DNA of 64,000 bases, from positions 94,976 through 158,975 of the forward strand of contig CANKCB010000002.1 of the NCBI GenBank assembly GCA_947480335.1. Reading direction: 5' to 3'. Made by a program: the position numbers and the translations under genes. This document shows positions 1 through 64,000 of this stretch, one piece after another; positions within the stretch are counted from its first letter, which is position 1, and every line of letters begins with the position of its first letter. The DNA comes from Gammaproteobacteria bacterium. GTDB lineage: Bacteria > Pseudomonadota > Gammaproteobacteria > Eutrophobiales > Eutrophobiaceae. The notes beneath the pieces were generated by a model that ran no database searches, had not been told where the DNA came from, and was given only the letters and a program-made list of their open reading frames with translations.

Positions 1-500
1 ATATGACGGTAAACGGCGAGCACGAGATTATTAGCTACCAGTGAGTCAGCTGACGCAAAAAATCCCAGGTTACGTTTGATAATGGTGCGCTCGTCTGCGG
101 TCAGGCCTTCCGGATTTTTCCACAAGGCAATGTCGGCATTCATATTGACTTCCTGTGGCATCCAGTGGTTTGCACAGGCATCAAGGTACTTTTGCCAGGC
201 CCATTTATATTTGAACGGGACTAGCTGGTTCAGGTCGGCACGGCAATTGATCATCTGTTTGTCATCGACACTGATTCTGGCCGCACCAAACTCGACTTCT
301 TCCAGTCCGGTCACGCCGTGCAACAATTGCTCACGTGTGGCCTGTTCCACGACAGGAGCAGGAGTTGCCGTGCTGTTTGCCTTGATCGACAGAGTATCAA
401 CCCTGGGCAGGTTCAGCGCAGGCGCTTCCTGTGCAGTAGAGTGCACTTCAGTTTTCTTCTGACGGACACTTGCCAGCGGATCGTTCCAGCTTGTTAACAT
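1..500 (-). CDS. nrdB: Ribonucleoside-diphosphate reductase, beta subunit (partial)
   Basis: Small (R2) subunit of aerobic class Ia ribonucleotide reductase. It houses the diiron/tyrosyl radical used by the alpha subunit to reduce ribonucleotides to deoxyribonucleotides. The N-terminal 166 codons are present and the rest lies beyond the window edge. Visible family hallmarks are an [10 protein letters not shown] block, MPQEVNM, and [13 protein letters not shown] followed by AVYRH, which carries the first iron-ligand region. The ATG at 500 is preceded by AGAGG. The gene lies 51 bp downstream of nrdA on the same strand, so the two are almost certainly cotranscribed. The first 80 or so residues are variable and low in recognisable motifs, as is usual for R2 N-termini. 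Confidence 0.95.
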
Positions 501-551
501 ATCTAACCTCTGTTTCTATTCAAATATTAATGGATTATCAGAATCCTGTTA

Positions 552-3476
552 TTACTGACAGGCTTCGCATTCCGGATCACTAATCAAACAGGCTTTGGGT
601 GCCGGCTCTTCCTGCACAGCCGCAGAAGCGGTGTGGGTACGGTTTACTGAGGCCAGTTTATTTTCACGCCCACCGGACAGTGTGCTCTTTTCTACATGAG
701 TGGCACCCATACTGCGCAGGTAATAGGTCGTTTTCAGACCACGTACCCATGCCAGTTTGTACAGGTTGTCCATTTTTTTGCCATCCGGTTCCGCCATGTA
801 CAGATTCAGTGACTGTGACTGATCTATCCATTTCTGGCGTCGTGAACCGGCTTCAACCAGCCAGCGAGGATCAATTTCAAATGCAGACGCATATAACTGT
901 TTCAGTTCAGACGGGATGCGGTCGATTGGTTGTACGCTGCCATCATAATATTTCAGATCATTGACCATCACGTCGTCCCACAGACCACGGTCTTTCAGAT
1001 CACGAACCAGATACGGGTTAACAACGGTAAATTCACCGGACAGGTTCGATTTGACGAACAGGTTCTGGTAAGTCGGTTCGATGGACTGACTGACGCCACA
1101 AATATTCGAGATCGTAGCTGTCGGGGCAATTGCCATGCTGTTTGAATTGCGCATGCCAACTTTCTTCACGCGTGTGCGCAGGGATTCCCAGTCCAGTGTG
1201 CTGGTCTGGTTGACATCCAGATAACCGCCGCGTTCATTTTCCAGCAGTTTCATAGAGTCATAGGGAAGAATACCTTTGCTCCACAGTGAGCCTTCAAAGC
1301 TGGAATAGGTGCCTCGTTCCTCGGCCAAATTGGATGAGGCCTTAATGGTAAAGTAGCTTACCGCTTCCATGCTGGTGTCGGCGAAGTCCATCGCCGTTTC
1401 GGAGGCATAGGAAATACGCAATTTGTATAGCGCATCCTGAAAACCCATGATACCCAGACCAACCGGACGATGACGCAAGTTCGAACGACGTGCCTGAGGG
1501 ACGCTGTAATAATTATAATCAATCACATTATCCAGCATGCGCATGGCCGTGTTGATGGTCTTTTCCAGCTTGGTCAGATTCAGGCCATTTTCATCTATAT
1601 GCTGGGCAAGATTAATCGAACCCAGATTACATACGGCGATTTCCTCGTCCGAAGTGTTCAGGGTGATTTCTGTACACAGGTTTGATGAATGAACCACACC
1701 AACATGCTGTTGAGGTGACCGCAGATTGCAGGGATCCTTAAAGGTGATCCAGGGATGACCTGTTTCATACAGCATGCTCAACATACGACGCCACAAATCA
1801 AGTGCCTTGACAGACTTGAAATTGCGGATACGACCGTCGGTGGTCATTGCTTCATATTCACAGTAACGTTTCTCGAAAGCAGTACCGGTCAAATCATGCA
1901 GGTCTTCGGCATCATCGGGTGAGAACAGTGTCCAGTTACCTTCTTCGCAGACACGTTTCATAAACAGATCCGGTACCCAGTTGGCTGTGTTCATGTCGTG
2001 CGTGCGTCGTCTATCGTCACCTGTGTTCTTACGTAATTCGAGGAATTCCTCTACGTCCAGATGCCAGGTTTCCAGATAGGCACACATTGCCCCCTTGCGT
2101 TTACCTCCCTGGTTCACAGCAACCGCTGTATCGTTTGCTACCTTCAGGAATGGCACGACACCCTGTGATTTACCATTGGTCCCCTTGATGTGTGAGCCCA
2201 TTGCTCGTACACGTGTCCAGTCATTGCCCAGACCACCAGCATATTTTGACAGCAGGGCATCGTCCTTGATCGCACTGAAGATACCGTCCAGATCGTCAGG
2301 AACCGTAGTCAGATAGCAACTGGATAGCTGCGGACGGCAGGTGCCGGAATTGAACAGTGTCGGTGTCGAACTCATGAAATCAAACGAGGACAATAATTCG
2401 TAAAATTCAATTGCGCGGGCTTCACGATCCAGTTCGTTGATTGCCAGCCCCATGGCCACACGCATGAAAAATGCTTGCGGTAACTCAAAGCGAATACCAT
2501 CATCAGTATGGATAAAATAACGGTCATACAAGGTTTGCAAACCGAGATAAGTAAAGAGCTTATCCCTTTCCGGTTTTAATGCGTTACCAAGACGGTTCAG
2601 ATCGTATTTACGCAATTCGTGATCGACCAGACCATGTTCAGCCGCACGCTGTATGTATTTGCCAAAGTAAAGCGGATAACGGTCATTCATTTCAGCCTGG
2701 GTGGCACCAGAGACCACGCCGGAAATAAAGCTGAGTGCTTCACGCCGCAGGTTATCCAGCAGGATTCTGGCGGCGACATAGGAATAGTTGGGTTCCTTTT
2801 CGATCAGTGTGCGTGCACTCATAACCAGTGCGTGGTTCACATCGGTTTCTTTCACGCCATCGAAAAGATTGCGGTAGGCATCGTCAATGATCAGATGACC
2901 TTCAACATAATCCAGACCATAACAGGCTTCATTGACAATGGCATTCAGACGACCCATATCCAGAGGAGTGACTGTTCCATCTGCACGGGTCACATTGATC
3001 AGGTTCTTGTCAGCTGGCGCATCTTTTTGTTTTGATTGGTTTTTTTCAGCGCGTTCGCGTGCACGATCTTCACGATAAATGACGTAGGCACGAGCGACTT
3101 TCTGTTCGCCAGCGCGCATCAGCGTAAGTTCCACGTAGTCCTGGATATCCTCTATATGTACCGTGCCACCACCCGGCATACTACGGGTCACGCCACGGAC
3201 GACCTGATTGGTCAGATCGTTGACCTTTTCATGTATACGGGTGGATGCCGCTGCGGTTCCGCCTTCGACATCAAGAAAGGCTTTGGTCAAGGCAACAGTG
3301 ATTTTGCTCGCATCAAATCCTGTCACCTTGCCATTACGACGAATAACACGGTATTCGCCTGGCTGGTGTGCCGTAAATTCTGCCTGGGTAGTGTCCGAGC
3401 GGGAGCTCAAATGTGCTACATTGGTTTTATCGTTTCCGGTAACGGATTCCGCTACCATAGGTTTATCAGCCTGCAT
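552..3476 (-). CDS. nrdA: Ribonucleoside-diphosphate reductase, alpha subunit
   Basis: Large catalytic subunit of class Ia ribonucleotide reductase, 974 aa. Two ATP-cone domains are visible in tandem (about residues 42-145 and 160-250), as in Pseudomonas-type NrdA, followed by the catalytic barrel. Active-site signatures include SSCYLTT, SNLCTEI (radical cysteine and glutamate) and CNLGSINL. The C-terminal CEACQ is the redox-active tail that is re-reduced by thioredoxin or glutaredoxin. I chose the ATG at 3476, which has GGGAGGAG four bases upstream; an in-frame TTG at 3479 would sit too close to that site. The gene leads nrdB and is preceded by a promoter with paired NrdR boxes, so ATP-dependent repression by NrdR is expected. 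Confidence 0.97.
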   Translation of the reverse strand: MQADKPMVAESVTGNDKTNVAHLSSRSDTTQAEFTAHQPGEYRVIRRNGKVTGFDASKITVALTKAFLDVEGGTAAASTRIHEKVNDLTNQVVRGVTRSMPGGGTVHIEDIQDYVELTLMRAGEQKVARAYVIYREDRARERAEKNQSKQKDAPADKNLINVTRADGTVTPLDMGRLNAIVNEACYGLDYVEGHLIIDDAYRNLFDGVKETDVNHALVMSARTLIEKEPNYSYVAARILLDNLRREALSFISGVVSGATQAEMNDRYPLYFGKYIQRAAEHGLVDHELRKYDLNRLGNALKPERDKLFTYLGLQTLYDRYFIHTDDGIRFELPQAFFMRVAMGLAINELDREARAIEFYELLSSFDFMSSTPTLFNSGTCRPQLSSCYLTTVPDDLDGIFSAIKDDALLSKYAGGLGNDWTRVRAMGSHIKGTNGKSQGVVPFLKVANDTAVAVNQGGKRKGAMCAYLETWHLDVEEFLELRKNTGDDRRRTHDMNTANWVPDLFMKRVCEEGNWTLFSPDDAEDLHDLTGTAFEKRYCEYEAMTTDGRIRNFKSVKALDLWRRMLSMLYETGHPWITFKDPCNLRSPQQHVGVVHSSNLCTEITLNTSDEEIAVCNLGSINLAQHIDENGLNLTKLEKTINTAMRMLDNVIDYNYYSVPQARRSNLRHRPVGLGIMGFQDALYKLRISYASETAMDFADTSMEAVSYFTIKASSNLAEERGTYSSFEGSLWSKGILPYDSMKLLENERGGYLDVNQTSTLDWESLRTRVKKVGMRNSNSMAIAPTATISNICGVSQSIEPTYQNLFVKSNLSGEFTVVNPYLVRDLKDRGLWDDVMVNDLKYYDGSVQPIDRIPSELKQLYASAFEIDPRWLVEAGSRRQKWIDQSQSLNLYMAEPDGKKMDNLYKLAWVRGLKTTYYLRSMGATHVEKSTLSGGRENKLASVNRTHTASAAVQEEPAPKACLISDPECEACQ

Positions 3477-3567
3477 CAAACTCCTCCCAAGACCGTATAT
3501 TTTTTTTTATTCATAGCAACCGGCCTTCAAATCTAGAAACCAGTTGAAGTTTCATCTGTAAGGTGGA

Positions 3568-3596
3568 TTTATAACACCACTATAAAATGTGGTCAA
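3568..3596 (-). promoter_or_regulatory. nrdAB sigma70 promoter
   Basis: Read on the minus strand, TTGACC (3596-3591) and TATAAA (3573-3568) are separated by exactly 17 bp, a near-consensus sigma70 promoter about 90 bp upstream of the nrdA start. One NrdR box lies within its spacer. Confidence 0.75.
3577..3592. promoter_or_regulatory. NrdR box, promoter-proximal
   Basis: CCACTATAAAATGTGG matches 12 of 16 positions of the known NrdR-box consensus (acaCwAtATaTwGtgt). It lies between the -35 and -10 of the nrdA promoter. Its start is exactly 32 bp from that of the second box, the three-helical-turn spacing known for NrdR operators. Confidence 0.75.
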
Positions 3597-3608
3597 GTTC
3601 TAATTCAA

Positions 3609-3624
3609 CCACAACATAGTGTGT
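3609..3624. promoter_or_regulatory. NrdR box, promoter-distal
   Basis: CCACAACATAGTGTGT matches 13 of 16 positions of the NrdR-box consensus and lies just upstream of the nrdA -35. Together with the box at 3577 it forms the usual paired operator. Confidence 0.75.
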
Positions 3625-3958
3625 ATTTTGTGTTGAATTAAATATGATTAAGCTGTGGATAAAAATGGCTAGAAGATACGTGTCTCCATGCCCGAAACGT
3701 GATCATTTCAAGTGAATTCATGAACTTAGAGCGCACTGGAATATATGACAACAGAACCGGGTATCCGGGTTGCAAGGATGTGAGGATAAAAACGTCAGCT
3801 ACAACATAAAGTGGTGGCAACCGGGTGGGCGGCAAAGTGGTCAGTCCGCATACTGAAAAATTTCCAGATTCCGATCTGTGTTCATTTGTGTAATATGCAG
3901 CGTAGAAACGGGTTCAGTAATCATAATAAAAAATCAATGCAGGAAGGAACAGGTGGTT
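3625..3958. other. Intergenic region between nrdA and lpd
   Basis: This stretch separates the divergent nrdA and lpd genes. It holds no convincing gene: a 65-codon minus-strand frame (3638-3835) has no recognisable motif. It should carry the lpd promoter and leader, but I could not identify a clear -35/-10 pair. Confidence 0.5.
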
Positions 3959-5719
3959 ATGCAGATAGAAGTTAAAGTGCCGAATATCGGGGATTTCAAG
4001 GCTGTCGAGATCATTGAAATACCAGTTAAACCGGGAGATACCGTCAAGGTCGATGAGACAATTCTGGTGCTGGAAAGCGACAAGGCGACCATGGATATAC
4101 CTTCTACCGCCGCCGGAGTAGTCCAATCTATAAAGGTCAAGGTTGGACAAAAAGTGGGAGAGGGAGCACTGATCCTGATACTTGAGGGACAACAAGCTGT
4201 AACGCAGAAACCAGCGCAGGCAGTTGCAAATACAACTACACCAGTCGCTAGCGTAAAATCAGAACCTGTCCCGGTGGCAAAAACAGAAGTGCCGATGAGC
4301 ATTGGCGCAGGCGATATGCAAGTTGAGCTGGTCGTGCTCGGCTCGGGGCCAGGAGGTTATACCGCAGCATTTCACGCCGCCGATCTGGGCATGAAGGTCA
4401 TCCTGGTGGAACGCTATGCCAGTATTGGTGGCGTTTGTCTTAACGTGGGTTGTATTCCATCAAAAGCCTTGTTGCATGCATCTAAAGTGCTGAACGAGAG
4501 CAAGGAAGCGCATGAATTTGGAATTGACTTTGGAATCCCTAAAATTGATTTGAGAAAATTGTCCGGTTGGAAAGACAAGGTAGTCGGACAGTTGACCAAT
4601 GGTCTGAAGGGTCTGGCAAAACAACGTAAGGTGGAAATTGTTCACGGTGTCGGCAAGTTTATCTCTGCAAACCAGCTGAGTGTGGAAACGGCTGAGGGCG
4701 TAAAGACGATTGGTTTTGGCAAGGCGATTATTGCTGCCGGCTCGCAGCCGGTGAAGTTACCTTTCATGCCGGATGATCCGCGTGTGATTGATTCGACCGG
4801 GGCGTTGAAACTGGATGCCATGCCGAATCGTATGCTGGTATTGGGTGGCGGGATCATCGGTCTGGAAATGGCCACCGTGTACCATGAGCTTGGCGCCAAA
4901 GTTACCGTTGTGGAAATGATGGACAGGCTAATCGCTGCTGCTGATCCAGATATTGTCAAACCACTGCATAAACGCATCAGTGGTCAGTATGAAAATATTT
5001 ATCTGAGTACGAAAGTCACAGCAGTGAAAGCAGAAAAGCAGGGTCTGGTTGTCAGTTTCGAAGGTGATAAGGCGCCCAAGACTGATACCTTCGATATGAT
5101 TCTCGTCGCTGTTGGTCGCACGCCCAACGGCAACAAGATTGGCGCGGACAAGGCGGGCGTGGCTGTGGATCAACGTGGTTTTATTGCGGTTGATGACCAG
5201 CAACGCACCAACGTACCAAATATTTTTGCCATTGGTGATATCGTCGGACAACCGATGCTGGCGCACAAGGCTGCACATGAAGCCAAGGTTGCTGCAGCAG
5301 TGTGTGCAGGAGAGAAGCGTGCATTTATTGCGCGGGTCATCCCATCTGTCGCCTATACAGATCCGGAAGTAGCCTGGGTAGGCGTGACTGAAACCGAGGC
5401 GAAAGCCAAAGGTCTGGATTATGGCAAGGGAGTATTTCCCTGGGCGGCCAGTGGTCGTTCGCTCAGTCTTGGTCGTAGCGAAGGTATCACCAAATTATTG
5501 TTCGATAACAAGACCCATCAGGTCATCGGTGCCGGAATCGTGGGTCCGCATGCGGGAGATTTGATTGCTGAAGTCGGGCTGGCCATAGAAATGAATTGTG
5601 AAGCAGAAGATATCGCCTTGACGATTCATCCACACCCGACCTTGTCCGAGACCGTCGCCTTTGCCACGGAAGTATTTGATGGATCGATAACCGATTTGTA
5701 CATTCCCAAAAAGAAGTAA
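3959..5719 (+). CDS. lpdA: Dihydrolipoyl dehydrogenase with N-terminal lipoyl domain
   Basis: E3 flavoenzyme that reoxidises dihydrolipoamide with NAD+ in 2-oxoacid dehydrogenase complexes or the glycine cleavage system. The 586-aa product starts with a lipoyl domain (lipoyl-lysine K42 in SDKATMD). An Ala/Pro/Val-rich linker (about 80-115) is followed by an FAD Rossmann motif GSGPGG (128-133), the redox disulfide C160/C165, an NAD-binding GGGIIG motif, and the catalytic HPHPTLSE near residue 560. I preferred the ATG at 3959 over a start at 3878 because the protein then begins directly with the lipoyl domain; AGGAAGGA is 10 bases upstream. No E1 or E2 gene is adjacent, so its partner complex is encoded elsewhere. 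Confidence 0.95.
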   Translation: MQIEVKVPNIGDFKAVEIIEIPVKPGDTVKVDETILVLESDKATMDIPSTAAGVVQSIKVKVGQKVGEGALILILEGQQAVTQKPAQAVANTTTPVASVKSEPVPVAKTEVPMSIGAGDMQVELVVLGSGPGGYTAAFHAADLGMKVILVERYASIGGVCLNVGCIPSKALLHASKVLNESKEAHEFGIDFGIPKIDLRKLSGWKDKVVGQLTNGLKGLAKQRKVEIVHGVGKFISANQLSVETAEGVKTIGFGKAIIAAGSQPVKLPFMPDDPRVIDSTGALKLDAMPNRMLVLGGGIIGLEMATVYHELGAKVTVVEMMDRLIAAADPDIVKPLHKRISGQYENIYLSTKVTAVKAEKQGLVVSFEGDKAPKTDTFDMILVAVGRTPNGNKIGADKAGVAVDQRGFIAVDDQQRTNVPNIFAIGDIVGQPMLAHKAAHEAKVAAAVCAGEKRAFIARVIPSVAYTDPEVAWVGVTETEAKAKGLDYGKGVFPWAASGRSLSLGRSEGITKLLFDNKTHQVIGAGIVGPHAGDLIAEVGLAIEMNCEAEDIALTIHPHPTLSETVAFATEVFDGSITDLYIPKKK

Positions 5720-5733
5720 CAGGACTGACTGCA

Positions 5734-5946
5734 TTGGCTTATAAGGAATACAAGGTTCTGTATGTCGCCGAAGGAGGTCTGGGCACCATATTTCTGGGCG
5801 CGTCCGGCATACCAATCAAGAAAATGGAAATGGCATTAAATAAGGAAGCGGCAGATGGGTGGAATGTCGTGTTTCAGATAGTGGAACAAAAACGCTACAT
5901 GCTGTTCTGGAAACGTGAGGCAATCATTATCACACTGGGTCGTTGA
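5734..5946 (+). CDS. DUF4177-like small protein
   Basis: A 70-residue protein beginning YKEYKVLYV and containing a GWNVVFQIVEQ-type block near its C-terminus, resembling the small DUF4177 family of unknown function. It starts at a TTG with AGGA nine bases upstream, 14 bp after the lpdA stop, so it probably shares that transcript. A TM2-domain gene follows directly, and DUF4177-like and TM2 domains plausibly work together. No catalytic motif is visible. Confidence 0.65.
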   Translation: MAYKEYKVLYVAEGGLGTIFLGASGIPIKKMEMALNKEAADGWNVVFQIVEQKRYMLFWKREAIIITLGR

Positions 5947-5967
5947 GCCATTCTGTTGGCAATAACC

Positions 5968-6339
5968 ATGGCGAAGGATGTGCTCGACAGGGAAGAGGCT
6001 ATCCGCACTCTGGTGCGTCAATTGCCGGATGACAAACGACAGCAGTTTTTTGCCCTGGCAGAACAGCAACTGAAAGATCCGGATACCTATGCGGTACTCA
6101 ACTATCTTTTTATTGCCGGCATGCATCACTTTTATCTGGGTAACTGGCAACAAGGTGTAATCAATCTGATAATCTTTACACTCGGTCTGCTTATGCTGCT
6201 GACCGGGCACGTAGTAATTGGTGCATTGTTAATTCTGGCGATCAGTATCCTGGAGTTACCTGCCTTGTTTAATGTTCAAGCCATTGTAAAAAAATATAAT
6301 AATGCATTGATGGAGCGCCTATACCAACAACTGATATGA
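5968..6339 (+). CDS. TM2-domain membrane protein
   Basis: A protein of about 123 residues with a soluble, charged N-terminus (LVRQLPDDKRQQFF) followed by a TM2-type domain: AVLNYLFIAGMHHFYLGN, then two hydrophobic helices in residues 65-110. The HHFYLG turn between helices is the hallmark of the TM2 family, whose function is poorly defined. The start is uncertain: ATG 5968 or TTG 5956, neither with a strong ribosome site. It follows the DUF4177-like gene by about 20 bp, consistent with one operon. Confidence 0.65.
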   Translation: MAKDVLDREEAIRTLVRQLPDDKRQQFFALAEQQLKDPDTYAVLNYLFIAGMHHFYLGNWQQGVINLIIFTLGLLMLLTGHVVIGALLILAISILELPALFNVQAIVKKYNNALMERLYQQLI

Positions 6340-6501
6340 ATTTCAGTTGCCTTTCTTTCCTGGCATGGGCAGCACAACTTACAACGGATATTTTGTCTCC
6401 AGAATATTCTGTAAACGTAACTGAGCCTGGCGCGTTAATGCCGGGTGAATAGCTCACCTTCCCATATAATTTTATTGCAAGAGTAAACTGGAGCAAAATT
6501 G

Positions 6502-6924
6502 ATGGTAGCAGAAAAAATCATGAAGAATGGCCTGTCGCTTGTGCTGACTGGACTATTAAGTGCCTGCGCAACATCCAGTCCGGTGTTGTATCCAAATGAA
6601 CACTTGAATACGGTTGGTATGCAAGTCGCTGATCAGGATATTGCCTCGTGTATTTCGATGGCCAAAGCGGCTGGAGCGGAAACTGATCGTGCCCGTGAAG
6701 CAGCCAACCAGAGTGCGAAAGGTGCTGTTATAGGAGGAGCGACTGGCAGTGCTGTTGGTGCTGTGCTGGGAAATCTTGGCAAGGGTGCTGCAACTGGTGC
6801 TGCTGGTGGTGCCGCTGGCGGTCTCACCCGTAGCTTGCTGGATGAAAAACCTGATCCGGTATTCCAGAATTTTGTTGACCGTTGTCTGCGTGACAAGGGA
6901 TATGATCCAGTAGGTTGGAAATAA
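6502..6924 (+). CDS. Glycine-zipper lipoprotein
   Basis: Predicted outer-membrane-associated lipoprotein of 140 aa. A short hydrophobic signal ends in the lipobox LLSAC, so the mature N-terminus would be a lipidated cysteine. The middle (about residues 72-115) is a glycine-zipper segment with repeated GxxxG and GAAxG spacing, typical of membrane-associating helices in SlyB- and OmpA-associated lipoproteins. ATG 6502 has GGAG eight bases upstream; ATG 6520 is an alternative that shortens the signal. A TATAAT at 6465-6470 may be the promoter -10. Function unknown. Confidence 0.7.
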   Translation: MVAEKIMKNGLSLVLTGLLSACATSSPVLYPNEHLNTVGMQVADQDIASCISMAKAAGAETDRAREAANQSAKGAVIGGATGSAVGAVLGNLGKGAATGAAGGAAGGLTRSLLDEKPDPVFQNFVDRCLRDKGYDPVGWK

Positions 6925-7005
6925 ACAACTATCAAACAGGCCTTAATCCTGACCATATTGATGACTGTGGTTGAGCATTACAACCAAATCTGTCATCTTT
7001 GAGAG

Positions 7006-8217
7006 ATGTTCCCTAATTTAATTTATGTTTTTTTTACAGACTATCTCCATTGGTTACTTGGAGTCAGCGGGCTAATAATTTTAATACTGCATTACCTGAT
7101 TTGCTTGCAACGCGTTGGAAGTGCTCCTGACAAGCAAGCCATCATCACAACGTATGAACCACCGGAAGGTTTTTCTCCGTCCGCCTTGCGCTATGTCGAA
7201 ACAATGAAGTACGACAAGACCTGTTTTGCTGCCGCATTAATCAGTATGGCGGTAAAAGGACATATTAAAATTATAGAACTGGATAGCGTGTACACGCTGG
7301 AACATACGGATCATGCCGTCAAGCTGGACGCCGGTGAAGCGGCACTGGGCAGGCGACTGTTTGCGGATGAAAAGACCAGAATTCTGAGCCAACGGTTCCA
7401 TGGTTATATCAATGCTGCACAAAATGTGCATGCACGATCCTTGCGCATGCATTATGAATGCAACTATTTTGCAAGCATCTCGCTGTATTTGATTACCAGT
7501 TCGGCACTCACAATTGCACTTCTCAATATCACCATATTATCCATGCCAGATTCAGCTTTTATGGGAAGCAAATTATTTTTCCAGATCTGGCTTTCAGTCT
7601 GGAGTACGGTCGTTTTTGGTCCGGTTTATGCTGCTGTTAACTTCAGACAATCATTAATCCGCCCAGATGGGTTGGTCAATGTTATTAAAGCCACAATCAT
7701 TGCGTTGAGCATTAGTGTGCCAGTATTAATTGTAGTGCCTGCCTGTTTTATACAAATTGATTGGTTCTTGATTTTCCTGGCGATTGCAGCTTCCGGTATA
7801 AACGGTTTGTTTTATGAGTTATTGAAATCGTCGACACGAAATCATCGTAGACTTCTGGACAAGCTTGAAGGCTTTCGTCTTTACCTCGAAATTGCGGAGA
7901 AGCAGGAATTGGCCAGCCATCATCCACCAGGGCGTACGCCTGAATTATTTGAACGCTATCTGCCCTATGCTTTGGCACTGGGAGTGGAACAGCAATGGGC
8001 CGAAAAATTTACGGACATACTCACTCGAGTCTCTGCCGAGGGTAAAACGGCTTATCATCCTGTCTGGTATTCCGGATCCGCATGGGACGACAATCATATC
8101 GGCGGATTTTCTGCCTCGTTGGGCAGCCAATTTATCAGTGCAATCGAAGCCTCATCCGTTGCACCAGCTACATCATCAGGATTTAGTTTTGATAGTTCAT
8201 CCCGCGGTAGCGGGTAG
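7006..8217 (+). CDS. DUF2207-type membrane protein lacking the ectodomain
   Basis: A 403-aa membrane protein whose sequence matches the C-terminal two thirds of the DUF2207 family. It has YEPPEGFSPSALRYV after the first transmembrane helix (about 14-36) and a cytoplasmic winged-helix-like stretch ending AALISMAVKGHIKIIE. Four further hydrophobic helices fall in residues 155-270, followed by FERYLPYALALGVEQQWAEKF and a Ser/Gly-rich tail. Typical DUF2207 proteins also carry a secreted N-terminal domain of some 200 residues; here it is absent and not found upstream. The start has no proper ribosome site (GAGAG abuts the ATG), so an alternative start or an old 5' truncation is possible. Confidence 0.65.
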   Translation: MFPNLIYVFFTDYLHWLLGVSGLIILILHYLICLQRVGSAPDKQAIITTYEPPEGFSPSALRYVETMKYDKTCFAAALISMAVKGHIKIIELDSVYTLEHTDHAVKLDAGEAALGRRLFADEKTRILSQRFHGYINAAQNVHARSLRMHYECNYFASISLYLITSSALTIALLNITILSMPDSAFMGSKLFFQIWLSVWSTVVFGPVYAAVNFRQSLIRPDGLVNVIKATIIALSISVPVLIVVPACFIQIDWFLIFLAIAASGINGLFYELLKSSTRNHRRLLDKLEGFRLYLEIAEKQELASHHPPGRTPELFERYLPYALALGVEQQWAEKFTDILTRVSAEGKTAYHPVWYSGSAWDDNHIGGFSASLGSQFISAIEASSVAPATSSGFSFDSSSRGSG

Positions 8218-8224
8218 TAATAAC

Positions 8225-8539
8225 TTAATTGACCCACTTCCTGTTTGTCACACTATCCTTGTCACGTCCTTGCATCAGAACAACTTTCATCATCTCTGAT
8301 GCTTCGCGCATACCGTCGCCGATTATCTGGATCAGATCCTTGTCCAGCGTTGTCGGTTGCAGCAATTTCATGTAATTAGCTGAAGGTATTTCACCGAACT
8401 GTTGTCTATACAAGGCCAGATACATAGCCAGAAATTTCGTGCATTTTGCCAGTTCTGCATGATTGCAGTTTTCTACGAGCGCCAGATATTCAAGTTCACG
8501 TTGTTTCAATTGGTGTAAGTCCTGATTTTCAATTTGCAT
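8225..8539 (-). CDS. Small hypothetical protein
   Basis: A 104-residue, mainly helical soluble protein without recognisable domains. AGGGAA is well placed upstream of the ATG, and the stop sits only 7 bp from the convergent DUF2207-type gene, both supporting a real gene. It contains two cysteines (NCNHAELAKC) close together in the N-terminal half. I do not recognise the family. Confidence 0.5.
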   Translation of the reverse strand: MQIENQDLHQLKQRELEYLALVENCNHAELAKCTKFLAMYLALYRQQFGEIPSANYMKLLQPTTLDKDLIQIIGDGMREASEMMKVVLMQGRDKDSVTNRKWVN

Positions 8540-8870
8540 ACTGATGGTTCCCTAATATTTATCTAAAATCTTGCTCAGCAAGCTTTATGCCATGGCTAAA
8601 TCGGTATTCAAATCAGTTGCCTGTGTTCTTACACGATGTGCAAACAGGTAGTTTCTGTCTGTTTTTAAAGACGAATGAATTCAGAGTATGACTGTGACCA
8701 GAGTCTCACTGACAGTGATTCAAGTGTGATTTAAACCTCATCTGCACATGTTTGCTTGTCCGTACAGCTACAGATTGTCCATAATAAAACCATCGACACA
8801 TCCACAACTTGCGGATGTTATTTACTTACTAACGGTAAGATTTCATAGAGCTTGAGCGCAGGATACTAAA
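8540..8870. other. Divergent intergenic region
   Basis: This region lies between the start of the small minus-strand gene (8539) and the start of the DUF1631-type gene (8871). It is AT-rich and should carry both promoters. No strong -35/-10 pair, repeat or RNA motif could be assigned. Confidence 0.4.
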
Positions 8871-9971
8871 ATGAAAGAGATTGAATCAGAACAGCTAATC
8901 AAGGATTGTCGTGAATTACTGACAAACAGAATGCGATCTTCGATGTCCAGAGTGATGGGAGATATTGAAGATGTATTGTTTGAAATGGCAACCGGGAGCG
9001 GATCGTCGGAGTTGTCGTCACAGTATATTGATGCCGTCAGGGAAGTGCGCATGAAAAAGCGTGAAATACAGGTTCGCTTTGAAAACCGGTTTCATGACTT
9101 GTTCGACCATAGTGTTCGGGAGATCAGAAAAGGTAACCGTATAAATATTTTTGGTAAGGAACCCGTGATGGAGACCAACGTGGTTAGAATCAAACGTACA
9201 GGACAAGAAGGTTACGATCAATGTATTGCAAAAATGCGTAATGAGTGTCGCATAGCGCTGGTCGAGTTGGATCAGCATGTCAGTGAATTGCTGCAACTGG
9301 TTCCGGGAAACGATTTTGATAATCCCATGCAACCATCCACGGTTTTTGGCGCTTTCCGGGATTCCTGTATTGATATACAAATCAGCGCTGATATTCGCCA
9401 GTTGTTGGTGGATATGTTTGATAAACACATGAGCCCGGCACTCCAGTGTGTATACGAAGACTTGAATGCCTTGTTCCAGAGTTATGCAACAGGCAATCGA
9501 ATCAGTATTGATCAGCTATCTGCTGTCAGTACGTCTGCGTATCCAGCCTCTATGGAATATACCGGTGAAATATCCACACAACAACCGTCGTTACTGGTTG
9601 GCAGTTGGGTGGCTAACAGAATTAAGGAGACGATTGCGGATATGCCAGTGCCCGAGTTTGTGAGCACGTTCCTGTTTACAGTCTGGAATCTGGTACTGGA
9701 AAGAAATTATGGAAAAAAGGGTGAGGCCAGTCAGGAATGGGGAAAAAGCATGCAGGTGGTTGAGGATATGGTGGTATGTGCCCGTTTGACAGATGACAAG
9801 GACAAACGTCGGCAGCAAATCTGGATGTTACCTGGCCTGATCTACCGGTTGAAAACCGGAATGAAGTCTGTCGGCGTTCCCCTGAAACAGCAGGCCGATT
9901 TTTTAAGTGAGCTGAAAGCGCATCATGCCCGCATCACCGATTCCAGCGTGGTTACACTCCGCACCAACTAG
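8871..9971 (+). CDS. DUF1631-family protein, short form
   Basis: A 366-aa cytoplasmic protein. Residues 145-205 resemble the DUF1631 signature: DNPMQPSTVFGAFRD, then a helix ending YEDLNALFQ. A C-terminal block matches the end of that family (FVSTFLFTVWNLVL, WGKSMQVVEDMVV, LPGLIYRLKTGMKSVG). Most DUF1631 proteins of gammaproteobacteria are around 700 aa, so this is a compact version. The family has no established biochemical role, although some members have been labelled thymidine phosphorylase without support. AGGA lies seven bases upstream of the ATG. Confidence 0.65.
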   Translation: MKEIESEQLIKDCRELLTNRMRSSMSRVMGDIEDVLFEMATGSGSSELSSQYIDAVREVRMKKREIQVRFENRFHDLFDHSVREIRKGNRINIFGKEPVMETNVVRIKRTGQEGYDQCIAKMRNECRIALVELDQHVSELLQLVPGNDFDNPMQPSTVFGAFRDSCIDIQISADIRQLLVDMFDKHMSPALQCVYEDLNALFQSYATGNRISIDQLSAVSTSAYPASMEYTGEISTQQPSLLVGSWVANRIKETIADMPVPEFVSTFLFTVWNLVLERNYGKKGEASQEWGKSMQVVEDMVVCARLTDDKDKRRQQIWMLPGLIYRLKTGMKSVGVPLKQQADFLSELKAHHARITDSSVVTLRTN

Positions 9972-10119
9972 CGAACCGTCAGATGTAACTTCGAAAGCCA
10001 ACAAGGAACGCGTTAGTGTCAGCAATCCTTGTTCGCATATTATAATTTGCCTCACGTTGATACGATCGGGTAATGTACCGGAATCGTATTGCGCGTAATT
10101 TCAGCATCGAGGCAGACAC

Positions 10120-10959
10120 ATGGAGTACATCACACAAATAAAACAGTTACTGATAGACAGTTTTAATGAACTGGTCCACACCGTCAGTAATTATTCGCCG
10201 AAACTGGTCAGCGCTATTACCTTGCTGGTGATAGGACTGTTACTGGCGTATCTGGCCAGGTGGATACTGATTCGACTGAGCGCCGGACTCGACAGAATAG
10301 TGCATGCGATTGGGATACGATCCGTGCCGATACTACGTGACTGGCCATTTGGTGTGATTATCGCCTGGATAATTTACTGGCTCATCATCCTGTTTTTCCT
10401 GACGGCGGCTGTGGACAGTCTGGGCCTGCCTGGACTCGCCAACTGGCTTGAGAAACTCCTTAATAAACTACCCGTAGTGCTGGTGGCAGGTCTGTGTGTC
10501 GTCAGCGGTGTCATCCTGGGTAATTATGTGCGTCATCGCATCCAGGCGAGTGCCAATGCTTCTGGTATGCGTCAGGCAGAAATGCTGGGTTCCACCCTGA
10601 AGGTAATCATAGTTATCTTTGCCGTGATTACTGGTCTGAGTCAGCTCGGACTGGATGTGTCCTTGTTTGAGCAGATTCTGGTCATCATTACAGCTGCCGT
10701 AGTCGCTTCAATTGCCCTGGCATTTGGTCTGGGAGCGGGGCCATCCTTATCGAATGTCATATCCGGTCGTTATGTACGCAAGACTTATGAGGTTGGACAG
10801 AGAATCAATATCAATAATTTTGAGGGTGAAATTCTGGAGTTGTTACCAACTGGCGTAGTTCTGGATACCAATGTGGGCAGAACTTTTATTCCGGCCAGAA
10901 TGTTTGATGAAAATGCTTCGGTCCTGCTTGATAACGAAGGCTTGAATGACAATAAATAA
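10120..10959 (+). CDS. MscS-like / conserved TM-helix membrane protein
   Basis: A 279-aa inner-membrane protein with about five hydrophobic helices. It has the conserved TM-helix repeats seen in CmpX-type and small-conductance mechanosensitive channel relatives (ALAFGLGAGPSLSNVISG just before the last segment). The C-terminal part (VGQRININNFEGEILELLPTGVVL) is a short MscS-like beta domain. It lacks the long MscS C-terminal cage. GAGGCAG precedes the ATG, and a TATAAT sits at 10041-10046. It overlaps the next gene by 14 bp, suggesting translational coupling to the MgtE-related pair and thus a role in ion or osmotic homeostasis. Confidence 0.75.
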   Translation: MEYITQIKQLLIDSFNELVHTVSNYSPKLVSAITLLVIGLLLAYLARWILIRLSAGLDRIVHAIGIRSVPILRDWPFGVIIAWIIYWLIILFFLTAAVDSLGLPGLANWLEKLLNKLPVVLVAGLCVVSGVILGNYVRHRIQASANASGMRQAEMLGSTLKVIIVIFAVITGLSQLGLDVSLFEQILVIITAAVVASIALAFGLGAGPSLSNVISGRYVRKTYEVGQRININNFEGEILELLPTGVVLDTNVGRTFIPARMFDENASVLLDNEGLNDNK

Positions 10960-11788
10960 CCTGTCCAGGCATTTCCTCGAAGAACATCCGCGTGAGTCAG
11001 CAAAGGTACTGGAAAACTTTGCGTCTGACGAACTGGTAGACTTTCTGGAGAAATACAGTGATGAAACTGTTGCCAGTTTGATTCGTTATCTGATGCCCGC
11101 TACCGCCGTGGCCTGTCTCAGTGGCATGAAAGACGCCAAGGCGGCAACCATTCTGGAACAGCTAGGCGTGGACAATGCGGCCAGATTGTTGCGCAGGATG
11201 AAGAACAAGGATCAACTGGCATTGCTTGGTTCTGTTTCAGGCAGTTATGCAATGCGACTGAAATCCATCCTGCGCTATCCGGCCGGTACGGTTGGTCAGC
11301 ATATGAGCCCCAATGTATTTATTGCAGCTGAAAACATGCTGGCCAGTGATGTGTTCAGCGCTGCCAGACATGCAACCAGTGAAATGCAGGGTGATATCTT
11401 CATTATAAATGATGCACAACATCTGGTCGGGCTGGTTGATGTTAAAAATCTGGTGTTCGCAGATCAGGGGCTTGAAATTAATGAAATCATGCGTATACCC
11501 GATGCTGTGCTGAATGCCAGGACAAATCTCGAATATGTTAAGGATCACCCGAAGTGGCGCTTCAAGGAAGCATTGCCTGTCGTTGATCATAATAATATTT
11601 TCGTTGGTGTGCTCAAACGTTCTGTCATGTTTGAAGCGTTGTCAGGAGACCAGAACCTGAGTCGTAGTGAAGAAACTTTTATGGATACGGTAATGGAAGT
11701 TGCAGATTTGTTCTGGGACATCTGTACCAATATCGTTTTACCAAAGTCGGATAACCGAACGGAAGGCAGGAAAGATGAGCGAAGCTGA
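10946..11788 (+). CDS. Soluble MgtE-N/CBS domain protein
   Basis: A 280-aa protein without transmembrane segments that looks like the cytosolic sensor half of the MgtE magnesium channel. It has an MgtE-N superhelical domain (about 5-110: HPRESAKVLENF, ILEQLGVDNAARLLRRM) and a CBS pair (about 115-235: VGQHMSPNVFIA, LPVVDHNNIFVGVL). Its start overlaps the MscS-like gene by 14 bp, and its end overlaps the mgtE start by 14 bp. In MgtE these domains bind Mg2+ and gate the pore; a free-standing copy beside the channel may form mixed assemblies or buffer the signal, which is inference. Confidence 0.75.
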   Translation: MTINNLSRHFLEEHPRESAKVLENFASDELVDFLEKYSDETVASLIRYLMPATAVACLSGMKDAKAATILEQLGVDNAARLLRRMKNKDQLALLGSVSGSYAMRLKSILRYPAGTVGQHMSPNVFIAAENMLASDVFSAARHATSEMQGDIFIINDAQHLVGLVDVKNLVFADQGLEINEIMRIPDAVLNARTNLEYVKDHPKWRFKEALPVVDHNNIFVGVLKRSVMFEALSGDQNLSRSEETFMDTVMEVADLFWDICTNIVLPKSDNRTEGRKDERS

Positions 11789-13085
11789 TTCTGATATTAA
11801 TCATGCGCTGAACCATTTTTTTATTGATCGCTACCCGGCTGATGCGGTGCGTAAGCTGGAACAGCTCAGCTCTGGAGAAGTGGCCGAAATTTTGAAAACC
11901 AAGCCGCTGGGCACTGCATTGAAAGTATGGCGCAGGTTTTCACCTTATTTCGGCGCCAGATTGATGAAGGAAATGGATCCGGAATACCGGGTCAAATTAC
12001 TGGGCCAGATTGAACCGAACTTTGGTGCCAGTTTTCTAAAGGCGCTGGATGAAGAACTCCGCCTTGAAATTCTGGATCAGGTTCAGGAACGGTTTGTAAA
12101 GAATGATCTGATACGTGCTATGTCCTATCAGGAGCAATCAGCAGGTGCCCTGATGGATGCTCGTGCCATGTATTTCAGACCAGACATGACCGTCGGCGAA
12201 GTGATTTCAATTTTGCGCGGCAGACCCCATGGCATGTATCGCAAGCTTTATACCGTCAATGACGAAAACCAGTTGCACGGAATCATTGATATGGAAGATG
12301 TGGCGCTGGCTGACCATGCGGCCACACTGTCTACACTGGAAAGACATAACCCGATTTGCGTCGATGCCGATGCGAGCAGGGAAGAACTGGTACAGATTTT
12401 TGAAAGCCAGAAAGTGACAGACTTGCCGGTAATCGATGTAAGCCGCCGATTTATTGGCATACTGCGTTACCATGTTTTGATTGACGCCGCATTGGAAGAA
12501 TCCAGTGTGGACATGCAAACCATGGTTGGTGTCAGCAAGGACGAACGTGCCTTGTCGCCTGCTTTTTTTGCCACGCGTAAACGATTGCCCTGGCTGGAAA
12601 TCAATCTGGCAACGGCTTTTCTGGCGGCTGCGGTGGTAGGTTTGTTTGAACACACCATCGCACAATACACGGCACTCGCTGTATTATTGCCGGTGGTTGC
12701 CGGTCAGTCTGGAAATACCGGGGCTCAATCGCTAGCTGTAACCATGCGCGGTCTGGCACTGCGGGAAATCTATCCACGTATGTGGCCAAGAATTCTGTTG
12801 AAGGAATTCAATGTTGGTGTGATGAACGGTATCGCCATTGCCCTGACTACCGGTGTCGGCGTTTATATCTGGAGTAAATCTGTCGGCCTGACTATCGTCA
12901 TCATGATCTCAATGGTGATGTCAATGGCAATTGCCAGCGTCTCAGGCGCATTGATTCCGATCATGTTGACCGTGTCCGGTCAGGATCCGGCCCAGTCATC
13001 ATCCATATTTTTGACGACGGTAACGGACATCGCCGGCTTTTTCAGTTTCCTCGGCATTGCCACACTGTTTATCCACATGCTCTGA
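11775..13085 (+). CDS. mgtE: Magnesium transporter MgtE
   Basis: Mg2+ channel of 436 aa. It has an N-terminal MgtE-N superhelix, two CBS domains (about 130-255), a connecting helix, and five C-terminal transmembrane helices with the family signature LPVVAGQSGNTGAQS and TMRGLALREI. In the family the cytosolic part closes the pore when Mg2+ is high. I chose ATG 11775 (GGAAGG eight bases upstream) rather than an upstream TTG because it begins the domain cleanly and overlaps the previous stop by 14 bp. It is the last gene of the MscS-like / sensor / channel unit. Confidence 0.93.
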   Translation: MSEADSDINHALNHFFIDRYPADAVRKLEQLSSGEVAEILKTKPLGTALKVWRRFSPYFGARLMKEMDPEYRVKLLGQIEPNFGASFLKALDEELRLEILDQVQERFVKNDLIRAMSYQEQSAGALMDARAMYFRPDMTVGEVISILRGRPHGMYRKLYTVNDENQLHGIIDMEDVALADHAATLSTLERHNPICVDADASREELVQIFESQKVTDLPVIDVSRRFIGILRYHVLIDAALEESSVDMQTMVGVSKDERALSPAFFATRKRLPWLEINLATAFLAAAVVGLFEHTIAQYTALAVLLPVVAGQSGNTGAQSLAVTMRGLALREIYPRMWPRILLKEFNVGVMNGIAIALTTGVGVYIWSKSVGLTIVIMISMVMSMAIASVSGALIPIMLTVSGQDPAQSSSIFLTTVTDIAGFFSFLGIATLFIHML

Positions 13086-13118
13086 TCTTTTCCAGTCGCC
13101 CTGTAATAATAAATTGTC

Positions 13119-14033
13119 ATGCCTTTAAGTAACCGAGTTAAATCCGTATTGCTATTGTCCGGCGCAGTATTGTTCTGGTCAGGTAATAACGTGGTGGCCA
13201 AAGCCATCATCGGCCAGATCCCGCCGTTCAGCTTTACTTTTTTAAGATGGTTAATCGCCTCACTACTGCTGTTACCTTTTACCTGGACCTATGTCAGACG
13301 TGACTGGCGCAAGGCAGCCCGCTCCTGGATCAGATTATTACTGATTGCCCTGTTAGGAATCTGTGCCTTTAATACCCTGTTGTATATGGCCGTGCAAACC
13401 ACCAGTGCGGTTAACGTCGGATTGATTACCAGCTTGTTTCCTGTTTGTATTGCGTTGTTTTCCTGGTTAATCCTGAAAATTCGTGTTTCCCCTGTGCAGA
13501 TGCTGGGTATGTTGATCAGTTTTACCGGAATTATATTGGTCATTGTGCACGGTGATTTGTCTACTATCGCCACACTTGAATTTGTTGATGGTGATCTCTG
13601 GATGGTTATCGGTATTATTTGTGGTTCGATATATCCGGTGTTACTGCACGACAAACCGGATATCCACCCACTTAGCCTACTGATGATCATTATTCTGCTG
13701 GGTATGCTGGTATCGTTGCCGCTGTATTTGATTGATTTGCTGCAAGGACGCTATATTCATCTCAATGGCAGCGTTGTCACAGGATTACTCTATATTTCCC
13801 TGTTTCCTTCGATTCTGGCCTATATGCTCTGGAACCGTGGTATTGAAATGGTTGGGGCTAACCGGGCCGGACTTTACCTGAATCTGATTCCTATCCTGAC
13901 GGCCATTATGGCTGCACTTTTTCTGGGTGAATCCCTGAGCTGGTACCATTTTGCCGGTCTTTTTCTGGTAATTTGTGGAATGCTGTTCTTTAACCTACGC
14001 CAGCTGTTTCCAATGGTACCCGTTACCCGCTAG
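13119..14033 (+). CDS. EamA/DMT-family transporter
   Basis: A 304-aa inner-membrane permease of the drug/metabolite transporter superfamily with ten predicted helices in two EamA repeats. The first repeat begins VLFWSGNNVVAKAI and the second ends LYLNLIPILTAIMAALFLGE. Family members typically export amino acids, nucleotides or other small metabolites; the substrate cannot be told from sequence. It begins 33 bp after mgtE and may be read through from it. Nothing in the neighbourhood fixes its role. Confidence 0.85.
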   Translation: MPLSNRVKSVLLLSGAVLFWSGNNVVAKAIIGQIPPFSFTFLRWLIASLLLLPFTWTYVRRDWRKAARSWIRLLLIALLGICAFNTLLYMAVQTTSAVNVGLITSLFPVCIALFSWLILKIRVSPVQMLGMLISFTGIILVIVHGDLSTIATLEFVDGDLWMVIGIICGSIYPVLLHDKPDIHPLSLLMIIILLGMLVSLPLYLIDLLQGRYIHLNGSVVTGLLYISLFPSILAYMLWNRGIEMVGANRAGLYLNLIPILTAIMAALFLGESLSWYHFAGLFLVICGMLFFNLRQLFPMVPVTR

Positions 14034-14152
14034 ATTAACCTGTGTTGGCCCACTACGGCCTAACGTATTAAAAAACTTGGCTTTATCTGCAGAAATATGC
14101 AGAATCAGAGCTACTATACACATCACATAATAATAATAGTCATCCGGGAATA

Positions 14153-14413
14153 ATGGTGTCCATCAGCATGAACGATGAATTAATTGCCTGCCAGCATTGT
14201 GATCAGCTGTATCGGCTGGCTCCTTTGGCCCCGGGTGGTAAAGCGAACTGCCATCGTTGTGGTTCAATGTTGTATCGCTCTGTCCCTGAAAGTCTGGATC
14301 GTTCCATAGCCTGGTATCTGACAGCATTAATGTTGTTTGTTATTGCCAATGCCTGGCCGTTCCTGTCACTTGAACTCGGTGGCCACATCTCAAACCCGGA
14401 AAGTATTGGATAG
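14153..14413 (+). pseudogene. PqiA-like N-terminal fragment
   Basis: An 86-codon frame matching only the start of a paraquat-inducible protein A repeat. It has a zinc-ribbon (CQHCDQLYRLAPL and CHRCGSMLY) followed by the first transmembrane helix (DRSIAWYLTALMLFVIANAWPFLSLEL), then stops. Complete PqiA domains are about 200 residues with four helices, and no continuation is seen in any frame because trhO starts two bases after the stop (TAG-T-ATG). The most likely explanation is a deletion that fused a pqiA 5' end to trhO. It may survive because its translation feeds trhO, which lacks its own good ribosome site. Confidence 0.65.
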
Positions 14414-14414
14414 T

Positions 14415-15344
14415 ATGAATATCGTTGTTGCGACCTTTTACAAGTTTGCTGTGCTGGAAGATTACGTTCAGATGCGTGAAACCCTGCTGCCATTTTGTCA
14501 GCAACATAATCTGCGTGGAACGATACTGCTGGCCCTGGAAGGTATCAATGCCACTGTTGCCGGTAGCCGGGAGGACATTGATAGTCTGAAGACATTATTA
14601 TGGTCAGACTCACGCCTGTCCGGTATGGAATACAAGGAATCGTTTACCGAGGATTTTCCTTTTTACCGCATGAAGGTCAGGCTGAAAAAGGAAATCGTGA
14701 CGATGGGTGTTCCGCAAGCAACGCCAGACCGTGTATCCGGTACCTATGTCAGTCCTGCCGAGTGGAATGCCTTGATCAGTGATCCCGAAGTCACCGTGAT
14801 CGATGCACGTAATCAATACGAATGTGATATCGGCATGTTCAAACATGCGGTGTCACCGGTTACCGATACGTTTCACCAGTTTCCCGACTATGTCGCCAGC
14901 CATCTGGATCCGGCCAAAAACCGCAAGATAGCGATGTATTGCACCGGTGGTATACGGTGTGAAAAAGCGAGCGCCTATATGCTGGAACAAGGGTTTAGTG
15001 AGGTCTATCAATTGCACGGTGGTATTTTGCGTTATCTGGCCGAGACACCTGTGGACGAAAGTCTGTGGCAGGGCGAATGTTTTGTATTTGATGGACGGGT
15101 GGCGGTGAATGACGCGCTGGAAACCGGCGAACATCAGTTGTGTTATTCCTGCCGTATGCCATTGTCACCAGCCGATCGTCAGTCAGACAAATACGAAGCC
15201 GGTGTGTCCTGTGATCATTGTCATGACAACCTGACGGACGAAAGACGTGAAAATCTGCGTGAGCGCCAGCGTCAAATGAAACTGGCCGAGCAACGCAATC
15301 AACGACATATCGGTGTGCCATTTATTCCGGATTCGGCCAGATAG
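14415..15344 (+). CDS. trhO: tRNA uridine(34) hydroxylase, rhodanese-type
   Basis: TrhO (YceA family) makes 5-hydroxyuridine at the wobble position of tRNAs. The 309-aa protein has the N-terminal UPF0176 domain (GTILLALEGINATVAGS), a rhodanese domain with catalytic C176 in CTGGIRCEKAS, and a C-terminal cysteine cluster (CYSCRMPLS, CDHCHDNL) that looks metal-binding. The start is ATG 14415, one base after the stop of the PqiA remnant and with only a weak GGA site, so translation is probably coupled. A GST gene follows six bases after its stop. Confidence 0.93.
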   Translation: MNIVVATFYKFAVLEDYVQMRETLLPFCQQHNLRGTILLALEGINATVAGSREDIDSLKTLLWSDSRLSGMEYKESFTEDFPFYRMKVRLKKEIVTMGVPQATPDRVSGTYVSPAEWNALISDPEVTVIDARNQYECDIGMFKHAVSPVTDTFHQFPDYVASHLDPAKNRKIAMYCTGGIRCEKASAYMLEQGFSEVYQLHGGILRYLAETPVDESLWQGECFVFDGRVAVNDALETGEHQLCYSCRMPLSPADRQSDKYEAGVSCDHCHDNLTDERRENLRERQRQMKLAEQRNQRHIGVPFIPDSAR

Positions 15345-15350
15345 TTGAAC

Positions 15351-15983
15351 ATGGAGCCGGTGCTCTATACCTTTCGTCGTTGTCCTTATGCGATGAGGGC
15401 CAGACTGGCACTGTATCAGGCTGGAATACGCTATGAGCATCGCGAGGTAGAGCTGAAAGCCAAACCAGAAGCGATGTTGCGTGTCTCTCCGAAGGGCACT
15501 GTGCCGGTGCTGATACGTACCGACGGTACGGTGATTGATGAAAGCTACCCGATCATGTTGTGGGCATTACAACATGCTGATCCCGATCACTGGCTGGAAG
15601 TGGACATGAATCTGGCCAATGCACTGATCCGGACCAACGATACAGAATTCAAGCCCTGGCTGGACCGCTATAAATACCCCGTACGCTTTACTGAACAGGC
15701 CATTGTGGAAGCGCGTGATATGGGTGTGAAGTTTATTGAACAACTGGAACGACGAATCACTGATAACTCAGGGCTGGGATTGGCAGACAGACGCTGGACA
15801 CTGGTCGATGCGGCAATTTTTCCGTTTGTCAGACAATTTGCCGGAGTGGATCGGCAATGGTTCGATTCCTCGCCGTATCAGCAGACAGGATTGTGGTTGC
15901 GATCCTGGGAACAATCTTCATTGTTTGAGGTCATCATGAAAAAGCACCGGGTTTGGCAGGAGGAAACGGTCCCGGCTGGTTAG
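15351..15983 (+). CDS. Glutathione S-transferase-like protein
   Basis: A 210-aa thioredoxin-fold protein with a GST N-terminal domain: YTFRRCPYAMRARLAL near the start gives a cysteine in the active-site position, as in omega/beta-type GSTs. KGTVPVLI, with the cis-proline, and DESYPIMLWAL match the glutathione-binding part. A helical C-terminal domain follows. ATG 15351 is only six bases downstream of the trhO stop, so the pair is an operon. The substrate is unknown; the cysteine suggests thiol transfer or deglutathionylation rather than conjugation. Confidence 0.8.
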   Translation: MEPVLYTFRRCPYAMRARLALYQAGIRYEHREVELKAKPEAMLRVSPKGTVPVLIRTDGTVIDESYPIMLWALQHADPDHWLEVDMNLANALIRTNDTEFKPWLDRYKYPVRFTEQAIVEARDMGVKFIEQLERRITDNSGLGLADRRWTLVDAAIFPFVRQFAGVDRQWFDSSPYQQTGLWLRSWEQSSLFEVIMKKHRVWQEETVPAG

Positions 15984-15993
15984 CTCATCCCGC

Positions 15994-16179
15994 TTATTCA
16001 TTCTCATGTCGGCAGATGACATGAATTTCGTCATCTACCTGCACATTCATCTCGATAGGGCGACAACAAACGCTGCAATCTTCAATATATGTTTGCTCTG
16101 CGACACTGCAATCAATCACCAGTGGTATGGTTTCACCACAATAAGGGCATTGCACCTCATGATTGCTCAGCAGGTCCAT
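15994..16179 (-). CDS. CPXCG motif-containing cysteine-rich protein
   Basis: A 61-residue protein with CPYCGET near the start and a CSVCCRPIEM block, two cysteine pairs expected to bind zinc. It fits the small CPXCG cysteine-rich family (PF14255-like), widespread in gammaproteobacteria and without an assigned function. It converges on the GST gene with a 10-bp gap and lies just downstream of an exported methyltransferase-fold gene on the same strand. Confidence 0.8.
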   Translation of the reverse strand: MDLLSNHEVQCPYCGETIPLVIDCSVAEQTYIEDCSVCCRPIEMNVQVDDEIHVICRHENE

Positions 16180-16197
16180 CTGGTTCTATCCACTGAA

Positions 16198-16962
16198 TTA
16201 CCGGGGCTTCATTGCCTTGATAACAAACCGGTCCGTCATACCGCGTATGGCCGGATCAAATACATGAAGGGTATGGTCATCGACCGGATTGTTCAGTACC
16301 AATGATTTCTCCACGATAACAAAACCGGCCCGCACCAGCAGTGCTTCTGCTACCGTCGGGTCGATGCGATGCAGCTTGTTATTATCACCCGGATTGCCGA
16401 CATGGTCTTCTACGCCGAGTATGCCACCGGGTTTTAATGCTTGCCGGATACTGCCCAGCGTCGCCATGACCTGCGGTTCACCACCAAAGATGTACAGGTC
16501 ATGCATGTTCAACATCAAGGTGGCCAAATCAATCTGGTCAGTCAACTCGAGTTTATCCGCAGGATGAATCCATAGCTCTACATTGGGTAAACGATTATTG
16601 GAGAGACGTTGGTTCAACAGTTTCTGGATGGCGCCATAACGCATTCTCAGTTCCATCACATCATTCTGGGAATAGACCTTGCCTGTGCTACCCACTGCCG
16701 CTGACAACAACTCGGTGTAATAGCCTGGCCCCGCCATCAGATCCAGTACGGTCATGCCTTCACTGGCACCCAGAAATTCCAGTACCTCGGCCGGTTTGCG
16801 GCCTTCATCACGAAAGATGTCTGACTGTAATCGATCCGGTGCATTCATTGCTGAATACAAACGTTGTTGCAGAGCCGGATCGGCACGGGTAGCTGTCGCT
16901 ACCAGTAGTACAACTGCAAGTAACAGCAGCGATTTCAGCGTGTTTGAGGTGTACACAGTCAT
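16198..16962 (-). CDS. Exported methyltransferase-fold protein 1
   Basis: A 254-aa protein with an N-terminal signal peptide (LLLLAVVLLVATATRADP) and a class I SAM-methyltransferase fold. Motif I is VLDLMAGPGYYTELL, LNMHDLY occupies the motif IV position, and ALKPGGILGVEDH is the post-II strand. A C-terminal LHRIDPTVAEALLVRAGF block is shared with the two paralogs at 18688 and 47432. The family is annotated as exported SAM-dependent methyltransferase, but SAM is not known to be present in the periplasm, so the activity is open. No clear ribosome site precedes the ATG. The CPXCG gene follows 18 bp downstream. Confidence 0.8.
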   Translation of the reverse strand: MTVYTSNTLKSLLLLAVVLLVATATRADPALQQRLYSAMNAPDRLQSDIFRDEGRKPAEVLEFLGASEGMTVLDLMAGPGYYTELLSAAVGSTGKVYSQNDVMELRMRYGAIQKLLNQRLSNNRLPNVELWIHPADKLELTDQIDLATLMLNMHDLYIFGGEPQVMATLGSIRQALKPGGILGVEDHVGNPGDNNKLHRIDPTVAEALLVRAGFVIVEKSLVLNNPVDDHTLHVFDPAIRGMTDRFVIKAMKPR

Positions 16963-16987
16963 GCAGGCAATAAACTATCTCAATGTA

Positions 16988-17560
16988 TTACTTATTAACA
17001 CAATCAAGCAGACCCCGGTCATTGAACAGACGTTGCAATGTAGAGGACAGTGTGGAATTGACGATCTTCACGTTGTCGCTGTCTGAGGGTGCCTTGAGTA
17101 CGTCTTTTTTGTCAGTGATGCGATAATCATTCGTCATCACGTATGAGCCATTGCGACAGGTAGCCTTGATCGCGGCGGATGTTTCAACTGAACGAATTGT
17201 CGGATCGCCTGAAGCAGCGTAGGTCAGATCGGTAATATCCACAGTCAGACTGACTGCGTTGCTGCCACTTACAACGTTATAACCCAGTACCCGAAACGCA
17301 TTGGTCAGACTGTTTTGTACTGACTGTACAATCTGCGCATCGGTAGTAATGCTGGAGGTGTCCTTGTAAATGCCACCCCGTGTGCCGAGTACCTTGTTTT
17401 GACGTACATCGTTAACAACGATTGCGATGCCTTTTTGCAATTGTACGTTGCTGCCGGAGGCTACCTTGATGTCCGGTGTGATGGTTATGGTTTGCGGACT
17501 GAGTGCGCAGCCGGAAACACACAATATCGAAATCCAGAGTATTTTCCTGAGTCGAGTCAT
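16988..17560 (-). CDS. YajG-family lipoprotein
   Basis: A predicted outer-membrane lipoprotein of about 190 aa. A short signal ends in the lipobox CVSGC; the mature start ALSPQTITITPDI is characteristic of the YajG family. The rest is a single alpha/beta domain with TDITDLTYAAS-like strands. YajG proteins have no established role. ATG 17560 has AGG six bases upstream; a GTG two codons earlier is the alternative. It sits 25 bp before the exported methyltransferase-fold gene and is probably cotranscribed with it. Confidence 0.8.
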   Translation of the reverse strand: MTRLRKILWISILCVSGCALSPQTITITPDIKVASGSNVQLQKGIAIVVNDVRQNKVLGTRGGIYKDTSSITTDAQIVQSVQNSLTNAFRVLGYNVVSGSNAVSLTVDITDLTYAASGDPTIRSVETSAAIKATCRNGSYVMTNDYRITDKKDVLKAPSDSDNVKIVNSTLSSTLQRLFNDRGLLDCVNK

Positions 17561-17798
17561 AGTCACCTGCCTGTCATGCCTTGTGGGGCGTTTAGTATAA
17601 CCGTGTGTTACTTATACCATTTGTCGGATAAAGATCAATTCAATCATTTATATCTAAGATTAGAAGATAATATTCCATGCCAGATTTTTGCAAACCGGTC
17701 TGATACTGCTAATATGTATTCATCGATACAATAATCAGTATGTATTGTTCACAGCATTTTACCTGACACGGTTACAATCACAAGAGAAGGAGGCATGT

Positions 17799-18458
17799 AT
17801 GTCATTACGTATAGGCGACGAAGCACCGGATTTCACAGCAGACACGACTGAAGGCAAACTGAATTTTCACCAGTGGATCGGTGATGGCTGGGCCGTACTG
17901 TTTTCCCATCCGAAAGACTTTACTCCTGTCTGCACCACCGAGCTCGGCTATATGGCCGGTCTGACACAGGAATTTGCCAAACGTAATTGCAAGGTCATCG
18001 GTCTGAGTATTGATTCTGTTGAAGATCATCGCAACTGGAAAAAAGACATCGAAGAAACCCAGGGACATGCAGTGTCCTACCCGATGATTGCGGACACCGA
18101 CATGGCCGTGGCAAAACTGTATGACATGATCCATCCGAATGCGAGTGGTCCGGCCAAGGGCAGAACAGCCGCAGACAACCAGACTATACGTTCGGTCTTT
18201 GTTGTTGGTCCAGACAAAAAGATTAAATTGACCATGACCTATCCGATGACAACTGGTCGTAACTTTAATGAAGTCTTACGGGTACTGGATTCGATGCAGC
18301 TGACTGCAAAACATCAGGTGGCCACACCGGTTAACTGGAAGAATGGCGACAAGGTGATTATTGTTCCGTCAGTCAGTGATGAAAAAGCAAAGGAAAAATA
18401 TCCGCAAGGTTGGGAAACCAAGAAGCCGTATTTGCGTCTGGTGGATCAGCCTAAATAA
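17799..18458 (+). CDS. 1-Cys peroxiredoxin (Prx6 type)
   Basis: Thiol peroxidase of 219 aa that reduces hydrogen peroxide and alkyl hydroperoxides. The peroxidatic cysteine is C45 in PKDFTPVCTTELG, and the long C-terminal domain (VATPVNWKNGDKVIIVPSV) identifies the Prx6/1-Cys subfamily, which lacks the usual resolving cysteine. AAGGAGG is five bases upstream of ATG 17799. A possible promoter is TTGCAA (17688) with TAATAT (17710), 16-bp spacing. A GTGAGGR repeat array begins right after the stop, followed by a strong terminator. Confidence 0.93.
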   Translation: MSLRIGDEAPDFTADTTEGKLNFHQWIGDGWAVLFSHPKDFTPVCTTELGYMAGLTQEFAKRNCKVIGLSIDSVEDHRNWKKDIEETQGHAVSYPMIADTDMAVAKLYDMIHPNASGPAKGRTAADNQTIRSVFVVGPDKKIKLTMTYPMTTGRNFNEVLRVLDSMQLTAKHQVATPVNWKNGDKVIIVPSVSDEKAKEKYPQGWETKKPYLRLVDQPK

Positions 18459-18522
18459 GGGTGAGGTGTGAGGAGTTAGGTGTGAGGAGAGGGGTGAGGG
18501 GTGAGGGGTGAGGAGTGAGGAG
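18459..18522 (+). repeat. GTGAGGR heptamer array 1
   Basis: A purine-only run of imperfect GTGAGG(A/G/T) units with a 7-bp period, beginning at the peroxiredoxin stop codon. A related array lies at 26653-26730. It resembles the short tandem heptanucleotide repeats known from some bacterial genomes. Confidence 0.8.
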
Positions 18523-18545
18523 ACAAAACCTCTTCTTCAGATATA

Positions 18546-18582
18546 AAAAAAGGGGAGTCACTGCAAGGTGACTCCCCTTTTT
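18546..18582. terminator. Bidirectional intrinsic terminator
   Basis: AAAAAGGGGAGTCAC and GTGACTCCCCTTTTT form a perfect 15-bp stem with a short loop, with A and T tracts on both sides. It lies between the convergent peroxiredoxin and exported methyltransferase genes and can serve both. Confidence 0.9.
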
Positions 18583-18612
18583 CATTTAGTGATGTTTACA
18601 GAATTTTAAAAC

Positions 18613-18640
18613 GTACGGGCACAGCATGCTGTGCCCGTAC
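18613..18640. repeat. GCACAGC palindromic repeat, copy 1
   Basis: A perfect 28-bp palindrome with arms GTACGGGCACAGCA meeting at GCATGC. Related copies at 22008 and 59700 also lie between convergent genes. Confidence 0.85.
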
Positions 18641-18687
18641 AGAAAGTGCCGATCATGCAGGGGTATAGCTTGCCTTGTCTATGTAGG

Positions 18688-19443
18688 TTACGGTTTGCGG
18701 AATATTAATGTGAAATTATCACTGTTTCGATTGAGCGCTGGATTGGTACTGTCCAGTTTCAATTCATCGTTTGGCTGGTAGGCCAGATCAGAATAATCGA
18801 CGAACACAAAGCCCAGATCCTGAAGTTCCTTGATAACCACTACGGGATCCAGTCGACGCCAACGCTCTGCATCATAAGGCTCCATATGGCGACGGGTATG
18901 ATCTACCACACCATATATGCCGCCTGATTTAAGCGCCTTGAAAACCTGGGTGTTCAACAACTTGCGGCTTTCCGGTGAGAAATCATGGAGGTTACGAAAG
19001 GTGAGTGCCATATCAATATCAGTTACATTAAAATTGAGCGTGTCGCTGATAAGGTTAAAACCTTTTTTCTCCCCACGTTTCATTTCAAACTTGTCGTCGA
19101 GAATCTCGACCTTGGTCAGTCCCCAGCCGGCCAGTTTGTCGGCAATCGAATCGCCGCCTGCACCTTCATACAGTTTTCCTTTCTCTGCCAGCACCTGACC
19201 GAGGATCTTGGTGTAGTAACCTCCACCAGGCATGATTTCCAGTACGCGCATATCATTTTTCAGTCCGAAGAAGGACAGCGCCACGTCAGGCTTGCGATAA
19301 ACGTCGGCGGCATGATCCGCCTCTTCGCGTATCGGGGACGCCATCGCTTTTTGTACCTCTGCCTTGATATCTGCCTGTTGCGCAGATAATGCCGCCGGCA
19401 TGATGGCAATAATAAAGAGCAGTTTTAGTAATCTTTTATTCAT
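18688..19443 (-). CDS. Exported methyltransferase-fold protein 2
   Basis: A 251-aa paralog of the proteins at 16198 and 47432. The signal peptide is LLFIIAIMPAALSAQQ. Motif I reads VLEIMPGGGYYTKIL, the motif IV region is FRNLHDF, and ALKSGGIYGVVDHTRR is followed by WRRLDPVVVIKELQDLGF. AGGGTGAC precedes the ATG well. The family normally annotated this way is class I SAM-dependent methyltransferase; export would place it in the periplasm. Alone in its transcription unit, it ends at a palindromic repeat and a terminator. Confidence 0.82.
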   Translation of the reverse strand: MNKRLLKLLFIIAIMPAALSAQQADIKAEVQKAMASPIREEADHAADVYRKPDVALSFFGLKNDMRVLEIMPGGGYYTKILGQVLAEKGKLYEGAGGDSIADKLAGWGLTKVEILDDKFEMKRGEKKGFNLISDTLNFNVTDIDMALTFRNLHDFSPESRKLLNTQVFKALKSGGIYGVVDHTRRHMEPYDAERWRRLDPVVVIKELQDLGFVFVDYSDLAYQPNDELKLDSTNPALNRNSDNFTLIFRKP

Positions 19444-19990
19444 AAGTCACCCTGGGGTTAGGTTGTTACTTGATATTACAGATCATTGAAACATTTGGAA
19501 ATACAGTGGAACAATCCACGGGTGCTCGTTGCAACGATCCCTTGCGCTACAGATAGTTTTACCCTGTGATATGACGATGGTACGGATCGGACGCGGTGAG
19601 GACACATTGGCCACCAGATCAAGCAGGGTCTTAGTCCTGAATGATCTGGTGGCAGATGGTATGACCGCCTCGACCACTGGCGTTCTCAGCTTGTGTGTAC
19701 AGTTCTTACAAGCATATCGAAGGCAAAAATAGGCATGTTTCTAACTAATCAGGGAAGTATTTCACCTGTCTGGTCCGATGATATCTGCAATCTACCCTGA
19801 AAAGGACAAATAACGTGGAATTTCGAGTTATCACTGGCTTGTAAGCGCCTAATCACAGCGAATTCCGGTAAAATTATGCTGTAACTGCGCTATATATTGT
19901 TACAAACGCTACAGCTGTTTCTATATAATGCCCGGCTCCATAAGAACGACCCGTAGTTGAAACTAACCTGATAAATAGAACAACAAAACG
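19444..19990. other. Long intergenic region upstream of leuB
   Basis: A stretch of 547 bp between the divergent methyltransferase and leuB genes. Frames at 19483-19677 (minus) and 19529-19732 (plus) show no family resemblance. A perfect 11-bp inverted repeat, CCACCAGATCA (19611-19621) and TGATCTGGTGG (19642-19652), encloses a 20-base loop. A TATAAT at 19924-19929 is a plausible -10 for leuB; its -35 is poor. Confidence 0.5.
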
Positions 19991-21103
19991 ATGAAAAAAT
20001 ATAAAATTGCCATATTACCCGGTGATGGTATCGGACCTGAAATCATGCGTGAGGCCGTCAAGGTGCTCAAACTGATTGATAGCCGTAATCCGGACGTCTC
20101 CTTTGAGCTGGAAGAAGCACCGTTTGGTGCCAGCGCCTATTTTCAGCATGGACACCCTTTCCCTGAATTGACCAAGAAAGTATGTTCGAGTGCGGATGCG
20201 ATCCTGAAAGGACCGGTCGGTCTGAATTATGAGGAAACCGAGAAGATTCCGGTTGATCTCAGACCTGAACGTGGCGCGATATTGCCGTTACGCAAATGGT
20301 TGAATACCTATGCCAATTTCAGGCCAGTGTATTTGCCCAAGGCGCTGGCGCATTTTTCACCTTTAAAGCCTGAAATCATTGGTGAGGGTATCGATATCAT
20401 GATGATACGCGAGCTGGTAGGCGGGTTGTATTTTGGTGCCAAAGAAGTCGGTGTGAATGAGCGCGGTCTGCGTTATGTGAAAGAAACACTCGAATACGAT
20501 GAAGAGCAGATCAGTCGTATCCTGCACGTGGGTTTCAAAACCGCGATGGGTCGCAAGAAGGTGCTGCACAATATACACAAGAACAATGTATTGAAGTCCA
20601 GCGTGTTGTGGAATGAGGTTCTGGAAGAAGTTGCCAGGGATTATCCGCAAGTCAAAGTCGTTCATGTGCTGGTGGATGCAGCCGCCACGTTGTTGTGCCT
20701 GAATCCAGGTCAATTTGATGTGATGGTGATGGAAAACATGTTTGGCGATATCCTCAGTGATCAGGGCGGCGGTATCCTCGGTTCACTCGGGTTGATGCCA
20801 TCTGCCTGTCTGGGCGATGACAAGGCTTACTATGAGCCTTCACATGGTTCTGCTCCGGATATTGGCGGTAAAAACATTGCCAATCCGTATTCAATGATAG
20901 GTTCAGTGGCAATGATGCTGGATTTGAGTTTTGGTATGTCCCGTGAATCGAAAAACATCTGGGATGCGATGCAAAACGTATTCAGTCAGGGATATTCGAC
21001 TGCGGATCTGTCCAAACCCGGCGGCGATATCAAGATGATCAAGACCAATGAGTTTGGTGACCGTGTCGTCAGTGAGTTACAAAAAATACCATCTAATGGC
21101 TGA
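19991..21103 (+). CDS. leuB: 3-isopropylmalate dehydrogenase
   Basis: NAD-dependent oxidative decarboxylation of 3-isopropylmalate in leucine synthesis. The 370-aa protein has the family blocks ILPGDGIGPEI, LRKWLNTYANFRPV, MIRELVGGLYFG and VMENMFGDILSDQGGGILG, and ends in the usual conserved GSAPDIGGKNIANP region. The RELVGGLYFG motif favours isopropylmalate over isocitrate dehydrogenase. It lies alone on the plus strand, about 1 kb from the leuCD-leuA2 operon on the opposite strand, rather than with leuCD as in many relatives. No ribosome site of note; a TATAAT is 60 bp upstream. Confidence 0.92.
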   Translation: MKKYKIAILPGDGIGPEIMREAVKVLKLIDSRNPDVSFELEEAPFGASAYFQHGHPFPELTKKVCSSADAILKGPVGLNYEETEKIPVDLRPERGAILPLRKWLNTYANFRPVYLPKALAHFSPLKPEIIGEGIDIMMIRELVGGLYFGAKEVGVNERGLRYVKETLEYDEEQISRILHVGFKTAMGRKKVLHNIHKNNVLKSSVLWNEVLEEVARDYPQVKVVHVLVDAAATLLCLNPGQFDVMVMENMFGDILSDQGGGILGSLGLMPSACLGDDKAYYEPSHGSAPDIGGKNIANPYSMIGSVAMMLDLSFGMSRESKNIWDAMQNVFSQGYSTADLSKPGGDIKMIKTNEFGDRVVSELQKIPSNG

Positions 21104-21196
21104 TTAAACAGTCCAGGCCTGTGTGCTTAACGAAAAAATAACACACCGGCAGGTATAATTTTTTCAGAAAATATATTTTAAAAGGGATACTCGAAC

Positions 21197-22003
21197 ATGA
21201 ATTATAAAACACTGTATAGCTTGCTACTCGCGCTGACGCTATCCAACACAGTCCTTGCGCTGGATCTGGGCCTGCCTGAACTGGACAAGGAGCAGAAGGT
21301 CACGGCCGTTAATGTCGGTGGTATGGCATTTATCACAGCATGGGGTATTGCCAAATGGGATTATTTTGATCGCAAACCGCATGCACAATCGGAAGGCTTT
21401 TTCGGACAGAATACAGATGAGGGTGGTGCCGATAAAATGGGTCATTTGTGGTCGACCTATGCCTTGTCAGATGGTCTGGCCAGTTTGTATGAAGACTGGG
21501 GTTATGATCATGAACACGCCGTCATCAACGGTGCACTGTCATCCTTTGCGATGATGGGATTCATGGAACTGGGTGATTCATTCAGTCATTACGGTTTTTC
21601 CTATGAAGATATGATTATGAATACGACCGGAGCGGCCACCAGTTATCTGATGTACAAATTTCCAGAGCTGGATAAAAAGATTGATCTGCGCTGGGAATAC
21701 AAACCGGATTTCAAGGAAACGGATTTCTTTACCGACTACCAGAATTCGAAGTACCTGATAGCGTTGCAACTGGACGGGTTTGATTCACTCAACAATACAC
21801 CGTTGCAATATTTTGAACTGCAGGCCGGATACTATGTACGTGGTTTTGATAACCATGATCCGAACCGCGAACGTAATCTGTATCTGGGTATAGGTCTGGA
21901 TGTGGGCAAGATATTGACCTCGTTCGGTTGCGGCAGTTTCTGCAGCATCTTCCATTATTACCAGACTCCGTATACCTACGGCGCTGCCGAGTCGAAATTA
22001 TAA
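21197..22003 (+). CDS. DUF2279/YfiM-like exported protein
   Basis: A 268-aa protein with a signal peptide (LLLALTLSNTVLA) and the YfiM/DUF2279 pattern: AWGIAKWDYF, then EGFFGQNTDEGGADKMGHLWSTY and a hydrophobic helix over GALSSFAMMGFMELGDSF. The C-terminal third (YFELQAGYYVRGFD, LYLGIGLDVGKIL) looks like short beta-strands. Family function is unknown, but members are associated with the cell envelope. A TATAAT at 21154-21159 suggests its own promoter after leuB. It ends at the second palindromic repeat. Confidence 0.75.
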   Translation: MNYKTLYSLLLALTLSNTVLALDLGLPELDKEQKVTAVNVGGMAFITAWGIAKWDYFDRKPHAQSEGFFGQNTDEGGADKMGHLWSTYALSDGLASLYEDWGYDHEHAVINGALSSFAMMGFMELGDSFSHYGFSYEDMIMNTTGAATSYLMYKFPELDKKIDLRWEYKPDFKETDFFTDYQNSKYLIALQLDGFDSLNNTPLQYFELQAGYYVRGFDNHDPNRERNLYLGIGLDVGKILTSFGCGSFCSIFHYYQTPYTYGAAESKL

Positions 22004-22007
22004 AGGT

Positions 22008-22033
22008 AGGGGCACAGCGCACGCTGTGCCCCT
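22008..22033. repeat. GCACAGC palindromic repeat, copy 2
   Basis: AGGGGCACAGC and GCTGTGCCCCT form an 11-bp perfect stem with a GCAC loop, located between the convergent YfiM-like and leuA2 genes. Confidence 0.85.
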
Positions 22034-22042
22034 GAATTAATT

Positions 22043-23590
22043 TCAGGCCTGTGGGCCTGCTTCTCGTTCCTGCAGTTGCATATTGATCAGACGTAATGCC
22101 GCGTTGATGGCGGCAAATACCTGGTTGGCATGTACTCCACGGGTTTTCAGGCGCTTTTCGCCTACTGACCAGGTAATGATGGATTCTGTCAGTGCGCTGG
22201 TTTCACCGCCTTTGGGAATACGCACCTCATAATCTTCCAGTTTGGGCAGTTTGTAGTTATACAACTCCAGTATCCGGTTAATCGCATTCATGAATGCGTC
22301 AAAGCCACCGTTACCCGTGCCGCTAGCTTCATGTCGTTTGCCAAATACGGTTGCAACCACATTGACTCTGGATTCGCTGGTGAGATCACTGGTAATGCTG
22401 CAGTCGTTCAGCAGCACATGGTTGTAGTCCTTGCTTTCGAGTACATCGGCAATAATAAAGGGAATGTCTTCCGGGGTGATGGTCTGTTTTGAATCACCTA
22501 GCTCGACGATGCGTTTAAGCACTTTCGTCTGGTTTTCTTCACTCAGACTCAGATCCAGTGCTTCCAGGTTTTTCAGCAGGGAGGCCTTGCCACTCATTTT
22601 ACCCAGGGCATAAATACGTTGACGCTGGAACCGTTCCGGCGACAGTGTGCTTTCGTATAGTCCACCTTTCTTATCACCATCGGCATGGATACCCGCTGTC
22701 TGGGTAAACACATCCGTACCGACAATCGGCATATTGGCTGCAAGCCATTTACCTGAAAAATTCTCGACCATCTTGCTGATGTCAAAAATATGATGTTCAT
22801 TGATGGATAACTGCATACCCATCTTGTCTTTCAGTACCACGGCCACTTCTGCCAATGAGGCATTGCCGGCACGTTCGCCCAAGCAGTTAATCGTACAATG
22901 TACCGTACTTACTCCAGCCTTCACCGCCGCCATCACATTGGCGGTAGCCAGTCCATAATCATTGTGTGGATGAAAGTCGAACAGGCAGTCCGGAAAGCGG
23001 CCCACCATATCGCTGATACTGTTATACACTTCATCCGGTGACATCACGCCGAGCGTATCTGGCAACAGGAAGTGCGAAATTCCGCGACCCTGCATCGACT
23101 GCATCAGTGCATACACGTATTCGGGGTTGTCCTTGTAACCGTTTGACCAGTCTTCCAGATACATATTGACCTTGAGACCTTGCGCCTGCGCATACTCGAC
23201 CGTCTTGTGTATGTCGGCGACATGCTGTTCCAGGGTTTTATTCAGCTGCATGCGGCAATGCTTTTCACTGCCTTTGGTCAGCAGGTTCAGAGCCTTGCCG
23301 CCGGTTTGCACTATCCAGTCAACACTGCGATTGAAATCCACAAAGCCAAGCACTTCTACCCGATCCAGAAAACCCTGTTCGGCGGCCCATTGATTGATCG
23401 TGGTGACAGCCTCCATTTCACCGCGTGAAACCTTGGCGGAAGCCACCTCGATACGATCCACATTCAGCTTTTTTAACAGGGCCTTGGCAATGTTGACCTT
23501 TTCATCCGGCGTGAACGATACACCCTGCGTCTGCTCACCATCACGCAGGGTGGTATCCATCAATTGTATATGTCGTTTGCCAGTGGTCAT
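22043..23590 (-). CDS. 2-isopropylmalate / citramalate synthase, LeuA2-type
   Basis: A 515-aa acetyl-CoA-dependent synthase of the DRE-TIM metallolyase family. DTTLRDGEQTQGVSF is the signature, HPHNDYGLATAN supplies metal-binding histidines, and a C-terminal allosteric LeuA-dimer domain covers about residues 385-505. The IEVASAKVSRGE block near residue 47 places it with the LeuA2/CimA-like branch rather than classical LeuA. It could make 2-isopropylmalate (leucine) or citramalate (isoleucine). Position after leuD in the same operon (52-bp gap) favours the leucine role. No other leuA gene is in the window. Confidence 0.85.
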   Translation of the reverse strand: MTTGKRHIQLMDTTLRDGEQTQGVSFTPDEKVNIAKALLKKLNVDRIEVASAKVSRGEMEAVTTINQWAAEQGFLDRVEVLGFVDFNRSVDWIVQTGGKALNLLTKGSEKHCRMQLNKTLEQHVADIHKTVEYAQAQGLKVNMYLEDWSNGYKDNPEYVYALMQSMQGRGISHFLLPDTLGVMSPDEVYNSISDMVGRFPDCLFDFHPHNDYGLATANVMAAVKAGVSTVHCTINCLGERAGNASLAEVAVVLKDKMGMQLSINEHHIFDISKMVENFSGKWLAANMPIVGTDVFTQTAGIHADGDKKGGLYESTLSPERFQRQRIYALGKMSGKASLLKNLEALDLSLSEENQTKVLKRIVELGDSKQTITPEDIPFIIADVLESKDYNHVLLNDCSITSDLTSESRVNVVATVFGKRHEASGTGNGGFDAFMNAINRILELYNYKLPKLEDYEVRIPKGGETSALTESIITWSVGEKRLKTRGVHANQVFAAINAALRLINMQLQEREAGPQA

Positions 23591-23642
23591 TTGTAACCGG
23601 GATCAATTAGTTATCTGGTTCATTAGAACATGTTGTGGCGAT

Positions 23643-24254
23643 TTAATTCCACAACCAGGGCAATTGCTGTTTTTGCTTTTGTTCAAATGCACTGATCTTG
23701 TCAACATGCTGCAAAGAGAGAGCGATATCATCCAGTCCTTTCAACATGGTTTCCTTGCGAAAACCATCGATTTCAAACGAAATGCGCAGACCACCTGGTG
23801 TGGTGATCAGCTGTTGTTCCAGATTGCAGGTGAATTTCACGCCTTCTTTATGACGTATTTCATCCATTAACTGATCCAGTTGCGGACGGGTCACCACGAT
23901 GGGCAGTATCCCGTTCTTGAAACAGTTGTTATAGAAAATATCGGCATAACTGGTTGAGATGATCGTGTTGATGCCGTAGTCCGCAATCGCCCAGGGAGCA
24001 TGTTCGCGTGAGGAGCCACAACCGAAATTGTCTCCTGCCACCAGGATGCGTGCGCCCTTGAATGTCGCTTTGTTCAGTTCGAAATCCGGATTCGGTGACC
24101 CGTTGGCCAGATAGCGCCAGTCAAAAAACAGGTGCTTGCCAAAACCAGTACGCTGAACTTCTTTCAGAAATTGTTTTGGTACAATCTGATCCGTGTCGAC
24201 ATTACTGCGATCCATCAGTGCAGCAACGCTTTCATGTGTTACATAGGCTTCCAT
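23643..24254 (-). CDS. leuD: 3-isopropylmalate dehydratase, small subunit
   Basis: The small subunit of isopropylmalate isomerase, which with LeuC converts 2- to 3-isopropylmalate. The 203-aa protein has TDQIVPKQFLK near the N-terminus and the GDNFGCGSSREHAPWA motif that contributes substrate-binding residues. GAGAGGAACG precedes the ATG. It starts 14 bp after leuC, indicating tight cotranslation. Confidence 0.95.
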   Translation of the reverse strand: MEAYVTHESVAALMDRSNVDTDQIVPKQFLKEVQRTGFGKHLFFDWRYLANGSPNPDFELNKATFKGARILVAGDNFGCGSSREHAPWAIADYGINTIISTSYADIFYNNCFKNGILPIVVTRPQLDQLMDEIRHKEGVKFTCNLEQQLITTPGGLRISFEIDGFRKETMLKGLDDIALSLQHVDKISAFEQKQKQQLPWLWN

Positions 24255-24268
24255 AGTATTCGTTCCTC

Positions 24269-25672
24269 TCAGATTTCAAGATTGCGTATATCGACAAAAT
24301 GTCCCGCTGTTGCGGCGGCCGCGGCCATGGCCGGAGATACCAGATGGGTACGTCCACCCTTGCCCTGACGACCTTCGAAATTACGGTTCGAAGTAGAGGC
24401 ACAGCGCTGGCCATCATTTAACTGATCGCCGTTCATTGCCAGACACATTGAACAACCGGGATCGCGCCATTCCCAACCGGCATCCAGGAATATCCTGTCC
24501 AGACCTTCCTGTTCTGCCTGTTTCTTGACCAGATAAGAGCCGGGCACAACCAGTGCAGTCACATGCTTTGCGACCTTCTTGCCTTTGGTCACATGGGCCG
24601 CGGCACGCAGATCCTCAATACGACCATTAGTGCAGGAACCGAGGAACACAAACTCAACCGGGATATCGGTAATTTTGGTGCGTGGCTTCAGGCCCATATA
24701 CGAGAGCGCACTTTCACAGGCTTTGCGTTTGATATCGTCGGCAAAATCTTCGGGAGCCGGAACTTCGCCGTTCACACCGATAACCTGTTCCGGAGAGGTA
24801 CCCCAGGTAACCTGCGGGGCAATTTCGTTTGCATGGATGGTTACCACCTTGTCAAATGTGGCACCCTCATCACTGGCGATACTGTTCCAGTATTTGACTG
24901 CGGCATCCCAGTTTGCATCTTTTGGTGCGAACTCACGACCCTTGAGGAAGGCCAGTGTTTTCTCATCAGGCGCAACCAGACCGGCACGCGCGCCGCTTTC
25001 GATGGCCAGATTACATAAGGTCATACGTCCTTCCATGCTCAGCGCGCTGATAGCCGAGCCAGAGTATTCGATCACGTGACCGTTACCACCGGCTGTACCG
25101 ATATGGCCGATGATGGCGAGCGCAATGTCTTTCGCTGTGCAATAGGGTGATAGCTTGCCTTCGATCTTTACCAGCATCGATTTGGATTTGGACTGACGCA
25201 GTGTCTGCGTGGCCAGTACGTGCTCCACTTCGGAGGTGCCGATACCGAATGCGAGTGCACCAAAGGCGCCGTGTGTGGCGGTGTGGCTGTCACCACAGAC
25301 CACAGTCATGCCTGGATGCACAAAACCATGTTCGGGTACGACGATATGGATAATGCCATTGTTCGGGCTCTTCATATCGTACAGATTCAGATTATGGATA
25401 CGACAGTTCTCGATCATTACCTCGACCTGCTTGCGGGCAATCGGATCCTTGATTGGCAATTCCCGATCCTTGGTCGGTACGCAATGATCCAGCGTAGCCA
25501 TGATCGAGTGGCGTTGACGCACAGGGCGTTTGGCCAGTTGCAGTCCCTCAAATGCCTGCGGACTGGTCACTTCATGGACCAGATGACGATCTATATAGAG
25601 AATAGGGGCCTGACCGGGTGCTTCATGGACCAGATGTGCATCCCAGATCTTTTCATACATGGTTTTTTTCAT
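24269..25672 (-). CDS. leuC: 3-isopropylmalate dehydratase, large subunit
   Basis: The [4Fe-4S] aconitase-family subunit of isopropylmalate isomerase, 467 aa. Cluster-binding cysteines are seen in FLGSCTNGR and in [30 protein letters not shown] is the substrate-binding loop. It heads the leuC-leuD-leuA2 operon. The divergent LysR gene 115 bp away is the likely regulator, with an inverted repeat in the shared intergenic region. A second ATG four codons in is possible as start. Confidence 0.96.
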
Positions 25673-25733
25673 AGCCGTTTTATCCTGATGTTGAACCAGC
25701 GAAACATTCTAGTGGTATATTAAAATAACACAA

Positions 25734-25757
25734 ATTCATATATTTCATATATTGAAT
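25734..25757. promoter_or_regulatory. Candidate LysR-type operator
   Basis: An AT-rich inverted repeat, ATTCATATAT and ATATATTGAAT around TTC, lies between the divergent leuC and lysR-type genes, 31 bp upstream of the latter. Position and symmetry fit an autoregulatory LysR binding site. Confidence 0.45.
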
Positions 25758-25787
25758 AACTAAATGGAATAGTATAGCGTATTTGTT

Positions 25788-26681
25788 ATGGATACCTATC
25801 AATTGACAGCGTTTATTGCTGTAGCAGAAACCAGTTCGTTTTCGCTGGCGGCTGAACGATTGCATCTGACGCAACCGGCTATCAGCAAACGCATTGCCGT
25901 GCTTGAGCAAACGATAGGGAACAGCCTGTTTGATCGCATCGGTAAACGGGTCAACCTGACCGAAGCCGGTCAGATCCTGTTGCCACGTGCGCAAAAAATC
26001 TTGCGTGAAATTGAAGACACACGCACCGCCTTGCGTAATCTGACCGAATCGGTGACCGGGCGGTTCACGCTGGCTTCCAGTCATCATATTGGGCTACATC
26101 GACTGCCGCCCGTATTAAAGGAATATTCAGGTCTGTATCCACGCGTGTCCATCGATATTTCCTTTCTGGATTCCGAACAGGCGTACCAACAGGTCAGTCA
26201 TGGCGAGATAGAACTGGCGGTGGTCACACTGGCACCGACAGAGGTGGACAAGATCGTCAGCCGCACCATCTGGAATGATCAATTGTGCATCATGACCTCG
26301 ACCGACCATGCATTGACACAGAAACCAAATGTCAGCCTGACCGATTTGCTTGATTATCCGGCAATACTGCCGGCAGCTAATACGTTTACGCGACAACTGG
26401 TTGAAACCATCTTCAAGGATCACCAGATTCGGCTTGAGGTGGAAATGTCGACGAACTATCTGGAAACGATCAAGATGATGGTCTCAGTCGGAATGGCCTG
26501 GAGTATCCTGCCACTGACCATGTTGGACGATACACTTACTGTATTGCCAATCGAAAATCTGAACCTGAGTCGCAAGCTGGGCTATATCCATCACCGCGAC
26601 CATACGCTGTCGAATGCCGCGCGGGCGTTTATTGAGTTAATCGAGAAGTATGGGGTGAAGAGGGTGAGGGGTGAAGCGTGA
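25788..26681 (+). CDS. LysR-family transcriptional regulator
   Basis: A 297-aa regulator with an N-terminal winged helix-turn-helix (SFSLAAERLHLTQPAISKRI) and a periplasmic-binding-protein-like effector domain. Divergent orientation from leuCD-leuA2 suggests that it senses a leucine-pathway intermediate and activates that operon, as known for comparable pairs. The last eleven codons are unusual: from 26653 the reading frame runs into a GTGAGGR repeat array, giving a C-terminus VKRVRGEA and the stop codon. The natural end of the gene was probably replaced by repeat sequence without loss of the regulator. Confidence 0.88.
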   Translation: MDTYQLTAFIAVAETSSFSLAAERLHLTQPAISKRIAVLEQTIGNSLFDRIGKRVNLTEAGQILLPRAQKILREIEDTRTALRNLTESVTGRFTLASSHHIGLHRLPPVLKEYSGLYPRVSIDISFLDSEQAYQQVSHGEIELAVVTLAPTEVDKIVSRTIWNDQLCIMTSTDHALTQKPNVSLTDLLDYPAILPAANTFTRQLVETIFKDHQIRLEVEMSTNYLETIKMMVSVGMAWSILPLTMLDDTLTVLPIENLNLSRKLGYIHHRDHTLSNAARAFIELIEKYGVKRVRGEA

Positions 26682-26730
26682 GGAGTGAGGGGGAGGAGTG
26701 AGGGGTGAAGCGTGAGGAGTGGGGGGGAGA
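26653..26730 (+). repeat. GTGAGGR heptamer array 2
   Basis: A purine-rich tract of GTGARG(G/C) units related to the array at 18459. It starts inside the LysR gene and includes two copies of GTGAAGCGTGAGGAGTG about 38 bp apart. It lies between convergent gene ends, as array 1 does. Confidence 0.8.
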
Positions 26731-26764
26731 ACACTCCAGTTTCCTCTCACATGGAAGCTGCAAG

Positions 26765-27031
26765 TTAAAAACGCCGTGATTTCTTCAATGCGGGGTTGTT
26801 CTTATCCAGTTCTGCCTGAACCTGCTCGCGTGACATTTTGTAAACAATTTCCCGACCCATCACTGTACCGGCATAGGCGGCACCACTGCGGGTAGGTACC
26901 ATTACACATTGCACACTGTGCACACCCTTGCCGATGACTACCTCAATCCGTTCTGCCCGTTTTTGCAGGACGACTACCTGCATGGTTTGACCGCTTTCGG
27001 TCACTTCAACACTAATCAGCTCATTGCTCAT
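26765..27031 (-). CDS. Small hypothetical protein
   Basis: An 88-residue protein with a beta-rich first half (ELISVEVTESGQTMQVVVLQKR) and a basic C-terminus (KKSRRF). A good AGGGAAC site eight bases before the ATG supports expression. I do not recognise the family. It lacks a signal peptide or membrane segment. Confidence 0.55.
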   Translation of the reverse strand: MSNELISVEVTESGQTMQVVVLQKRAERIEVVIGKGVHSVQCVMVPTRSGAAYAGTVMGREIVYKMSREQVQAELDKNNPALKKSRRF

Positions 27032-27141
27032 GATGGTGTTCCCTGAGGGTACGTAATATCAGCATAGAAGATCTGCCCGGGCTTGTCTGTAATATTTTTT
27101 CGGTGATTTACCCGGGATGTACTCCGTTTTGTCATACTTCA

Positions 27142-29271
27142 CTAGAAGCTTCCACTAACAGACAAAGTAATTTTACGACCGTTATAGCGATTACGGACTT
27201 CCCGGAAATCCACAGGTGACAGACCACGTGCGCCAACGTAGACAGTTCGATCGCGCCATTCCTTGAAGTCGAGCAGATTCTCCCCCAGTACTTGCAGTTT
27301 TACTCCCCACCAACGGGTAGTTTCGATAAACGCATCCACCGCCACATCGTCATTATATGTATCCAGTTCATCGACTTTATATAAGGGACGTACATCACGT
27401 TCCGCTACGGTCACACCCCAGGCCACCTTGGCCGCTTCAAAATCCTGACGAAAATTCCCGCGCAAGAAATAATGGATATTGCGATTACTCGTCATCAGAC
27501 TTCGATAGGCAGTATTGCCACCCTGGGCAGATAGACGACGACTGACACCCAATACAGGATCGATCACCGTGGAGTCTTGCCACCTGGCTGTCAGCGTCAG
27601 TTTTGAGTTCGACAGGCCAATCCAGTCCAGCGGTATTGAATTTTCAATTTCAGTACCCCAGCGCCGCCCCTTGCCAATATTGCCCGGTACCGCATTGGTG
27701 GCAGTAAGGGGTAACAAGTCGAGTACATCATCTATCCAGTGATGAAACACGGTTACCTTGATGACACCGATTTTACCGAAGCGTTTTTCATAACTGAGAT
27801 CCGAAATCCAGGTGGAATCCGGATGTAGGTCAGGATTACCCAGCAATACATCATCGTCTTCAAAGACGGTAGTACTGATAAAGTCATTGAAATTCAGTTG
27901 TGAAATTTCCCGTTTGGCCGTTAACCGAATGCGTTGACCCGCACCAGCAGACCAGGTCACCACTCCGCTGGGTTTGAGAAAAGTAAAGCTGCGTTCCTGT
28001 TCACTATCACCGGTCTGTGAAATCGTTGAATATTCTGCGCCCAAACCGAAATCAAACTCGAATTTTCCCACAGACAGATTATCTTTTAATAGTACATCCC
28101 AGCGCACTTCATTCACTTTCGAATTGGCGCCAGGGACTTTGGTGACAACTGGGCCTACGCCTTTATCATCTGTCTGTACCAGTGAACCGTCCACCGCGTT
28201 ATAGGCACCTTCCAGATTCAGCTGGATATCGTGTTCAGGAATACCGGACCAGTTAAATTCCAGACGCGCGATGCCTTCAGTTGAATCGGTATCTGAATCA
28301 GCCGAACGGAACAGCGTTTGTACATTTGATGTATTGACCAGCCTGCGGGTGGAGAGCTTCGGAATATTTTCCAGATACAGCAGCAAGATGCCCTTGCCAA
28401 GCAAATTGGCATTCAGGTTACGAACTGCATCCACCCCGACTTCCAGTCCCTTGATGGTCAGATCGTCAATAATAAATTCATGCCGGTATTTACCCGGTGT
28501 AGCCAGCGGTGAAATTTTGATGCGTTGTTTCGGATTACGATGATCCGAACTGATTTTGCCGTTTGCATTGACCAGGGTTTCGCCAAACCAGGTGGAGGCA
28601 CTCAAGGTGCTTTCTACCTGTATTCCTCTGGATTGTTGTACGACTTCACTGGTTTCAGTCAGTGTGCCCAGGCTATTGTAGAGTTGGCGGTCTCCGGTTT
28701 CGCCATTTGCTTCGCGTTCAACAAAGACACCGGCGGTATAATCGATGTCAGAAATACGGTCGGTCAGTGACACATCCACCATCGGTTTGACCGGGCCACG
28801 ATTATTATGCCGCATTGAGGTTTCCCATCGCACCACAGCCGGCAGATCACCCTGCAGGATGATATTGACCAGGGCAGAATGTCCGAGCATATCAATACCG
28901 CGAACCTGGCCGCGTATCAGCTCGATTTTTTCAACCTGGCTGGCAACAATACGGGACAGGAATTGGGAAGGTGTATTTTGTTTCGCACTGGGACGTCGGC
29001 CATTGATCAGGATATTGCCGGCGGCTGCTCCGAATCCGCGATTATTTTCTCCATCATCCAGCAGAAATCCGGGGACCTGACGTACCATGTCCAGTGCTGT
29101 GCGCGGCTGATATTGAGTAAAGAAGTCTGCGTTATAACTGACCAGCTGGTCCTGGGTCTGTGCCGTTGTTACCGAGGGTGATTGCTGTGCAGTCTGTTGT
29201 GCCACACCCATCAATGGTGTACACAGCCCCAGCATGATTGCCACATACAGCAAGTTAAGTCCCGCTTTCAT
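27142..29271 (-). CDS. TonB-dependent outer-membrane receptor
   Basis: A 709-aa receptor with a signal peptide (cleaved near GVAQQ), a plug domain (about 45-165: ALDMVRQVPGFLLDDG, GNILINGRRPS, EKIELIRGQV), and a long beta-barrel ending in the outer-membrane signature phenylalanine (LSVSGSF). No clear TonB box is seen near the mature N-terminus. Such receptors import siderophores, vitamins or carbohydrates; nothing nearby specifies the substrate. GGGGGAG precedes the ATG closely. It differs from the btuB-like receptor at 52810. Confidence 0.87.
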   Translation of the reverse strand: MKAGLNLLYVAIMLGLCTPLMGVAQQTAQQSPSVTTAQTQDQLVSYNADFFTQYQPRTALDMVRQVPGFLLDDGENNRGFGAAAGNILINGRRPSAKQNTPSQFLSRIVASQVEKIELIRGQVRGIDMLGHSALVNIILQGDLPAVVRWETSMRHNNRGPVKPMVDVSLTDRISDIDYTAGVFVEREANGETGDRQLYNSLGTLTETSEVVQQSRGIQVESTLSASTWFGETLVNANGKISSDHRNPKQRIKISPLATPGKYRHEFIIDDLTIKGLEVGVDAVRNLNANLLGKGILLLYLENIPKLSTRRLVNTSNVQTLFRSADSDTDSTEGIARLEFNWSGIPEHDIQLNLEGAYNAVDGSLVQTDDKGVGPVVTKVPGANSKVNEVRWDVLLKDNLSVGKFEFDFGLGAEYSTISQTGDSEQERSFTFLKPSGVVTWSAGAGQRIRLTAKREISQLNFNDFISTTVFEDDDVLLGNPDLHPDSTWISDLSYEKRFGKIGVIKVTVFHHWIDDVLDLLPLTATNAVPGNIGKGRRWGTEIENSIPLDWIGLSNSKLTLTARWQDSTVIDPVLGVSRRLSAQGGNTAYRSLMTSNRNIHYFLRGNFRQDFEAAKVAWGVTVAERDVRPLYKVDELDTYNDDVAVDAFIETTRWWGVKLQVLGENLLDFKEWRDRTVYVGARGLSPVDFREVRNRYNGRKITLSVSGSF

Positions 29272-29399
29272 TACTCCCCCATAAGATCGGTTTTGCCAAG
29301 TATCCCAACCTCGTGCAAAGACGTCCAGTGATTAAATTGTGCACGCACAGTCTGACAAAAGCAGTCTGTAAAGGGGTGTGTCAGTCAGTGTAGATGGAT

Positions 29400-29837
29400 T
29401 TACAAAGGGCTACAGTTTTTGGGTAACAGATTGGCGGCAACCGTTCCCTTGCAGGTCCAGACCAGCGTGTTGTTTTCGATAGTCGGGATCAGTTGGATTA
29501 TCTTGCCTTCGATACCAGAGGCAGATTCCAACCCGGGTCGGCTAACATAATGGACGCTAATCACACCGGGACCCTCGATGCCAACTTCAATGGCTTTTAC
29601 AATCGTCTGGCTAAGGTCTACCCGGATATCGTTTTTTTCATTCAACCAGGCCTTGTTATCCGGCAGGCTGTGTCTGGCAGCCCAATAATCGGCTATCGCT
29701 GTTTTATAGGCAATCGCATTGGACAAACCCTGCAGCACTCTGGCCTTATCCGTCAAACCGACCTTTTTGTCTGTAAAGACAAAATTCCAGGTCAGCACGA
29801 TCACGGCGAGAATAAGCACGAGCAGGGTTTTGTTCAT
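29400..29837 (-). CDS. Pilin-like protein with atypical N-terminus
   Basis: A 145-aa membrane-anchored protein. One hydrophobic helix (3-21, LLVLILAVIVLTWNFVF) is followed by a pilin-like globular part: helix YKTAIADYWAARHSLPD, beta region around VISVHYVSRPG, then a C-terminal disulfide loop of the type-IV pilin kind (WTCKGTVAANLLPKNC). It lacks the GFTLIE prepilin-peptidase motif, so it would not be processed as a standard pilin. It may be a minor-pilin relative or an unrelated domain with a similar fold. Confidence 0.5.
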   Translation of the reverse strand: MNKTLLVLILAVIVLTWNFVFTDKKVGLTDKARVLQGLSNAIAYKTAIADYWAARHSLPDNKAWLNEKNDIRVDLSQTIVKAIEVGIEGPGVISVHYVSRPGLESASGIEGKIIQLIPTIENNTLVWTCKGTVAANLLPKNCSPL

Positions 29838-30005
29838 TCATTAATAATAGGCGAGCAGGCTTAAAATGCAATAATGTTTCTGAATTGTGCAAGTTGTTAG
29901 AATTGATGCGTGGCAGCACAGTATAAATAATCTGCGCAGAACCCTGCGCCACGTGTAAACTTTCTGTCAATACCAACCGTTCTTGTCATCCCGGGAGAAA
30001 ATTGC

Positions 30006-31130
30006 ATGATATCGGAATATATGTCGAAGACACGCTTGCACACTTTTGCCGCTTCAATCGTGCTTATCGGATGCGCCAGTCTGGTACACAGTGCTGAAGT
30101 TCTATCGCAACAGATATCACCGGTATCAATATATTTTAAGGTGGATCCCTACTGGCCCAAACATTTGCCGAATGACTGGGTGACAGGAAATGTGGGTGGT
30201 GCGTGTGTCGATGCGAACGATCATGTGATTACTGTTAACCGCACCGCCGACGAAGGCAATCTCAGTGACAAGGAAATGGAAGTTGGGCGCGCCGCGCCGC
30301 CAATCATCGAATTTGATGCTGAAGGAAACGTGGTGAACTCCTGGGGTGATGTGAAAATTGTCCCGTTTGGCATTCATGATTGTTATGTCGATTTTGAAGG
30401 CAATATCTGGATTGGCGGTAATCGCGATGCCATCGCCCAGAAATACACACATGATGGCAAGTTGCTAATACAGATTGGTGAGAAAGGTGTGTTTGATACC
30501 GATGATGGCACCATCAAGGGTAAGCCAAATAACTCCAGCAAAACCCGTTTGAATCGTCCTTCCAGCTTTGCCGTGGATGCGGCCAATGGGGATGTCTATA
30601 TCACCGATGGTTATGGTAATAAGCGGGTAGTGGTGTTCGACAAGAACGGCAAGTATCTGCGACAGTTCGGTCGTCAGGCGACAGAAGAGGAAACCAAGAA
30701 CGGCACCGGAGGTGTATTTACTGAAGTTGTCCATCATGTGGCCATCAGCAAGGAAGGTTTGCTCTATGTGTGTGATCGGGAAGGACGTCGTATCCAGGTG
30801 TTTGACAAGATGGGTAATTTTAAACAGAACCTGACGATCCCCCGACGTCGGGTAGAATTGCCCGGTAACGGTGAGCCTTACTGGACCGTATTTTCCCGTG
30901 ACCCGGATCAAAAGTACCTGATCGTTGCAGGTGGCGAGGATGAAGCCTTGTGGATCATTGAACGTAAAACTGGCAAGGTACTGGAAGGCTTTGGCAATAT
31001 GGGACATCTGGCAGGCGAGTTTACCTTCCTGCATAGTTTGTCGACCAATTCAAAAGGTGACCTGTTTATCGGTGAAACCAATGGTGGCAGACGTTCGCAG
31101 AAACTGAAACTGGTCAATCCATTACCCTGA
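30006..31130 (+). CDS. Exported NHL-repeat beta-propeller protein
   Basis: A 374-aa protein with a signal peptide (ending near VHSAE) and repeated NHL-like strands (VDFEGNIWIGG, VDAANGDVYITDGYGNKRVVVFDKNG, ISKEGLLYVCDREGRRIQVFD), making a six-bladed propeller related to peptidyl-alpha-hydroxyglycine lyase. The lyase activity is not demonstrated for the bacterial group. GGGAGAA is eight bases upstream of the ATG. Its last 54 nt reappear at 32021-32074 as a remnant of a second copy. Arginine is encoded almost only by CGN codons (18 of 19), in contrast to the next gene. Confidence 0.8.
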   Translation: MISEYMSKTRLHTFAASIVLIGCASLVHSAEVLSQQISPVSIYFKVDPYWPKHLPNDWVTGNVGGACVDANDHVITVNRTADEGNLSDKEMEVGRAAPPIIEFDAEGNVVNSWGDVKIVPFGIHDCYVDFEGNIWIGGNRDAIAQKYTHDGKLLIQIGEKGVFDTDDGTIKGKPNNSSKTRLNRPSSFAVDAANGDVYITDGYGNKRVVVFDKNGKYLRQFGRQATEEETKNGTGGVFTEVVHHVAISKEGLLYVCDREGRRIQVFDKMGNFKQNLTIPRRRVELPGNGEPYWTVFSRDPDQKYLIVAGGEDEALWIIERKTGKVLEGFGNMGHLAGEFTFLHSLSTNSKGDLFIGETNGGRRSQKLKLVNPLP

Positions 31131-31151
31131 TTAATAATGAGGAAAATGAAC

Positions 31152-31970
31152 ATGAATAAATCGATTGGATTAGTAGTTTCCGGGTTGATTGGTATTTTAG
31201 TTCTTGCAGCATCATTAGGTAGTTTTTACACAGTCGATCAGGGAGAAAGAGCTGTTGTTTTACGAAACGGCGCCGTCGTCAGAACCAGCGAACCGGGGCT
31301 TGGATGGAAAACACCCTTTATTGATAATGTTAAGAAAATTTCCGTCCAGAGCAGAAAATTTACGCAAGATAAAATGGCTGCATATTCCCGTGATCAGCAG
31401 CCAGCAACAATAACGTTATCTGTTAACTACAGGCTAAATCCTGGTTCTGTTGCGCAAATTTATTCCGATTACGGTTCCGAGGATGGCGTGGTGGACAGGC
31501 TTGTTTCCCCAAGAACGCAGACCCTGCTAAAAACCGTGTTCGGACAGTTCACTGCAGCTTCAGCAATTCAGGAAAGAGACAGGCTGAATACAGATGTATT
31601 TGCAGCCATCTCTGAATCTATAAAAGGCACAGTAACTATTGAATCAGTCCAGATAGAAAATATTGATTTTTCTGACGCATACGAGAAATCTGTTGAACAA
31701 AGGATGTTGGCTGAAGTTGAGGTTCAAAAGGTGCGGCAGAATCTTGAGAGAGAGAAAGTTCAGGCAGAAATTGTAGTTACACAAGCAAAAGCAAAGGCTT
31801 TTCAAGTGAGAGAGACGGGGCAGGCAGAAGCAGACGCTATCAGAGCAAGAGGTGAGGCATTGCAGGACAGCCCGAATCTGGTGTCGCTGGTTCAGGCAGA
31901 GAAGTGGAACGGAGTACTGCCAACAACCATGATACCAAGTGACACAATACCAATTATTAATGCCAAATGA
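31152..31970 (+). CDS. SPFH/prohibitin-like membrane protein
   Basis: A 272-aa band-7 protein with an N-terminal membrane anchor (LVVSGLIGILVLAASLGSF), an SPFH domain (TVDQGERAVVLRNGAVV, GLGWKTPFID), and an Ala/Glu/Gln-rich coiled coil (about 195-245). Such proteins scaffold membrane proteases or lipid domains. ATG 31152 lies eight bases after AGGA; earlier ATGs at 31137 and 31146 are too close. Codon usage is foreign: 13 of 16 arginines use AGA or AGG versus 1 of 19 in the preceding NHL gene, and the gene looks AT-richer. It sits between the NHL gene and a duplicate of that gene's 3' end. Confidence 0.88.
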   Translation: MNKSIGLVVSGLIGILVLAASLGSFYTVDQGERAVVLRNGAVVRTSEPGLGWKTPFIDNVKKISVQSRKFTQDKMAAYSRDQQPATITLSVNYRLNPGSVAQIYSDYGSEDGVVDRLVSPRTQTLLKTVFGQFTAASAIQERDRLNTDVFAAISESIKGTVTIESVQIENIDFSDAYEKSVEQRMLAEVEVQKVRQNLEREKVQAEIVVTQAKAKAFQVRETGQAEADAIRARGEALQDSPNLVSLVQAEKWNGVLPTTMIPSDTIPIINAK

Positions 31971-32020
31971 TAAAACCCTGTACCAAGATTACAGAGTCAA
32001 ACCACGTAACATGTGAAGAT

Positions 32021-32074
32021 ACCAATGGCGGCAGACGTTCGCAGAAACTGAAACTGGTCAATCCGCTGCCCTGA
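32021..32074 (+). pseudogene. Duplicated 3' end of NHL gene
   Basis: 54 nt matching 31077-31130 at 50 of 54 positions, ending in the same TGA. Translated, both give TNGGRRSQKLKLVNPLP. All four differences are synonymous (GGT/GGC, CCA/CCG, TTA/CTG), so the copy seems to derive from a paralog that evolved under protein-level selection before most of it was lost. Confidence 0.8.
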
Positions 32075-32093
32075 TGTCAGTTAGGGATAAACC

Positions 32094-32420
32094 ATGTTAA
32101 AGAACCTCAAAGATCCCAGGGAAGCACGGGATGCCATGTTATCGCTGTTGCCCACCAGTGGTACGCTTGCCGGTATCAGTATCGGTTTAGTTGGTGTGAT
32201 TAACTCCGGCATGAAGGGGAGTGTCTCGACAATTGCAGATGATGTATTACTGGTTGCCGCGCTGGGATTTTTGTTTGTCTGCTATATGATATTTTTCGCT
32301 ATTCGGCACGTAGATACAAAAATCGCTACTGGTCTAATGCATCTGATAGACATCACCTTCCTTTTTTCCATGACACTGGTTGTTTTTTCCGGATTTATCG
32401 TTGTATACGAGTTTATCTAG
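32094..32420 (+). CDS. Small three-helix membrane protein
   Basis: A 108-aa protein with three predicted transmembrane helices (about 20-40, 48-70 and 80-105) and a short charged N-terminus (KNLKDPREARDAML). I do not recognise a family. TTAGGGATAAACC gives an acceptable ribosome site before the ATG, 20 bp after the NHL-gene remnant. It might be a transporter accessory subunit or stand-alone membrane protein. Confidence 0.6.
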   Translation: MLKNLKDPREARDAMLSLLPTSGTLAGISIGLVGVINSGMKGSVSTIADDVLLVAALGFLFVCYMIFFAIRHVDTKIATGLMHLIDITFLFSMTLVVFSGFIVVYEFI

Positions 32421-32558
32421 ATTGGCTTGTATCCCTGACCTTTGTAATCCAGGGATATTAAACACAGAATTTAATCTGTAATAGCCCTGTCTGTACTTGC
32501 CAGACGACAGGTAACAATGACAGACTTGAATCGTCTCCAACTGCTGAAGGAAAGTGCC

Positions 32559-33644
32559 ATGCCCTCTACCCTGAATACCCACTTGTCTGGAATATTGGTT
32601 TCCTGTTCTTTGCTTTGGCTAGCCGTACCTGTGTATGCACAGGAACCCGCCGCCTGGAGTGCCGGTGATGAGCTGGAATTCCATACTTTTTCAATCGTAG
32701 CCATCGATCCGTTGACCGGTGAGTCCGGAGTAACGGTCACCACGCGTCGTCCTTGTGTCGGTAATGCGGTTCCCTGGGTGCGTCCGGGAGTGGGTGCGGT
32801 CGCAACTCAAGGTGGCACACGAATAGAGTACGGAATTGACGTGCTCGATTTACTGGAAAAGGGCATGTCAGCCCAGCAAGCATTGGATAAGGTCGTTGCA
32901 GCTGATGAGGGACGCGAAAACCGGCAGGTCGGTGTGATTGATATGAAAGGTCGTACAGCACAATGGACCGGTAAAAAGCAGTATGGCTCAGAGGCGCAGG
33001 GGGACTGGGTTAAAATGCGTACCGGCGAGAATTATGCGGTACAGGGTAATTCATTGGTTGGGCCTGAAGTCGTCGATGCGGTGGCCGACACGTTTGAAAA
33101 GAGTGCCGGAAAAAACCGTCATCTTGCCGACAGGATGATCGAAGCCATCCAGGCCGGACAGGCGTTGGGTGGTGATGGTCGTCATGGTGATACACAGTCT
33201 GCCGCCGTACTGGTGGCCGATCCGCGACCGGGCATGAGCCGTCGCCCGGATCATATCGGTGTGGAAATCAGTGTGTGTGAAAATCCGGAACCGGTTGCCG
33301 AGTTGCGTCGTATCTATAATACGCTCGCCGAAACGCTCGGTTACAGAACGTTGAGCCAGTTTCAGGGTAACGACATCGTACAGCTAAAAGTGATGCTGCA
33401 TGCGTTGGGTTATTACAGAAAGAATACGCCCGAGCTGTCTTTAAAAGATCCCTCCCTGCGGATTTATGATCCGGAAACGATTGATGCGGTAGATCAATTT
33501 CGCTCAGATCAGGGTTGGAACACTCCTGTAAAAGGTTACGTGGATACCCGCACTGTTGAACGACTGTGGAGCAAGCTGGAGCAGGCCGGGCAAGCGGCGG
33601 AGATACGTAAACAGTTGATGGATATTAATCGTGTGACGCGTTAG
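32559..33644 (+). CDS. Exported DUF1028 hydrolase with peptidoglycan-binding-like domain
   Basis: A 361-aa protein with a signal peptide (LLWLAVPVYAQE), a DUF1028 domain (about 30-240: HTFSIVAIDPLTGESGV, YAVQGNSLVGPEVVDA, GGDGRHGDTQSAAVLV) of the Ntn-hydrolase type, and a C-terminal PG-binding-1-like helical domain (about 270-350: VQLKVMLHALGYYR). ATG 32559 has AAGGAAAG upstream and begins the signal peptide; an ATG at 32517 would add 14 residues before it. DUF1028 proteins are otherwise uncharacterised amidohydrolase-like enzymes. AbgT follows after 11 bp, so its product may be imported by that transporter. Confidence 0.8.
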   Translation: MPSTLNTHLSGILVSCSLLWLAVPVYAQEPAAWSAGDELEFHTFSIVAIDPLTGESGVTVTTRRPCVGNAVPWVRPGVGAVATQGGTRIEYGIDVLDLLEKGMSAQQALDKVVAADEGRENRQVGVIDMKGRTAQWTGKKQYGSEAQGDWVKMRTGENYAVQGNSLVGPEVVDAVADTFEKSAGKNRHLADRMIEAIQAGQALGGDGRHGDTQSAAVLVADPRPGMSRRPDHIGVEISVCENPEPVAELRRIYNTLAETLGYRTLSQFQGNDIVQLKVMLHALGYYRKNTPELSLKDPSLRIYDPETIDAVDQFRSDQGWNTPVKGYVDTRTVERLWSKLEQAGQAAEIRKQLMDINRVTR

Positions 33645-33655
33645 TGAACTAGATT

Positions 33656-35149
33656 ATGAACCTCCAGACATTACTCGACTCGATAGAAAGTTCCGGTAAT
33701 CGCTTGCCAAATCCGGCCATGATGTTTGTGGTCTTGTGTATTAGTGTGCTGGTGATTTCTGCAATCTGCGCGGCGTTATCGTTACAGGCGGTACATCCTG
33801 TCACTGGCGATATGATTACAGCGGTTAATCTGCTCAGTGTTGCCGGATTGCATCGTATCTTGACTGAGTCGGTGACCAACTTTACCGGCTTCGCACCGGT
33901 AGGTACGGTGCTGGTTGCAATCATGGGGGTCGGCATTGCTGAACATTCCGGATTACTGGCTACTGTGTTGCGTGTCACCGTGTTGAAAGTACCGAAACAG
34001 ATGTTAAGTTTTACCATCGTATTTACCGGCATCATGTCGAGCATGGCGGCTGATACCGGATACGTGGTGTTAATCCCGCTGGCGGGCCTGATCTATGCCA
34101 GTGCCGGGCGCAATCCCGTGGCTGGTATTGCAGCGGCATTTGCCGGTGTGTCCGGTGGCTTCAGCGCGAACCTGCTTATCACACCGATTGATGCGATTCT
34201 ATCGGGTATCTCCACCGAGGCTGCATCATTGATTCAACCGGATTACACAGTCAGTGCGGCGAGTAACTATTATTTTATGGCCGCCTCGACATTTTTATTG
34301 TCTCTGGTCGGTACGTGGATTACCGAAAAAATCATCAGCAAACGACTTCCCGACGCTGACAAAACAGCTGTCGAGCTCGAACAGATATCTGCGGCAGATT
34401 TAAAAGGCCTGCAGTTTGTGGCGTTGTTTACTCTGGGCTTTATAGTCATGATTCTGCTTGGTTTGATCCCCCAGACAGGTTATCTGCGCGATCCGGCGAC
34501 CGGCAGTATTCTGACTTCGCCCTTCCTCAAAGGCATCGTGGTGGTCATTGCCATTTATGCTGCTCTGGCAGGCATTTTGTTTGGTCGTGTCAGTGGTCGT
34601 TATAGTCAGGCCAGTCAGTTCGTTGAGGGCATGGAACAGAATCTGGCCGCCATGGCGAGCTATCTGGTATTAATGTTTTTCGCGGCACAATTTGTCAGCT
34701 ATTTTTCCTGGAGCAATCTTGGCAGTATTCTGGCCATCAGTGGTGCCGGTGTGCTCAAGGCCATGCAGATGAACACGGCCTCGCTGCTCATCGGGTTCAT
34801 TGCGTTTGTGGCTATACTGGATCTGTTTATTGGTAGTGCTTCGGCCAAATGGGCATTGATTGCGCCCGTATTTGTTCCTATGTTCATGTTGTCGGGTATC
34901 TCGCCCGAAGCGACTCAGGTGGCTTACCGTATCAGTGACAGCACCTCGAATATCATTTCCCCCTTGATGCCCTATTTTGGTGTGGTGGTTGCCTTTGCCC
35001 GTGTCCATGACCGCAATATTGGTATGGGCAGTATCATTGCGATGATGCTGCCGTATTCCATCGGGTTTCTGGTATGCTGGTCATTATTACTCGCGCTCTG
35101 GGTCATGCTCGGTTGGCCGCTGGGTCCAGGTGCCGGTGTTGCAATCTGA
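33656..35149 (+). CDS. AbgT-family transporter
   Basis: A 497-aa inner-membrane protein with about a dozen transmembrane helices. It resembles the p-aminobenzoyl-glutamate transporter family: NRLPNPAMMFVVLC near the start, FAPVGTVLVAIMGVGIAEHSGLL, and SASAKWALIAPVFVPMFMLSGISPEATQVAYRI near the C-terminus. Family members take up p-aminobenzoyl-glutamate or export antimetabolites such as sulfonamides. It starts 11 bp after the DUF1028 gene and is probably cotranscribed with it, linking a secreted amidase-type enzyme to uptake or efflux. Confidence 0.9.
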   Translation: MNLQTLLDSIESSGNRLPNPAMMFVVLCISVLVISAICAALSLQAVHPVTGDMITAVNLLSVAGLHRILTESVTNFTGFAPVGTVLVAIMGVGIAEHSGLLATVLRVTVLKVPKQMLSFTIVFTGIMSSMAADTGYVVLIPLAGLIYASAGRNPVAGIAAAFAGVSGGFSANLLITPIDAILSGISTEAASLIQPDYTVSAASNYYFMAASTFLLSLVGTWITEKIISKRLPDADKTAVELEQISAADLKGLQFVALFTLGFIVMILLGLIPQTGYLRDPATGSILTSPFLKGIVVVIAIYAALAGILFGRVSGRYSQASQFVEGMEQNLAAMASYLVLMFFAAQFVSYFSWSNLGSILAISGAGVLKAMQMNTASLLIGFIAFVAILDLFIGSASAKWALIAPVFVPMFMLSGISPEATQVAYRISDSTSNIISPLMPYFGVVVAFARVHDRNIGMGSIIAMMLPYSIGFLVCWSLLLALWVMLGWPLGPGAGVAI

Positions 35150-35218
35150 TACAAACAGGGGTAATTCCTGTCTGCCCATCAATGTTCCTGTTTAACCAAC
35201 TAACAAGAAGGAGTATGT

Positions 35219-35644
35219 ATGTTACGCAAAGGCTCAGCAGTCTGGAAAGGTAATCTGAAAGAGGGCAAAGGCACGGTTTCGACCGAAAGCGCTGTGTTAT
35301 CAGACACACAGTATTCATTCAGTACCCGGTTTGAGCAGGGCAAGGGTACAAATCCGGAAGAACTGATTGCAGCAGCGCATGCCGGTTGCTTCTCGATGGC
35401 TTTGTCAGCACAGTTGGGTAATGCGGGCGTCACACCTGAAAGCATTGCGACTACCGCCACGCTAACGCTCGAAAAACTGGAAAGCGGATTTACCATCACC
35501 GCGATACATCTGACGGTCGTTGCCAAAATCCCGGGTGTAGATAAATCTGTTTTTGAAACCGCCGCAAACAATGCCAAAGCAGGATGCCCGGTATCAAAAG
35601 TGTTGAATGCTACCATCACGATGGATGCGAAACTCGAATCCTGA
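35219..35644 (+). CDS. OsmC-family peroxide reductase
   Basis: A 141-aa OsmC/Ohr fold protein. The two catalytic cysteines sit in AAHAGCFSMALS and KAGCPVSKVL, consistent with thiol-dependent reduction of organic hydroperoxides. The spacing and sequence (GTNPEELIAAAHAG) place it with OsmC rather than Ohr. AAGGAGT is six bases upstream of ATG 35219. It lies between AbgT and an exported rhodanese, perhaps as an oxidative-stress gene in the same transcript. Confidence 0.9.
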   Translation: MLRKGSAVWKGNLKEGKGTVSTESAVLSDTQYSFSTRFEQGKGTNPEELIAAAHAGCFSMALSAQLGNAGVTPESIATTATLTLEKLESGFTITAIHLTVVAKIPGVDKSVFETAANNAKAGCPVSKVLNATITMDAKLES

Positions 35645-35696
35645 TCGTGTTGTTTATATAGTCAATTCTTTAGCTTTCAACTACGGAAACGATATT

Positions 35697-36500
35697 ATGA
35701 ATCTCCCACAGCAGAAAATTATGTTTATTCCCTCGATGATAGTGTCAGTGCTATTGTCAGTAGTATCGTTGTTGCCTGTTTCGGTACAGGCCCAGCAAGG
35801 TAATGTACTCAATGCCACCATGGGCGAGACAGAACCGACACCCGAGGCGAGTATCGCTGAAGTGCGCCAGTTGCTGGTTGATGGCAGTGCGGTGCTGCTG
35901 GATTCACGTTCCCACGAACAGTTTGCGGCAGGCCATATTCCCGGTGCTCATAATATTGATATCGCCCCTGAAAAACCGGAATATCTGGTCGAAGTTGAAA
36001 AACTGCTGGCGGGTGACAAAACCAGGGCGCTGGTACTCTATTGCAATGGCCCAAACTGTGGTGCCAGTCGTGCACTCGGTAAAAAGCTGGTCGCAGCAGG
36101 ATATACTCATGTACGACGGTTCCAGCTGGGTATACCTTTCTGGCGCACCATGGGAGGCCCAACCGCCATTGAACTGGAAGGGATAATGCGCATCTATGAT
36201 GTCGACCGTACCGCAGTCTATTTTGACGGTCGTTCACCAGATGCCTTTGCGCAAGCCAGTATCCCCGGCACGCATAATGTTCCGGTTGAACAGCTGGAGG
36301 CAGGGGCACTCGATAAGGCACCCAAACCACGCCAGGATCTGAACACGCGTATTATCCTGTTTGCCGATAATGGTGAACAAGCCTATAAGCTGGCAGCGGC
36401 TATGGCAGACTCACCCTATAATAACGTGAACTATTATCCCGGTACCTTTGAGTCATTGCGGAAGGCGATCCTGGAAAAAATGGCGGTGGGTAATAAATAA
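35697..36500 (+). CDS. Exported tandem rhodanese protein
   Basis: A 267-aa protein with a signal peptide (SVVSLLPVSVQAQQ) and two rhodanese domains. The first (about 55-150) has an active-site cysteine in VLYCNGPNCGASRA. The second (about 165-260) has FADNGEQAYKLA in the same position and lacks the cysteine, so it is probably structural or regulatory. Exported rhodaneses transfer sulfane sulfur or act on periplasmic thiols. ATG 35697 follows CGGAAA; the frame extends further upstream into osmC but has no signal there. Confidence 0.85.
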   Translation: MNLPQQKIMFIPSMIVSVLLSVVSLLPVSVQAQQGNVLNATMGETEPTPEASIAEVRQLLVDGSAVLLDSRSHEQFAAGHIPGAHNIDIAPEKPEYLVEVEKLLAGDKTRALVLYCNGPNCGASRALGKKLVAAGYTHVRRFQLGIPFWRTMGGPTAIELEGIMRIYDVDRTAVYFDGRSPDAFAQASIPGTHNVPVEQLEAGALDKAPKPRQDLNTRIILFADNGEQAYKLAAAMADSPYNNVNYYPGTFESLRKAILEKMAVGNK

Positions 36501-36563
36501 TCTGAACAATATGTCGCAATAACTATCAAATATTCTGAAATTACCAACAGTGAGATAAAAACT

Positions 36564-37808
36564 ATGAAGATGTGCAGCAGTTTCCGGATGGAACGGTCAA
36601 TTAGTTGTATTTTGGTAGTAGTCACTGGCCTGTTTTTGCAGACAGTCCAGGCACAAGCCGTTGCTACTTCTACCTTGTATGAAGGAGCACGTTTAATTAC
36701 CGGAGACGGCAGTGCGCCGATAGAAGACAGTGCCTTTCTGGTTGAATTCGATCGCATCACCTGGGTGGGTCATCGTGGCGAAGTCAGTTATCCGGCTGAT
36801 GTTGCCCATGTAGACCTGACCGGCAAGACAGTGATGCCGGCGATTATCGATACACATAAACACCTTGCAGGTGAGCGCGCAGAACTTATTGGCCAACTCA
36901 GCTCATTGGCCTATTTTGGTGTGGGTGTGGCCATGAGTCTGGGACAGGATGTCACAGATGTTCCATTTGAAGTGCATGAAGAAATGATACCAGGGACGGC
37001 ACGGGTTTACTCTGCCGGTCGCGGTATCACCATGCCAGAACCTGGACGTTCCGAAGCACCCTACTGGATCAAAACTGCAGAAGAAGGCCGCACCGCGGTG
37101 CGCGAGCAGGTTGAACGTCAGGTGGACTTCATCAAGATCTGGGTCGATGACCGTGATGGTAAATACCAGAAAATGCCTCCGGAAATCTATAGTGAAATTA
37201 TTGATGAGGCACACAAAAGCCGTATCCGTGTAACGGCCCATATTTTCAGGCTGGAGGATGCCAAGGGACTGCTGCGTGCCGGAGTGGATGCGTTTGCCCA
37301 TGGTATACGTGACAAGGATATTGATGATGAAGTGCTAGACCTGTTTAAAACGCATCCGGGTGTTGTCGTTGTTCCCAATCTGGCGGATCGGGGTGTGGCT
37401 TCGGACATGAGCTGGTTAAAGGGCGGTGTCTCGGATGATGAACTGGCAAAAATACAGGCCGCTGCTGTTGATGACCCCAAGGCGCAACAGATATATGCCA
37501 TTCAGGCGCGTAATTTGATGCGTATGTACAAGGCTGGCATCAAACTGGCATTTGGTACAGATGGTAGTATTCCCTGGGCGGCTCATATGGAAATGGAAGA
37601 CATGGTGGCTGCCGGTTTGTCGCCATCTGATGTTATCACCATCGCCACCAAAAATTCGGCAGAACTGATGGAATTGTCGGATTCAGGCATGATCGCGAAA
37701 AACAAGATGGCGGACTTCATTGTGCTGGATGCGAATCCGCTGAAAAACATTACCAATACCCGCAAGATAATTGCTGTTTATATTCGCGGCGTCAAGGTGA
37801 AAAGATAA
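36564..37808 (+). CDS. Exported amidohydrolase
   Basis: A 414-aa metal-dependent hydrolase with a signal peptide (VVVTGLFLQTVQAQA). Metal ligands typical of the imidazolonepropionase-like/prolidase subgroup are visible: HxH in DTHKHLAG, lysine in VDFIKIWVDD, histidines in VTAHIF and AFAHGIRD, and aspartate in FGTDGSIPW. Substrates of related enzymes include N-acyl amino acids and dipeptides. It ends the plus-strand run of exported enzymes begun at 30006. Confidence 0.85.
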   Translation: MKMCSSFRMERSISCILVVVTGLFLQTVQAQAVATSTLYEGARLITGDGSAPIEDSAFLVEFDRITWVGHRGEVSYPADVAHVDLTGKTVMPAIIDTHKHLAGERAELIGQLSSLAYFGVGVAMSLGQDVTDVPFEVHEEMIPGTARVYSAGRGITMPEPGRSEAPYWIKTAEEGRTAVREQVERQVDFIKIWVDDRDGKYQKMPPEIYSEIIDEAHKSRIRVTAHIFRLEDAKGLLRAGVDAFAHGIRDKDIDDEVLDLFKTHPGVVVVPNLADRGVASDMSWLKGGVSDDELAKIQAAAVDDPKAQQIYAIQARNLMRMYKAGIKLAFGTDGSIPWAAHMEMEDMVAAGLSPSDVITIATKNSAELMELSDSGMIAKNKMADFIVLDANPLKNITNTRKIIAVYIRGVKVKR

Positions 37809-37860
37809 AAACAATCCCCCGGGAAAAATCTGTTTATCCCCCGGATGATCGTTATCCCTT

Positions 37861-38556
37861 ATGAAAATCCTGCTGGTAGAAGATGATTATGACGTTGCGA
37901 AAAACGTCTGTGAATACCTTGAGTCTTCGTCGCATGAAGTCGATGTGGCGCCGGATGGCTTGATAGGTCTGGATTGCGTTACTCAGGAAAAATACGACTG
38001 TGTTCTGCTTGATATCTCTTTGCCACGCCTGACCGGAATCCAGTTATGTGAACGCATTCGTAATTTGGGCTTCAGTAATCTGCCCATATTAATGCTGACA
38101 GCTATGGGCGATCTTTCGTACAAGGAAGAGGCGTATGCGGCCGGCGCGGATGATTATCTGGTCAAACCATTCGCCTTGAAAGAACTGGAACTGCGTATTG
38201 CAGCCCTGATCCGTCGTATATCCGGAAACACCAGCGAGAAAGTATTGCAGGTGGGAGATTTAAAGTACAACGTCATGACGCAACAGATTATGCGTGGTGA
38301 TCAGGAAATCGAGCTTGCAGCCATTTCGAAGAAGTTGCTGGAATTACTGATGCGCAATTCACATCGGGTCGTCCCCAAACTGGAAATTGAAAAGACTATC
38401 TGGGGCATTCCCCCTGACTCGCGGGATCTGGTACGTATTCATGTCCATACCTTGCGTGACGCGATAGACAAACCTTTTGCCACACCATTGCTGCATACGA
38501 TACGCGGCATAGGTTATCGTCTTTATGCAGACCTTGAAACCGTCCGCCAGCCTTAA
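37861..38556 (+). CDS. OmpR-family response regulator
   Basis: A 231-aa two-component regulator. The receiver domain has the acidic pocket E7-D8-D9, phosphoacceptor D51 in LLDISLP, and K in VKPFA; the C-terminal OmpR/PhoB winged helix recognises direct repeats. It overlaps the start of the sensor kinase by 32 bp. The neighbouring glycan locus carries three 11-bp-spaced direct half-sites upstream of its nucleotidyltransferase gene, a plausible target. Confidence 0.92.
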   Translation: MKILLVEDDYDVAKNVCEYLESSSHEVDVAPDGLIGLDCVTQEKYDCVLLDISLPRLTGIQLCERIRNLGFSNLPILMLTAMGDLSYKEEAYAAGADDYLVKPFALKELELRIAALIRRISGNTSEKVLQVGDLKYNVMTQQIMRGDQEIELAAISKKLLELLMRNSHRVVPKLEIEKTIWGIPPDSRDLVRIHVHTLRDAIDKPFATPLLHTIRGIGYRLYADLETVRQP

Positions 38557-39820
38557 AAGCAGGATTATCTCCGCGTCATTAAAAATGACGTTCCTGATTT
38601 GCCTTTCCTTTGCCACCGGTGTGTTTCTGGTCTATGAGTTTTCCGAACATGTATTGTTTGAAGAACATCTTGAGACAGACTACAACGCCTTTATGGATCA
38701 GTATGCTGTGGCGCCGCAGATTGCCGATGTGCCGATTATGAACCTTGAGATTTATATCGCCAAAGCGAGTGATAAAAGTACATTGCCCGACTATCTCGCC
38801 AACCTCCCTGAAGGCGCTGATGAAATCGTTGCCAATGGCAAGGTGCTCGAAATAACCATGCGTGAGCGAAATGGTAATATCTTTTACTTCGTGACTGGCG
38901 AAACGGCAATGGAAAAATTCGAGAGTTATCTGATTGTTTCTCTCATGGTCATTTTGGTTGTTATCTGTTTTATCGCTGCCTTGTTGGGCAAAAGTTTTGC
39001 AATCCATATCATCCAGCCAGTCACGGATTTGGCGACCAAGGTCAACAGCCTGATACGTACTGGTAAGGATCGAGATCAGGAACTATTTACCAGCAAGGAT
39101 GAAATTGAGGTCTTGTCACAGGCTATAGATTCATTCCATTTACGAGTAAACGAGTTGCTGGATCGGGAAAACAATTTTTCAAATGATGTCAGCCATGAGT
39201 TACGAACTCCTTTAATGGGAATCCAGTCTGCAGCAGAAAATATCCAGATCAATAAGGACAATGAGGGCAGGGTGCTGGAGCTGGCCCAGCGTATCGAAAC
39301 CCGTTGTAACCAGATGCGCTTGTTGATTGATTCCATGCTGGTACTGGCGAGGGACCCGGACAGTCTGGAAAATGATTTTGACCATATCAAATTACTCGAT
39401 GTCATTCATGAGCAGCTCGAGTATGTCAGTCACTATCTGGAGGCTAAAAAAATCTGTACGCAGATCGTGGAGAATGGTAGCCCTAAAGTGTTTTCTTCTT
39501 CCACTATCGTCAGCGTGGTCTTTGGTAATCTGCTGCGCAACGCAGTCCAGCATTCAGAGTCGGATAAAATCAGGATTGAACTGAATCCGGACGGATTCAC
39601 AATTACGGATTATGGTCGAGGCATGCCGGAAGTGCTGGTAAATAAAATCAATCGACGATATTCCGATTCCGAACGTATCAAGGAAAAAGGCAGTGGGATA
39701 GGGTTGTTACTGGTTAAACGAATTTGTGAGCACTTTAACTGGAAATTATTGGTAAGCTCCAGTCCCGGAGCCGGAACCAGCTTTGCGATCAATTTTGGTC
39801 AGTCGTTAGTGTCTAAATAA
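38525..39820 (+). CDS. Sensor histidine kinase
   Basis: A 431-aa membrane kinase. Two transmembrane helices (about 20-38 and 137-160) flank a periplasmic sensor of about 100 residues, followed by HAMP-like, HisKA (phosphorylated H224 in SHELRTPL) and HATPase domains (NLLRNAVQHS, DYGRGMP, GSGIGLLL). The periplasmic domain shows no recognised ligand motif. The start at 38525 overlaps the response regulator; no good ribosome site is seen, so translation is likely coupled. Confidence 0.92.
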   Translation: MQTLKPSASLKSRIISASLKMTFLICLSFATGVFLVYEFSEHVLFEEHLETDYNAFMDQYAVAPQIADVPIMNLEIYIAKASDKSTLPDYLANLPEGADEIVANGKVLEITMRERNGNIFYFVTGETAMEKFESYLIVSLMVILVVICFIAALLGKSFAIHIIQPVTDLATKVNSLIRTGKDRDQELFTSKDEIEVLSQAIDSFHLRVNELLDRENNFSNDVSHELRTPLMGIQSAAENIQINKDNEGRVLELAQRIETRCNQMRLLIDSMLVLARDPDSLENDFDHIKLLDVIHEQLEYVSHYLEAKKICTQIVENGSPKVFSSSTIVSVVFGNLLRNAVQHSESDKIRIELNPDGFTITDYGRGMPEVLVNKINRRYSDSERIKEKGSGIGLLLVKRICEHFNWKLLVSSSPGAGTSFAINFGQSLVSK

Positions 39821-39856
39821 AGTCTGGCAAGCAGGCTTTCTCATCCAGGTTATGGG

Positions 39857-40996
39857 CTACTGGTTATGCGCAAATCGTTGATACAGTTCCTGATATTGAC
39901 GCATCATCGCCGCGATATTGTACCGATTAATAATGTCCTGCCTCGCCTGTTGTTCTATTCTTCTGCGGGTTTTGTTTCCCATGTTTCTGGCTGTTAACAA
40001 AGCGTCAAATAGTTGCTCGGCATTGTTGGCAGCAAAAGCAATACTGTTGGATCCGTTTTCAACAATACCATCGTTATCTGCCGAATCAGCCACAATGGCA
40101 AGTCGCTCACAGGCCATTGATTCGAGTAGTGCATTCGGCATACCTTCCCAATGTGATGACAATACACTCACATTCGCCAGTCCGTAGTATGCGGCAATAT
40201 TTGGTACGGATTCAATAAAACGACAATTTTCACTAAGGTCATATTGACGTATCAATTTTTTCAGTTTGTTGAAATAACGGCGATTTTCCACCAGACCCAG
40301 ACAGAGCCACAGGATGGAAGATTCAGGGCTCAGACGTTTCTTTAGTTTTGACAGTGCGGCGAGGGTACATTCATGGTTTTTTTGTGGAGCGATGCGGCCA
40401 ACTGAAAGAACGACAAAAGTCTGTTCCGGGATATTGAGCTGCTGACGTAATGCAGTACGGGCTTCAAGTTCTACAGGCTGGAAATATTCTGTATCAATAC
40501 CATTGTGGATGATGACGATATTTTCGCTATTCATGCTGACATCATTGACCAGTTCATCTCGCGTTGCCTTTGAATTAACGATAATCCTGTCATATGCATG
40601 GCGTATCCGACGTTCAATCAGTTTTTCAACCCAGGTCTTGTTGGTATTTCTCAGTGAGGCAATAAAGCATGGGACGGCTGCGCTGCGTGTAGCCAGGTAA
40701 CTGAGCAGATTACCGTCAGTATTAAATGACTGGATAATATCCGGTTTCTCAAGGGCAATAATGCGTGAATATTCCCGGATAGCAGAAGGCAACTTCAGCT
40801 CACTATTGCTCAATGCATACAATCGATCCGAAGCTTGTGCATCCTTGAAATACACTCTATTCATGGTCTGGACTACAAAAAATGGGTCAAACAGTGTCCG
40901 ATCGAGTGATTTATACAGCAGGTAAATCTGTCTCGCCGCACCACTTTGGCGTAGTGTTCTGTGAAAAAACAGGATTTTAATTTTTCGAAAAGGCAT
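39857..40996 (-). CDS. Glycosyltransferase family 4
   Basis: A 379-aa cytoplasmic GT-B glycosyltransferase with FHRTLRQSGAARQIYLL at the N-terminus, VLSVGRIAPQKNHECTLAAL in the hinge, and the GT4 C-terminal signature HWEGMPNALLESMACERLAIV. It would transfer a sugar from a nucleotide donor to a glycan or lipid acceptor. It converges on the two-component system and diverges from the nucleotidyltransferase-HAD gene, suggesting that it belongs to the same surface-polymer locus. Confidence 0.9.
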   Translation of the reverse strand: MPFRKIKILFFHRTLRQSGAARQIYLLYKSLDRTLFDPFFVVQTMNRVYFKDAQASDRLYALSNSELKLPSAIREYSRIIALEKPDIIQSFNTDGNLLSYLATRSAAVPCFIASLRNTNKTWVEKLIERRIRHAYDRIIVNSKATRDELVNDVSMNSENIVIIHNGIDTEYFQPVELEARTALRQQLNIPEQTFVVLSVGRIAPQKNHECTLAALSKLKKRLSPESSILWLCLGLVENRRYFNKLKKLIRQYDLSENCRFIESVPNIAAYYGLANVSVLSSHWEGMPNALLESMACERLAIVADSADNDGIVENGSNSIAFAANNAEQLFDALLTARNMGNKTRRRIEQQARQDIINRYNIAAMMRQYQELYQRFAHNQ

Positions 40997-41350
40997 TAAA
41001 TCAGTGTAATTTTACGATTAATGTTAATTATAAGGTCTACACTGCACACATACGGTGGAAACATGCGTTACTGAGTTGACCAAACACGCAAAGTGCATAT
41101 CAAGGCTGACAGGTGGTACAGCTATCCGACACATTGCCAATTATACACATTAAAGATCACGGTTTATCAAATGCTTCATAAATACACTGTGCTTGTTACT
41201 GCGATTAAGTCAGGGTGTTGTTAACGTATTTTTAACGTTTTATTAATGAGATGCTCATTCTTGCCTCTTTAGTATTACCAACTACAAGAGCAGGTAATTT
41301 CTCCTCTTGATTGAATGCTGATGTCACTGTAATCAACAAAAGGTATCTTG
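40997..41350. other. Divergent intergenic region of the glycan locus
   Basis: A 354-bp AT-rich region between the GT4 gene and the nucleotidyltransferase-HAD gene. Besides the direct repeats listed separately, TATTAC (41273-41278) could be a -10 for the rightward gene, with GATGCT as a very poor -35. I see nothing coding. Confidence 0.55.
41221..41248. promoter_or_regulatory. Three direct half-sites, candidate OmpR-type operator
   Basis: TTAACG (41221), TTAACG (41232) and TTAATG (41243) recur at exactly 11-bp spacing, the arrangement bound by OmpR/PhoB-family regulators. The array ends just upstream of the poor -35 of the 41351 gene, as expected for an activator site. Confidence 0.55.
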
Positions 41351-42865
41351 ATGCAACCGATCACCGTCTTGCTGCTCGCTGGACACCGCTCCACTCCAGG
41401 GCTGCTGTGTGATGCCTATCACGAAAAGTACAAATCACTGATACCCGTCGCAGGTCTGCCCATGATTCTGCATCCGTTAAAAAGTCTTGCCGCACACACT
41501 CGCGTGGCAGAAATTCTGGTTCTGGCACAGGAACCGGAGAAATTACATAAAGCCCTGTCAGGGCATCAACCGGGCAACAAGGTTCGCTTTGTAAAAAGTA
41601 GCGGTAGTATCGCCAACACGGTACTGAGTTGTATTAATGATTACAAACTCAACTACCCTATACTGATCACAACGGCAGATAACTGTTTGCTCGGAGTGGA
41701 GGATATTGAAGAGTTTCTCGACAAGGCATATAAGGACCCATCGGATATCTCGGTGGCCTTTGCCAGTAAACAAAATGTGCTGGCTGCTTTCCCGCAGGTT
41801 AGACGTACCTGGATACCGTTTCGGGACACGGAGTTAACCGGTTGTAATCTGTTTCTTTTAAAAAGTGAACGTTCGGGTGAGTTGATACGCTTCTGGCAAA
41901 CCTACGAAAACAGCCCGAAAAAATTTCTGAAACTTGCCATGGCGTTGGGACCAGGATTCTTCTGGAATTTCATTCGCAAAAAACTGACGATGTCGGAAGC
42001 ATTTAGCAGATTGTCTACCATTGCCGGTGCTACGGTATCACCGGTGTTACTGGATAACCCACAGGTTTCAATCGATGCGGACAAGTACACCGATATACTT
42101 CAGATAGATCAGGTACTTAATAAAACTGGCAAAGTGTATAGTCAGCGACTTCCTTTTGAAGAAACGAATGGTCCAGTAGTTATTTTCGATCTGGACCGCA
42201 CCATTACCCGTCGTGGCACCTACACGCCGTTCCTGGCTTATTACGCACTCAATAAGCAACCCTGGCGCCTACTCTTTGCACCGATTATTGTCATTTTGAT
42301 GCTGTGTTATGTCTTGAAACTGCTTGATCGCAAGCAACTCAAGTCCAGTATGTTCGGATTACTGATAGGTAAACCCGGTCAGAAAGAGCTGGAAAATGTC
42401 TGTCAGGCCTTTGTCGATGAAACACTGGACAAACATGTGTATCCAGAAGCCTTATACACGATACGTGAATGGCAGAAAAAAAATGCGAGGCTGGTACTTG
42501 CGACTGCCAGTTATGACTGGATGGCTACTCTTTTTGCCAGTCGCTTAATGATTGATACGGTCATTGCAACACGGTCATTCGTTAAAAATGGCAAGGTAGT
42601 TGCCGGTGTCGTTGGCGAAAATTGTTATGGGCAGGCCAAGCGTACGATGATTTACAATGCCATTGGCCCGCTGCTTAATAGTGTTGACCACCCACGCGAT
42701 ATCTGGTTTTACACAGATCATCATTCAGACATCCCGATGTTATCCAGCTGCAATCATCCGGTAGGGGTCAATACCACGCACAAACTGGCCAACTGGATTA
42801 AATCCCGCCCGGATGGTCTATTGCTGGATTGGTATACTCCCCGGACACAATTTGCTGTAAAGTAA
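41351..42865 (+). CDS. Nucleotidyltransferase-HAD phosphatase fusion
   Basis: A 504-aa two-domain protein. The N-terminal half (1-255) resembles MobA/GlmU-type nucleotidyltransferases: LLLAGHRST, KSLIPVAGLPMI, a TTADNC metal aspartate, and VSIDADKYTDI near the domain end. The glycine loop departs from the usual GxGxR. The C-terminal half (about 275-500) is a HAD-IB phosphatase: FDLDRTIT (motif I), LATASYDW (II), GQAKR (III), YTDHHSDIPM (IV). It would activate an alcohol or sugar phosphate as a nucleotide donor, with a phosphatase acting nearby on the same route; this is inference. AAGG precedes ATG 41351. Confidence 0.8.
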   Translation: MQPITVLLLAGHRSTPGLLCDAYHEKYKSLIPVAGLPMILHPLKSLAAHTRVAEILVLAQEPEKLHKALSGHQPGNKVRFVKSSGSIANTVLSCINDYKLNYPILITTADNCLLGVEDIEEFLDKAYKDPSDISVAFASKQNVLAAFPQVRRTWIPFRDTELTGCNLFLLKSERSGELIRFWQTYENSPKKFLKLAMALGPGFFWNFIRKKLTMSEAFSRLSTIAGATVSPVLLDNPQVSIDADKYTDILQIDQVLNKTGKVYSQRLPFEETNGPVVIFDLDRTITRRGTYTPFLAYYALNKQPWRLLFAPIIVILMLCYVLKLLDRKQLKSSMFGLLIGKPGQKELENVCQAFVDETLDKHVYPEALYTIREWQKKNARLVLATASYDWMATLFASRLMIDTVIATRSFVKNGKVVAGVVGENCYGQAKRTMIYNAIGPLLNSVDHPRDIWFYTDHHSDIPMLSSCNHPVGVNTTHKLANWIKSRPDGLLLDWYTPRTQFAVK

Positions 42866-42895
42866 AATAGCTACCACCCTAGCTGAACAGATGAT

Positions 42896-42928
42896 CGGGT
42901 AAACGCGATGAAAGCGTTGTTGTACCCG
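42896..42928. other. Intercistronic inverted repeat
   Basis: CGGGTA-AACGC and GCGTT-(GTTG)-TACCCG form a two-part stem with a bulge, between the nucleotidyltransferase-HAD and glycerophosphotransferase genes. It lacks a T tract, so a processing or attenuating role is as likely as termination. Confidence 0.45.
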
Positions 42929-42972
42929 GCACGTTCATAACCCTTTCATACACTCAGCAGAAGACTGGTAAG

Positions 42973-44130
42973 ATGATGAGAACAGGGTTCCTTTTTAATC
43001 ATGACCATCTGCACCAGATCGCACACTCGGCCACGGTTGCTTTTGAACTCTCTCGCATTTCCTCAAGTGATGAAGTGGTGCTGATTACGACGTCGTCACA
43101 ACAACGAGAATATCTGGAAAAACTGGCTGCCGATTATCCTGACCATCGTTGTACATTTGTGTCCATCCAAATTCCCCTCTGGTTACGCATGCCAGCAGCC
43201 GTATTCGACAAGGTGCTGCCATTTAGCCGTATTCTGATTCTAAAATTGCATCTGGATTTGTTTGCCGGTTTTGATGTGCTGGTTGTTCCGGAAAAAACCT
43301 CGTTATTATTGCGTACCTTATTTGGTCTGCAAAAGCTGAAGCTGGTTTATACCGCGCACGGAGCAGGGGACCGCGCCATCGGGTTTAGTAAAAAACTGGC
43401 TAAATTTGATCTGATTTTTCTGTCCGGCGAAAAAATCCGTCAACGTATGCAACAGGATGGCTTGTTGACCACGGCCCGTTCCTGTGTGGTTGGCTATCCA
43501 AAGTTCGATGCCGTGCACGCGTTCACCCGACCACGACCTCAGTTGTTTAATAATGACAAGCCGGTGGTTTTATATAACCCACACTTTTCTCCGGCGCTTT
43601 CTTCCTGGTTCAGCATGGGAACCGCGATACTCGATTACTTCTGCAAGTCTGATAAATACAATCTGATTTTTGCCCCGCATTTGATGCTGTTCAAACGCAA
43701 ATTACATCTTGCCCAGGGTAAACCCGCTATCGGTTTCGCATATAAAATACCTGAGCGGTATTACAAGTATCCGAACGTTCTCATTGATACCGGTAGTATG
43801 GCCTGTGCGGACATGACCTATACCCTTGCCGCAGACATCTATCTGGGTGATGTCAGCAGCCAGGTCTGGGAGTTCCTGCTTAAGCCACGCCCCTGTGTGT
43901 TTGCCAACCCGCATCAGGCCAATTGGCAAACGGATTCCAATTATCTGCACTGGCATACCGGGCCGGTGTTCGAACGTATCGAACAACTGGATGCAAGTCT
44001 GGAACAAGCAATACTTTCCCATACGAGCTATCGTGCTCAACAAATCGAGATGTTCAGACAAACTTTCGAGATAAATGAAGAAAGCTCCTCTCGTCAGGGG
44101 GCCAGGGCGATCTATCAATTCATGCGCTAG
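42973..44130 (+). CDS. CDP-glycerol glycerophosphotransferase-like protein
   Basis: A 385-aa GT-B-like enzyme of the TagB/TagF family that adds glycerol-phosphate or similar polyol-phosphate units from a CDP-linked donor. Family features visible are VLYNPHFSP, YNLIFAPHLMLF, and IDTGSMACADMTYTLAADIYLGDVSSQVWE with the conserved aspartates, then the FANPH stretch. It has no transmembrane helix. Placed between a nucleotidyltransferase-HAD fusion and a flippase, it could build a teichoic-acid-like phosphopolymer on a Gram-negative surface. AAGACTGGTAAG precedes paired ATGs at 42973 and 42976. Confidence 0.82.
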   Translation: MMRTGFLFNHDHLHQIAHSATVAFELSRISSSDEVVLITTSSQQREYLEKLAADYPDHRCTFVSIQIPLWLRMPAAVFDKVLPFSRILILKLHLDLFAGFDVLVVPEKTSLLLRTLFGLQKLKLVYTAHGAGDRAIGFSKKLAKFDLIFLSGEKIRQRMQQDGLLTTARSCVVGYPKFDAVHAFTRPRPQLFNNDKPVVLYNPHFSPALSSWFSMGTAILDYFCKSDKYNLIFAPHLMLFKRKLHLAQGKPAIGFAYKIPERYYKYPNVLIDTGSMACADMTYTLAADIYLGDVSSQVWEFLLKPRPCVFANPHQANWQTDSNYLHWHTGPVFERIEQLDASLEQAILSHTSYRAQQIEMFRQTFEINEESSSRQGARAIYQFMR

Positions 44131-44194
44131 CCAGTTATCCCTTCTCCAGACAATTTTGTTATGATGGGGCCTACTTCAATCCTGGTTTGAGTCT

Positions 44195-45718
44195 ATGTCT
44201 TCTGGAAAATCGCATGATGCCCGTTCGGCCGTAGCTAAGGGCGTCTGGTCGGTATTTCTTGCCAAAACCGGGCAGGTAATAGAGCTGGTGACTACCCCCG
44301 CCTATACCTGGATGTTTGGTCTGGCGACCTACGGACTGTATTCCGTGCTCTGGTCGATGGTCAACGTACTGGAAAAGATCACAGAGCTGGCGATGACAAA
44401 TTCGTTACAGCGGGTCTTGCCTGGCCAGACTGACGAAGAGTCGAAAGCGGCGGTCATCAAAGGGGCCTTACTGCTAGGTATTATCCCCGGTATCCTCGTC
44501 GCATTGATTCTGTCGTTAGCCGCACCTGTAGTAGCGCCGTATTTTAATGTGGCCGATCAGGACAGCCAGCAACTGGAAATGTCCATTCGTTTGTTTATCT
44601 GGGCCTTGCCACTATGGGGCGCGGTGGAAATTACCACCTCGGCATTACGTGCTTGCAAGGCATTCGGTCCGGAAATCCGCCTGCGTCTGTTCTGGGAACA
44701 AATCATGCGACTGGTACTGTCAGTCATCTTCTGGCTGGCCGATACTGGCACACTGGCCATCTTGTATGCGCATCTGTGTTCCCTTACGCTGACTGTCTTC
44801 TTGTCGTTTCGTGTATTGCACAAGTATTGTCATCTGGGTTTGATCTGGCGATCGCGTTTGACGAGTACCATTCTGCACGATCTGTTTTTGTCCGGATTGT
44901 CAGTGTTGCCGGTCAATATCTCGGGCCGAATCTTTTCAGATATGCCGGTCATTATTCTCAACTTCCTGTTGCCCGGCGCCGCGGGTGCGGATGCGGCCGG
45001 CATGTATAACATCGCCCGCAAGATTGCGAGTATTCCACAGCTGGTCGGAGTGGTGTTCACGCATGTGGTGGCGCCAATTGCTGCTTCAACAGAAAACCGC
45101 GATGAAACTACGATACAGGCGCTCTACGCTTTTTCTTTACGGGTGTCGTTGTTGCTAGCCTTGCCTACCACAGCAGCATTAATTGTATCCGTTGATTCGA
45201 TGTTGTCGTTGTTCGTCACCGGCGTTGCTGCTGCCTGGCCGATTGTGGTGATCTTGACTGTCGCACGCGGTTTTGAAGCGGCTGTAGGTCCGGCAACTGC
45301 CATTCAGCAGGTGATCAGTCATCGTGGCATGCCATTATTAAATACCATTATCGGATTAATCATTGCAACAGTCGTCACACTGGCCACCTATGCATTTTTC
45401 AATACACTGAGTATCGCTATCGGTGTCGCCATCGCGCAGATCGTGATGGCCATAATGGCCGTCTGGCAATTATCCCGCATGGAAAAAATCCATGTGCTGG
45501 ATAATAGTTTCGTCCGCGCGCTGATAACTGCACTGGCTGTCAGCCTGATCCTCCTGCTGGTTGGAAAACTACTGACCTCGCTGCCAGCCACTCTTCAGGG
45601 AGTAGTCATTTTACCCGTATATCTGCTCTCACTCTGGACCGGCCTGCGTTACGCATTACCGGAACATGACCGACTAGCGCTGGGGAAGTTGGGGAAGCGA
45701 CTCAGGTTAGTGTCCTAA
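44195..45718 (+). CDS. Polysaccharide flippase (Wzx-like)
   Basis: A 507-aa inner-membrane protein with about 12-14 transmembrane helices of the MATE/MVF polysaccharide-exporter type: YTWMFGLATYGLYSVLWSMVN near the start and a long run of hydrophobic segments. Relatives flip undecaprenyl- or lipid-linked glycans across the inner membrane. It follows the glycerophosphotransferase by 64 bp, completing a synthesis-export module. No polymerase (Wzy) or ligase is nearby. Confidence 0.85.
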   Translation: MSSGKSHDARSAVAKGVWSVFLAKTGQVIELVTTPAYTWMFGLATYGLYSVLWSMVNVLEKITELAMTNSLQRVLPGQTDEESKAAVIKGALLLGIIPGILVALILSLAAPVVAPYFNVADQDSQQLEMSIRLFIWALPLWGAVEITTSALRACKAFGPEIRLRLFWEQIMRLVLSVIFWLADTGTLAILYAHLCSLTLTVFLSFRVLHKYCHLGLIWRSRLTSTILHDLFLSGLSVLPVNISGRIFSDMPVIILNFLLPGAAGADAAGMYNIARKIASIPQLVGVVFTHVVAPIAASTENRDETTIQALYAFSLRVSLLLALPTTAALIVSVDSMLSLFVTGVAAAWPIVVILTVARGFEAAVGPATAIQQVISHRGMPLLNTIIGLIIATVVTLATYAFFNTLSIAIGVAIAQIVMAIMAVWQLSRMEKIHVLDNSFVRALITALAVSLILLLVGKLLTSLPATLQGVVILPVYLLSLWTGLRYALPEHDRLALGKLGKRLRLVS

Positions 45719-45757
45719 AACGGGCTAAATACGATATATATGTACTGAAAGAACCGC

Positions 45758-45780
45758 GAGTGATTAAAATTAAATCACTC
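45758..45780. terminator. Possible terminator hairpin
   Basis: GAGTGATT and AATCACTC form a perfect 8-bp stem between the convergent flippase and SRPBCC genes. No clear T tract, so the assignment is tentative. Confidence 0.4.
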
Positions 45781-45809
45781 CGGCCCTTAATGATCTGGTA
45801 TTTAATCTA

Positions 45810-46760
45810 TTACCTGGCCAGATACTCTTCGAGTCTATCAAAGCTTCCACCCCATCCTTGTGACATACCAGTTTTAGCTTTATTGAAAGTTTCACGTTCA
45901 ATAGGAGTCGCATCACCAGCCACTTCCCATTTTAGGTTCACTCTGGTTGTATCTGGACTCTCTGCCTGAAATAAAATAGTTGTCCTCATGACTTCAGGCC
46001 AGGTGGGAGCCATCGGGTGACGAGTGATTTTTTCGTTTTCGTCGCAGAAGGATTGGGTATAGACAATACGATGAGGTTTAACAAGCTCCAGATATTTGGC
46101 TATGCCATACATCTTTGTATCACCGACGCCTGTCATACTGTAAAAGCTACTTCCACCTGGTTTAATGTCAGCTCTTATATAATTTATGTTTGAACCTGCT
46201 GGACCCGTCCATTGACCAAGATGCTTTGGGTCAGTCCACACATCAAACATCATGTTTAGTGGTGCATCAAAAGTTTGATTGATCACAAAAATATCCTGTG
46301 AAGTGGATTCCAATGCCAGGTATTCGGCAAGACGATCCCAGGTTGAATTCCCACCTGCTTTTTTGATGAATTTTCTGGTTTCAGCTGCAGCATCAGCTGT
46401 CGCTAAAGCCATGGTCATTTCCATTCTGGTTTTGCCATCAAGATCAATAAAATTGACCGTCACACGAAACAACGGCGGTTGGTCATCGTTTCCACCATGG
46501 TCATAGACCATACGGGAATGTTTTACGACTTCGAGATAGTGTGTGTTATTAGGATAATCGACACCATCGGGCCCATGCATAGTATATTTCCAATGACCGC
46601 CCGTTCTCACATCCTTGCTATGGTTGGTAAGCGTAAACCCGCGAGGCCCCCACCATTGGGCTACATGCTTTGGGTCTACCCAGGCATCCCAGACCATCTT
46701 AACGGGAGCATCGTAAATTCGTTCGATATAGAGTTCGTTTGGTTTAATTTTTGCGGCCAT
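45810..46760 (-). CDS. Tandem SRPBCC (AHSA1) domain protein
   Basis: A 316-aa protein made of two START/AHSA1-like domains (about 8-150 and 158-315), each beginning with an FDAP or YDAP hydrophobic-ligand entry motif and a WTDP/WVDPKH segment. Such domains bind hydrophobic ligands. It overlaps the start-proximal ArsR-type regulator gene by 17 bp, and pairs of this kind are common; the regulator may sense the same ligand. Single-domain versions are more usual, so the duplication is a noteworthy variant. Confidence 0.85.
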   Translation of the reverse strand: MAAKIKPNELYIERIYDAPVKMVWDAWVDPKHVAQWWGPRGFTLTNHSKDVRTGGHWKYTMHGPDGVDYPNNTHYLEVVKHSRMVYDHGGNDDQPPLFRVTVNFIDLDGKTRMEMTMALATADAAAETRKFIKKAGGNSTWDRLAEYLALESTSQDIFVINQTFDAPLNMMFDVWTDPKHLGQWTGPAGSNINYIRADIKPGGSSFYSMTGVGDTKMYGIAKYLELVKPHRIVYTQSFCDENEKITRHPMAPTWPEVMRTTILFQAESPDTTRVNLKWEVAGDATPIERETFNKAKTGMSQGWGGSFDRLEEYLAR

Positions 46761-47106
46761 TTTTCTTTCCTTTCTTATTCGTTGTTAATGTTTTTAAATA
46801 AGTATCAAGTCTGTCGAAACTTGCTTCCCAAAACTTCCTATAGTCGCCAATCCAGTTTGCGGCTTCTTTTAGTGCTTCAGCCTCAATACGGCAAGGGCGC
46901 CATTGCGCCTCTCTCCCTCGAGAAATAAGCCCGGCCTTTTCCAGTACTTTAAGATGTTTGGTAATTGCCGGCGCAGAAATATTAAATGGCTTGGAAAGCT
47001 CTTGTACTGTGGTTTCACCGCTGGCCAGCCTGGCTAATATTGCCCTGCGAGTAGGATCCGAAAGTGCCATAAAAGTCAGCGTTAATCTGGATTCTGCTTG
47101 TTTCAT
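46744..47106 (-). CDS. ArsR-family transcriptional regulator
   Basis: A 120-aa winged-helix regulator: LSDPTRRAILARLASGETTVQEL, then SAPAITKHLKVLEKAGLI as the recognition helix. It lacks the CxC metal site of arsenic sensors, so it is likely to sense something else. The gene overlaps the tandem SRPBCC gene by 17 bp and should be coexpressed with it. A perfect GTTAATTAAC palindrome at 47120-47129 upstream is a possible autoregulatory operator. Confidence 0.9.
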   Translation of the reverse strand: MKQAESRLTLTFMALSDPTRRAILARLASGETTVQELSKPFNISAPAITKHLKVLEKAGLISRGREAQWRPCRIEAEALKEAANWIGDYRKFWEASFDRLDTYLKTLTTNKKGKKNGRKN

Positions 47107-47431
47107 AATTATCCAATAGGTTAATTAACAAGATGGTAAAATAAAAAGAAAAAATGAGTTTGTCAATTAGAAATAATTTTCAGAGGGAAAATGAGGCTTT
47201 ACTTGAGCCAGACGGGTTGTAATAGTAATTACACGGTTATCTGGTAAATGGAAGCTATATCAGAATCAAACGGAACCGCTTCAGGCTAGTGTTATTGAAT
47301 GTTTGAACTCAAGCGGAGTACATGGGGTCTATCATGGCAGACTTTGTAGAGTCTACATCTAAATCAAAAAAAAGGCCCAGGTGATTAATACTCACCTGGG
47401 CCCAATTCAGTCTTTATCGGATCAACAGAAC
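47107..47431. other. Intergenic region upstream of arsR-type gene
   Basis: The region holds the candidate ArsR operator GTTAATTAAC (47120-47129), a terminator (47366-47402), and about 200 bp in which I see no gene, RNA or repeat. Confidence 0.5.
47366..47402 (-). terminator. Intrinsic terminator
   Basis: GGCCCAGGTGA and TCACCTGGGCC (47374-47402) make an 11-bp stem. Read on the minus strand it is followed by a T tract (47373-47366), so it terminates the exported methyltransferase gene at 47432. Confidence 0.88.
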
Positions 47432-48181
47432 TTATTCCGGTTTGCGGAAGCGCAACATGAATTGTGAAGTCTCGAACGCACTTTTTGCGGTACGGTCGTC
47501 TGAGGCGCGGATTAGTGCATCACCTTCAGCTTCCAGCGTAAAGCCTGCTGCAGTCACCTGTTCCTTCACCGCCGCGATATCAATGCGGTGAAGAGTCTTG
47601 GTGTCGTTAAGGCCGGTGCCTTCTTTAGCGGCATGGTCGAGTATGAAATAGATTCCGCCTGGTTTTAAAGCACGAAATATGCTCTTATTGAATGCTGCCA
47701 TTTCTTCCGGTGTCTGGCCGTTGATCATGTCGTGATAATTGTCGGAAGTCCAGACGGCATCCAGTGGTTCGCCAATCTCGTCGAGTGCGGCAAACGGAGG
47801 TGTGGCGACTTTTACATTCGAATAGGCCGCTTCCTCGGCAAGCTTTTTCATTTTGTCCATGCGATCAGGGGTGTCTTTCAGGCGCTCGGCGCTGTCCACC
47901 GCATAGATCTTTCCGTTTGCACCGACTACCTTGGAAAGTATGCGTGTGTAATAGCCTCCGCCGGGACGAAGTTCAGCTACTACGTCACCAGATTCAATCT
48001 TCGCGAAGGCGATGGTCTCTGCAGGCAAGCGGACAGCATCGTCGGCGTGTTGTTCGGCCGGACGAGCGGTGTCGGCGACCGCAGCAGTGATATTGGCAGG
48101 GACGGTCTGCGCCAACGCGGCACCCGAGAGCGAACCCAGGGCAATAACGGTGGCAGACATAAGGGTGAGGATACGGTACAT
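47432..48181 (-). CDS. Exported methyltransferase-fold protein 3
   Basis: A 249-aa paralog of the proteins at 16198 and 18688. Signal peptide VIALGSLSGAALAQT; motif I VAELRPGGGYYTRIL; motif IV region TSDNYHDM; ALKPGGIYFILDHAA, then LHRIDIAAVKEQVTAAGF. The conserved YYT after motif I and the DH pair are shared by all three. The presence of complete signal peptides in all copies argues against mis-annotated starts. A strong terminator follows, and it is a single-gene unit. Confidence 0.82.
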   Translation of the reverse strand: MYRILTLMSATVIALGSLSGAALAQTVPANITAAVADTARPAEQHADDAVRLPAETIAFAKIESGDVVAELRPGGGYYTRILSKVVGANGKIYAVDSAERLKDTPDRMDKMKKLAEEAAYSNVKVATPPFAALDEIGEPLDAVWTSDNYHDMINGQTPEEMAAFNKSIFRALKPGGIYFILDHAAKEGTGLNDTKTLHRIDIAAVKEQVTAAGFTLEAEGDALIRASDDRTAKSAFETSQFMLRFRKPE

Positions 48182-48507
48182 AGCATTTCTCCTGATGCGC
48201 CCTGGATGGGCGTTTGTTGTGTAGAGGAAGTATAAAAGCCCTTTTTAAAATAAGCTACCTTGTGCTTGCTCTTGGTCTGGCCTTGAAAAACGCCTATCCA
48301 GCCATAATAAAGCTGGATTGCCTACAAAGTGCCCTGAATATTAAATATTAATTACCCCAAAGACCCTGTTTAATTAAGAAAGCTCTGATCAGAGCACGAA
48401 TAATGAAAAGACGATTTATATTTACTTACAAATTCAAACACATGCTGTACATGAATTTGTCCGCACCTCCTTGTGCGACAGGAATCGCTATCTTATTCGG
48501 AGGCTCC
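48182..48507. other. Intergenic region downstream of metH
   Basis: This stretch holds two hairpins: ACAAATTCA with TGAATTTGT (48428-48460) and TGTCCGCAC with GTGCGACA (48458-48480). They overlap at their edges and could end metH transcription, though neither has a T tract. No gene is evident. Confidence 0.45.
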
Positions 48508-51500
48508 TTAACCTTCCGGATCATATCCAAGAGCAGGGGATAACCACCGTTCCATATGATGGATCTCGATACCTTTGCGGTGGGCGTAGTCATGTACCTG
48601 GTCGCGGTTGATCTTGCCGAGGCCAAAATAACGTGACTGCGGGTGTGAGAAGTACCAGCCGCTGACGGCGGCCGTTGGATACATTGCCATCGATTCAGTC
48701 AGTACGATGCCGGTGTTCTTTTCCACGTTCAGCAATTCCCACAACAAGGTTTTTTCTGTGTGGTCCGGGCAGGCGGGATAACCGGGAGCTGGGCGTATGC
48801 CCTGATATTTCTCATCGATCATTGCCTCATTGTCCAGCGTCTCGTTCGCGGCATAGCCCCAGAACTCCTTGCGGACTCGTTCGTGCAGTCTTTCGGCAAA
48901 CGCTTCGGCCAGACGATCAGCCAGTGCTTTCAACATAATCGCACTGTAATCATCATGGTCGGCTTCAAATTGTTTTATTTTCTGCTCGATACCAAATCCG
49001 GTGGAGACAGCAAACGCACCGATATAATCGTTCGCTGTCGATTCCTTTGGTGCAACAAAGTCAGCCAGTGCGAAATTGGCCTGACCGGGCGGTTTCTGGG
49101 TTTGTTGACGCAGACTGTGTAATTCCGCGAGCAAGCCCTTGCGGGTGTCATCAACGTACACTTCAATATCGTCATGGCCAATCGAATTGGCAGGGAACAG
49201 ACCAATTACACCCTTTGCTGTCAGCCATTTTTCCGCAATGATAATTTTCAGCATCTGCTGCGCATCAGCAAACAGTTTACTGGCCGCATCACCAACGACA
49301 TCATCAGTCAGTATGCGCGGATATTTGCCAGCCAACTCCCAGGCGACAAAGAAAGGTGTCCAGTCGATGCGCTCAGCCAGCTCAGCCAGTGGGTAGTTAT
49401 CAAATATTTGTATACCAGTGCGCTTCGGTACGGGTGGGGTATAACTGCTCCAGTCTATCGCATGACGGTTATGTCGCGCCTGTTCCAGTGTTAGCCAGCT
49501 AATAGCCTGTTGTCTACCCGCATGTAGTTCGCGCACCTTCACATACTCCGCTTTTACCTCTAGCGTGTACGCTGCTCGCGTTTGTTGGCTGATCAGTTTT
49601 TGTGCGACTCCGACCGCACGCGAAGCGTCCTTCACATGTACCACCGCGGCGGCATACTGCGGATCGATTTTGACCGCGGTATGTGCGCGAGAGGTTGTGG
49701 CACCACCGATTAACAGAGGCAGTTTTATACCGAGCCGGGTCATTTCTTTTGCCACGTGCACCATTTCATCCAGTGACGGTGTGATCAATCCACTCAGGCC
49801 GATAATATCAGCGCCGGTGTCTATAGCGGTTTGCAGAATTTTTTCAGCGGGGACCATCACGCCCAGGTCAATCACTTCAAAATTATTACATTGCAAGACC
49901 ACGCCGACGATGTTCTTGCCGATATCGTGTACGTCACCTTTGACTGTGGCCATAATGATCTTGCCATTAGTCTGGGTGCTGCCGCTTTTTTCTTTTTCCA
50001 GTTCAATGTAGGGCAACAGATGTGCGACCGCTTTTTTCATGACGCGAGCACTTTTGACCACCTGTGGCAGGAACATCTTGCCGGAACCGAACAGATCACC
50101 AACGATATTCATGCCGTCCATCAGTGGGCCTTCAATCACTTCGATCGGTTTGGGATAGAGCAAACGTGCTTCTTCAGTATCGGCAGTGACAAAATCATCA
50201 ATACCTTTGACCAGCGCATGGGCAAGCCGGTTCTGTACGCTGGCATCGCGCCAGGCCAGATCCTGTTTACGTTCCTTGGTTGCCCCGGTCTTGACCGATT
50301 CGGCAAACTCAACCAGACGGTCGGTGGCATCCGCTCGACGGTTCAGCAATACGTCTTCGATGCGCTCGAGCAGGTCTTTGGGGATTTCATCATAGATGCC
50401 GAGTTGTCCAGCATTGACGATGGCCATGTCCAGACCATCGCGGATACCGTGATAAAGAAAGGCCGAATGCATGGCTTCACGTACCGGATTATTGCCCCGG
50501 AATGAGAACGAGACATTACTCAAACCGCCACTGACCAGCGCATGAGGCAGATGCTCCTTGATCAAACGGGTCGCTTCAAAGAACGACACGGCATAATCGT
50601 TGTGTTCTTCCATGCCGGTGGCCACGGTCAGTACGTTCGGATCAAAGATAATATCTTCCGGTGGAAAACCGACCTGATTTACAAGAATGTCGTAAGAGCG
50701 TTTCGCCACTTCAAACCGGCGTGTCGTGGTATCGGCCTGACCTTTTTCATCAAAGCCCATAACCACAACGGCGGCACCATAGCGACGGCATAACGTTGCC
50801 TGCTCGATAAATTTCTGCTCGCCTTCTTTCAGGCTGATCGAATTGACGATACCTTTGCCTTGCATACAGCGTAGACCGGCCTCAATGACGGACCATTTCG
50901 ACGAGTCAATCATGATCGGCACGCGGCTGATGTCCGGCTCGGAGGCGACCAGACACATAAAGTCATGCATCAGTTTTTCTGATTCGAGCATGCCTTCGTC
51001 CATACAGATATCAATGATCTGCGCGCCGTTCTCTACCTGCTGGCGGGCAATCTCCAGTGCCTGGTCCAGCTTGCCCTCCTTGATCAGTTGCAGGAACTTG
51101 GGAGAACCGGCCACATTCGTGCGTTCACCAATGTTGATAAAGTTCGCATCCGGGGCGACCGTCAATGGTTCCAGACCACTCAGGCGCAGGTAGCGCGGAA
51201 TATCCGGAAGTTTGCGTGGTGCAATCTTTGCGACCGCATCGGCCACCGCCCTGATATGCACCGGCGTGGTACCGCAGCAACCACCGACGATATTCAGAAA
51301 ACCTGAATTGGCCCATTCGCTGATGTAATCAGCCATTGCTTTTGCATCGAGATCATATTCACCGAATTCATTCGGCAAACCGGCATTCGGATGGGCACTG
51401 ACATACACCTCGCTGATGCGCGACATTTCCTCGACATACTGGCGCAGTTCTTTTGGACCCAGCGCACAATTCAGACCGATGGTCAGCGGTCTGGCATGAC

Positions 51501-52215
51501 GTAACGAATTCCAGAAGGCTTCGGTGGTCTGACCCGTCAAGGTGCGACCGGACGCATCGGTGATGGTGCCGGAAATCATGATCGGCAGACGTATGTTGTG
51601 TTGTTCAAAATACTGATCAATCGCAAACAGCGCGGCGCGAGCATTGAGCGTGTCAAAGATGGTTTCGACCATCAGGATATCGGCACCACCCTCTACGAGG
51701 CCAGCTATCGCCGTTGTGTACGCTTCGACCAGCTCCATATAGTGTACATTGCGAAAACCCGGATTATTCACATCCGGTGAAATCGAGGCAGTACGATTGG
51801 TAGGTCCGAGGATACCGGCGACAAACCGGCGCTTGTCCGGGTTTTTGGCGGTGTACTGATCCGCCACGCGGCGTGCCAGTGCAGCCCCCGCCTGATTCAG
51901 TTCATAGGCCAGATCTTCCATGTGGTAATCGGCCATTGCAATCGAGGTAGCATTGAATGTGTTTGTCTCAATAATGTCCGCACCGGCATCCAGATAGGCA
52001 CTGTGAATAGCGGAGATAATGTCCGGTTTGGTCAGTGTCAGCAGATCATTATTGCCTTTCAGACTTCGAGCATGCGTGGCAAAGCGTTCGCCACGGTAAT
52101 CGGCTTCTTCCAGTTTGTACTTCTGGATCATCGTGCCCATCGCGCCGTCAAGAATCAAAATTCGCTTTGCCAATAGCGAAGTCAACACGTCTTGTATGTT
52201 TTCAGTCTGGTTCAT
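48508..52215 (-). CDS. metH: Cobalamin-dependent methionine synthase
   Basis: Transfers the methyl group of methyltetrahydrofolate to homocysteine through methylcobalamin, 1235 aa. Domains in order are the homocysteine-binding barrel (1-340; zinc cysteines in GLNCALG and GGCCGTTP), the folate-binding barrel (about 355-640), the cobalamin-binding domain (about 655-900; axial-ligand H763 in DVHDIGKN), and the SAM-dependent activation domain (about 915-1235; [15 protein letters not shown]). The length is standard for the family. Its leader carries an SAH riboswitch and a good promoter. The neighbouring btuB and adenosyltransferase supply cobalamin. Confidence 0.97.
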
Positions 52216-52314
52216 TTAATCTACACAACCATTTCGGGTTAAGGTGAAGTCTGGCAGAGCAGGAGGGATGGCTTGTGGCTGTCACCTCGCTTGATCGGAT
52301 TTGTCCAGACAGTA

Positions 52315-52386
52315 TCAAGCGAGCGCCGTTGCAAAAGTGGTTTGTCTGAGCCTGGTGGGTTAGTCCCATCGCAACGCTCCTCAAAC
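52315..52386 (-). ncRNA. SAH riboswitch (metH leader)
   Basis: Read on the minus strand, the leader contains GAGGAGCGTTGCGATGGG, CCCACCAGGCTCAG and GCAACGGCGCTC, the conserved core of the S-adenosylhomocysteine aptamer. The 3' strand of P1 (CGCTC) overlaps the 5' arm of a downstream hairpin (CTCGCTTGAT with ATCAAGCGAG), so ligand binding would disrupt that hairpin. The class is known to raise expression of SAH-recycling genes, including metH. Confidence 0.9.
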
Positions 52387-52404
52387 AAACTGAATATGGG
52401 GCGG

Positions 52405-52433
52405 ATTATAGTACGCTCTACAGGGTGTGACCA
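52405..52433 (-). promoter_or_regulatory. metH promoter
   Basis: TGGTCA (52433-52428) and TATAAT (52410-52405) with a 17-bp spacer, just upstream of the SAH riboswitch on the minus strand. Confidence 0.7.
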
Positions 52434-52460
52434 GTCCGGATTCGCATAAGCTTATACAAC

Positions 52461-52489
52461 TTGTAATCACGGACTTAACTGCCTAGAAT
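52461..52489 (+). promoter_or_regulatory. btuB promoter
   Basis: TTGTAA (52461-52466) and TAGAAT (52484-52489) with a 17-bp spacer, immediately upstream of the cobalamin riboswitch. It is divergent from the metH promoter, the -35 elements being 27 bp apart. Confidence 0.65.
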
Positions 52490-52494
52490 CCGCG

Positions 52495-52695
52495 CAAGCA
52501 CAGGTTCCCCGTGCATAGTTTACACGGGGTGAAACTGGAAGTCGGTGACGTCGCCTGTAAGGGACCATTCCGACACTGCCCCCGCAACGGTAATCGGGTT
52601 ACGGGTAAATCAATAGCCACTGTGGTCAAACACGGGAAGGTGATTTGCCTGGATAGCATATATCCAACCCCAAGTCCGGAGACAGGCCTTGCTTG
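52495..52695 (+). ncRNA. Cobalamin riboswitch
   Basis: The region shows the conserved order of the AdoCbl aptamer: GTTTACACGGGGTGAAACTGG, GACACTGCCCCCGCAACGGT, the B12 box AGCCACTGTG, CACGGGAAGGTG and AAGTCCGGAGACAGGCC. P1 is formed by CAAGCA (52495-52500) and TGCTTG (52690-52695). Downstream, CACTTCCTGAT (52750-52760) can pair with ATCAGGAGTG (52797-52806), which includes the btuB ribosome site, so ligand-dependent repression of translation is the likely mode. Confidence 0.95.
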
Positions 52696-52809
52696 AAACG
52701 GTATCGCGGAGGGCGATTACGGCGGCGGGCTCTCAACCGTCATCGTTATCACTTCCTGATACTACCGAAAGTATTAAGCCCGGGTGAGGGCATTAATCAG
52801 GAGTGTGTT

Positions 52810-54828
52810 ATGTACCAGTCTATTTTTACCGCAGTTTGTTTGTTCTGTTTGTCCCTGTCATTTCATCCCGTTATTGTTGTTGCCGCCGAGCCTGTTGATT
52901 CGATCGTCGTTAGTGCCACGCGTTCTGCATCCGACGTTAAAAATACACCGTTGGCAATATCGGTGATCACTGCTGAAGAGATTGCCCATAGTGGAGCGGT
53001 GCATCTGGTCGATGTATTGCGTAGTAATGGCGGATTGACTATTTCCGATTTGTTCGGTGATGGCACCGACGCCAGTGTGGCCTTGCGTGGATTTTCTGCC
53101 ACCGCGCAGCAAAACACATTGATTCTGATCGATGGCAGACGTTTGAATAATGCCGACAATGGTTTGCCGGATCTGAATACGGTGGCAATCAGTTCGATTG
53201 ATCATATTGAAATTGTTAAGGGCAGTCTGGGCAGTCTGTACGGTGACAAGGCGGTCGGTGGGGTGATCAATATTATTACCCGCCAGCCGCAGGCGCTGGA
53301 TTACGGGGTCGAGGCGGGATATGGCAGTGATGATAACCGTTCGCTGCATGCCAATGTTGAGAACAGCCATGCGAATGGAATACGGTACCGGCTCAGTGCC
53401 GAACGCCGTCTGCAGGACAATTACCGCGATAACAACGCCTTGCGCCTGACCGATGTGTTTTCAACGGCCAGCTTTACACATGAGCAAGGCGAACTGTTTG
53501 TGGAACTACAGGCACAGGATGAAAACATCGAGGTGCCCGGGCCATTGTTTGCAGATCAATTGCGGGCGGATCGCAGGCAAGCCTTGAATCCGGAAGATTA
53601 CATCGGTACCGATACCTGGTCCGGACGTGCCGGTTTGCGTCAGCAATTGACAGATCAGCTTGAAGTACTGGCGGAGTATACCAACCGTCGCAGTGATACC
53701 AGCGGACAGTTAAGTTCAAGTGGTATACCGACGTTATTTGATTCAAAACGGCATCATATTGAATATACCCCCCGATTGAATCTGGACTTGCCGATGCCGG
53801 CAGGGAAAGGCCTGTTAACAGTGGGTGCCGATCTGTTCAGTACCGACTATCTGATTCACTCGGATTTTGGTCTGACCGATGATACCCAGACCCAGCAAAG
53901 TGTGTACGCCCGGGCTGTGTTGCCTCTGATTGAACAGCTAACAGGCACTGTTGGTACGCGTTATGGCAAGGTCGAGAACGAGATACTGGTCGATACGCTG
54001 GCGTTCGGTCGCTCCTTACCGTCAGGCACACAGTTAGACGATAACGAACATGCCTGGGAACTGGGCTTGTCTTACCAGCTGACCTCAGAGTGGCGTGTGA
54101 CGGGCCGACTGGATCGCAATTTTCGTTTCGTGACAGCGGATGAATATTCTGCAGTGGCAGACAATAATTTTTTCACGCGGCTGTTTGCGTTTGGGCAGAC
54201 TGTACCCTTGCCCTCTACCCAGACCGGGTTGACTCACGAGTTAGGTTTGCACTGGCAGAATCAGACAGCCATGCTGGGTGTGCAACTGTATCAACTCGAC
54301 ATCAACGATGAGATTGTGTTTGATCCCTTGCTATTTTTGAATACAAATACGGGTGATACGCGCCGTCGTGGCATTGAACTGGAAGGCCGGGTCATATTGA
54401 CGGACAATCTGGATCTTTCGGCCAACTGGAATATGACCGATGCCGAGTTTGTCTCGGGTCCATTTACAGGAGAGAATCTAACCTTCCTCGCCCGACACAC
54501 GGGCAGCGTGCGTACTTCTTACCGATTTACGGAAGCACTGCGCGGCTATCTCGAACTGGTCGGCACCAGTGATCGCGTGCTCGGTGGGGATTTTGCCAAT
54601 CAATTCGACAGACTGCCTGGTTATGTCGTCAGCAACCTGAATCTGTCCTGGCAGTTGTCGCCGTTTACTGTGGCGCTGCGAGTGAATAACCTGACGGACA
54701 AGCACTATAGCGATTCGGCGAACACCGGATTTGATTTCAGGAAACCGTTCCCATCACCGGAAGTGGAAACGTATTTCCCCTCGCCGGGAACGAACTTCAG
54801 GCTGACGGTGAAATATGATTTTCAGTGA
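52810..54828 (+). CDS. btuB: Cobalamin TonB-dependent receptor BtuB
   Basis: Outer-membrane receptor of 672 aa for vitamin B12 uptake. It has a signal peptide (LSLSFHPVIVVAA), then a TonB box (DSIVVSA) matching that of BtuB, a plug domain (about 45-150: NTPLAISVITAEEI, LIDGRRLNNADNG, IEIVKGSLGSLYGDKAVGGVINII), and a beta-barrel. The ATG at 52810 has AGGAG six bases upstream, and this site is within the predicted riboswitch-controlled hairpin. The riboswitch makes cobalamin the most probable ligand. The adenosyltransferase downstream follows after a REP-like repeat region. Confidence 0.9.
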   Translation: MYQSIFTAVCLFCLSLSFHPVIVVAAEPVDSIVVSATRSASDVKNTPLAISVITAEEIAHSGAVHLVDVLRSNGGLTISDLFGDGTDASVALRGFSATAQQNTLILIDGRRLNNADNGLPDLNTVAISSIDHIEIVKGSLGSLYGDKAVGGVINIITRQPQALDYGVEAGYGSDDNRSLHANVENSHANGIRYRLSAERRLQDNYRDNNALRLTDVFSTASFTHEQGELFVELQAQDENIEVPGPLFADQLRADRRQALNPEDYIGTDTWSGRAGLRQQLTDQLEVLAEYTNRRSDTSGQLSSSGIPTLFDSKRHHIEYTPRLNLDLPMPAGKGLLTVGADLFSTDYLIHSDFGLTDDTQTQQSVYARAVLPLIEQLTGTVGTRYGKVENEILVDTLAFGRSLPSGTQLDDNEHAWELGLSYQLTSEWRVTGRLDRNFRFVTADEYSAVADNNFFTRLFAFGQTVPLPSTQTGLTHELGLHWQNQTAMLGVQLYQLDINDEIVFDPLLFLNTNTGDTRRRGIELEGRVILTDNLDLSANWNMTDAEFVSGPFTGENLTFLARHTGSVRTSYRFTEALRGYLELVGTSDRVLGGDFANQFDRLPGYVVSNLNLSWQLSPFTVALRVNNLTDKHYSDSANTGFDFRKPFPSPEVETYFPSPGTNFRLTVKYDFQ

Positions 54829-54885
54829 AGTGTTGCAAGACCAGCACTGATATATTTTGTGTGATTTGTTCTGGTAAAAAAATGG

Positions 54886-54905
54886 ATGCTGGCCTTCGCC
54901 AGCAT
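54886..54905. repeat. ATGCTGGC palindromic repeat, copy A
   Basis: ATGCTGGC-CTTC-GCCAGCAT, an 8-bp perfect stem, in the context TGG...GACG. A partial copy (GTCATGCTGGC) follows near 54941. Confidence 0.75.
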
Positions 54906-55009
54906 GACGGCGAGGGGAGTTTGGTTGACTCTACAAACTGTCATGCTGGCTTAGGTCAAAATCACAACTGTGTGTAGCAATACATAAAGTCACAGACTTT
55001 AGTATCGTC

Positions 55010-55029
55010 ATTCTGGCGAATGCCAGAAT
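55010..55029. repeat. ATTCTGGC palindromic repeat, copy B
   Basis: ATTCTGGC-GAAT-GCCAGAAT, an inverted variant of copy A in the reverse context CGTC...CCA. It ends 30 bp upstream of the adenosyltransferase start. Confidence 0.75.
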
Positions 55030-55058
55030 CCAAAGAATTAATAATCATGGGTAGGAAT

Positions 55059-55622
55059 ATGGGCAATCGACTGACAAAAATTTATACCCGCACCGGGGAT
55101 GACGGCACCACAGGCCTCGGCGACGGAGTACGTGTGGATAAACACTCCATGCGGATTGAAGCCATCGGTGATGTGGATGAACTAAACAGTGCATTGGGTT
55201 TGTTGATCAGTAGCGGACTAACTGCACAATTACACACATTGTTAACCGATATTCAGCATGTGTTGTTTGACGTGGGTGGGGAATTATCCCTGCCGGGGCA
55301 GACTTTTATACGGGACAACTATGTGACCGCAGTAGAGCAGGCGATAGATAAGTACAATGCCGAACTGCCCTCATTGAAAGAGTTTATTTTGCCTGGCGGG
55401 AATCAGGCCGCCTGTCTGTGCCATCTGGCAAGAGCGGTTTGCCGGCGCGCGGAACGGCATCTGCATGGTTTGGCACAAGCCGAGCCAATTAACCCGCTCA
55501 CTTCGATATACCTGAACCGGCTTTCCGATCTGTTGTTTGTACTGGCACGGACGCTGGCCCGCTCGGATGGGGGTGCTGAAGTCTATTGGCAAAAAGGACG
55601 TGTCAGCGGAAAACCTGAGTAA
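55059..55622 (+). CDS. PduO-type cob(I)alamin adenosyltransferase
   Basis: Converts cob(I)alamin to adenosylcobalamin using ATP, 187 aa. The PduO-type signature YTRTGDDGTTGLGDG binds ATP near the start, followed by VDELNSALG and the C-terminal CHLARAVCRRAER. I chose ATG 55059 because AGGAAT lies just before it and an upstream extension to 55020 would cover a palindromic repeat. Its placement after btuB fits cobalamin salvage; MetH itself uses methylcobalamin, so the product serves other enzymes or riboswitch control. Confidence 0.92.
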   Translation: MGNRLTKIYTRTGDDGTTGLGDGVRVDKHSMRIEAIGDVDELNSALGLLISSGLTAQLHTLLTDIQHVLFDVGGELSLPGQTFIRDNYVTAVEQAIDKYNAELPSLKEFILPGGNQAACLCHLARAVCRRAERHLHGLAQAEPINPLTSIYLNRLSDLLFVLARTLARSDGGAEVYWQKGRVSGKPE

Positions 55623-55689
55623 ATCACTCGGAAATAGTCGGATTATTGCTACGCACCAATTCCACAAATTTAGAAAGGGATTCAAGAAA

Positions 55690-55717
55690 TTAGCAATTAT
55701 TCTTAAGTTATTGCTAA
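55690..55717. promoter_or_regulatory. 28-bp inverted repeat upstream of korAB
   Basis: TTAGCAAT and ATTGCTAA are perfect 8-bp arms around a 12-bp centre, overlapping a possible -10 (TAAAAT, 55715). The position suits an operator for an unknown regulator. Confidence 0.45.
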
Positions 55718-55759
55718 AATCCCGTCCTATGTAACATTGCATATAAACGGGGCAAGCAA

Positions 55760-57676
55760 ATGCCAAACACGACAGGCTCGGGGGCCAAATCGACTGATAC
55801 TGCTGCGGTGACTCAGGGTAAAGGTTTTATCGAAATTGAGAATGTCATCATTCGCTTTGCGGGTGACTCCGGAGATGGTATCCAGGTGACCGGTGCCATG
55901 TTCAGTGATAACTCGGCGATGATCGGCCACGACATCAGTACCTTGCCGGATTTTCCCGCAGAAATTCGCGCCCCGGCCGGAACGCTGGCCGGTGTCAGCT
56001 CTTTCCAGCTTAATTTCTCCTCGTTTGATATCCACTCTCCAGGCGATCAACCCGATGTACTGGTTGCTATGAACCCGGCCGCGCTTAAGGTACACCTGAA
56101 AGAATTAAAACCCGGTGGCACGCTGATCCTGAATCATGATTCGTTCGACAAGGCGGATCTGAAAAAGGCAGGCTATGTGAATGACCCGCGTGAGGACGGC
56201 TCGCTGTCCGGCTATTCAGTTTTTGACCTGCCGATTACCTCGGTGTGTGTGGCCGCTGTCGAGCCGATAGGCCTGCCCAAGCGTCAGGCGGAGTTGACCA
56301 AGAACATGTTTACGTTGGGTCTGGTCTGCTGGATGTATGACAGGCCATTGGATCTGGTTAACCGTCGTATTGAAAAGATTTTCACCGGCAAGAAAGCGTT
56401 GCTGGCAGATGCAAACAAGATTGCGCTGCAAGCCGGATACAATTTTGCCGACACGCTGGAAGTATTTACTGCACGTTATAGTGTTAATAAGATTAAGTTG
56501 CCGCCGGGTGAGTACCGCCGTATTACCGGTAATGAAGCCACCGCGCTGGGTTTTCTGGTAGCCGCTGAACTGAGTGGCAGACCATTACTGTATGCCTCAT
56601 ATCCGATCACACCGGCCAGCGATATCCTGCATGAATTATCCAAATTGAGACATTTTGGTATCAAGACCGCACAGGCTGAAGATGAAATTTCGGCGATCGG
56701 TATGGCTATTGGTGCGGCGTATGGTGGTTGTCTTGGTTTAACCGGTACTAGTGGTCCGGGTGTGGCCTTGAAAGCGGAAGCGGTCGGCCTTGCAGTGATG
56801 GCAGAGCTTCCGGTCGTTATCATTGATGTGCAACGTGGTGGACCTTCCACCGGTTTGCCCACCAAGACGGAACAGGCCGACTTACTGCAAGTGATTTATG
56901 GTCGTAACGGTGAATGTCCGGTGATTGTGGTTGCGCCCGCGACACCGGGAGAATGTTTTGATATGGCGATTGAAGCATTTCGTCTCGCAATCAAATACAT
57001 GACACCCGTGTTTTATCTGTCGGATGGTTATCTTGCCAACGGTTCTGAACCATGGCTTATTCCGGATCTGGACAAGATCCCGCGCTTTGATGTGACCTTC
57101 CCGAATGGCGATAATGGTTTTATACCACCTTACTCTCGTGATGAACAAACCAATGCTCGGCCCTGGATTATTCCTGGCACTGCCGGACTCGAACACCAGA
57201 TTGGTGGCTTGGAGAAGGAAAACATCAGTGGCAAGATCAGTTACGATGCCCAAAACCATGATTTGATGACACGCTTGCGTGTGAACAAGGTGGCTGGTGC
57301 TGTCAAATCGATTCCGGACCTGCAAGTGCACGGCGAAGAAAAAGGCGATTTGTTAGTACTGGGCTGGGGTGGCACCTACGGTTCGATACGTCATGCAGTG
57401 GAAAATGCTACCGAGAAAGGTTACTCGGTTTCCTGTGCGCAGCTACGCTACCTGAACCCGTTGCCAGCGAATACCGAAAAAGTATTGAGAAGTTTCAAGC
57501 AGGTGCTGGTACCAGAATTAAATCTGGGACAGTTAAGCATGATCCTGCGAGCAAAATTCCTGATCGATATCAAGGGTCTGAACAAGGTCGAGGGTCAGCC
57601 ATTCAAGACCAGTGAAATTGAAAGCAGGATTTATCAGTTGCTGGACCAGCCACAGTCGCGCGTTGCGGGTGTGTAA
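55760..57676 (+). CDS. korA: 2-oxoacid:ferredoxin oxidoreductase, alpha (gamma-alpha fusion)
   Basis: A 638-aa subunit of a ferredoxin-dependent 2-oxoacid oxidoreductase, probably acting on 2-oxoglutarate (KorA). It combines an N-terminal gamma domain (about 28-210: RFAGDSGDGIQVTG, DFPAEIRAPAGT) with the alpha domain (from about 245: YASYPITPAS, QAEDEISAIGMAIGA, GTSGPG, QRGGPSTGLPTKTEQADL). With KorB it forms the two-subunit enzyme known from aerobic bacteria. It provides reduced ferredoxin and acyl-CoA, or acts in the reverse direction in CO2 fixation. The overlapping inverted repeat upstream suggests regulated expression. Confidence 0.92.
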   Translation: MPNTTGSGAKSTDTAAVTQGKGFIEIENVIIRFAGDSGDGIQVTGAMFSDNSAMIGHDISTLPDFPAEIRAPAGTLAGVSSFQLNFSSFDIHSPGDQPDVLVAMNPAALKVHLKELKPGGTLILNHDSFDKADLKKAGYVNDPREDGSLSGYSVFDLPITSVCVAAVEPIGLPKRQAELTKNMFTLGLVCWMYDRPLDLVNRRIEKIFTGKKALLADANKIALQAGYNFADTLEVFTARYSVNKIKLPPGEYRRITGNEATALGFLVAAELSGRPLLYASYPITPASDILHELSKLRHFGIKTAQAEDEISAIGMAIGAAYGGCLGLTGTSGPGVALKAEAVGLAVMAELPVVIIDVQRGGPSTGLPTKTEQADLLQVIYGRNGECPVIVVAPATPGECFDMAIEAFRLAIKYMTPVFYLSDGYLANGSEPWLIPDLDKIPRFDVTFPNGDNGFIPPYSRDEQTNARPWIIPGTAGLEHQIGGLEKENISGKISYDAQNHDLMTRLRVNKVAGAVKSIPDLQVHGEEKGDLLVLGWGGTYGSIRHAVENATEKGYSVSCAQLRYLNPLPANTEKVLRSFKQVLVPELNLGQLSMILRAKFLIDIKGLNKVEGQPFKTSEIESRIYQLLDQPQSRVAGV

Positions 57677-57707
57677 TTAATCAGAAGGACGAGCCGGAGA
57701 AAAACCA

Positions 57708-58739
57708 ATGAGCGCAGTCGCAGAATATACCCGAAAAGATTTTAGCTCGGATCAGGAAGTCCGCTGGTGTCCCGGATGCGGTGATTATTCCATTCTCGCC
57801 CAGGTACAGCGTGTTATGCCGGAAATCTGCGCTGACATGAACCTGAAGAAGGAAAATATTGTTTTTGTGTCCGGTATTGGTTGTTCCAGCCGATTCCCTT
57901 ACTACATGAATAACTACGGGTTTCACACCATACATGGACGTGCCCCGACGATTGCCACAGGTCTGAAGGTGACCCGCCCTGAATTACAGGTATGGGTAAT
58001 CACCGGAGACGGCGATGGACTTAGTATTGGCGGTAATCATCTGATTCACTGCCTGCGTCGCAATATTGATGTGAAGATTTTGTTGTTTAATAACCGCATC
58101 TATGGTTTGACCAAGGGCCAGTATTCGCCGACTTCAGAGTTTGGCAAGAAAACCAAATCGAGTCCGCTGGGTACGGTTGAACGGCCAATGAACCCGATTT
58201 CAGTTGCGATTGCTTCCGAAGCTACCTTTATTGCCCGTGCGATTGCCACCGAAGGTGCTCAGATGCGCGATGTATTAATGCGCGCGGCACGTCACAAGGG
58301 TACCGCGTTCATTGAAGTATTCCAGAACTGTAATGTGTTTAATGATGGCGCGTTTGATTCATTCGCCGATAAAAAGAACCAGCTCGAATTCACCGTCTCT
58401 CTGCAACATGGCAAGCCCGTCATCTTTGGCAAGGACGGACAGAAGGCGATTGCGATACGCTCAGGTCATGGCAGCATCGAACCTCAGGTAGTCAATGTGG
58501 CCGATGTGGATCCATCCGAAATACTGATACACGATGAAGCCTCGCCGAATCCGGCTTTGCCTTATCTGCTGGCGCAACTGGAAACTCCGGAATTCCCTGT
58601 GCCACTCGGTGTGTTCCGCGCAATCAGTCGTCCGGTCTATGGCGATATGCTGGATGAACAGGTTAAATCAGCACAACAAAATCAGGGCAAAGGCGATCTG
58701 AAGAAACATCTGCGGGCAGGGGAGACGTGGAAAGTATAA
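57708..58739 (+). CDS. korB: 2-oxoacid:ferredoxin oxidoreductase, beta
   Basis: Thiamine-diphosphate subunit of the KorAB enzyme, 343 aa. CPGCGDYS (C21, C24) at the start, the GIGCSS motif, and the ThDP/Mg2+ motif GDGDGLSIGGNH followed by NNRIYGLTKGQ are all present. It lacks the 8Fe ferredoxin-like delta domain, as is typical of this two-subunit type. It lies 31 bp after korA. No adjacent ferredoxin gene was seen in the window. Confidence 0.94.
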   Translation: MSAVAEYTRKDFSSDQEVRWCPGCGDYSILAQVQRVMPEICADMNLKKENIVFVSGIGCSSRFPYYMNNYGFHTIHGRAPTIATGLKVTRPELQVWVITGDGDGLSIGGNHLIHCLRRNIDVKILLFNNRIYGLTKGQYSPTSEFGKKTKSSPLGTVERPMNPISVAIASEATFIARAIATEGAQMRDVLMRAARHKGTAFIEVFQNCNVFNDGAFDSFADKKNQLEFTVSLQHGKPVIFGKDGQKAIAIRSGHGSIEPQVVNVADVDPSEILIHDEASPNPALPYLLAQLETPEFPVPLGVFRAISRPVYGDMLDEQVKSAQQNQGKGDLKKHLRAGETWKV

Positions 58740-58859
58740 TCATTCGTTGCTAATCACTATCTTATTGGTTAGTAAAAGGGTTCTAGCTGTCACAGCCAGA
58801 TTTGGTCGTTCGTAGTAAAATTTCCTGAATTATTTCCAATGTTGGATTAACAACTGTTT

Positions 58860-59555
58860 ATGTCTCCAGTCCTGATTTTTCGACACATCGCCCATGAAGG
58901 CCCCGGTTATCTGGGCGATTTTCTGCAACACAGAAAAATTCCGTACCGGATGATTTGTGTTGATCAGGGTGAAGCGATACCGGACTCGGTAGATCAGGCC
59001 AGCGCACTCGTATTTATGGGTGGGCCGATGAGCGTGAATGATCCCTTACCCTGGATTGCACAGGAGTTGCATCTGATCCAGCAAGCGATCTCTAATTACA
59101 TGCCAGTGCTGGGTCATTGTCTGGGTGGCCAGTTGATGGCGAAGGCTCTGGGCGCCAGAGTGTATGCAAACCCGGTGTCCGAGATCGGGTGGCATATCAC
59201 CGAAAAATTACCCAACGCCGAATCGCGTGATTGGCTTGCCCTGATTCCCGGGCAGTCAGAAATTTTCCACTGGCACGGCGAAACGTTCGATATACCTGTC
59301 GGCGCAAAGCCGTTACTGCAAAGCCGGTTTTGTCAGAATCAGGCGTTTGTTTATCGCAACTGTCTAGGGTTCCAGTGTCATATTGAGATGACCGCTCCAC
59401 TGGTGCAAAAGTGGGTGGAAGAAAGCAAGGGTGAATTGCTGGTGTCAGAGAGCGTACAGTCCGGCGAGGAGATGCTACGAAATCTTGATGCGCGAATTGA
59501 AAAGCTAAACAGGATTGCGGACAGTATCTATAGCCGCTGGCTGGCATCCTGGTAA
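58860..59555 (+). CDS. Class I glutamine amidotransferase-like protein
   Basis: A 231-aa GATase1 domain protein related to GuaA's glutaminase half. The nucleophile elbow is GHCLGGQLMAKALGA, FMGGPMSVND is the oxyanion-side motif, and the catalytic-histidine region is FQCHIEM with a downstream glutamate. It lacks a synthetase domain; members of this stand-alone family may be gamma-glutamyl hydrolases or amidotransferases for an unknown partner. It stands 120 bp after korB and ends at a palindromic repeat. Confidence 0.85.
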   Translation: MSPVLIFRHIAHEGPGYLGDFLQHRKIPYRMICVDQGEAIPDSVDQASALVFMGGPMSVNDPLPWIAQELHLIQQAISNYMPVLGHCLGGQLMAKALGARVYANPVSEIGWHITEKLPNAESRDWLALIPGQSEIFHWHGETFDIPVGAKPLLQSRFCQNQAFVYRNCLGFQCHIEMTAPLVQKWVEESKGELLVSESVQSGEEMLRNLDARIEKLNRIADSIYSRWLASW

Positions 59556-59593
59556 CTGTTCAGGCAGCGGGTATTATAATGATAATGGACTGG

Positions 59594-59613
59594 ATGCTCG
59601 CATCTGCCAGCAT
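59594..59613. repeat. ATGCTGGC palindromic repeat, copy C
   Basis: ATGCTCGC-ATCT-GCCAGCAT, with one mismatch in the stem, followed by GACG as in copy A. It lies between convergent genes, 87 bp from the GCACAGC palindrome. Confidence 0.6.
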
Positions 59614-59699
59614 GACGTGGCGAGTTGAGATGTTGGTTGCTAGTTATTGTTACCCAGATTTGATCTATAGCCGTTATCCAGCTTCTCAACTTGGGTGCC

Positions 59700-59728
59700 G
59701 TAGGGGGCACAGCATGCTGTGCCCCTAC
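59700..59728. repeat. GCACAGC palindromic repeat, copy 3
   Basis: GTAGGGGGCACAGC and GCTGTGCCCCTAC, a palindrome with one extra G in the left arm, between the convergent amidotransferase and gluQ genes. Related to the copies at 18613 and 22008. Confidence 0.85.
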
Positions 59729-59731
59729 AAA

Positions 59732-60643
59732 CTATACTGTTGTCATTTTCGGAATAGTCGGTACCTTCGGTACGCGTGACAAATCCCAGTTTTTAATGGC
59801 CTGTTGAATGACAGTGGCCGTGTCAGCGCCCGCCAGGCCAGGGTCAGTTGATTGCCCCAGAAATTGCAGAGCCTGTATCAGCAGTTCTGCCGGATCGGCC
59901 AGCAGTAGGGCATTCAACGCCGCATCATGTTTGCTGAGCTTCTTGCCATGCGCATCAGTCGCAACTGGCACATGACCATAAACCGGTGCAGTCAATCCAA
60001 GATGTTGGTGTACCCAGAGTTGTTCCGGTGTGGAAGCGAGTAAATCGGCCCCCCGAATGATTTCCGTTACACCCTGAAAATCATCATCAATCACGACAGT
60101 TAAGGCATAGCCATAAATATCATCGGCGCGTTGAACTATAAAGTCGCCGATGTCCTGTTCAAGATTACGAACATACTCACCCTGAATGTGATCAGTAAAT
60201 CCAATGCGTGTATTACCGGTACGCATACGCAGTGACGCCTGATGACAAAGTGGTACATTTCGATTGCGGCAGGTGCCGGGATAGGTTTGTCCGCGGGTTT
60301 CCTTGCGTGGGCAATCACAACGGTAGAGCAGATCCTGATTGAAAAGACTTTCCAGTGCATCCTGGTAGGCCGCATGGCGATTGCTTTGATAGAGTACCGA
60401 ACCGTCCCATTCCAGTGACAAAAGTTGCAGGGTACGAAGGATGTTATCACTGGCACCGTGTTTCACACGGAGCGTGTCCAGATCATCAAGACGAACCAGC
60501 CAGAGTCCTTGTTGACTGCGTGCCTGCAAAAAACTGGCCAGCGCCGTCACAATAGAGCCAAAATGCAAAGGGCCGCTTGGCGTAGGTGCAAAGCGGCCCG
60601 TGTAGGGAGAGAACTGCTGATTGTTTACTGCTGCCCTGGTCAA
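59732..60643 (-). CDS. gluQ: Glutamyl-Q tRNA(Asp) synthetase
   Basis: Attaches glutamate to queuosine in tRNA-Asp, 303 aa. It resembles the catalytic half of glutamyl-tRNA synthetase with an HIGH-like PSGPLHFGS, a zinc site (CDCPRKE followed by C in YPGTC), and KLSKHD as the KMSKS-like loop. It lacks the anticodon-binding domain. The start is a TTG at 60643: no ATG is available in the N-terminal region, and an in-frame stop lies five codons further upstream. It follows dksA by 31 bp, the well-known dksA-gluQ pairing. queF, also in queuosine synthesis, is 2 kb away. Confidence 0.92.
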   Translation of the reverse strand: MTRAAVNNQQFSPYTGRFAPTPSGPLHFGSIVTALASFLQARSQQGLWLVRLDDLDTLRVKHGASDNILRTLQLLSLEWDGSVLYQSNRHAAYQDALESLFNQDLLYRCDCPRKETRGQTYPGTCRNRNVPLCHQASLRMRTGNTRIGFTDHIQGEYVRNLEQDIGDFIVQRADDIYGYALTVVIDDDFQGVTEIIRGADLLASTPEQLWVHQHLGLTAPVYGHVPVATDAHGKKLSKHDAALNALLLADPAELLIQALQFLGQSTDPGLAGADTATVIQQAIKNWDLSRVPKVPTIPKMTTV

Positions 60644-60674
60644 ATCGGTAATGACTTATCAGGACAGATTCAGA

Positions 60675-61499
60675 TTATCCCAGTTGTTTTTCCTTGATTT
60701 CGTCGAGCGTCTTGCAGTCGATACAAAGTGTAGCTGTCGGTCTGGCTTCGAGACGTTTAACACCGATTTCCACACCGCAGACTTCGCAATAACCGTATTC
60801 GTTAATTTCCAGACTTATCACGGCTTCATCAATTTTACGAATCAACTTACGCTCACGATCACGGGTACGCAGTTCGAGGGCAAACTCTTCTTCCTGGGTA
60901 GCGCGGTCATTCGGGTCAGGGAAATTGGCTGCATCATCCTGCATATGATGGACTGTGCGCTCCACTTCTTCCATCAACACCTTTTTCCAGTCCATCAGGA
61001 TGGTACGGAAATGTTCCTTCTGGGCAGTGTTCATGTATTCTTCGCCGTGTTCAATATGGTATGGCTTGAACGGTTGTACATCGGTTGCTGAGCGGCGGAA
61101 TACCTTGTTTTTCATTGCGAGAATCTGGGCTTTGCCGGATTTTTCCGGTGGGAGCGCCTTTTTAGCAGGTTTTTTCGGTGCAATGACTGGTTTGACAGGC
61201 GCCGACTTCTTGACCACTACCGGTTTCTTCAGGGCGACTGCCTTGACCGGAGCTTTCTTTTTGACAACGGCGATTTTTTTGGCCGGCTTCTTAAGAGCGA
61301 CCGCTTTTTTGGCCGGTTTTGCCTTTTTCGCCGACGGTTTAACCACTACTGCTTTTTTGGTCGGCTTTTTCTTGCCTGCTTTTTTGACTGGTTTGGCCGG
61401 CGCTTTCTTCTTAACCGGAGCAGATTTTTTTGCCGCCTTTTTTACGGGAGCTTTCTTTTTAGACACCGACTTGTTACCACCTTTCTTTTTAGCCGCCAT
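60675..61499 (-). CDS. dksA: DksA with histone-H1-like N-terminal tail
   Basis: RNA-polymerase-binding regulator that, with ppGpp, resets transcription during starvation. Residues from about 150 match DksA: EEYMNTAQKEHFRTIL, HMQDDAANFPDPNDRATQEEEF, ELRTRDRERKL (coiled coil and tip) and a four-cysteine zinc finger (CEVCG...CIDCK). The N-terminal 125 or so residues are a Lys/Ala/Pro-rich repeat (KKAPVKKAAKK-like units), so the protein is 274 aa against about 150 in E. coli. GGAG precedes the ATG, and a consensus-like promoter lies upstream. Confidence 0.93.
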   Translation of the reverse strand: MAAKKKGGNKSVSKKKAPVKKAAKKSAPVKKKAPAKPVKKAGKKKPTKKAVVVKPSAKKAKPAKKAVALKKPAKKIAVVKKKAPVKAVALKKPVVVKKSAPVKPVIAPKKPAKKALPPEKSGKAQILAMKNKVFRRSATDVQPFKPYHIEHGEEYMNTAQKEHFRTILMDWKKVLMEEVERTVHHMQDDAANFPDPNDRATQEEEFALELRTRDRERKLIRKIDEAVISLEINEYGYCEVCGVEIGVKRLEARPTATLCIDCKTLDEIKEKQLG

Positions 61500-61530
61500 T
61501 AAATTTACTCCGATCTACGATAAACGATCA

Positions 61531-61559
61531 TATATACCAAGAATGCCAGTCTTAGGCAA
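61531..61559 (-). promoter_or_regulatory. dksA promoter
   Basis: TTGCCT (61559-61554) and TATATA (61536-61531) with a 17-bp spacer on the minus strand, 32 bp before the dksA start. The promoter lies between the cysZ stop and dksA. Confidence 0.65.
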
Positions 61560-61567
61560 ATTGGATT

Positions 61568-62305
61568 TTAATTTTTAGCTGATGCCGTCAGTTCGACTAC
61601 GGCCATTTTGGTTGCAGCGGATACGGCAACCGGCATTACCAGCATATTGACTCCGGGAATCAGCGTCAACACTAATATACCTGTGCCCAGTCCAAGTACC
61701 TTCATCCGATTTGCTCCAGCAAGGCTGCAAACCTGTGGGAACAATAAGCCCTGGTTGGATAGCGGTATTTCCAGATATTCAAGTGCAATCATCCAGACCG
61801 CATAGATAAACCACAGTAAGGGCGCAATCAGTTGAATAACGGGCACAACAAACAGGATGGAAAGTGGCAGCCCGCGAAGCAGGAAATAACGCATTTTTAT
61901 CGCTTCCGAGCGCAAGCCCTTCAGAAATTCGGCGAATATGCCAGTTGCAGGAGACGATGTGGCGGGTTTGACTCCCGTCAAACTTTCCTCCACCGATGCG
62001 GCCAGACGCCCGTTAAAAGGTGACGCAAACAGATTGGCAAACAGGGTAAAGCAGAAAAAAATGAACCCAAGCATTAATACTAGAAATATTGGCCAGAGTA
62101 ACCAGGTCAGCCATTCCAGCCAGGCCCACTGGTGGGTCAGTTGTTGCAGGGTCTGATTGAACAAGGTGGTGCCATAATATATCGCCAGGGCAAACAGGAT
62201 TGTATTGATAAGCAGGGGAATCAGGACAAAAACCCGAATACCCGGTCGACCAATCAAGCTGAAACCGGAAAGCGCGTAGCGGAGTCCTGTAATAAAATCC
62301 GCCAT
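61568..62305 (-). CDS. cysZ: CysZ-type (EI24) membrane protein
   Basis: A 245-aa inner-membrane protein of the CysZ/EI24 family, linked to sulfate uptake. Several hydrophobic helices (about 20-45, 65-90, 145-175, 205-235) and NLFASPFNGRLAASVEE, which is close to the family's conserved central motif, are visible. No other sulfate-assimilation genes are nearby. It lies 8 bp after queF on the same strand, so they are probably cotranscribed. Confidence 0.85.
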   Translation of the reverse strand: MADFITGLRYALSGFSLIGRPGIRVFVLIPLLINTILFALAIYYGTTLFNQTLQQLTHQWAWLEWLTWLLWPIFLVLMLGFIFFCFTLFANLFASPFNGRLAASVEESLTGVKPATSSPATGIFAEFLKGLRSEAIKMRYFLLRGLPLSILFVVPVIQLIAPLLWFIYAVWMIALEYLEIPLSNQGLLFPQVCSLAGANRMKVLGLGTGILVLTLIPGVNMLVMPVAVSAATKMAVVELTASAKN

Positions 62306-62313
62306 GCGGAAGG

Positions 62314-62703
62314 TCAGGGCAGGATGACCGGTGATGGCGCTGTCCAGTTCTTGCGGGTGTGCTCAACGACCACATTGGTGTAGATTCCGCCACGGACATT
62401 GAATCTCGCAGTAATACGCATGAACCGTGGCCGGGCCACCTTGACCAGATCATCCAATATCCGGTTTGTTACCGCTTCGTGGAATGCACCTTGATCACGG
62501 TAGGACCAGACATACAGTTTCAGTGATTTCAGTTCGACACAGAGCTTGTCCGGCACATAATCAATTAACAAGGTGGCAAAGTCTGGTTGCCCGGTTTTTG
62601 GACACAGACAAGTGAATTCCGGTATTTCCATATGAATGGTGTAATCACGTCCCGGTGCGGGGTTGGTAAACGTTTCGAGTCGGGTTGAAGGTTTAGTCGC
62701 CAT
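62314..62703 (-). CDS. queF: NADPH-dependent preQ0 reductase
   Basis: Reduces 7-cyano-7-deazaguanine to 7-aminomethyl-7-deazaguanine in queuosine synthesis, 129 aa. The single-domain (type I) form has catalytic C34 in [13 protein letters not shown], the FHE motif in QGAFHEAV, and a C-terminal [11 protein letters not shown] stretch. Queuosine is later the substrate of GluQ, encoded 2 kb away on the same strand. Confidence 0.95.
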
Positions 62704-62905
62704 GCCGGGTTCCTGTCTGCTGGTTGATTCCGGCGCTGTGTTGAACCGGAGCGGTAAAAATCTGTGTGTGAAATATTGCGGAATTACACGACGCTAAAAT
62801 ACCATATTTGGCAATACAAAAACATGAGAAAAAATTATTTAAATCACGCGCTGACCTGAATTTCCTTCTTGTGCCAATCGTGGCTAACCGGTATCGTTAC
62901 GCCCC

Positions 62906-64000
62906 ATGCGATTACGCAAAATCAAGCTCTCAGGATTTAAATCTTTTGTAGATCCAACCACCCTGATCGTCCCCGGTAACCTTGTCGGTATCGTGGGTCC
63001 GAACGGCTGTGGTAAATCCAATATTATCGATGCTGTCACCTGGGTAATGGGTGAAAGTTCGGCCAAACATCTGCGTGGAGAATCACTGACAGACGTTATA
63101 TTCAACGGTTCTTCCGCACGTCAGCCTGTCAGTCAGGCCATGGTTGAGCTGGTATTTGATAACACGGAAGGCCGGGTCGGTGGTCAGTATGCGTCCTACA
63201 GTGAACTGGCGATCAAGCGCCAGATTAACCGTGAGGGTATTTCTGCCTATTATCTGAATGGAACCCGTTGCCGTCGCAAGGATATCCATGGTCTGTTCCT
63301 CGGTACTGGCTTGGGACCACGCGGTTATTCCATTATTGAACAGGGCATGATTTCAAAACTGATTGAAGCCAAGCCGGATGAATTGCGAGTCTTTATAGAA
63401 GAAGCGGCTGGTATTTCCAAATACCGCGAGAAGCGCCGCGAAACTGAAAACCGGATGCGTCATACCAAGGAAAATCTGGATCGACTGCATGATATTCGTG
63501 AAGAGCTGGGCAAACAGCTGAATCATTTACAGCGTCAGGCCAAGGCGGCAGAACGTTATCAGGTACTCAAGCAGGAAGAGCGCCAGTTAAAGGCAGAATT
63601 ACTGGCATTGAATTACCGTGATTTGAAACATGAAGTCGGACAACGAGACGACAAGGTACGGGAACAGGAGAACAGGGTTGAAGAGTGTATTTCAATTCTG
63701 CGCAAGATCGAATCCGAAATTGAAAAGAAACGCGACGAGCTGGTTGCAGCCAACGAAGCCTTTAATGTGGTGCAGTCGGGCTACTATCAGGTGGGTGCAG
63801 ATATCTCCCAGCTGGAACAGAAAATCGAATATTCGAAAGAACGCATTAATGCGCTGGAAGCCGATATGGTCAAGGTGCAGGGTCTTATCAAGTCGACCGA
63901 GGAACAGCACAAACATGATCAGCAAAAACTGATCGAACTGTCGGAGAAGGTCAAGTCTCTCGAACCCAAGCTGAATGACTACCGCAGCGATAGCAATAAG
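62906..64000 (+). CDS. smc: Chromosome segregation protein SMC (partial)
   Basis: N-terminal 365 codons of the SMC ATPase, which continues past the window end. The Walker A motif GPNGCGKSN (31-39) is followed by VTWVMGESSAKHLRGE and the R-loop/Q-loop region GLGPRGYSIIEQGMISKLI. The rest is a heptad-rich coiled coil rising to the hinge. SMC organises and segregates the chromosome with ScpAB. It lies on the opposite strand from queF with a 202-bp divergent gap. Confidence 0.96.
   Translation, partial: MRLRKIKLSGFKSFVDPTTLIVPGNLVGIVGPNGCGKSNIIDAVTWVMGESSAKHLRGESLTDVIFNGSSARQPVSQAMVELVFDNTEGRVGGQYASYSELAIKRQINREGISAYYLNGTRCRRKDIHGLFLGTGLGPRGYSIIEQGMISKLIEAKPDELRVFIEEAAGISKYREKRRETENRMRHTKENLDRLHDIREELGKQLNHLQRQAKAAERYQVLKQEERQLKAELLALNYRDLKHEVGQRDDKVREQENRVEECISILRKIESEIEKKRDELVAANEAFNVVQSGYYQVGADISQLEQKIEYSKERINALEADMVKVQGLIKSTEEQHKHDQQKLIELSEKVKSLEPKLNDYRSDSNK

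Follow-up and report, generated by a model that had tools for sequence, protein, structure and literature searches.

The question raised by this locus is whether the genome of this gammaproteobacterium encodes a teichoic-like phosphopolymer under two-component control, as the original prediction held, or whether its enzymes act in another pathway. In the window analysed, a stretch of 64,000 bases, profile searches confirmed all six predicted genes as open reading frames with matches to the families named for them:

37861-38556, + strand: OmpR-family response regulator (PF00072, PF00486)
38525-39820, + strand: sensor histidine kinase (PF00512, PF02518)
39857-40996, - strand: GT4 glycosyltransferase (profile match), divergent from the fusion gene
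41351-42865, + strand: fusion of an NTP-transferase (MobA/CofC-like) with a HAD-IB phosphatase, 504 aa (PF12804, PF12710, TIGR01490)
42973-44130, + strand: GT-B transferase of predicted TagF fold, 385 aa (PF04464-like, borderline profile score)
44195-45718, + strand: polysaccharide-flippase-like membrane protein (PF01943, 43 bits; PF13440, 40.6 bits; both above cutoff)

The fusion protein, scanned from a TTG at position 41348, scores 98.2 bits with PF12710, 26.8 bits with PF12804 (just below the cutoff of 27) and 95.8 bits with TIGR01490 (just below 98.3). Because the oppositely oriented GT4 gene lies between the regulator pair and the run of fusion, transferase and flippase genes, with gaps of 36 and 354 bases, the two groups do not form one operon. 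The core of the locus is the fusion together with the TagF-fold transferase; the regulator pair, the GT4 and the flippase are looser companions.

The transferase had been described as a CDP-glycerol-type phosphotransferase, a label that is weak by profile score. With PF04464 it reaches 21.8 bits as a protein and 22.5 bits with its frame neighbours (cutoff 22.1), and the genome's own LpxB (345.6 bits with TIGR00215) equals it with 21.9 bits. Given this equality, borderline PF04464 matches in Gram-negatives call for caution and need not mean teichoic-like polymers. The second PF04464 match of the genome, on contig C19, turned out to be this LpxB. A sequence search of solved structures with the transferase profile gave three matches (best E 0.071), none meaningful. 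For the predicted model of the transferase, TagF ranks first in both Foldseek and VIA (VIA Z 23.8, rmsd 3.5, 320 aligned), and TagF entries fill the first five VIA ranks, with TarL merely level with epimerases. The UDP-GlcNAc 2-epimerases, within 1.2 Z, and PglA are nearly as good (VIA 22.6 vs 23.8; Foldseek 1.1e-10 vs 7.9e-11). On the strength of this model, the TagF-like fold makes a TagF-like phosphotransfer plausible. H129-G130, H236 and G292-D293-x-S-S with E300-F301 are invariant and would fit the PF04464 pattern. The tree of the transferase (16 rows) has a weak base, with the sequences of G145, G212 and G378 on long branches. One alternative, that of a GT-B glycosyltransferase or an epimerase-like enzyme that glycosylates ceramide or another lipid with a nucleotide sugar made by the NTP domain, seems decidedly unlikely. 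The epimerases and glycosyltransferases among its close structural neighbours, the weak score equalled by LpxB, and the GT4 gene that also lies near the transferase in database locus L005 would suit such an enzyme, whereas the five leading TagF ranks (despite the tie of TarL with the epimerases) and the residues that would fit the PF04464 pattern speak against it, and a sugar pathway leaves the link to a HAD phosphatase unexplained.

The companions bear on the prediction of a regulated teichoic-like polymer. A search of 25 genomes of the family plus G202 and G120 found relatives of the kinase with 44% identity or more in four of the 27 (its own, G369, G373 and G375); those of G373 and G375 are not on the contig of the transferase. 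In G369 the regulator pair, with a response regulator 83% identical, stands directly upstream of a fusion-transferase pair, which speaks for a regulatory link, and a GT4 copy of 63% identity is divergent to a fusion gene. Overall, the link of the regulator pair to the core is weak: the arrangement in G369 favours it, and the scarcity and separate placement of the kinase relatives count against it. A flippase-like gene adjoins the transferase also in G369 (contig C20) and G378, and adjoins the transferase fragment of G372; its product is possibly a translocase of lipids or lipid-linked products. A search of the genome (about 95% complete) for TagD, the CTP:glycerol-3-phosphate cytidylyltransferase of CDP-glycerol synthesis, found none, the best match scoring 15 bits where the cutoff is 165.4. 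With no TagD, and with ceramide synthesis as the comparative context of both core enzymes, the teichoic-like polymer locus is not supported. A glycerol or polyol phosphate polymer assembled on a lipid carrier, exported by the flippase and controlled by the two-component pair is consistent with the TagF fold, the adjoining flippase and GT4, and the gene order of G369. We nevertheless regard it as very improbable, considering the missing TagD, the ceramide context of the transferase elsewhere, and a regulator pair rarely conserved with it.

Compared with known systems, the TagF/TarL wall teichoic acid polymerases (PDB 3l7i-3l7m, 8va1) are the best fold match over the whole model, at an identity of 12-15%; unlike them, the enzyme described here occurs without TagD and in a context of ceramide synthesis. 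Teichoic-like capsules of Gram-negatives are already published, as the portion of PMC5974469 consulted indicates, and the TagF-like capsule polymerases, as far as the consulted portions of that source and PMC8262930 describe them, share with our case a TagF-like enzyme in a Gram-negative. The capsule multienzymes 8a0c and 8qoy are among the fold matches of the transferase, with chains of more than 1000 residues against 385 here.

The expected co-conservation holds for the fusion and the transferase, which occur together in four of the five genomes of the genus examined, and is rare for the regulator pair. Across 25 genomes of the family, the transferase has a match in eight (six complete genes; partial in G372 and G373), all of them within the 12 genomes in which a serine palmitoyltransferase (SPT) reached 61% identity or more and within the 11 with a ceramide-synthase-like gene. 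Fisher tests, which treat as independent genomes that in fact are not, gave p values of 4.6e-4 for SPT (0.0052 with complete genes; 0.011 and 0.043 by genus) and 1.5e-4 for the ceramide-synthase-like gene (0.0026; 0.0049 and 0.025 by genus). The transferase directly follows SPT in four of six database loci (L003-L006), with a desaturase gene after it. The two SPTs tested (L003 and L005) score 652 and 660 bits with NF047599, and the one desaturase tested (L005) is a sphingolipid desaturase with PF00487 and PF08557. In L037 and L047 the transferase lies in or at the edge of a sphingolipid cluster. G372 keeps its ceramide cluster without the fusion and with the transferase only as a piece. Genes were called with a home-made program, which missed the transferase of G120 (read by six frames) and called none in G373. 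The cluster labels (CpgA-like and the like) were profile-tested in one representative, L047, and for some genes also in the own genome, L003, L005 and L112; elsewhere they denote BLAST similarity.

The more distant homologues raise another explanation, in which the core enzymes modify the LPS core or lipid A with a phosphate-linked substituent, their link to sphingolipids being indirect. In the class sample, two of five transferase-positive genomes (G145 and G212; 36-39% identity) have no ceramide-synthase-like gene. The G145 homologue is located in an LPS-core locus near a Kdo transferase and a heptosyltransferase, and adjoins a second PF04464 protein (36.8 bits). In L007 (Spartobacteria) the transferase and a HAD gene are part of an Lpt-type operon that also includes an ABC gene and a gene of the LptF/LptG family; no sphingolipid gene is visible around the transferase there. 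We consider this explanation unlikely: the homologues behind it are the more distant ones (36-43%), six loci place the transferase with ceramide genes, and within the sample of 25 genomes from the family it turned up only in those with SPT.

Both halves of the fusion have relatives in sphingolipid clusters. The N half aligns over its full length with standalone NTP transferases of these clusters at 24-32% identity, and the C half with a standalone HAD of the G120 cluster at 31% over 204 residues (105 bits). In G120 both halves are separate genes within the cluster, the HAD lying between CpgD-like and CpgA-like genes. The closest solved structures are TTHA0179 (PDB 2dpw) for the N half and a Bordetella HAD (PDB 3fvv) for the C half; they are separate proteins, fused here, and their entries name no function. 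A third NTP-transferase paralogue, present in the own genome, G369 and G372, matches the cluster genes just as closely as the fusion does, and in a tree of 17 NTP domains, with weak forks and long branches, the fusion is not placed firmly beside either. As a possible counterpart of the CC_1153-type nucleotidyltransferase of Caulobacter, the NTP domain was compared with these cluster genes, at the 24-32% identity given above.

The genome has its own ceramide cluster, on another contig than the core genes (G000:C1, about 86-97 kb). Its SPT scores 609 bits with NF047599 (cutoff 500) and its fatty acyl-AMP ligase reaches 839 bits (cutoff 600). Both LptF and LptG are over cutoff, and a DAG-kinase domain (DAGK_cat, L084:8111-9103) scores 61.7 bits (cutoff 23.6). 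For the CDS at L084:7131-8111 the Tam41 profile scores 16 bits, below its cutoff of 24; CpgC-type proteins (CC_1161) are described with a CDP-DAG-synthase domain. The cluster also has a ceramide-synthase-like gene copy (60% identical), a reductase and an ACP, the last below profile cutoffs. The ceramide-synthase-like gene matches no Pfam or NCBIfam model, and its label is taken from its position. Judged from sequence, the genes for ceramide synthesis (SPT, CerS, acyl ligase, reductase and ACP) are present, the SPT and acyl ligase labels resting on curated cutoffs, those of CerS and reductase on homology to cluster genes and on position. According to the consulted portion of PMC10331486, the ceramide kinase CpgB contains a DAG kinase domain, and it is by this domain that the cluster gene corresponds to CpgB.

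We therefore favour, with moderate confidence, a reading of the fusion and the TagF-fold transferase as a headgroup-extension module for phosphosphingolipids, a reading that builds on the gene content, co-occurrence and linkage observed and on the predicted fold. As to substrates, reaction order and the role of the flippase, we infer the following scheme. Ceramide would be made by the own-genome cluster and probably phosphorylated by its DAG-kinase-type enzyme; the NTP domain would make a nucleotide-activated phospho-acid or polyol, as a best guess CDP-glycerate; the TagF-fold enzyme would transfer phosphoglycerate (or similar) to the ceramide-phosphate headgroup; the HAD domain would remove a phosphate; and the flippase next door may help to move the product. 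Counting against this reading are the placement of the module away from the ceramide cluster, the homologues of G145, G212 and L007, the coexistence of the transferase with CpgA-like and CpgD-like genes in other genomes, the gene content of G376 and G372, the nearly equal fold matches of epimerases and PglA, the equally close third NTP-transferase paralogue and the ceramide-synthase-like label taken from position. The module would take the place of the CpgA/CpgD step in the ceramide diphosphoglycerate (CPG2) pathway of Caulobacter crescentus, which comprises CpgA-D, CC_1153 and CC_1158 (PMC12275187, PMC11324152). It is highly doubtful that the genus makes a short, ceramide-anchored, lipoteichoic-like polymer, for which the TagF-fold enzyme would attach several phosphoglycerate units drawn from CDP-glycerate that the fusion supplies; if true, the outer membrane of a Gram-negative would bear an anionic chain of teichoic-like kind.

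Features in common with the Caulobacter pathway are ceramide genes, a DAG-kinase-type kinase, members of the LptF/LptG family within the cluster, a MobA/CofC-like nucleotidyltransferase that may be related, and an enzyme that is a candidate for phosphate removal; in contrast to it, the genus has no close CpgA-like or CpgD-like gene and has the TagF-fold transferase and NTP-HAD fusion on another contig. CpgA and CpgD were searched for in 19 genomes: 11 of the family with a ceramide-synthase-like gene, four of the family without it (G376, G374, G235 and G119; 10 family genomes lie outside this set) and four transferase-positives of the class (G120 and G202 with the gene, G145 and G212 without). 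None of the five genus genomes has a CpgA-like CDP-alcohol transferase (L047 query, E 1e-5) or a CpgD-like gene of at least 48% identity, while CpgA-like (E 1e-5) and CpgD-like genes (48-100%) are found in all six family genomes of other genera with a ceramide-synthase-like gene. Weaker CpgD-like matches (24-34%) are present across the 19 genomes, the genus included, where one of them is MurU (274.8 bits, cutoff 250), and the genus may have a distant functional CpgD counterpart. In G375, G378, G202 and G120, CpgA-like and CpgD-like genes are present alongside the transferase, which therefore does not exclude them. G376, with a close SPT, has no ceramide-synthase-like gene, CpgA-like gene, close CpgD-like gene or transferase, so CpgA loss is not confined to the genus.

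The genus appears to offer an independent solution, a TagF-fold enzyme and an NTP-phosphatase fusion instead of CpgA and CpgD. This would suggest a phosphatase as the working partner of the poorly understood CC_1153-type nucleotidyltransferase, and would illustrate a possible reuse of a teichoic-acid fold for membrane lipids. An anionic sphingolipid is part of what Caulobacter needs to survive without LPS, according to the portion of PMC12275187 consulted. That paper, on the same portion, was the only one that appeared relevant among the matches listed for TagF and ceramide in the open-access literature, where nothing was found on a bacterial sphingolipid with a glycerophosphotransferase. The locus type was not found in the open-access literature searched, which does not prove its absence from print.

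The G+C content over the locus is 44-50%, against 45-53% in its surroundings, and ARAGORN identified no tRNA in the window; a genomic island was considered and rejected, there being no sign of one in these data. A promoter scan found 10 sites, fewer than in shuffled sequences (mean 13.9), and terminator-like sites number 12, against 8.0 in shuffles.

Gene and domain checks confirmed all six genes of the original prediction, placed as it had them:

37861-38556, plus strand, response regulator
38525-39820, plus strand, histidine kinase
39857-40996, minus strand, GT4
41351-42865, plus strand, fusion of an NTP-transferase and a HAD phosphatase
42973-44130, plus strand, TagF-fold transferase
44195-45718, plus strand, flippase

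The regulator and kinase genes overlap by 32 bases, GT4 lies on the opposite strand 36 bases past the kinase, the fusion begins 354 bases after GT4, and gaps of 107 and 64 bases separate fusion from transferase and transferase from flippase. With GT4 between them on the other strand, the two regulatory genes and the biosynthetic genes do not form a single operon here. A relative of the kinase, at 44% identity or higher, was found in four of 27 genomes. In genomes G373 and G375 (L114:5702-8967 and L115:2653-5928), regulator and kinase relatives, 71-73% and 43-52% identical to the nearest copy in the window or in genus genome G369, adjoin a gene that by eye resembles a kinase of Ser/Thr type, which suggests another role for the pair. 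An AHSA1-domain protein beside an ArsR-type regulator (45810-47106, minus strand) is an apparently unrelated neighbour.

Among the five genus genomes of the relatives sample, the fusion is present in our own, G369 (three copies), G370 and G371, and was not found in G372. The same four carry a complete transferase, each time beside a fusion copy. At a G372 locus syntenic with contig C20 of G369, the flippase and a 119-residue C-terminal piece of the transferase are kept and the fusion is absent. Flippase and transferase are neighbours in the window, on G369 C20 and in G378, and in G372 the flippase adjoins the transferase piece; it was not beside the transferase in G370, G371 or G369 C17. As the pairing recurs in the genus, while the flippase and kinase links are patchy, the fusion-transferase pair is the unit, and the flippase, GT4 and regulator pair are looser associates. 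A 91-residue open frame lies between fusion and transferase on G369 C17. Two of the three G369 fusion copies are extended at the C-terminus by a segment that, by eye, includes a membrane-like stretch and looks PepSY-like in part (L040:8029-9840, L041:9317-11137); a separate 91-residue gene similar to this extension stands beside the third copy (L040:14795-15070). The window copy has no such extension.

A ceramide cluster lies on contig C1 of our own genome (L084). Across 25 family genomes, a close serine palmitoyltransferase (SPT; at least 61% identity to the L044 gene) was identified in 12, a ceramide-synthase-like gene in 11, and the transferase in eight (six complete), all eight inside both sets. 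Fisher tests, optimistic because the genomes are related, gave p = 4.6e-4 against SPT (0.0052 with complete genes only; 0.011 and 0.043 when counted by genus) and, in the same order, 1.5e-4, 0.0026, 0.0049 and 0.025 against the ceramide-synthase-like gene. This gene matches no Pfam or NCBIfam model, and its putative name comes from its cluster position. In a class sample of 369 genomes, 24 have it, five have the transferase and three have both (p = 0.0022); the two transferase genomes lacking it show the lowest identities of the set. LptF and LptG lie inside our own cluster (L084:9122-11255), separated by a few genes from others that by eye resemble KdsC, KdsD and LptA/B/C.

A contig scan with the transferase as query, which detects close relatives only, returned six loci, titled Nevskia (three), Nevskiaceae, gammaproteobacterium and Spartobacteria (one each). 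In four (L003-L006), an SPT gene directly precedes the transferase and a desaturase gene follows it. Genes for acyl ligase, reductase and ACP are found upstream, while kinase and CDP-alcohol transferase relatives lie downstream. The two SPTs tested (L003, L005) exceeded the NF047599 cutoff, and the one desaturase tested (L005) carries PF00487 and PF08557, a sphingolipid desaturase. With L037 (G202) and L047 (G375), where the transferase lies in or at the edge of sphingolipid clusters, this placement holds for six of the 19 transferase genes or fragments inspected for their gene context; among the rest are an LPS-core locus (L038), an Lpt-type operon (L007) and sites of no clear theme.

The Cpg genes of the Caulobacter ceramide diphosphoglycerate (CPG2) pathway are described in PMC12275187, PMC11324152, PMC13228409 and PMC10331486; in the first, the CpgD authors draw a parallel between the CPG2 headgroup and the teichoic acid that TagF makes. 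CpgA-like (E 1e-5) and CpgD-like (at least 48% identity) genes, named from domains, position and this published description, were found in none of the five genus genomes, versus all six other-genus family genomes with a ceramide-synthase-like gene (p = 0.0022). At 24-34% identity, the CpgD-like query has weaker matches in all 19 genomes searched, those of the genus included; the one beside our own cluster is MurU. The standalone NTP gene and phosphoesterase of other-genus clusters were not seen within the genus ceramide clusters. Two proteins that our own cluster retains, one with a DAG-kinase domain and one matching Tam41 below threshold, would fit the published descriptions of CpgB and CpgC. 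A close SPT is also present in G376, a genome from outside the genus; ceramide-synthase-like, CpgA-like, close CpgD-like and transferase genes were all not found there.

The fusion halves are separate genes of one sphingolipid cluster in G120, which is evidence of a shared pathway. The standalone HAD (L112:5575-6285), between CpgD-like and CpgA-like genes, is 31% identical to the fusion HAD over 204 residues (105 bits, a match whose weight is limited by the large size of the HAD-IB family), and the NTP gene is 28% identical (89 bits). Among 717 proteins compared with the fusion HAD, other HAD-IB proteins scored 63-71 bits over 131-150 residues; the HAD adjoining the transferase in L007 scored 98.6 bits. 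The G120 transferase is on a different contig from the cluster. One paralogue equals the fusion in closeness to the cluster genes (mean identity 29% for both):

L052:9415-10245 (contig C9 of our own genome), third NTP-transferase paralogue, same neighbours in our own genome, G369 and G372

The fusion model (pLDDT 88.8, pTM 0.83) matches 2dpw and 3fvv, whose sequences align with its N and C halves. A profile match to 3-phosphoglycerate guanylyltransferase (E 0.004), too weak to count as a domain match, is compatible with, and no proof of, a phosphoglycerate-type substrate. For the transferase model (pLDDT 88.7, pTM 0.87), both Foldseek and VIA give TagF as the best match, and PglA and UDP-GlcNAc 2-epimerases rank little lower. 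Its predicted CDP-glycerol-type label (PF04464) survives as a borderline score, equalled by LpxB. The search for CDP-glycerol synthesis, expected for a teichoic-like polymer, found no TagD in the genome (best 15 bits against a cutoff of 165.4; in the control, two of 14 genomes exceeded the cutoff).

Going by gene content, the C1 cluster would make ceramide and probably phosphorylate it. The fusion may activate a phospho-acid and take off a phosphate, and the TagF-fold enzyme would move the activated unit, one or several times, onto the headgroup; the flippase and LptF/LptG-type proteins may translocate the product. The transferase of relatives that keep CpgA and CpgD would either attach a further decoration or draw on the same donor. 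G371 and G378 each have, next to the transferase, an asparagine-synthase-type amidotransferase (L043:11043-12947, L092:1-1638; 50% mutual identity; profile match in the L043 copy), which might amidate a carboxylate headgroup.

One Wzy_C protein is encoded elsewhere in our own genome (C1:64609-65079). Since genes in its region look by eye like glycosyltransferases, and one of them shares 25% identity with a heptosyltransferase-family gene of L038, an LPS locus probably lies there, away from the window. The LPS-core region of G145 contains two PF04464-type genes in tandem (L038:8391-10594).
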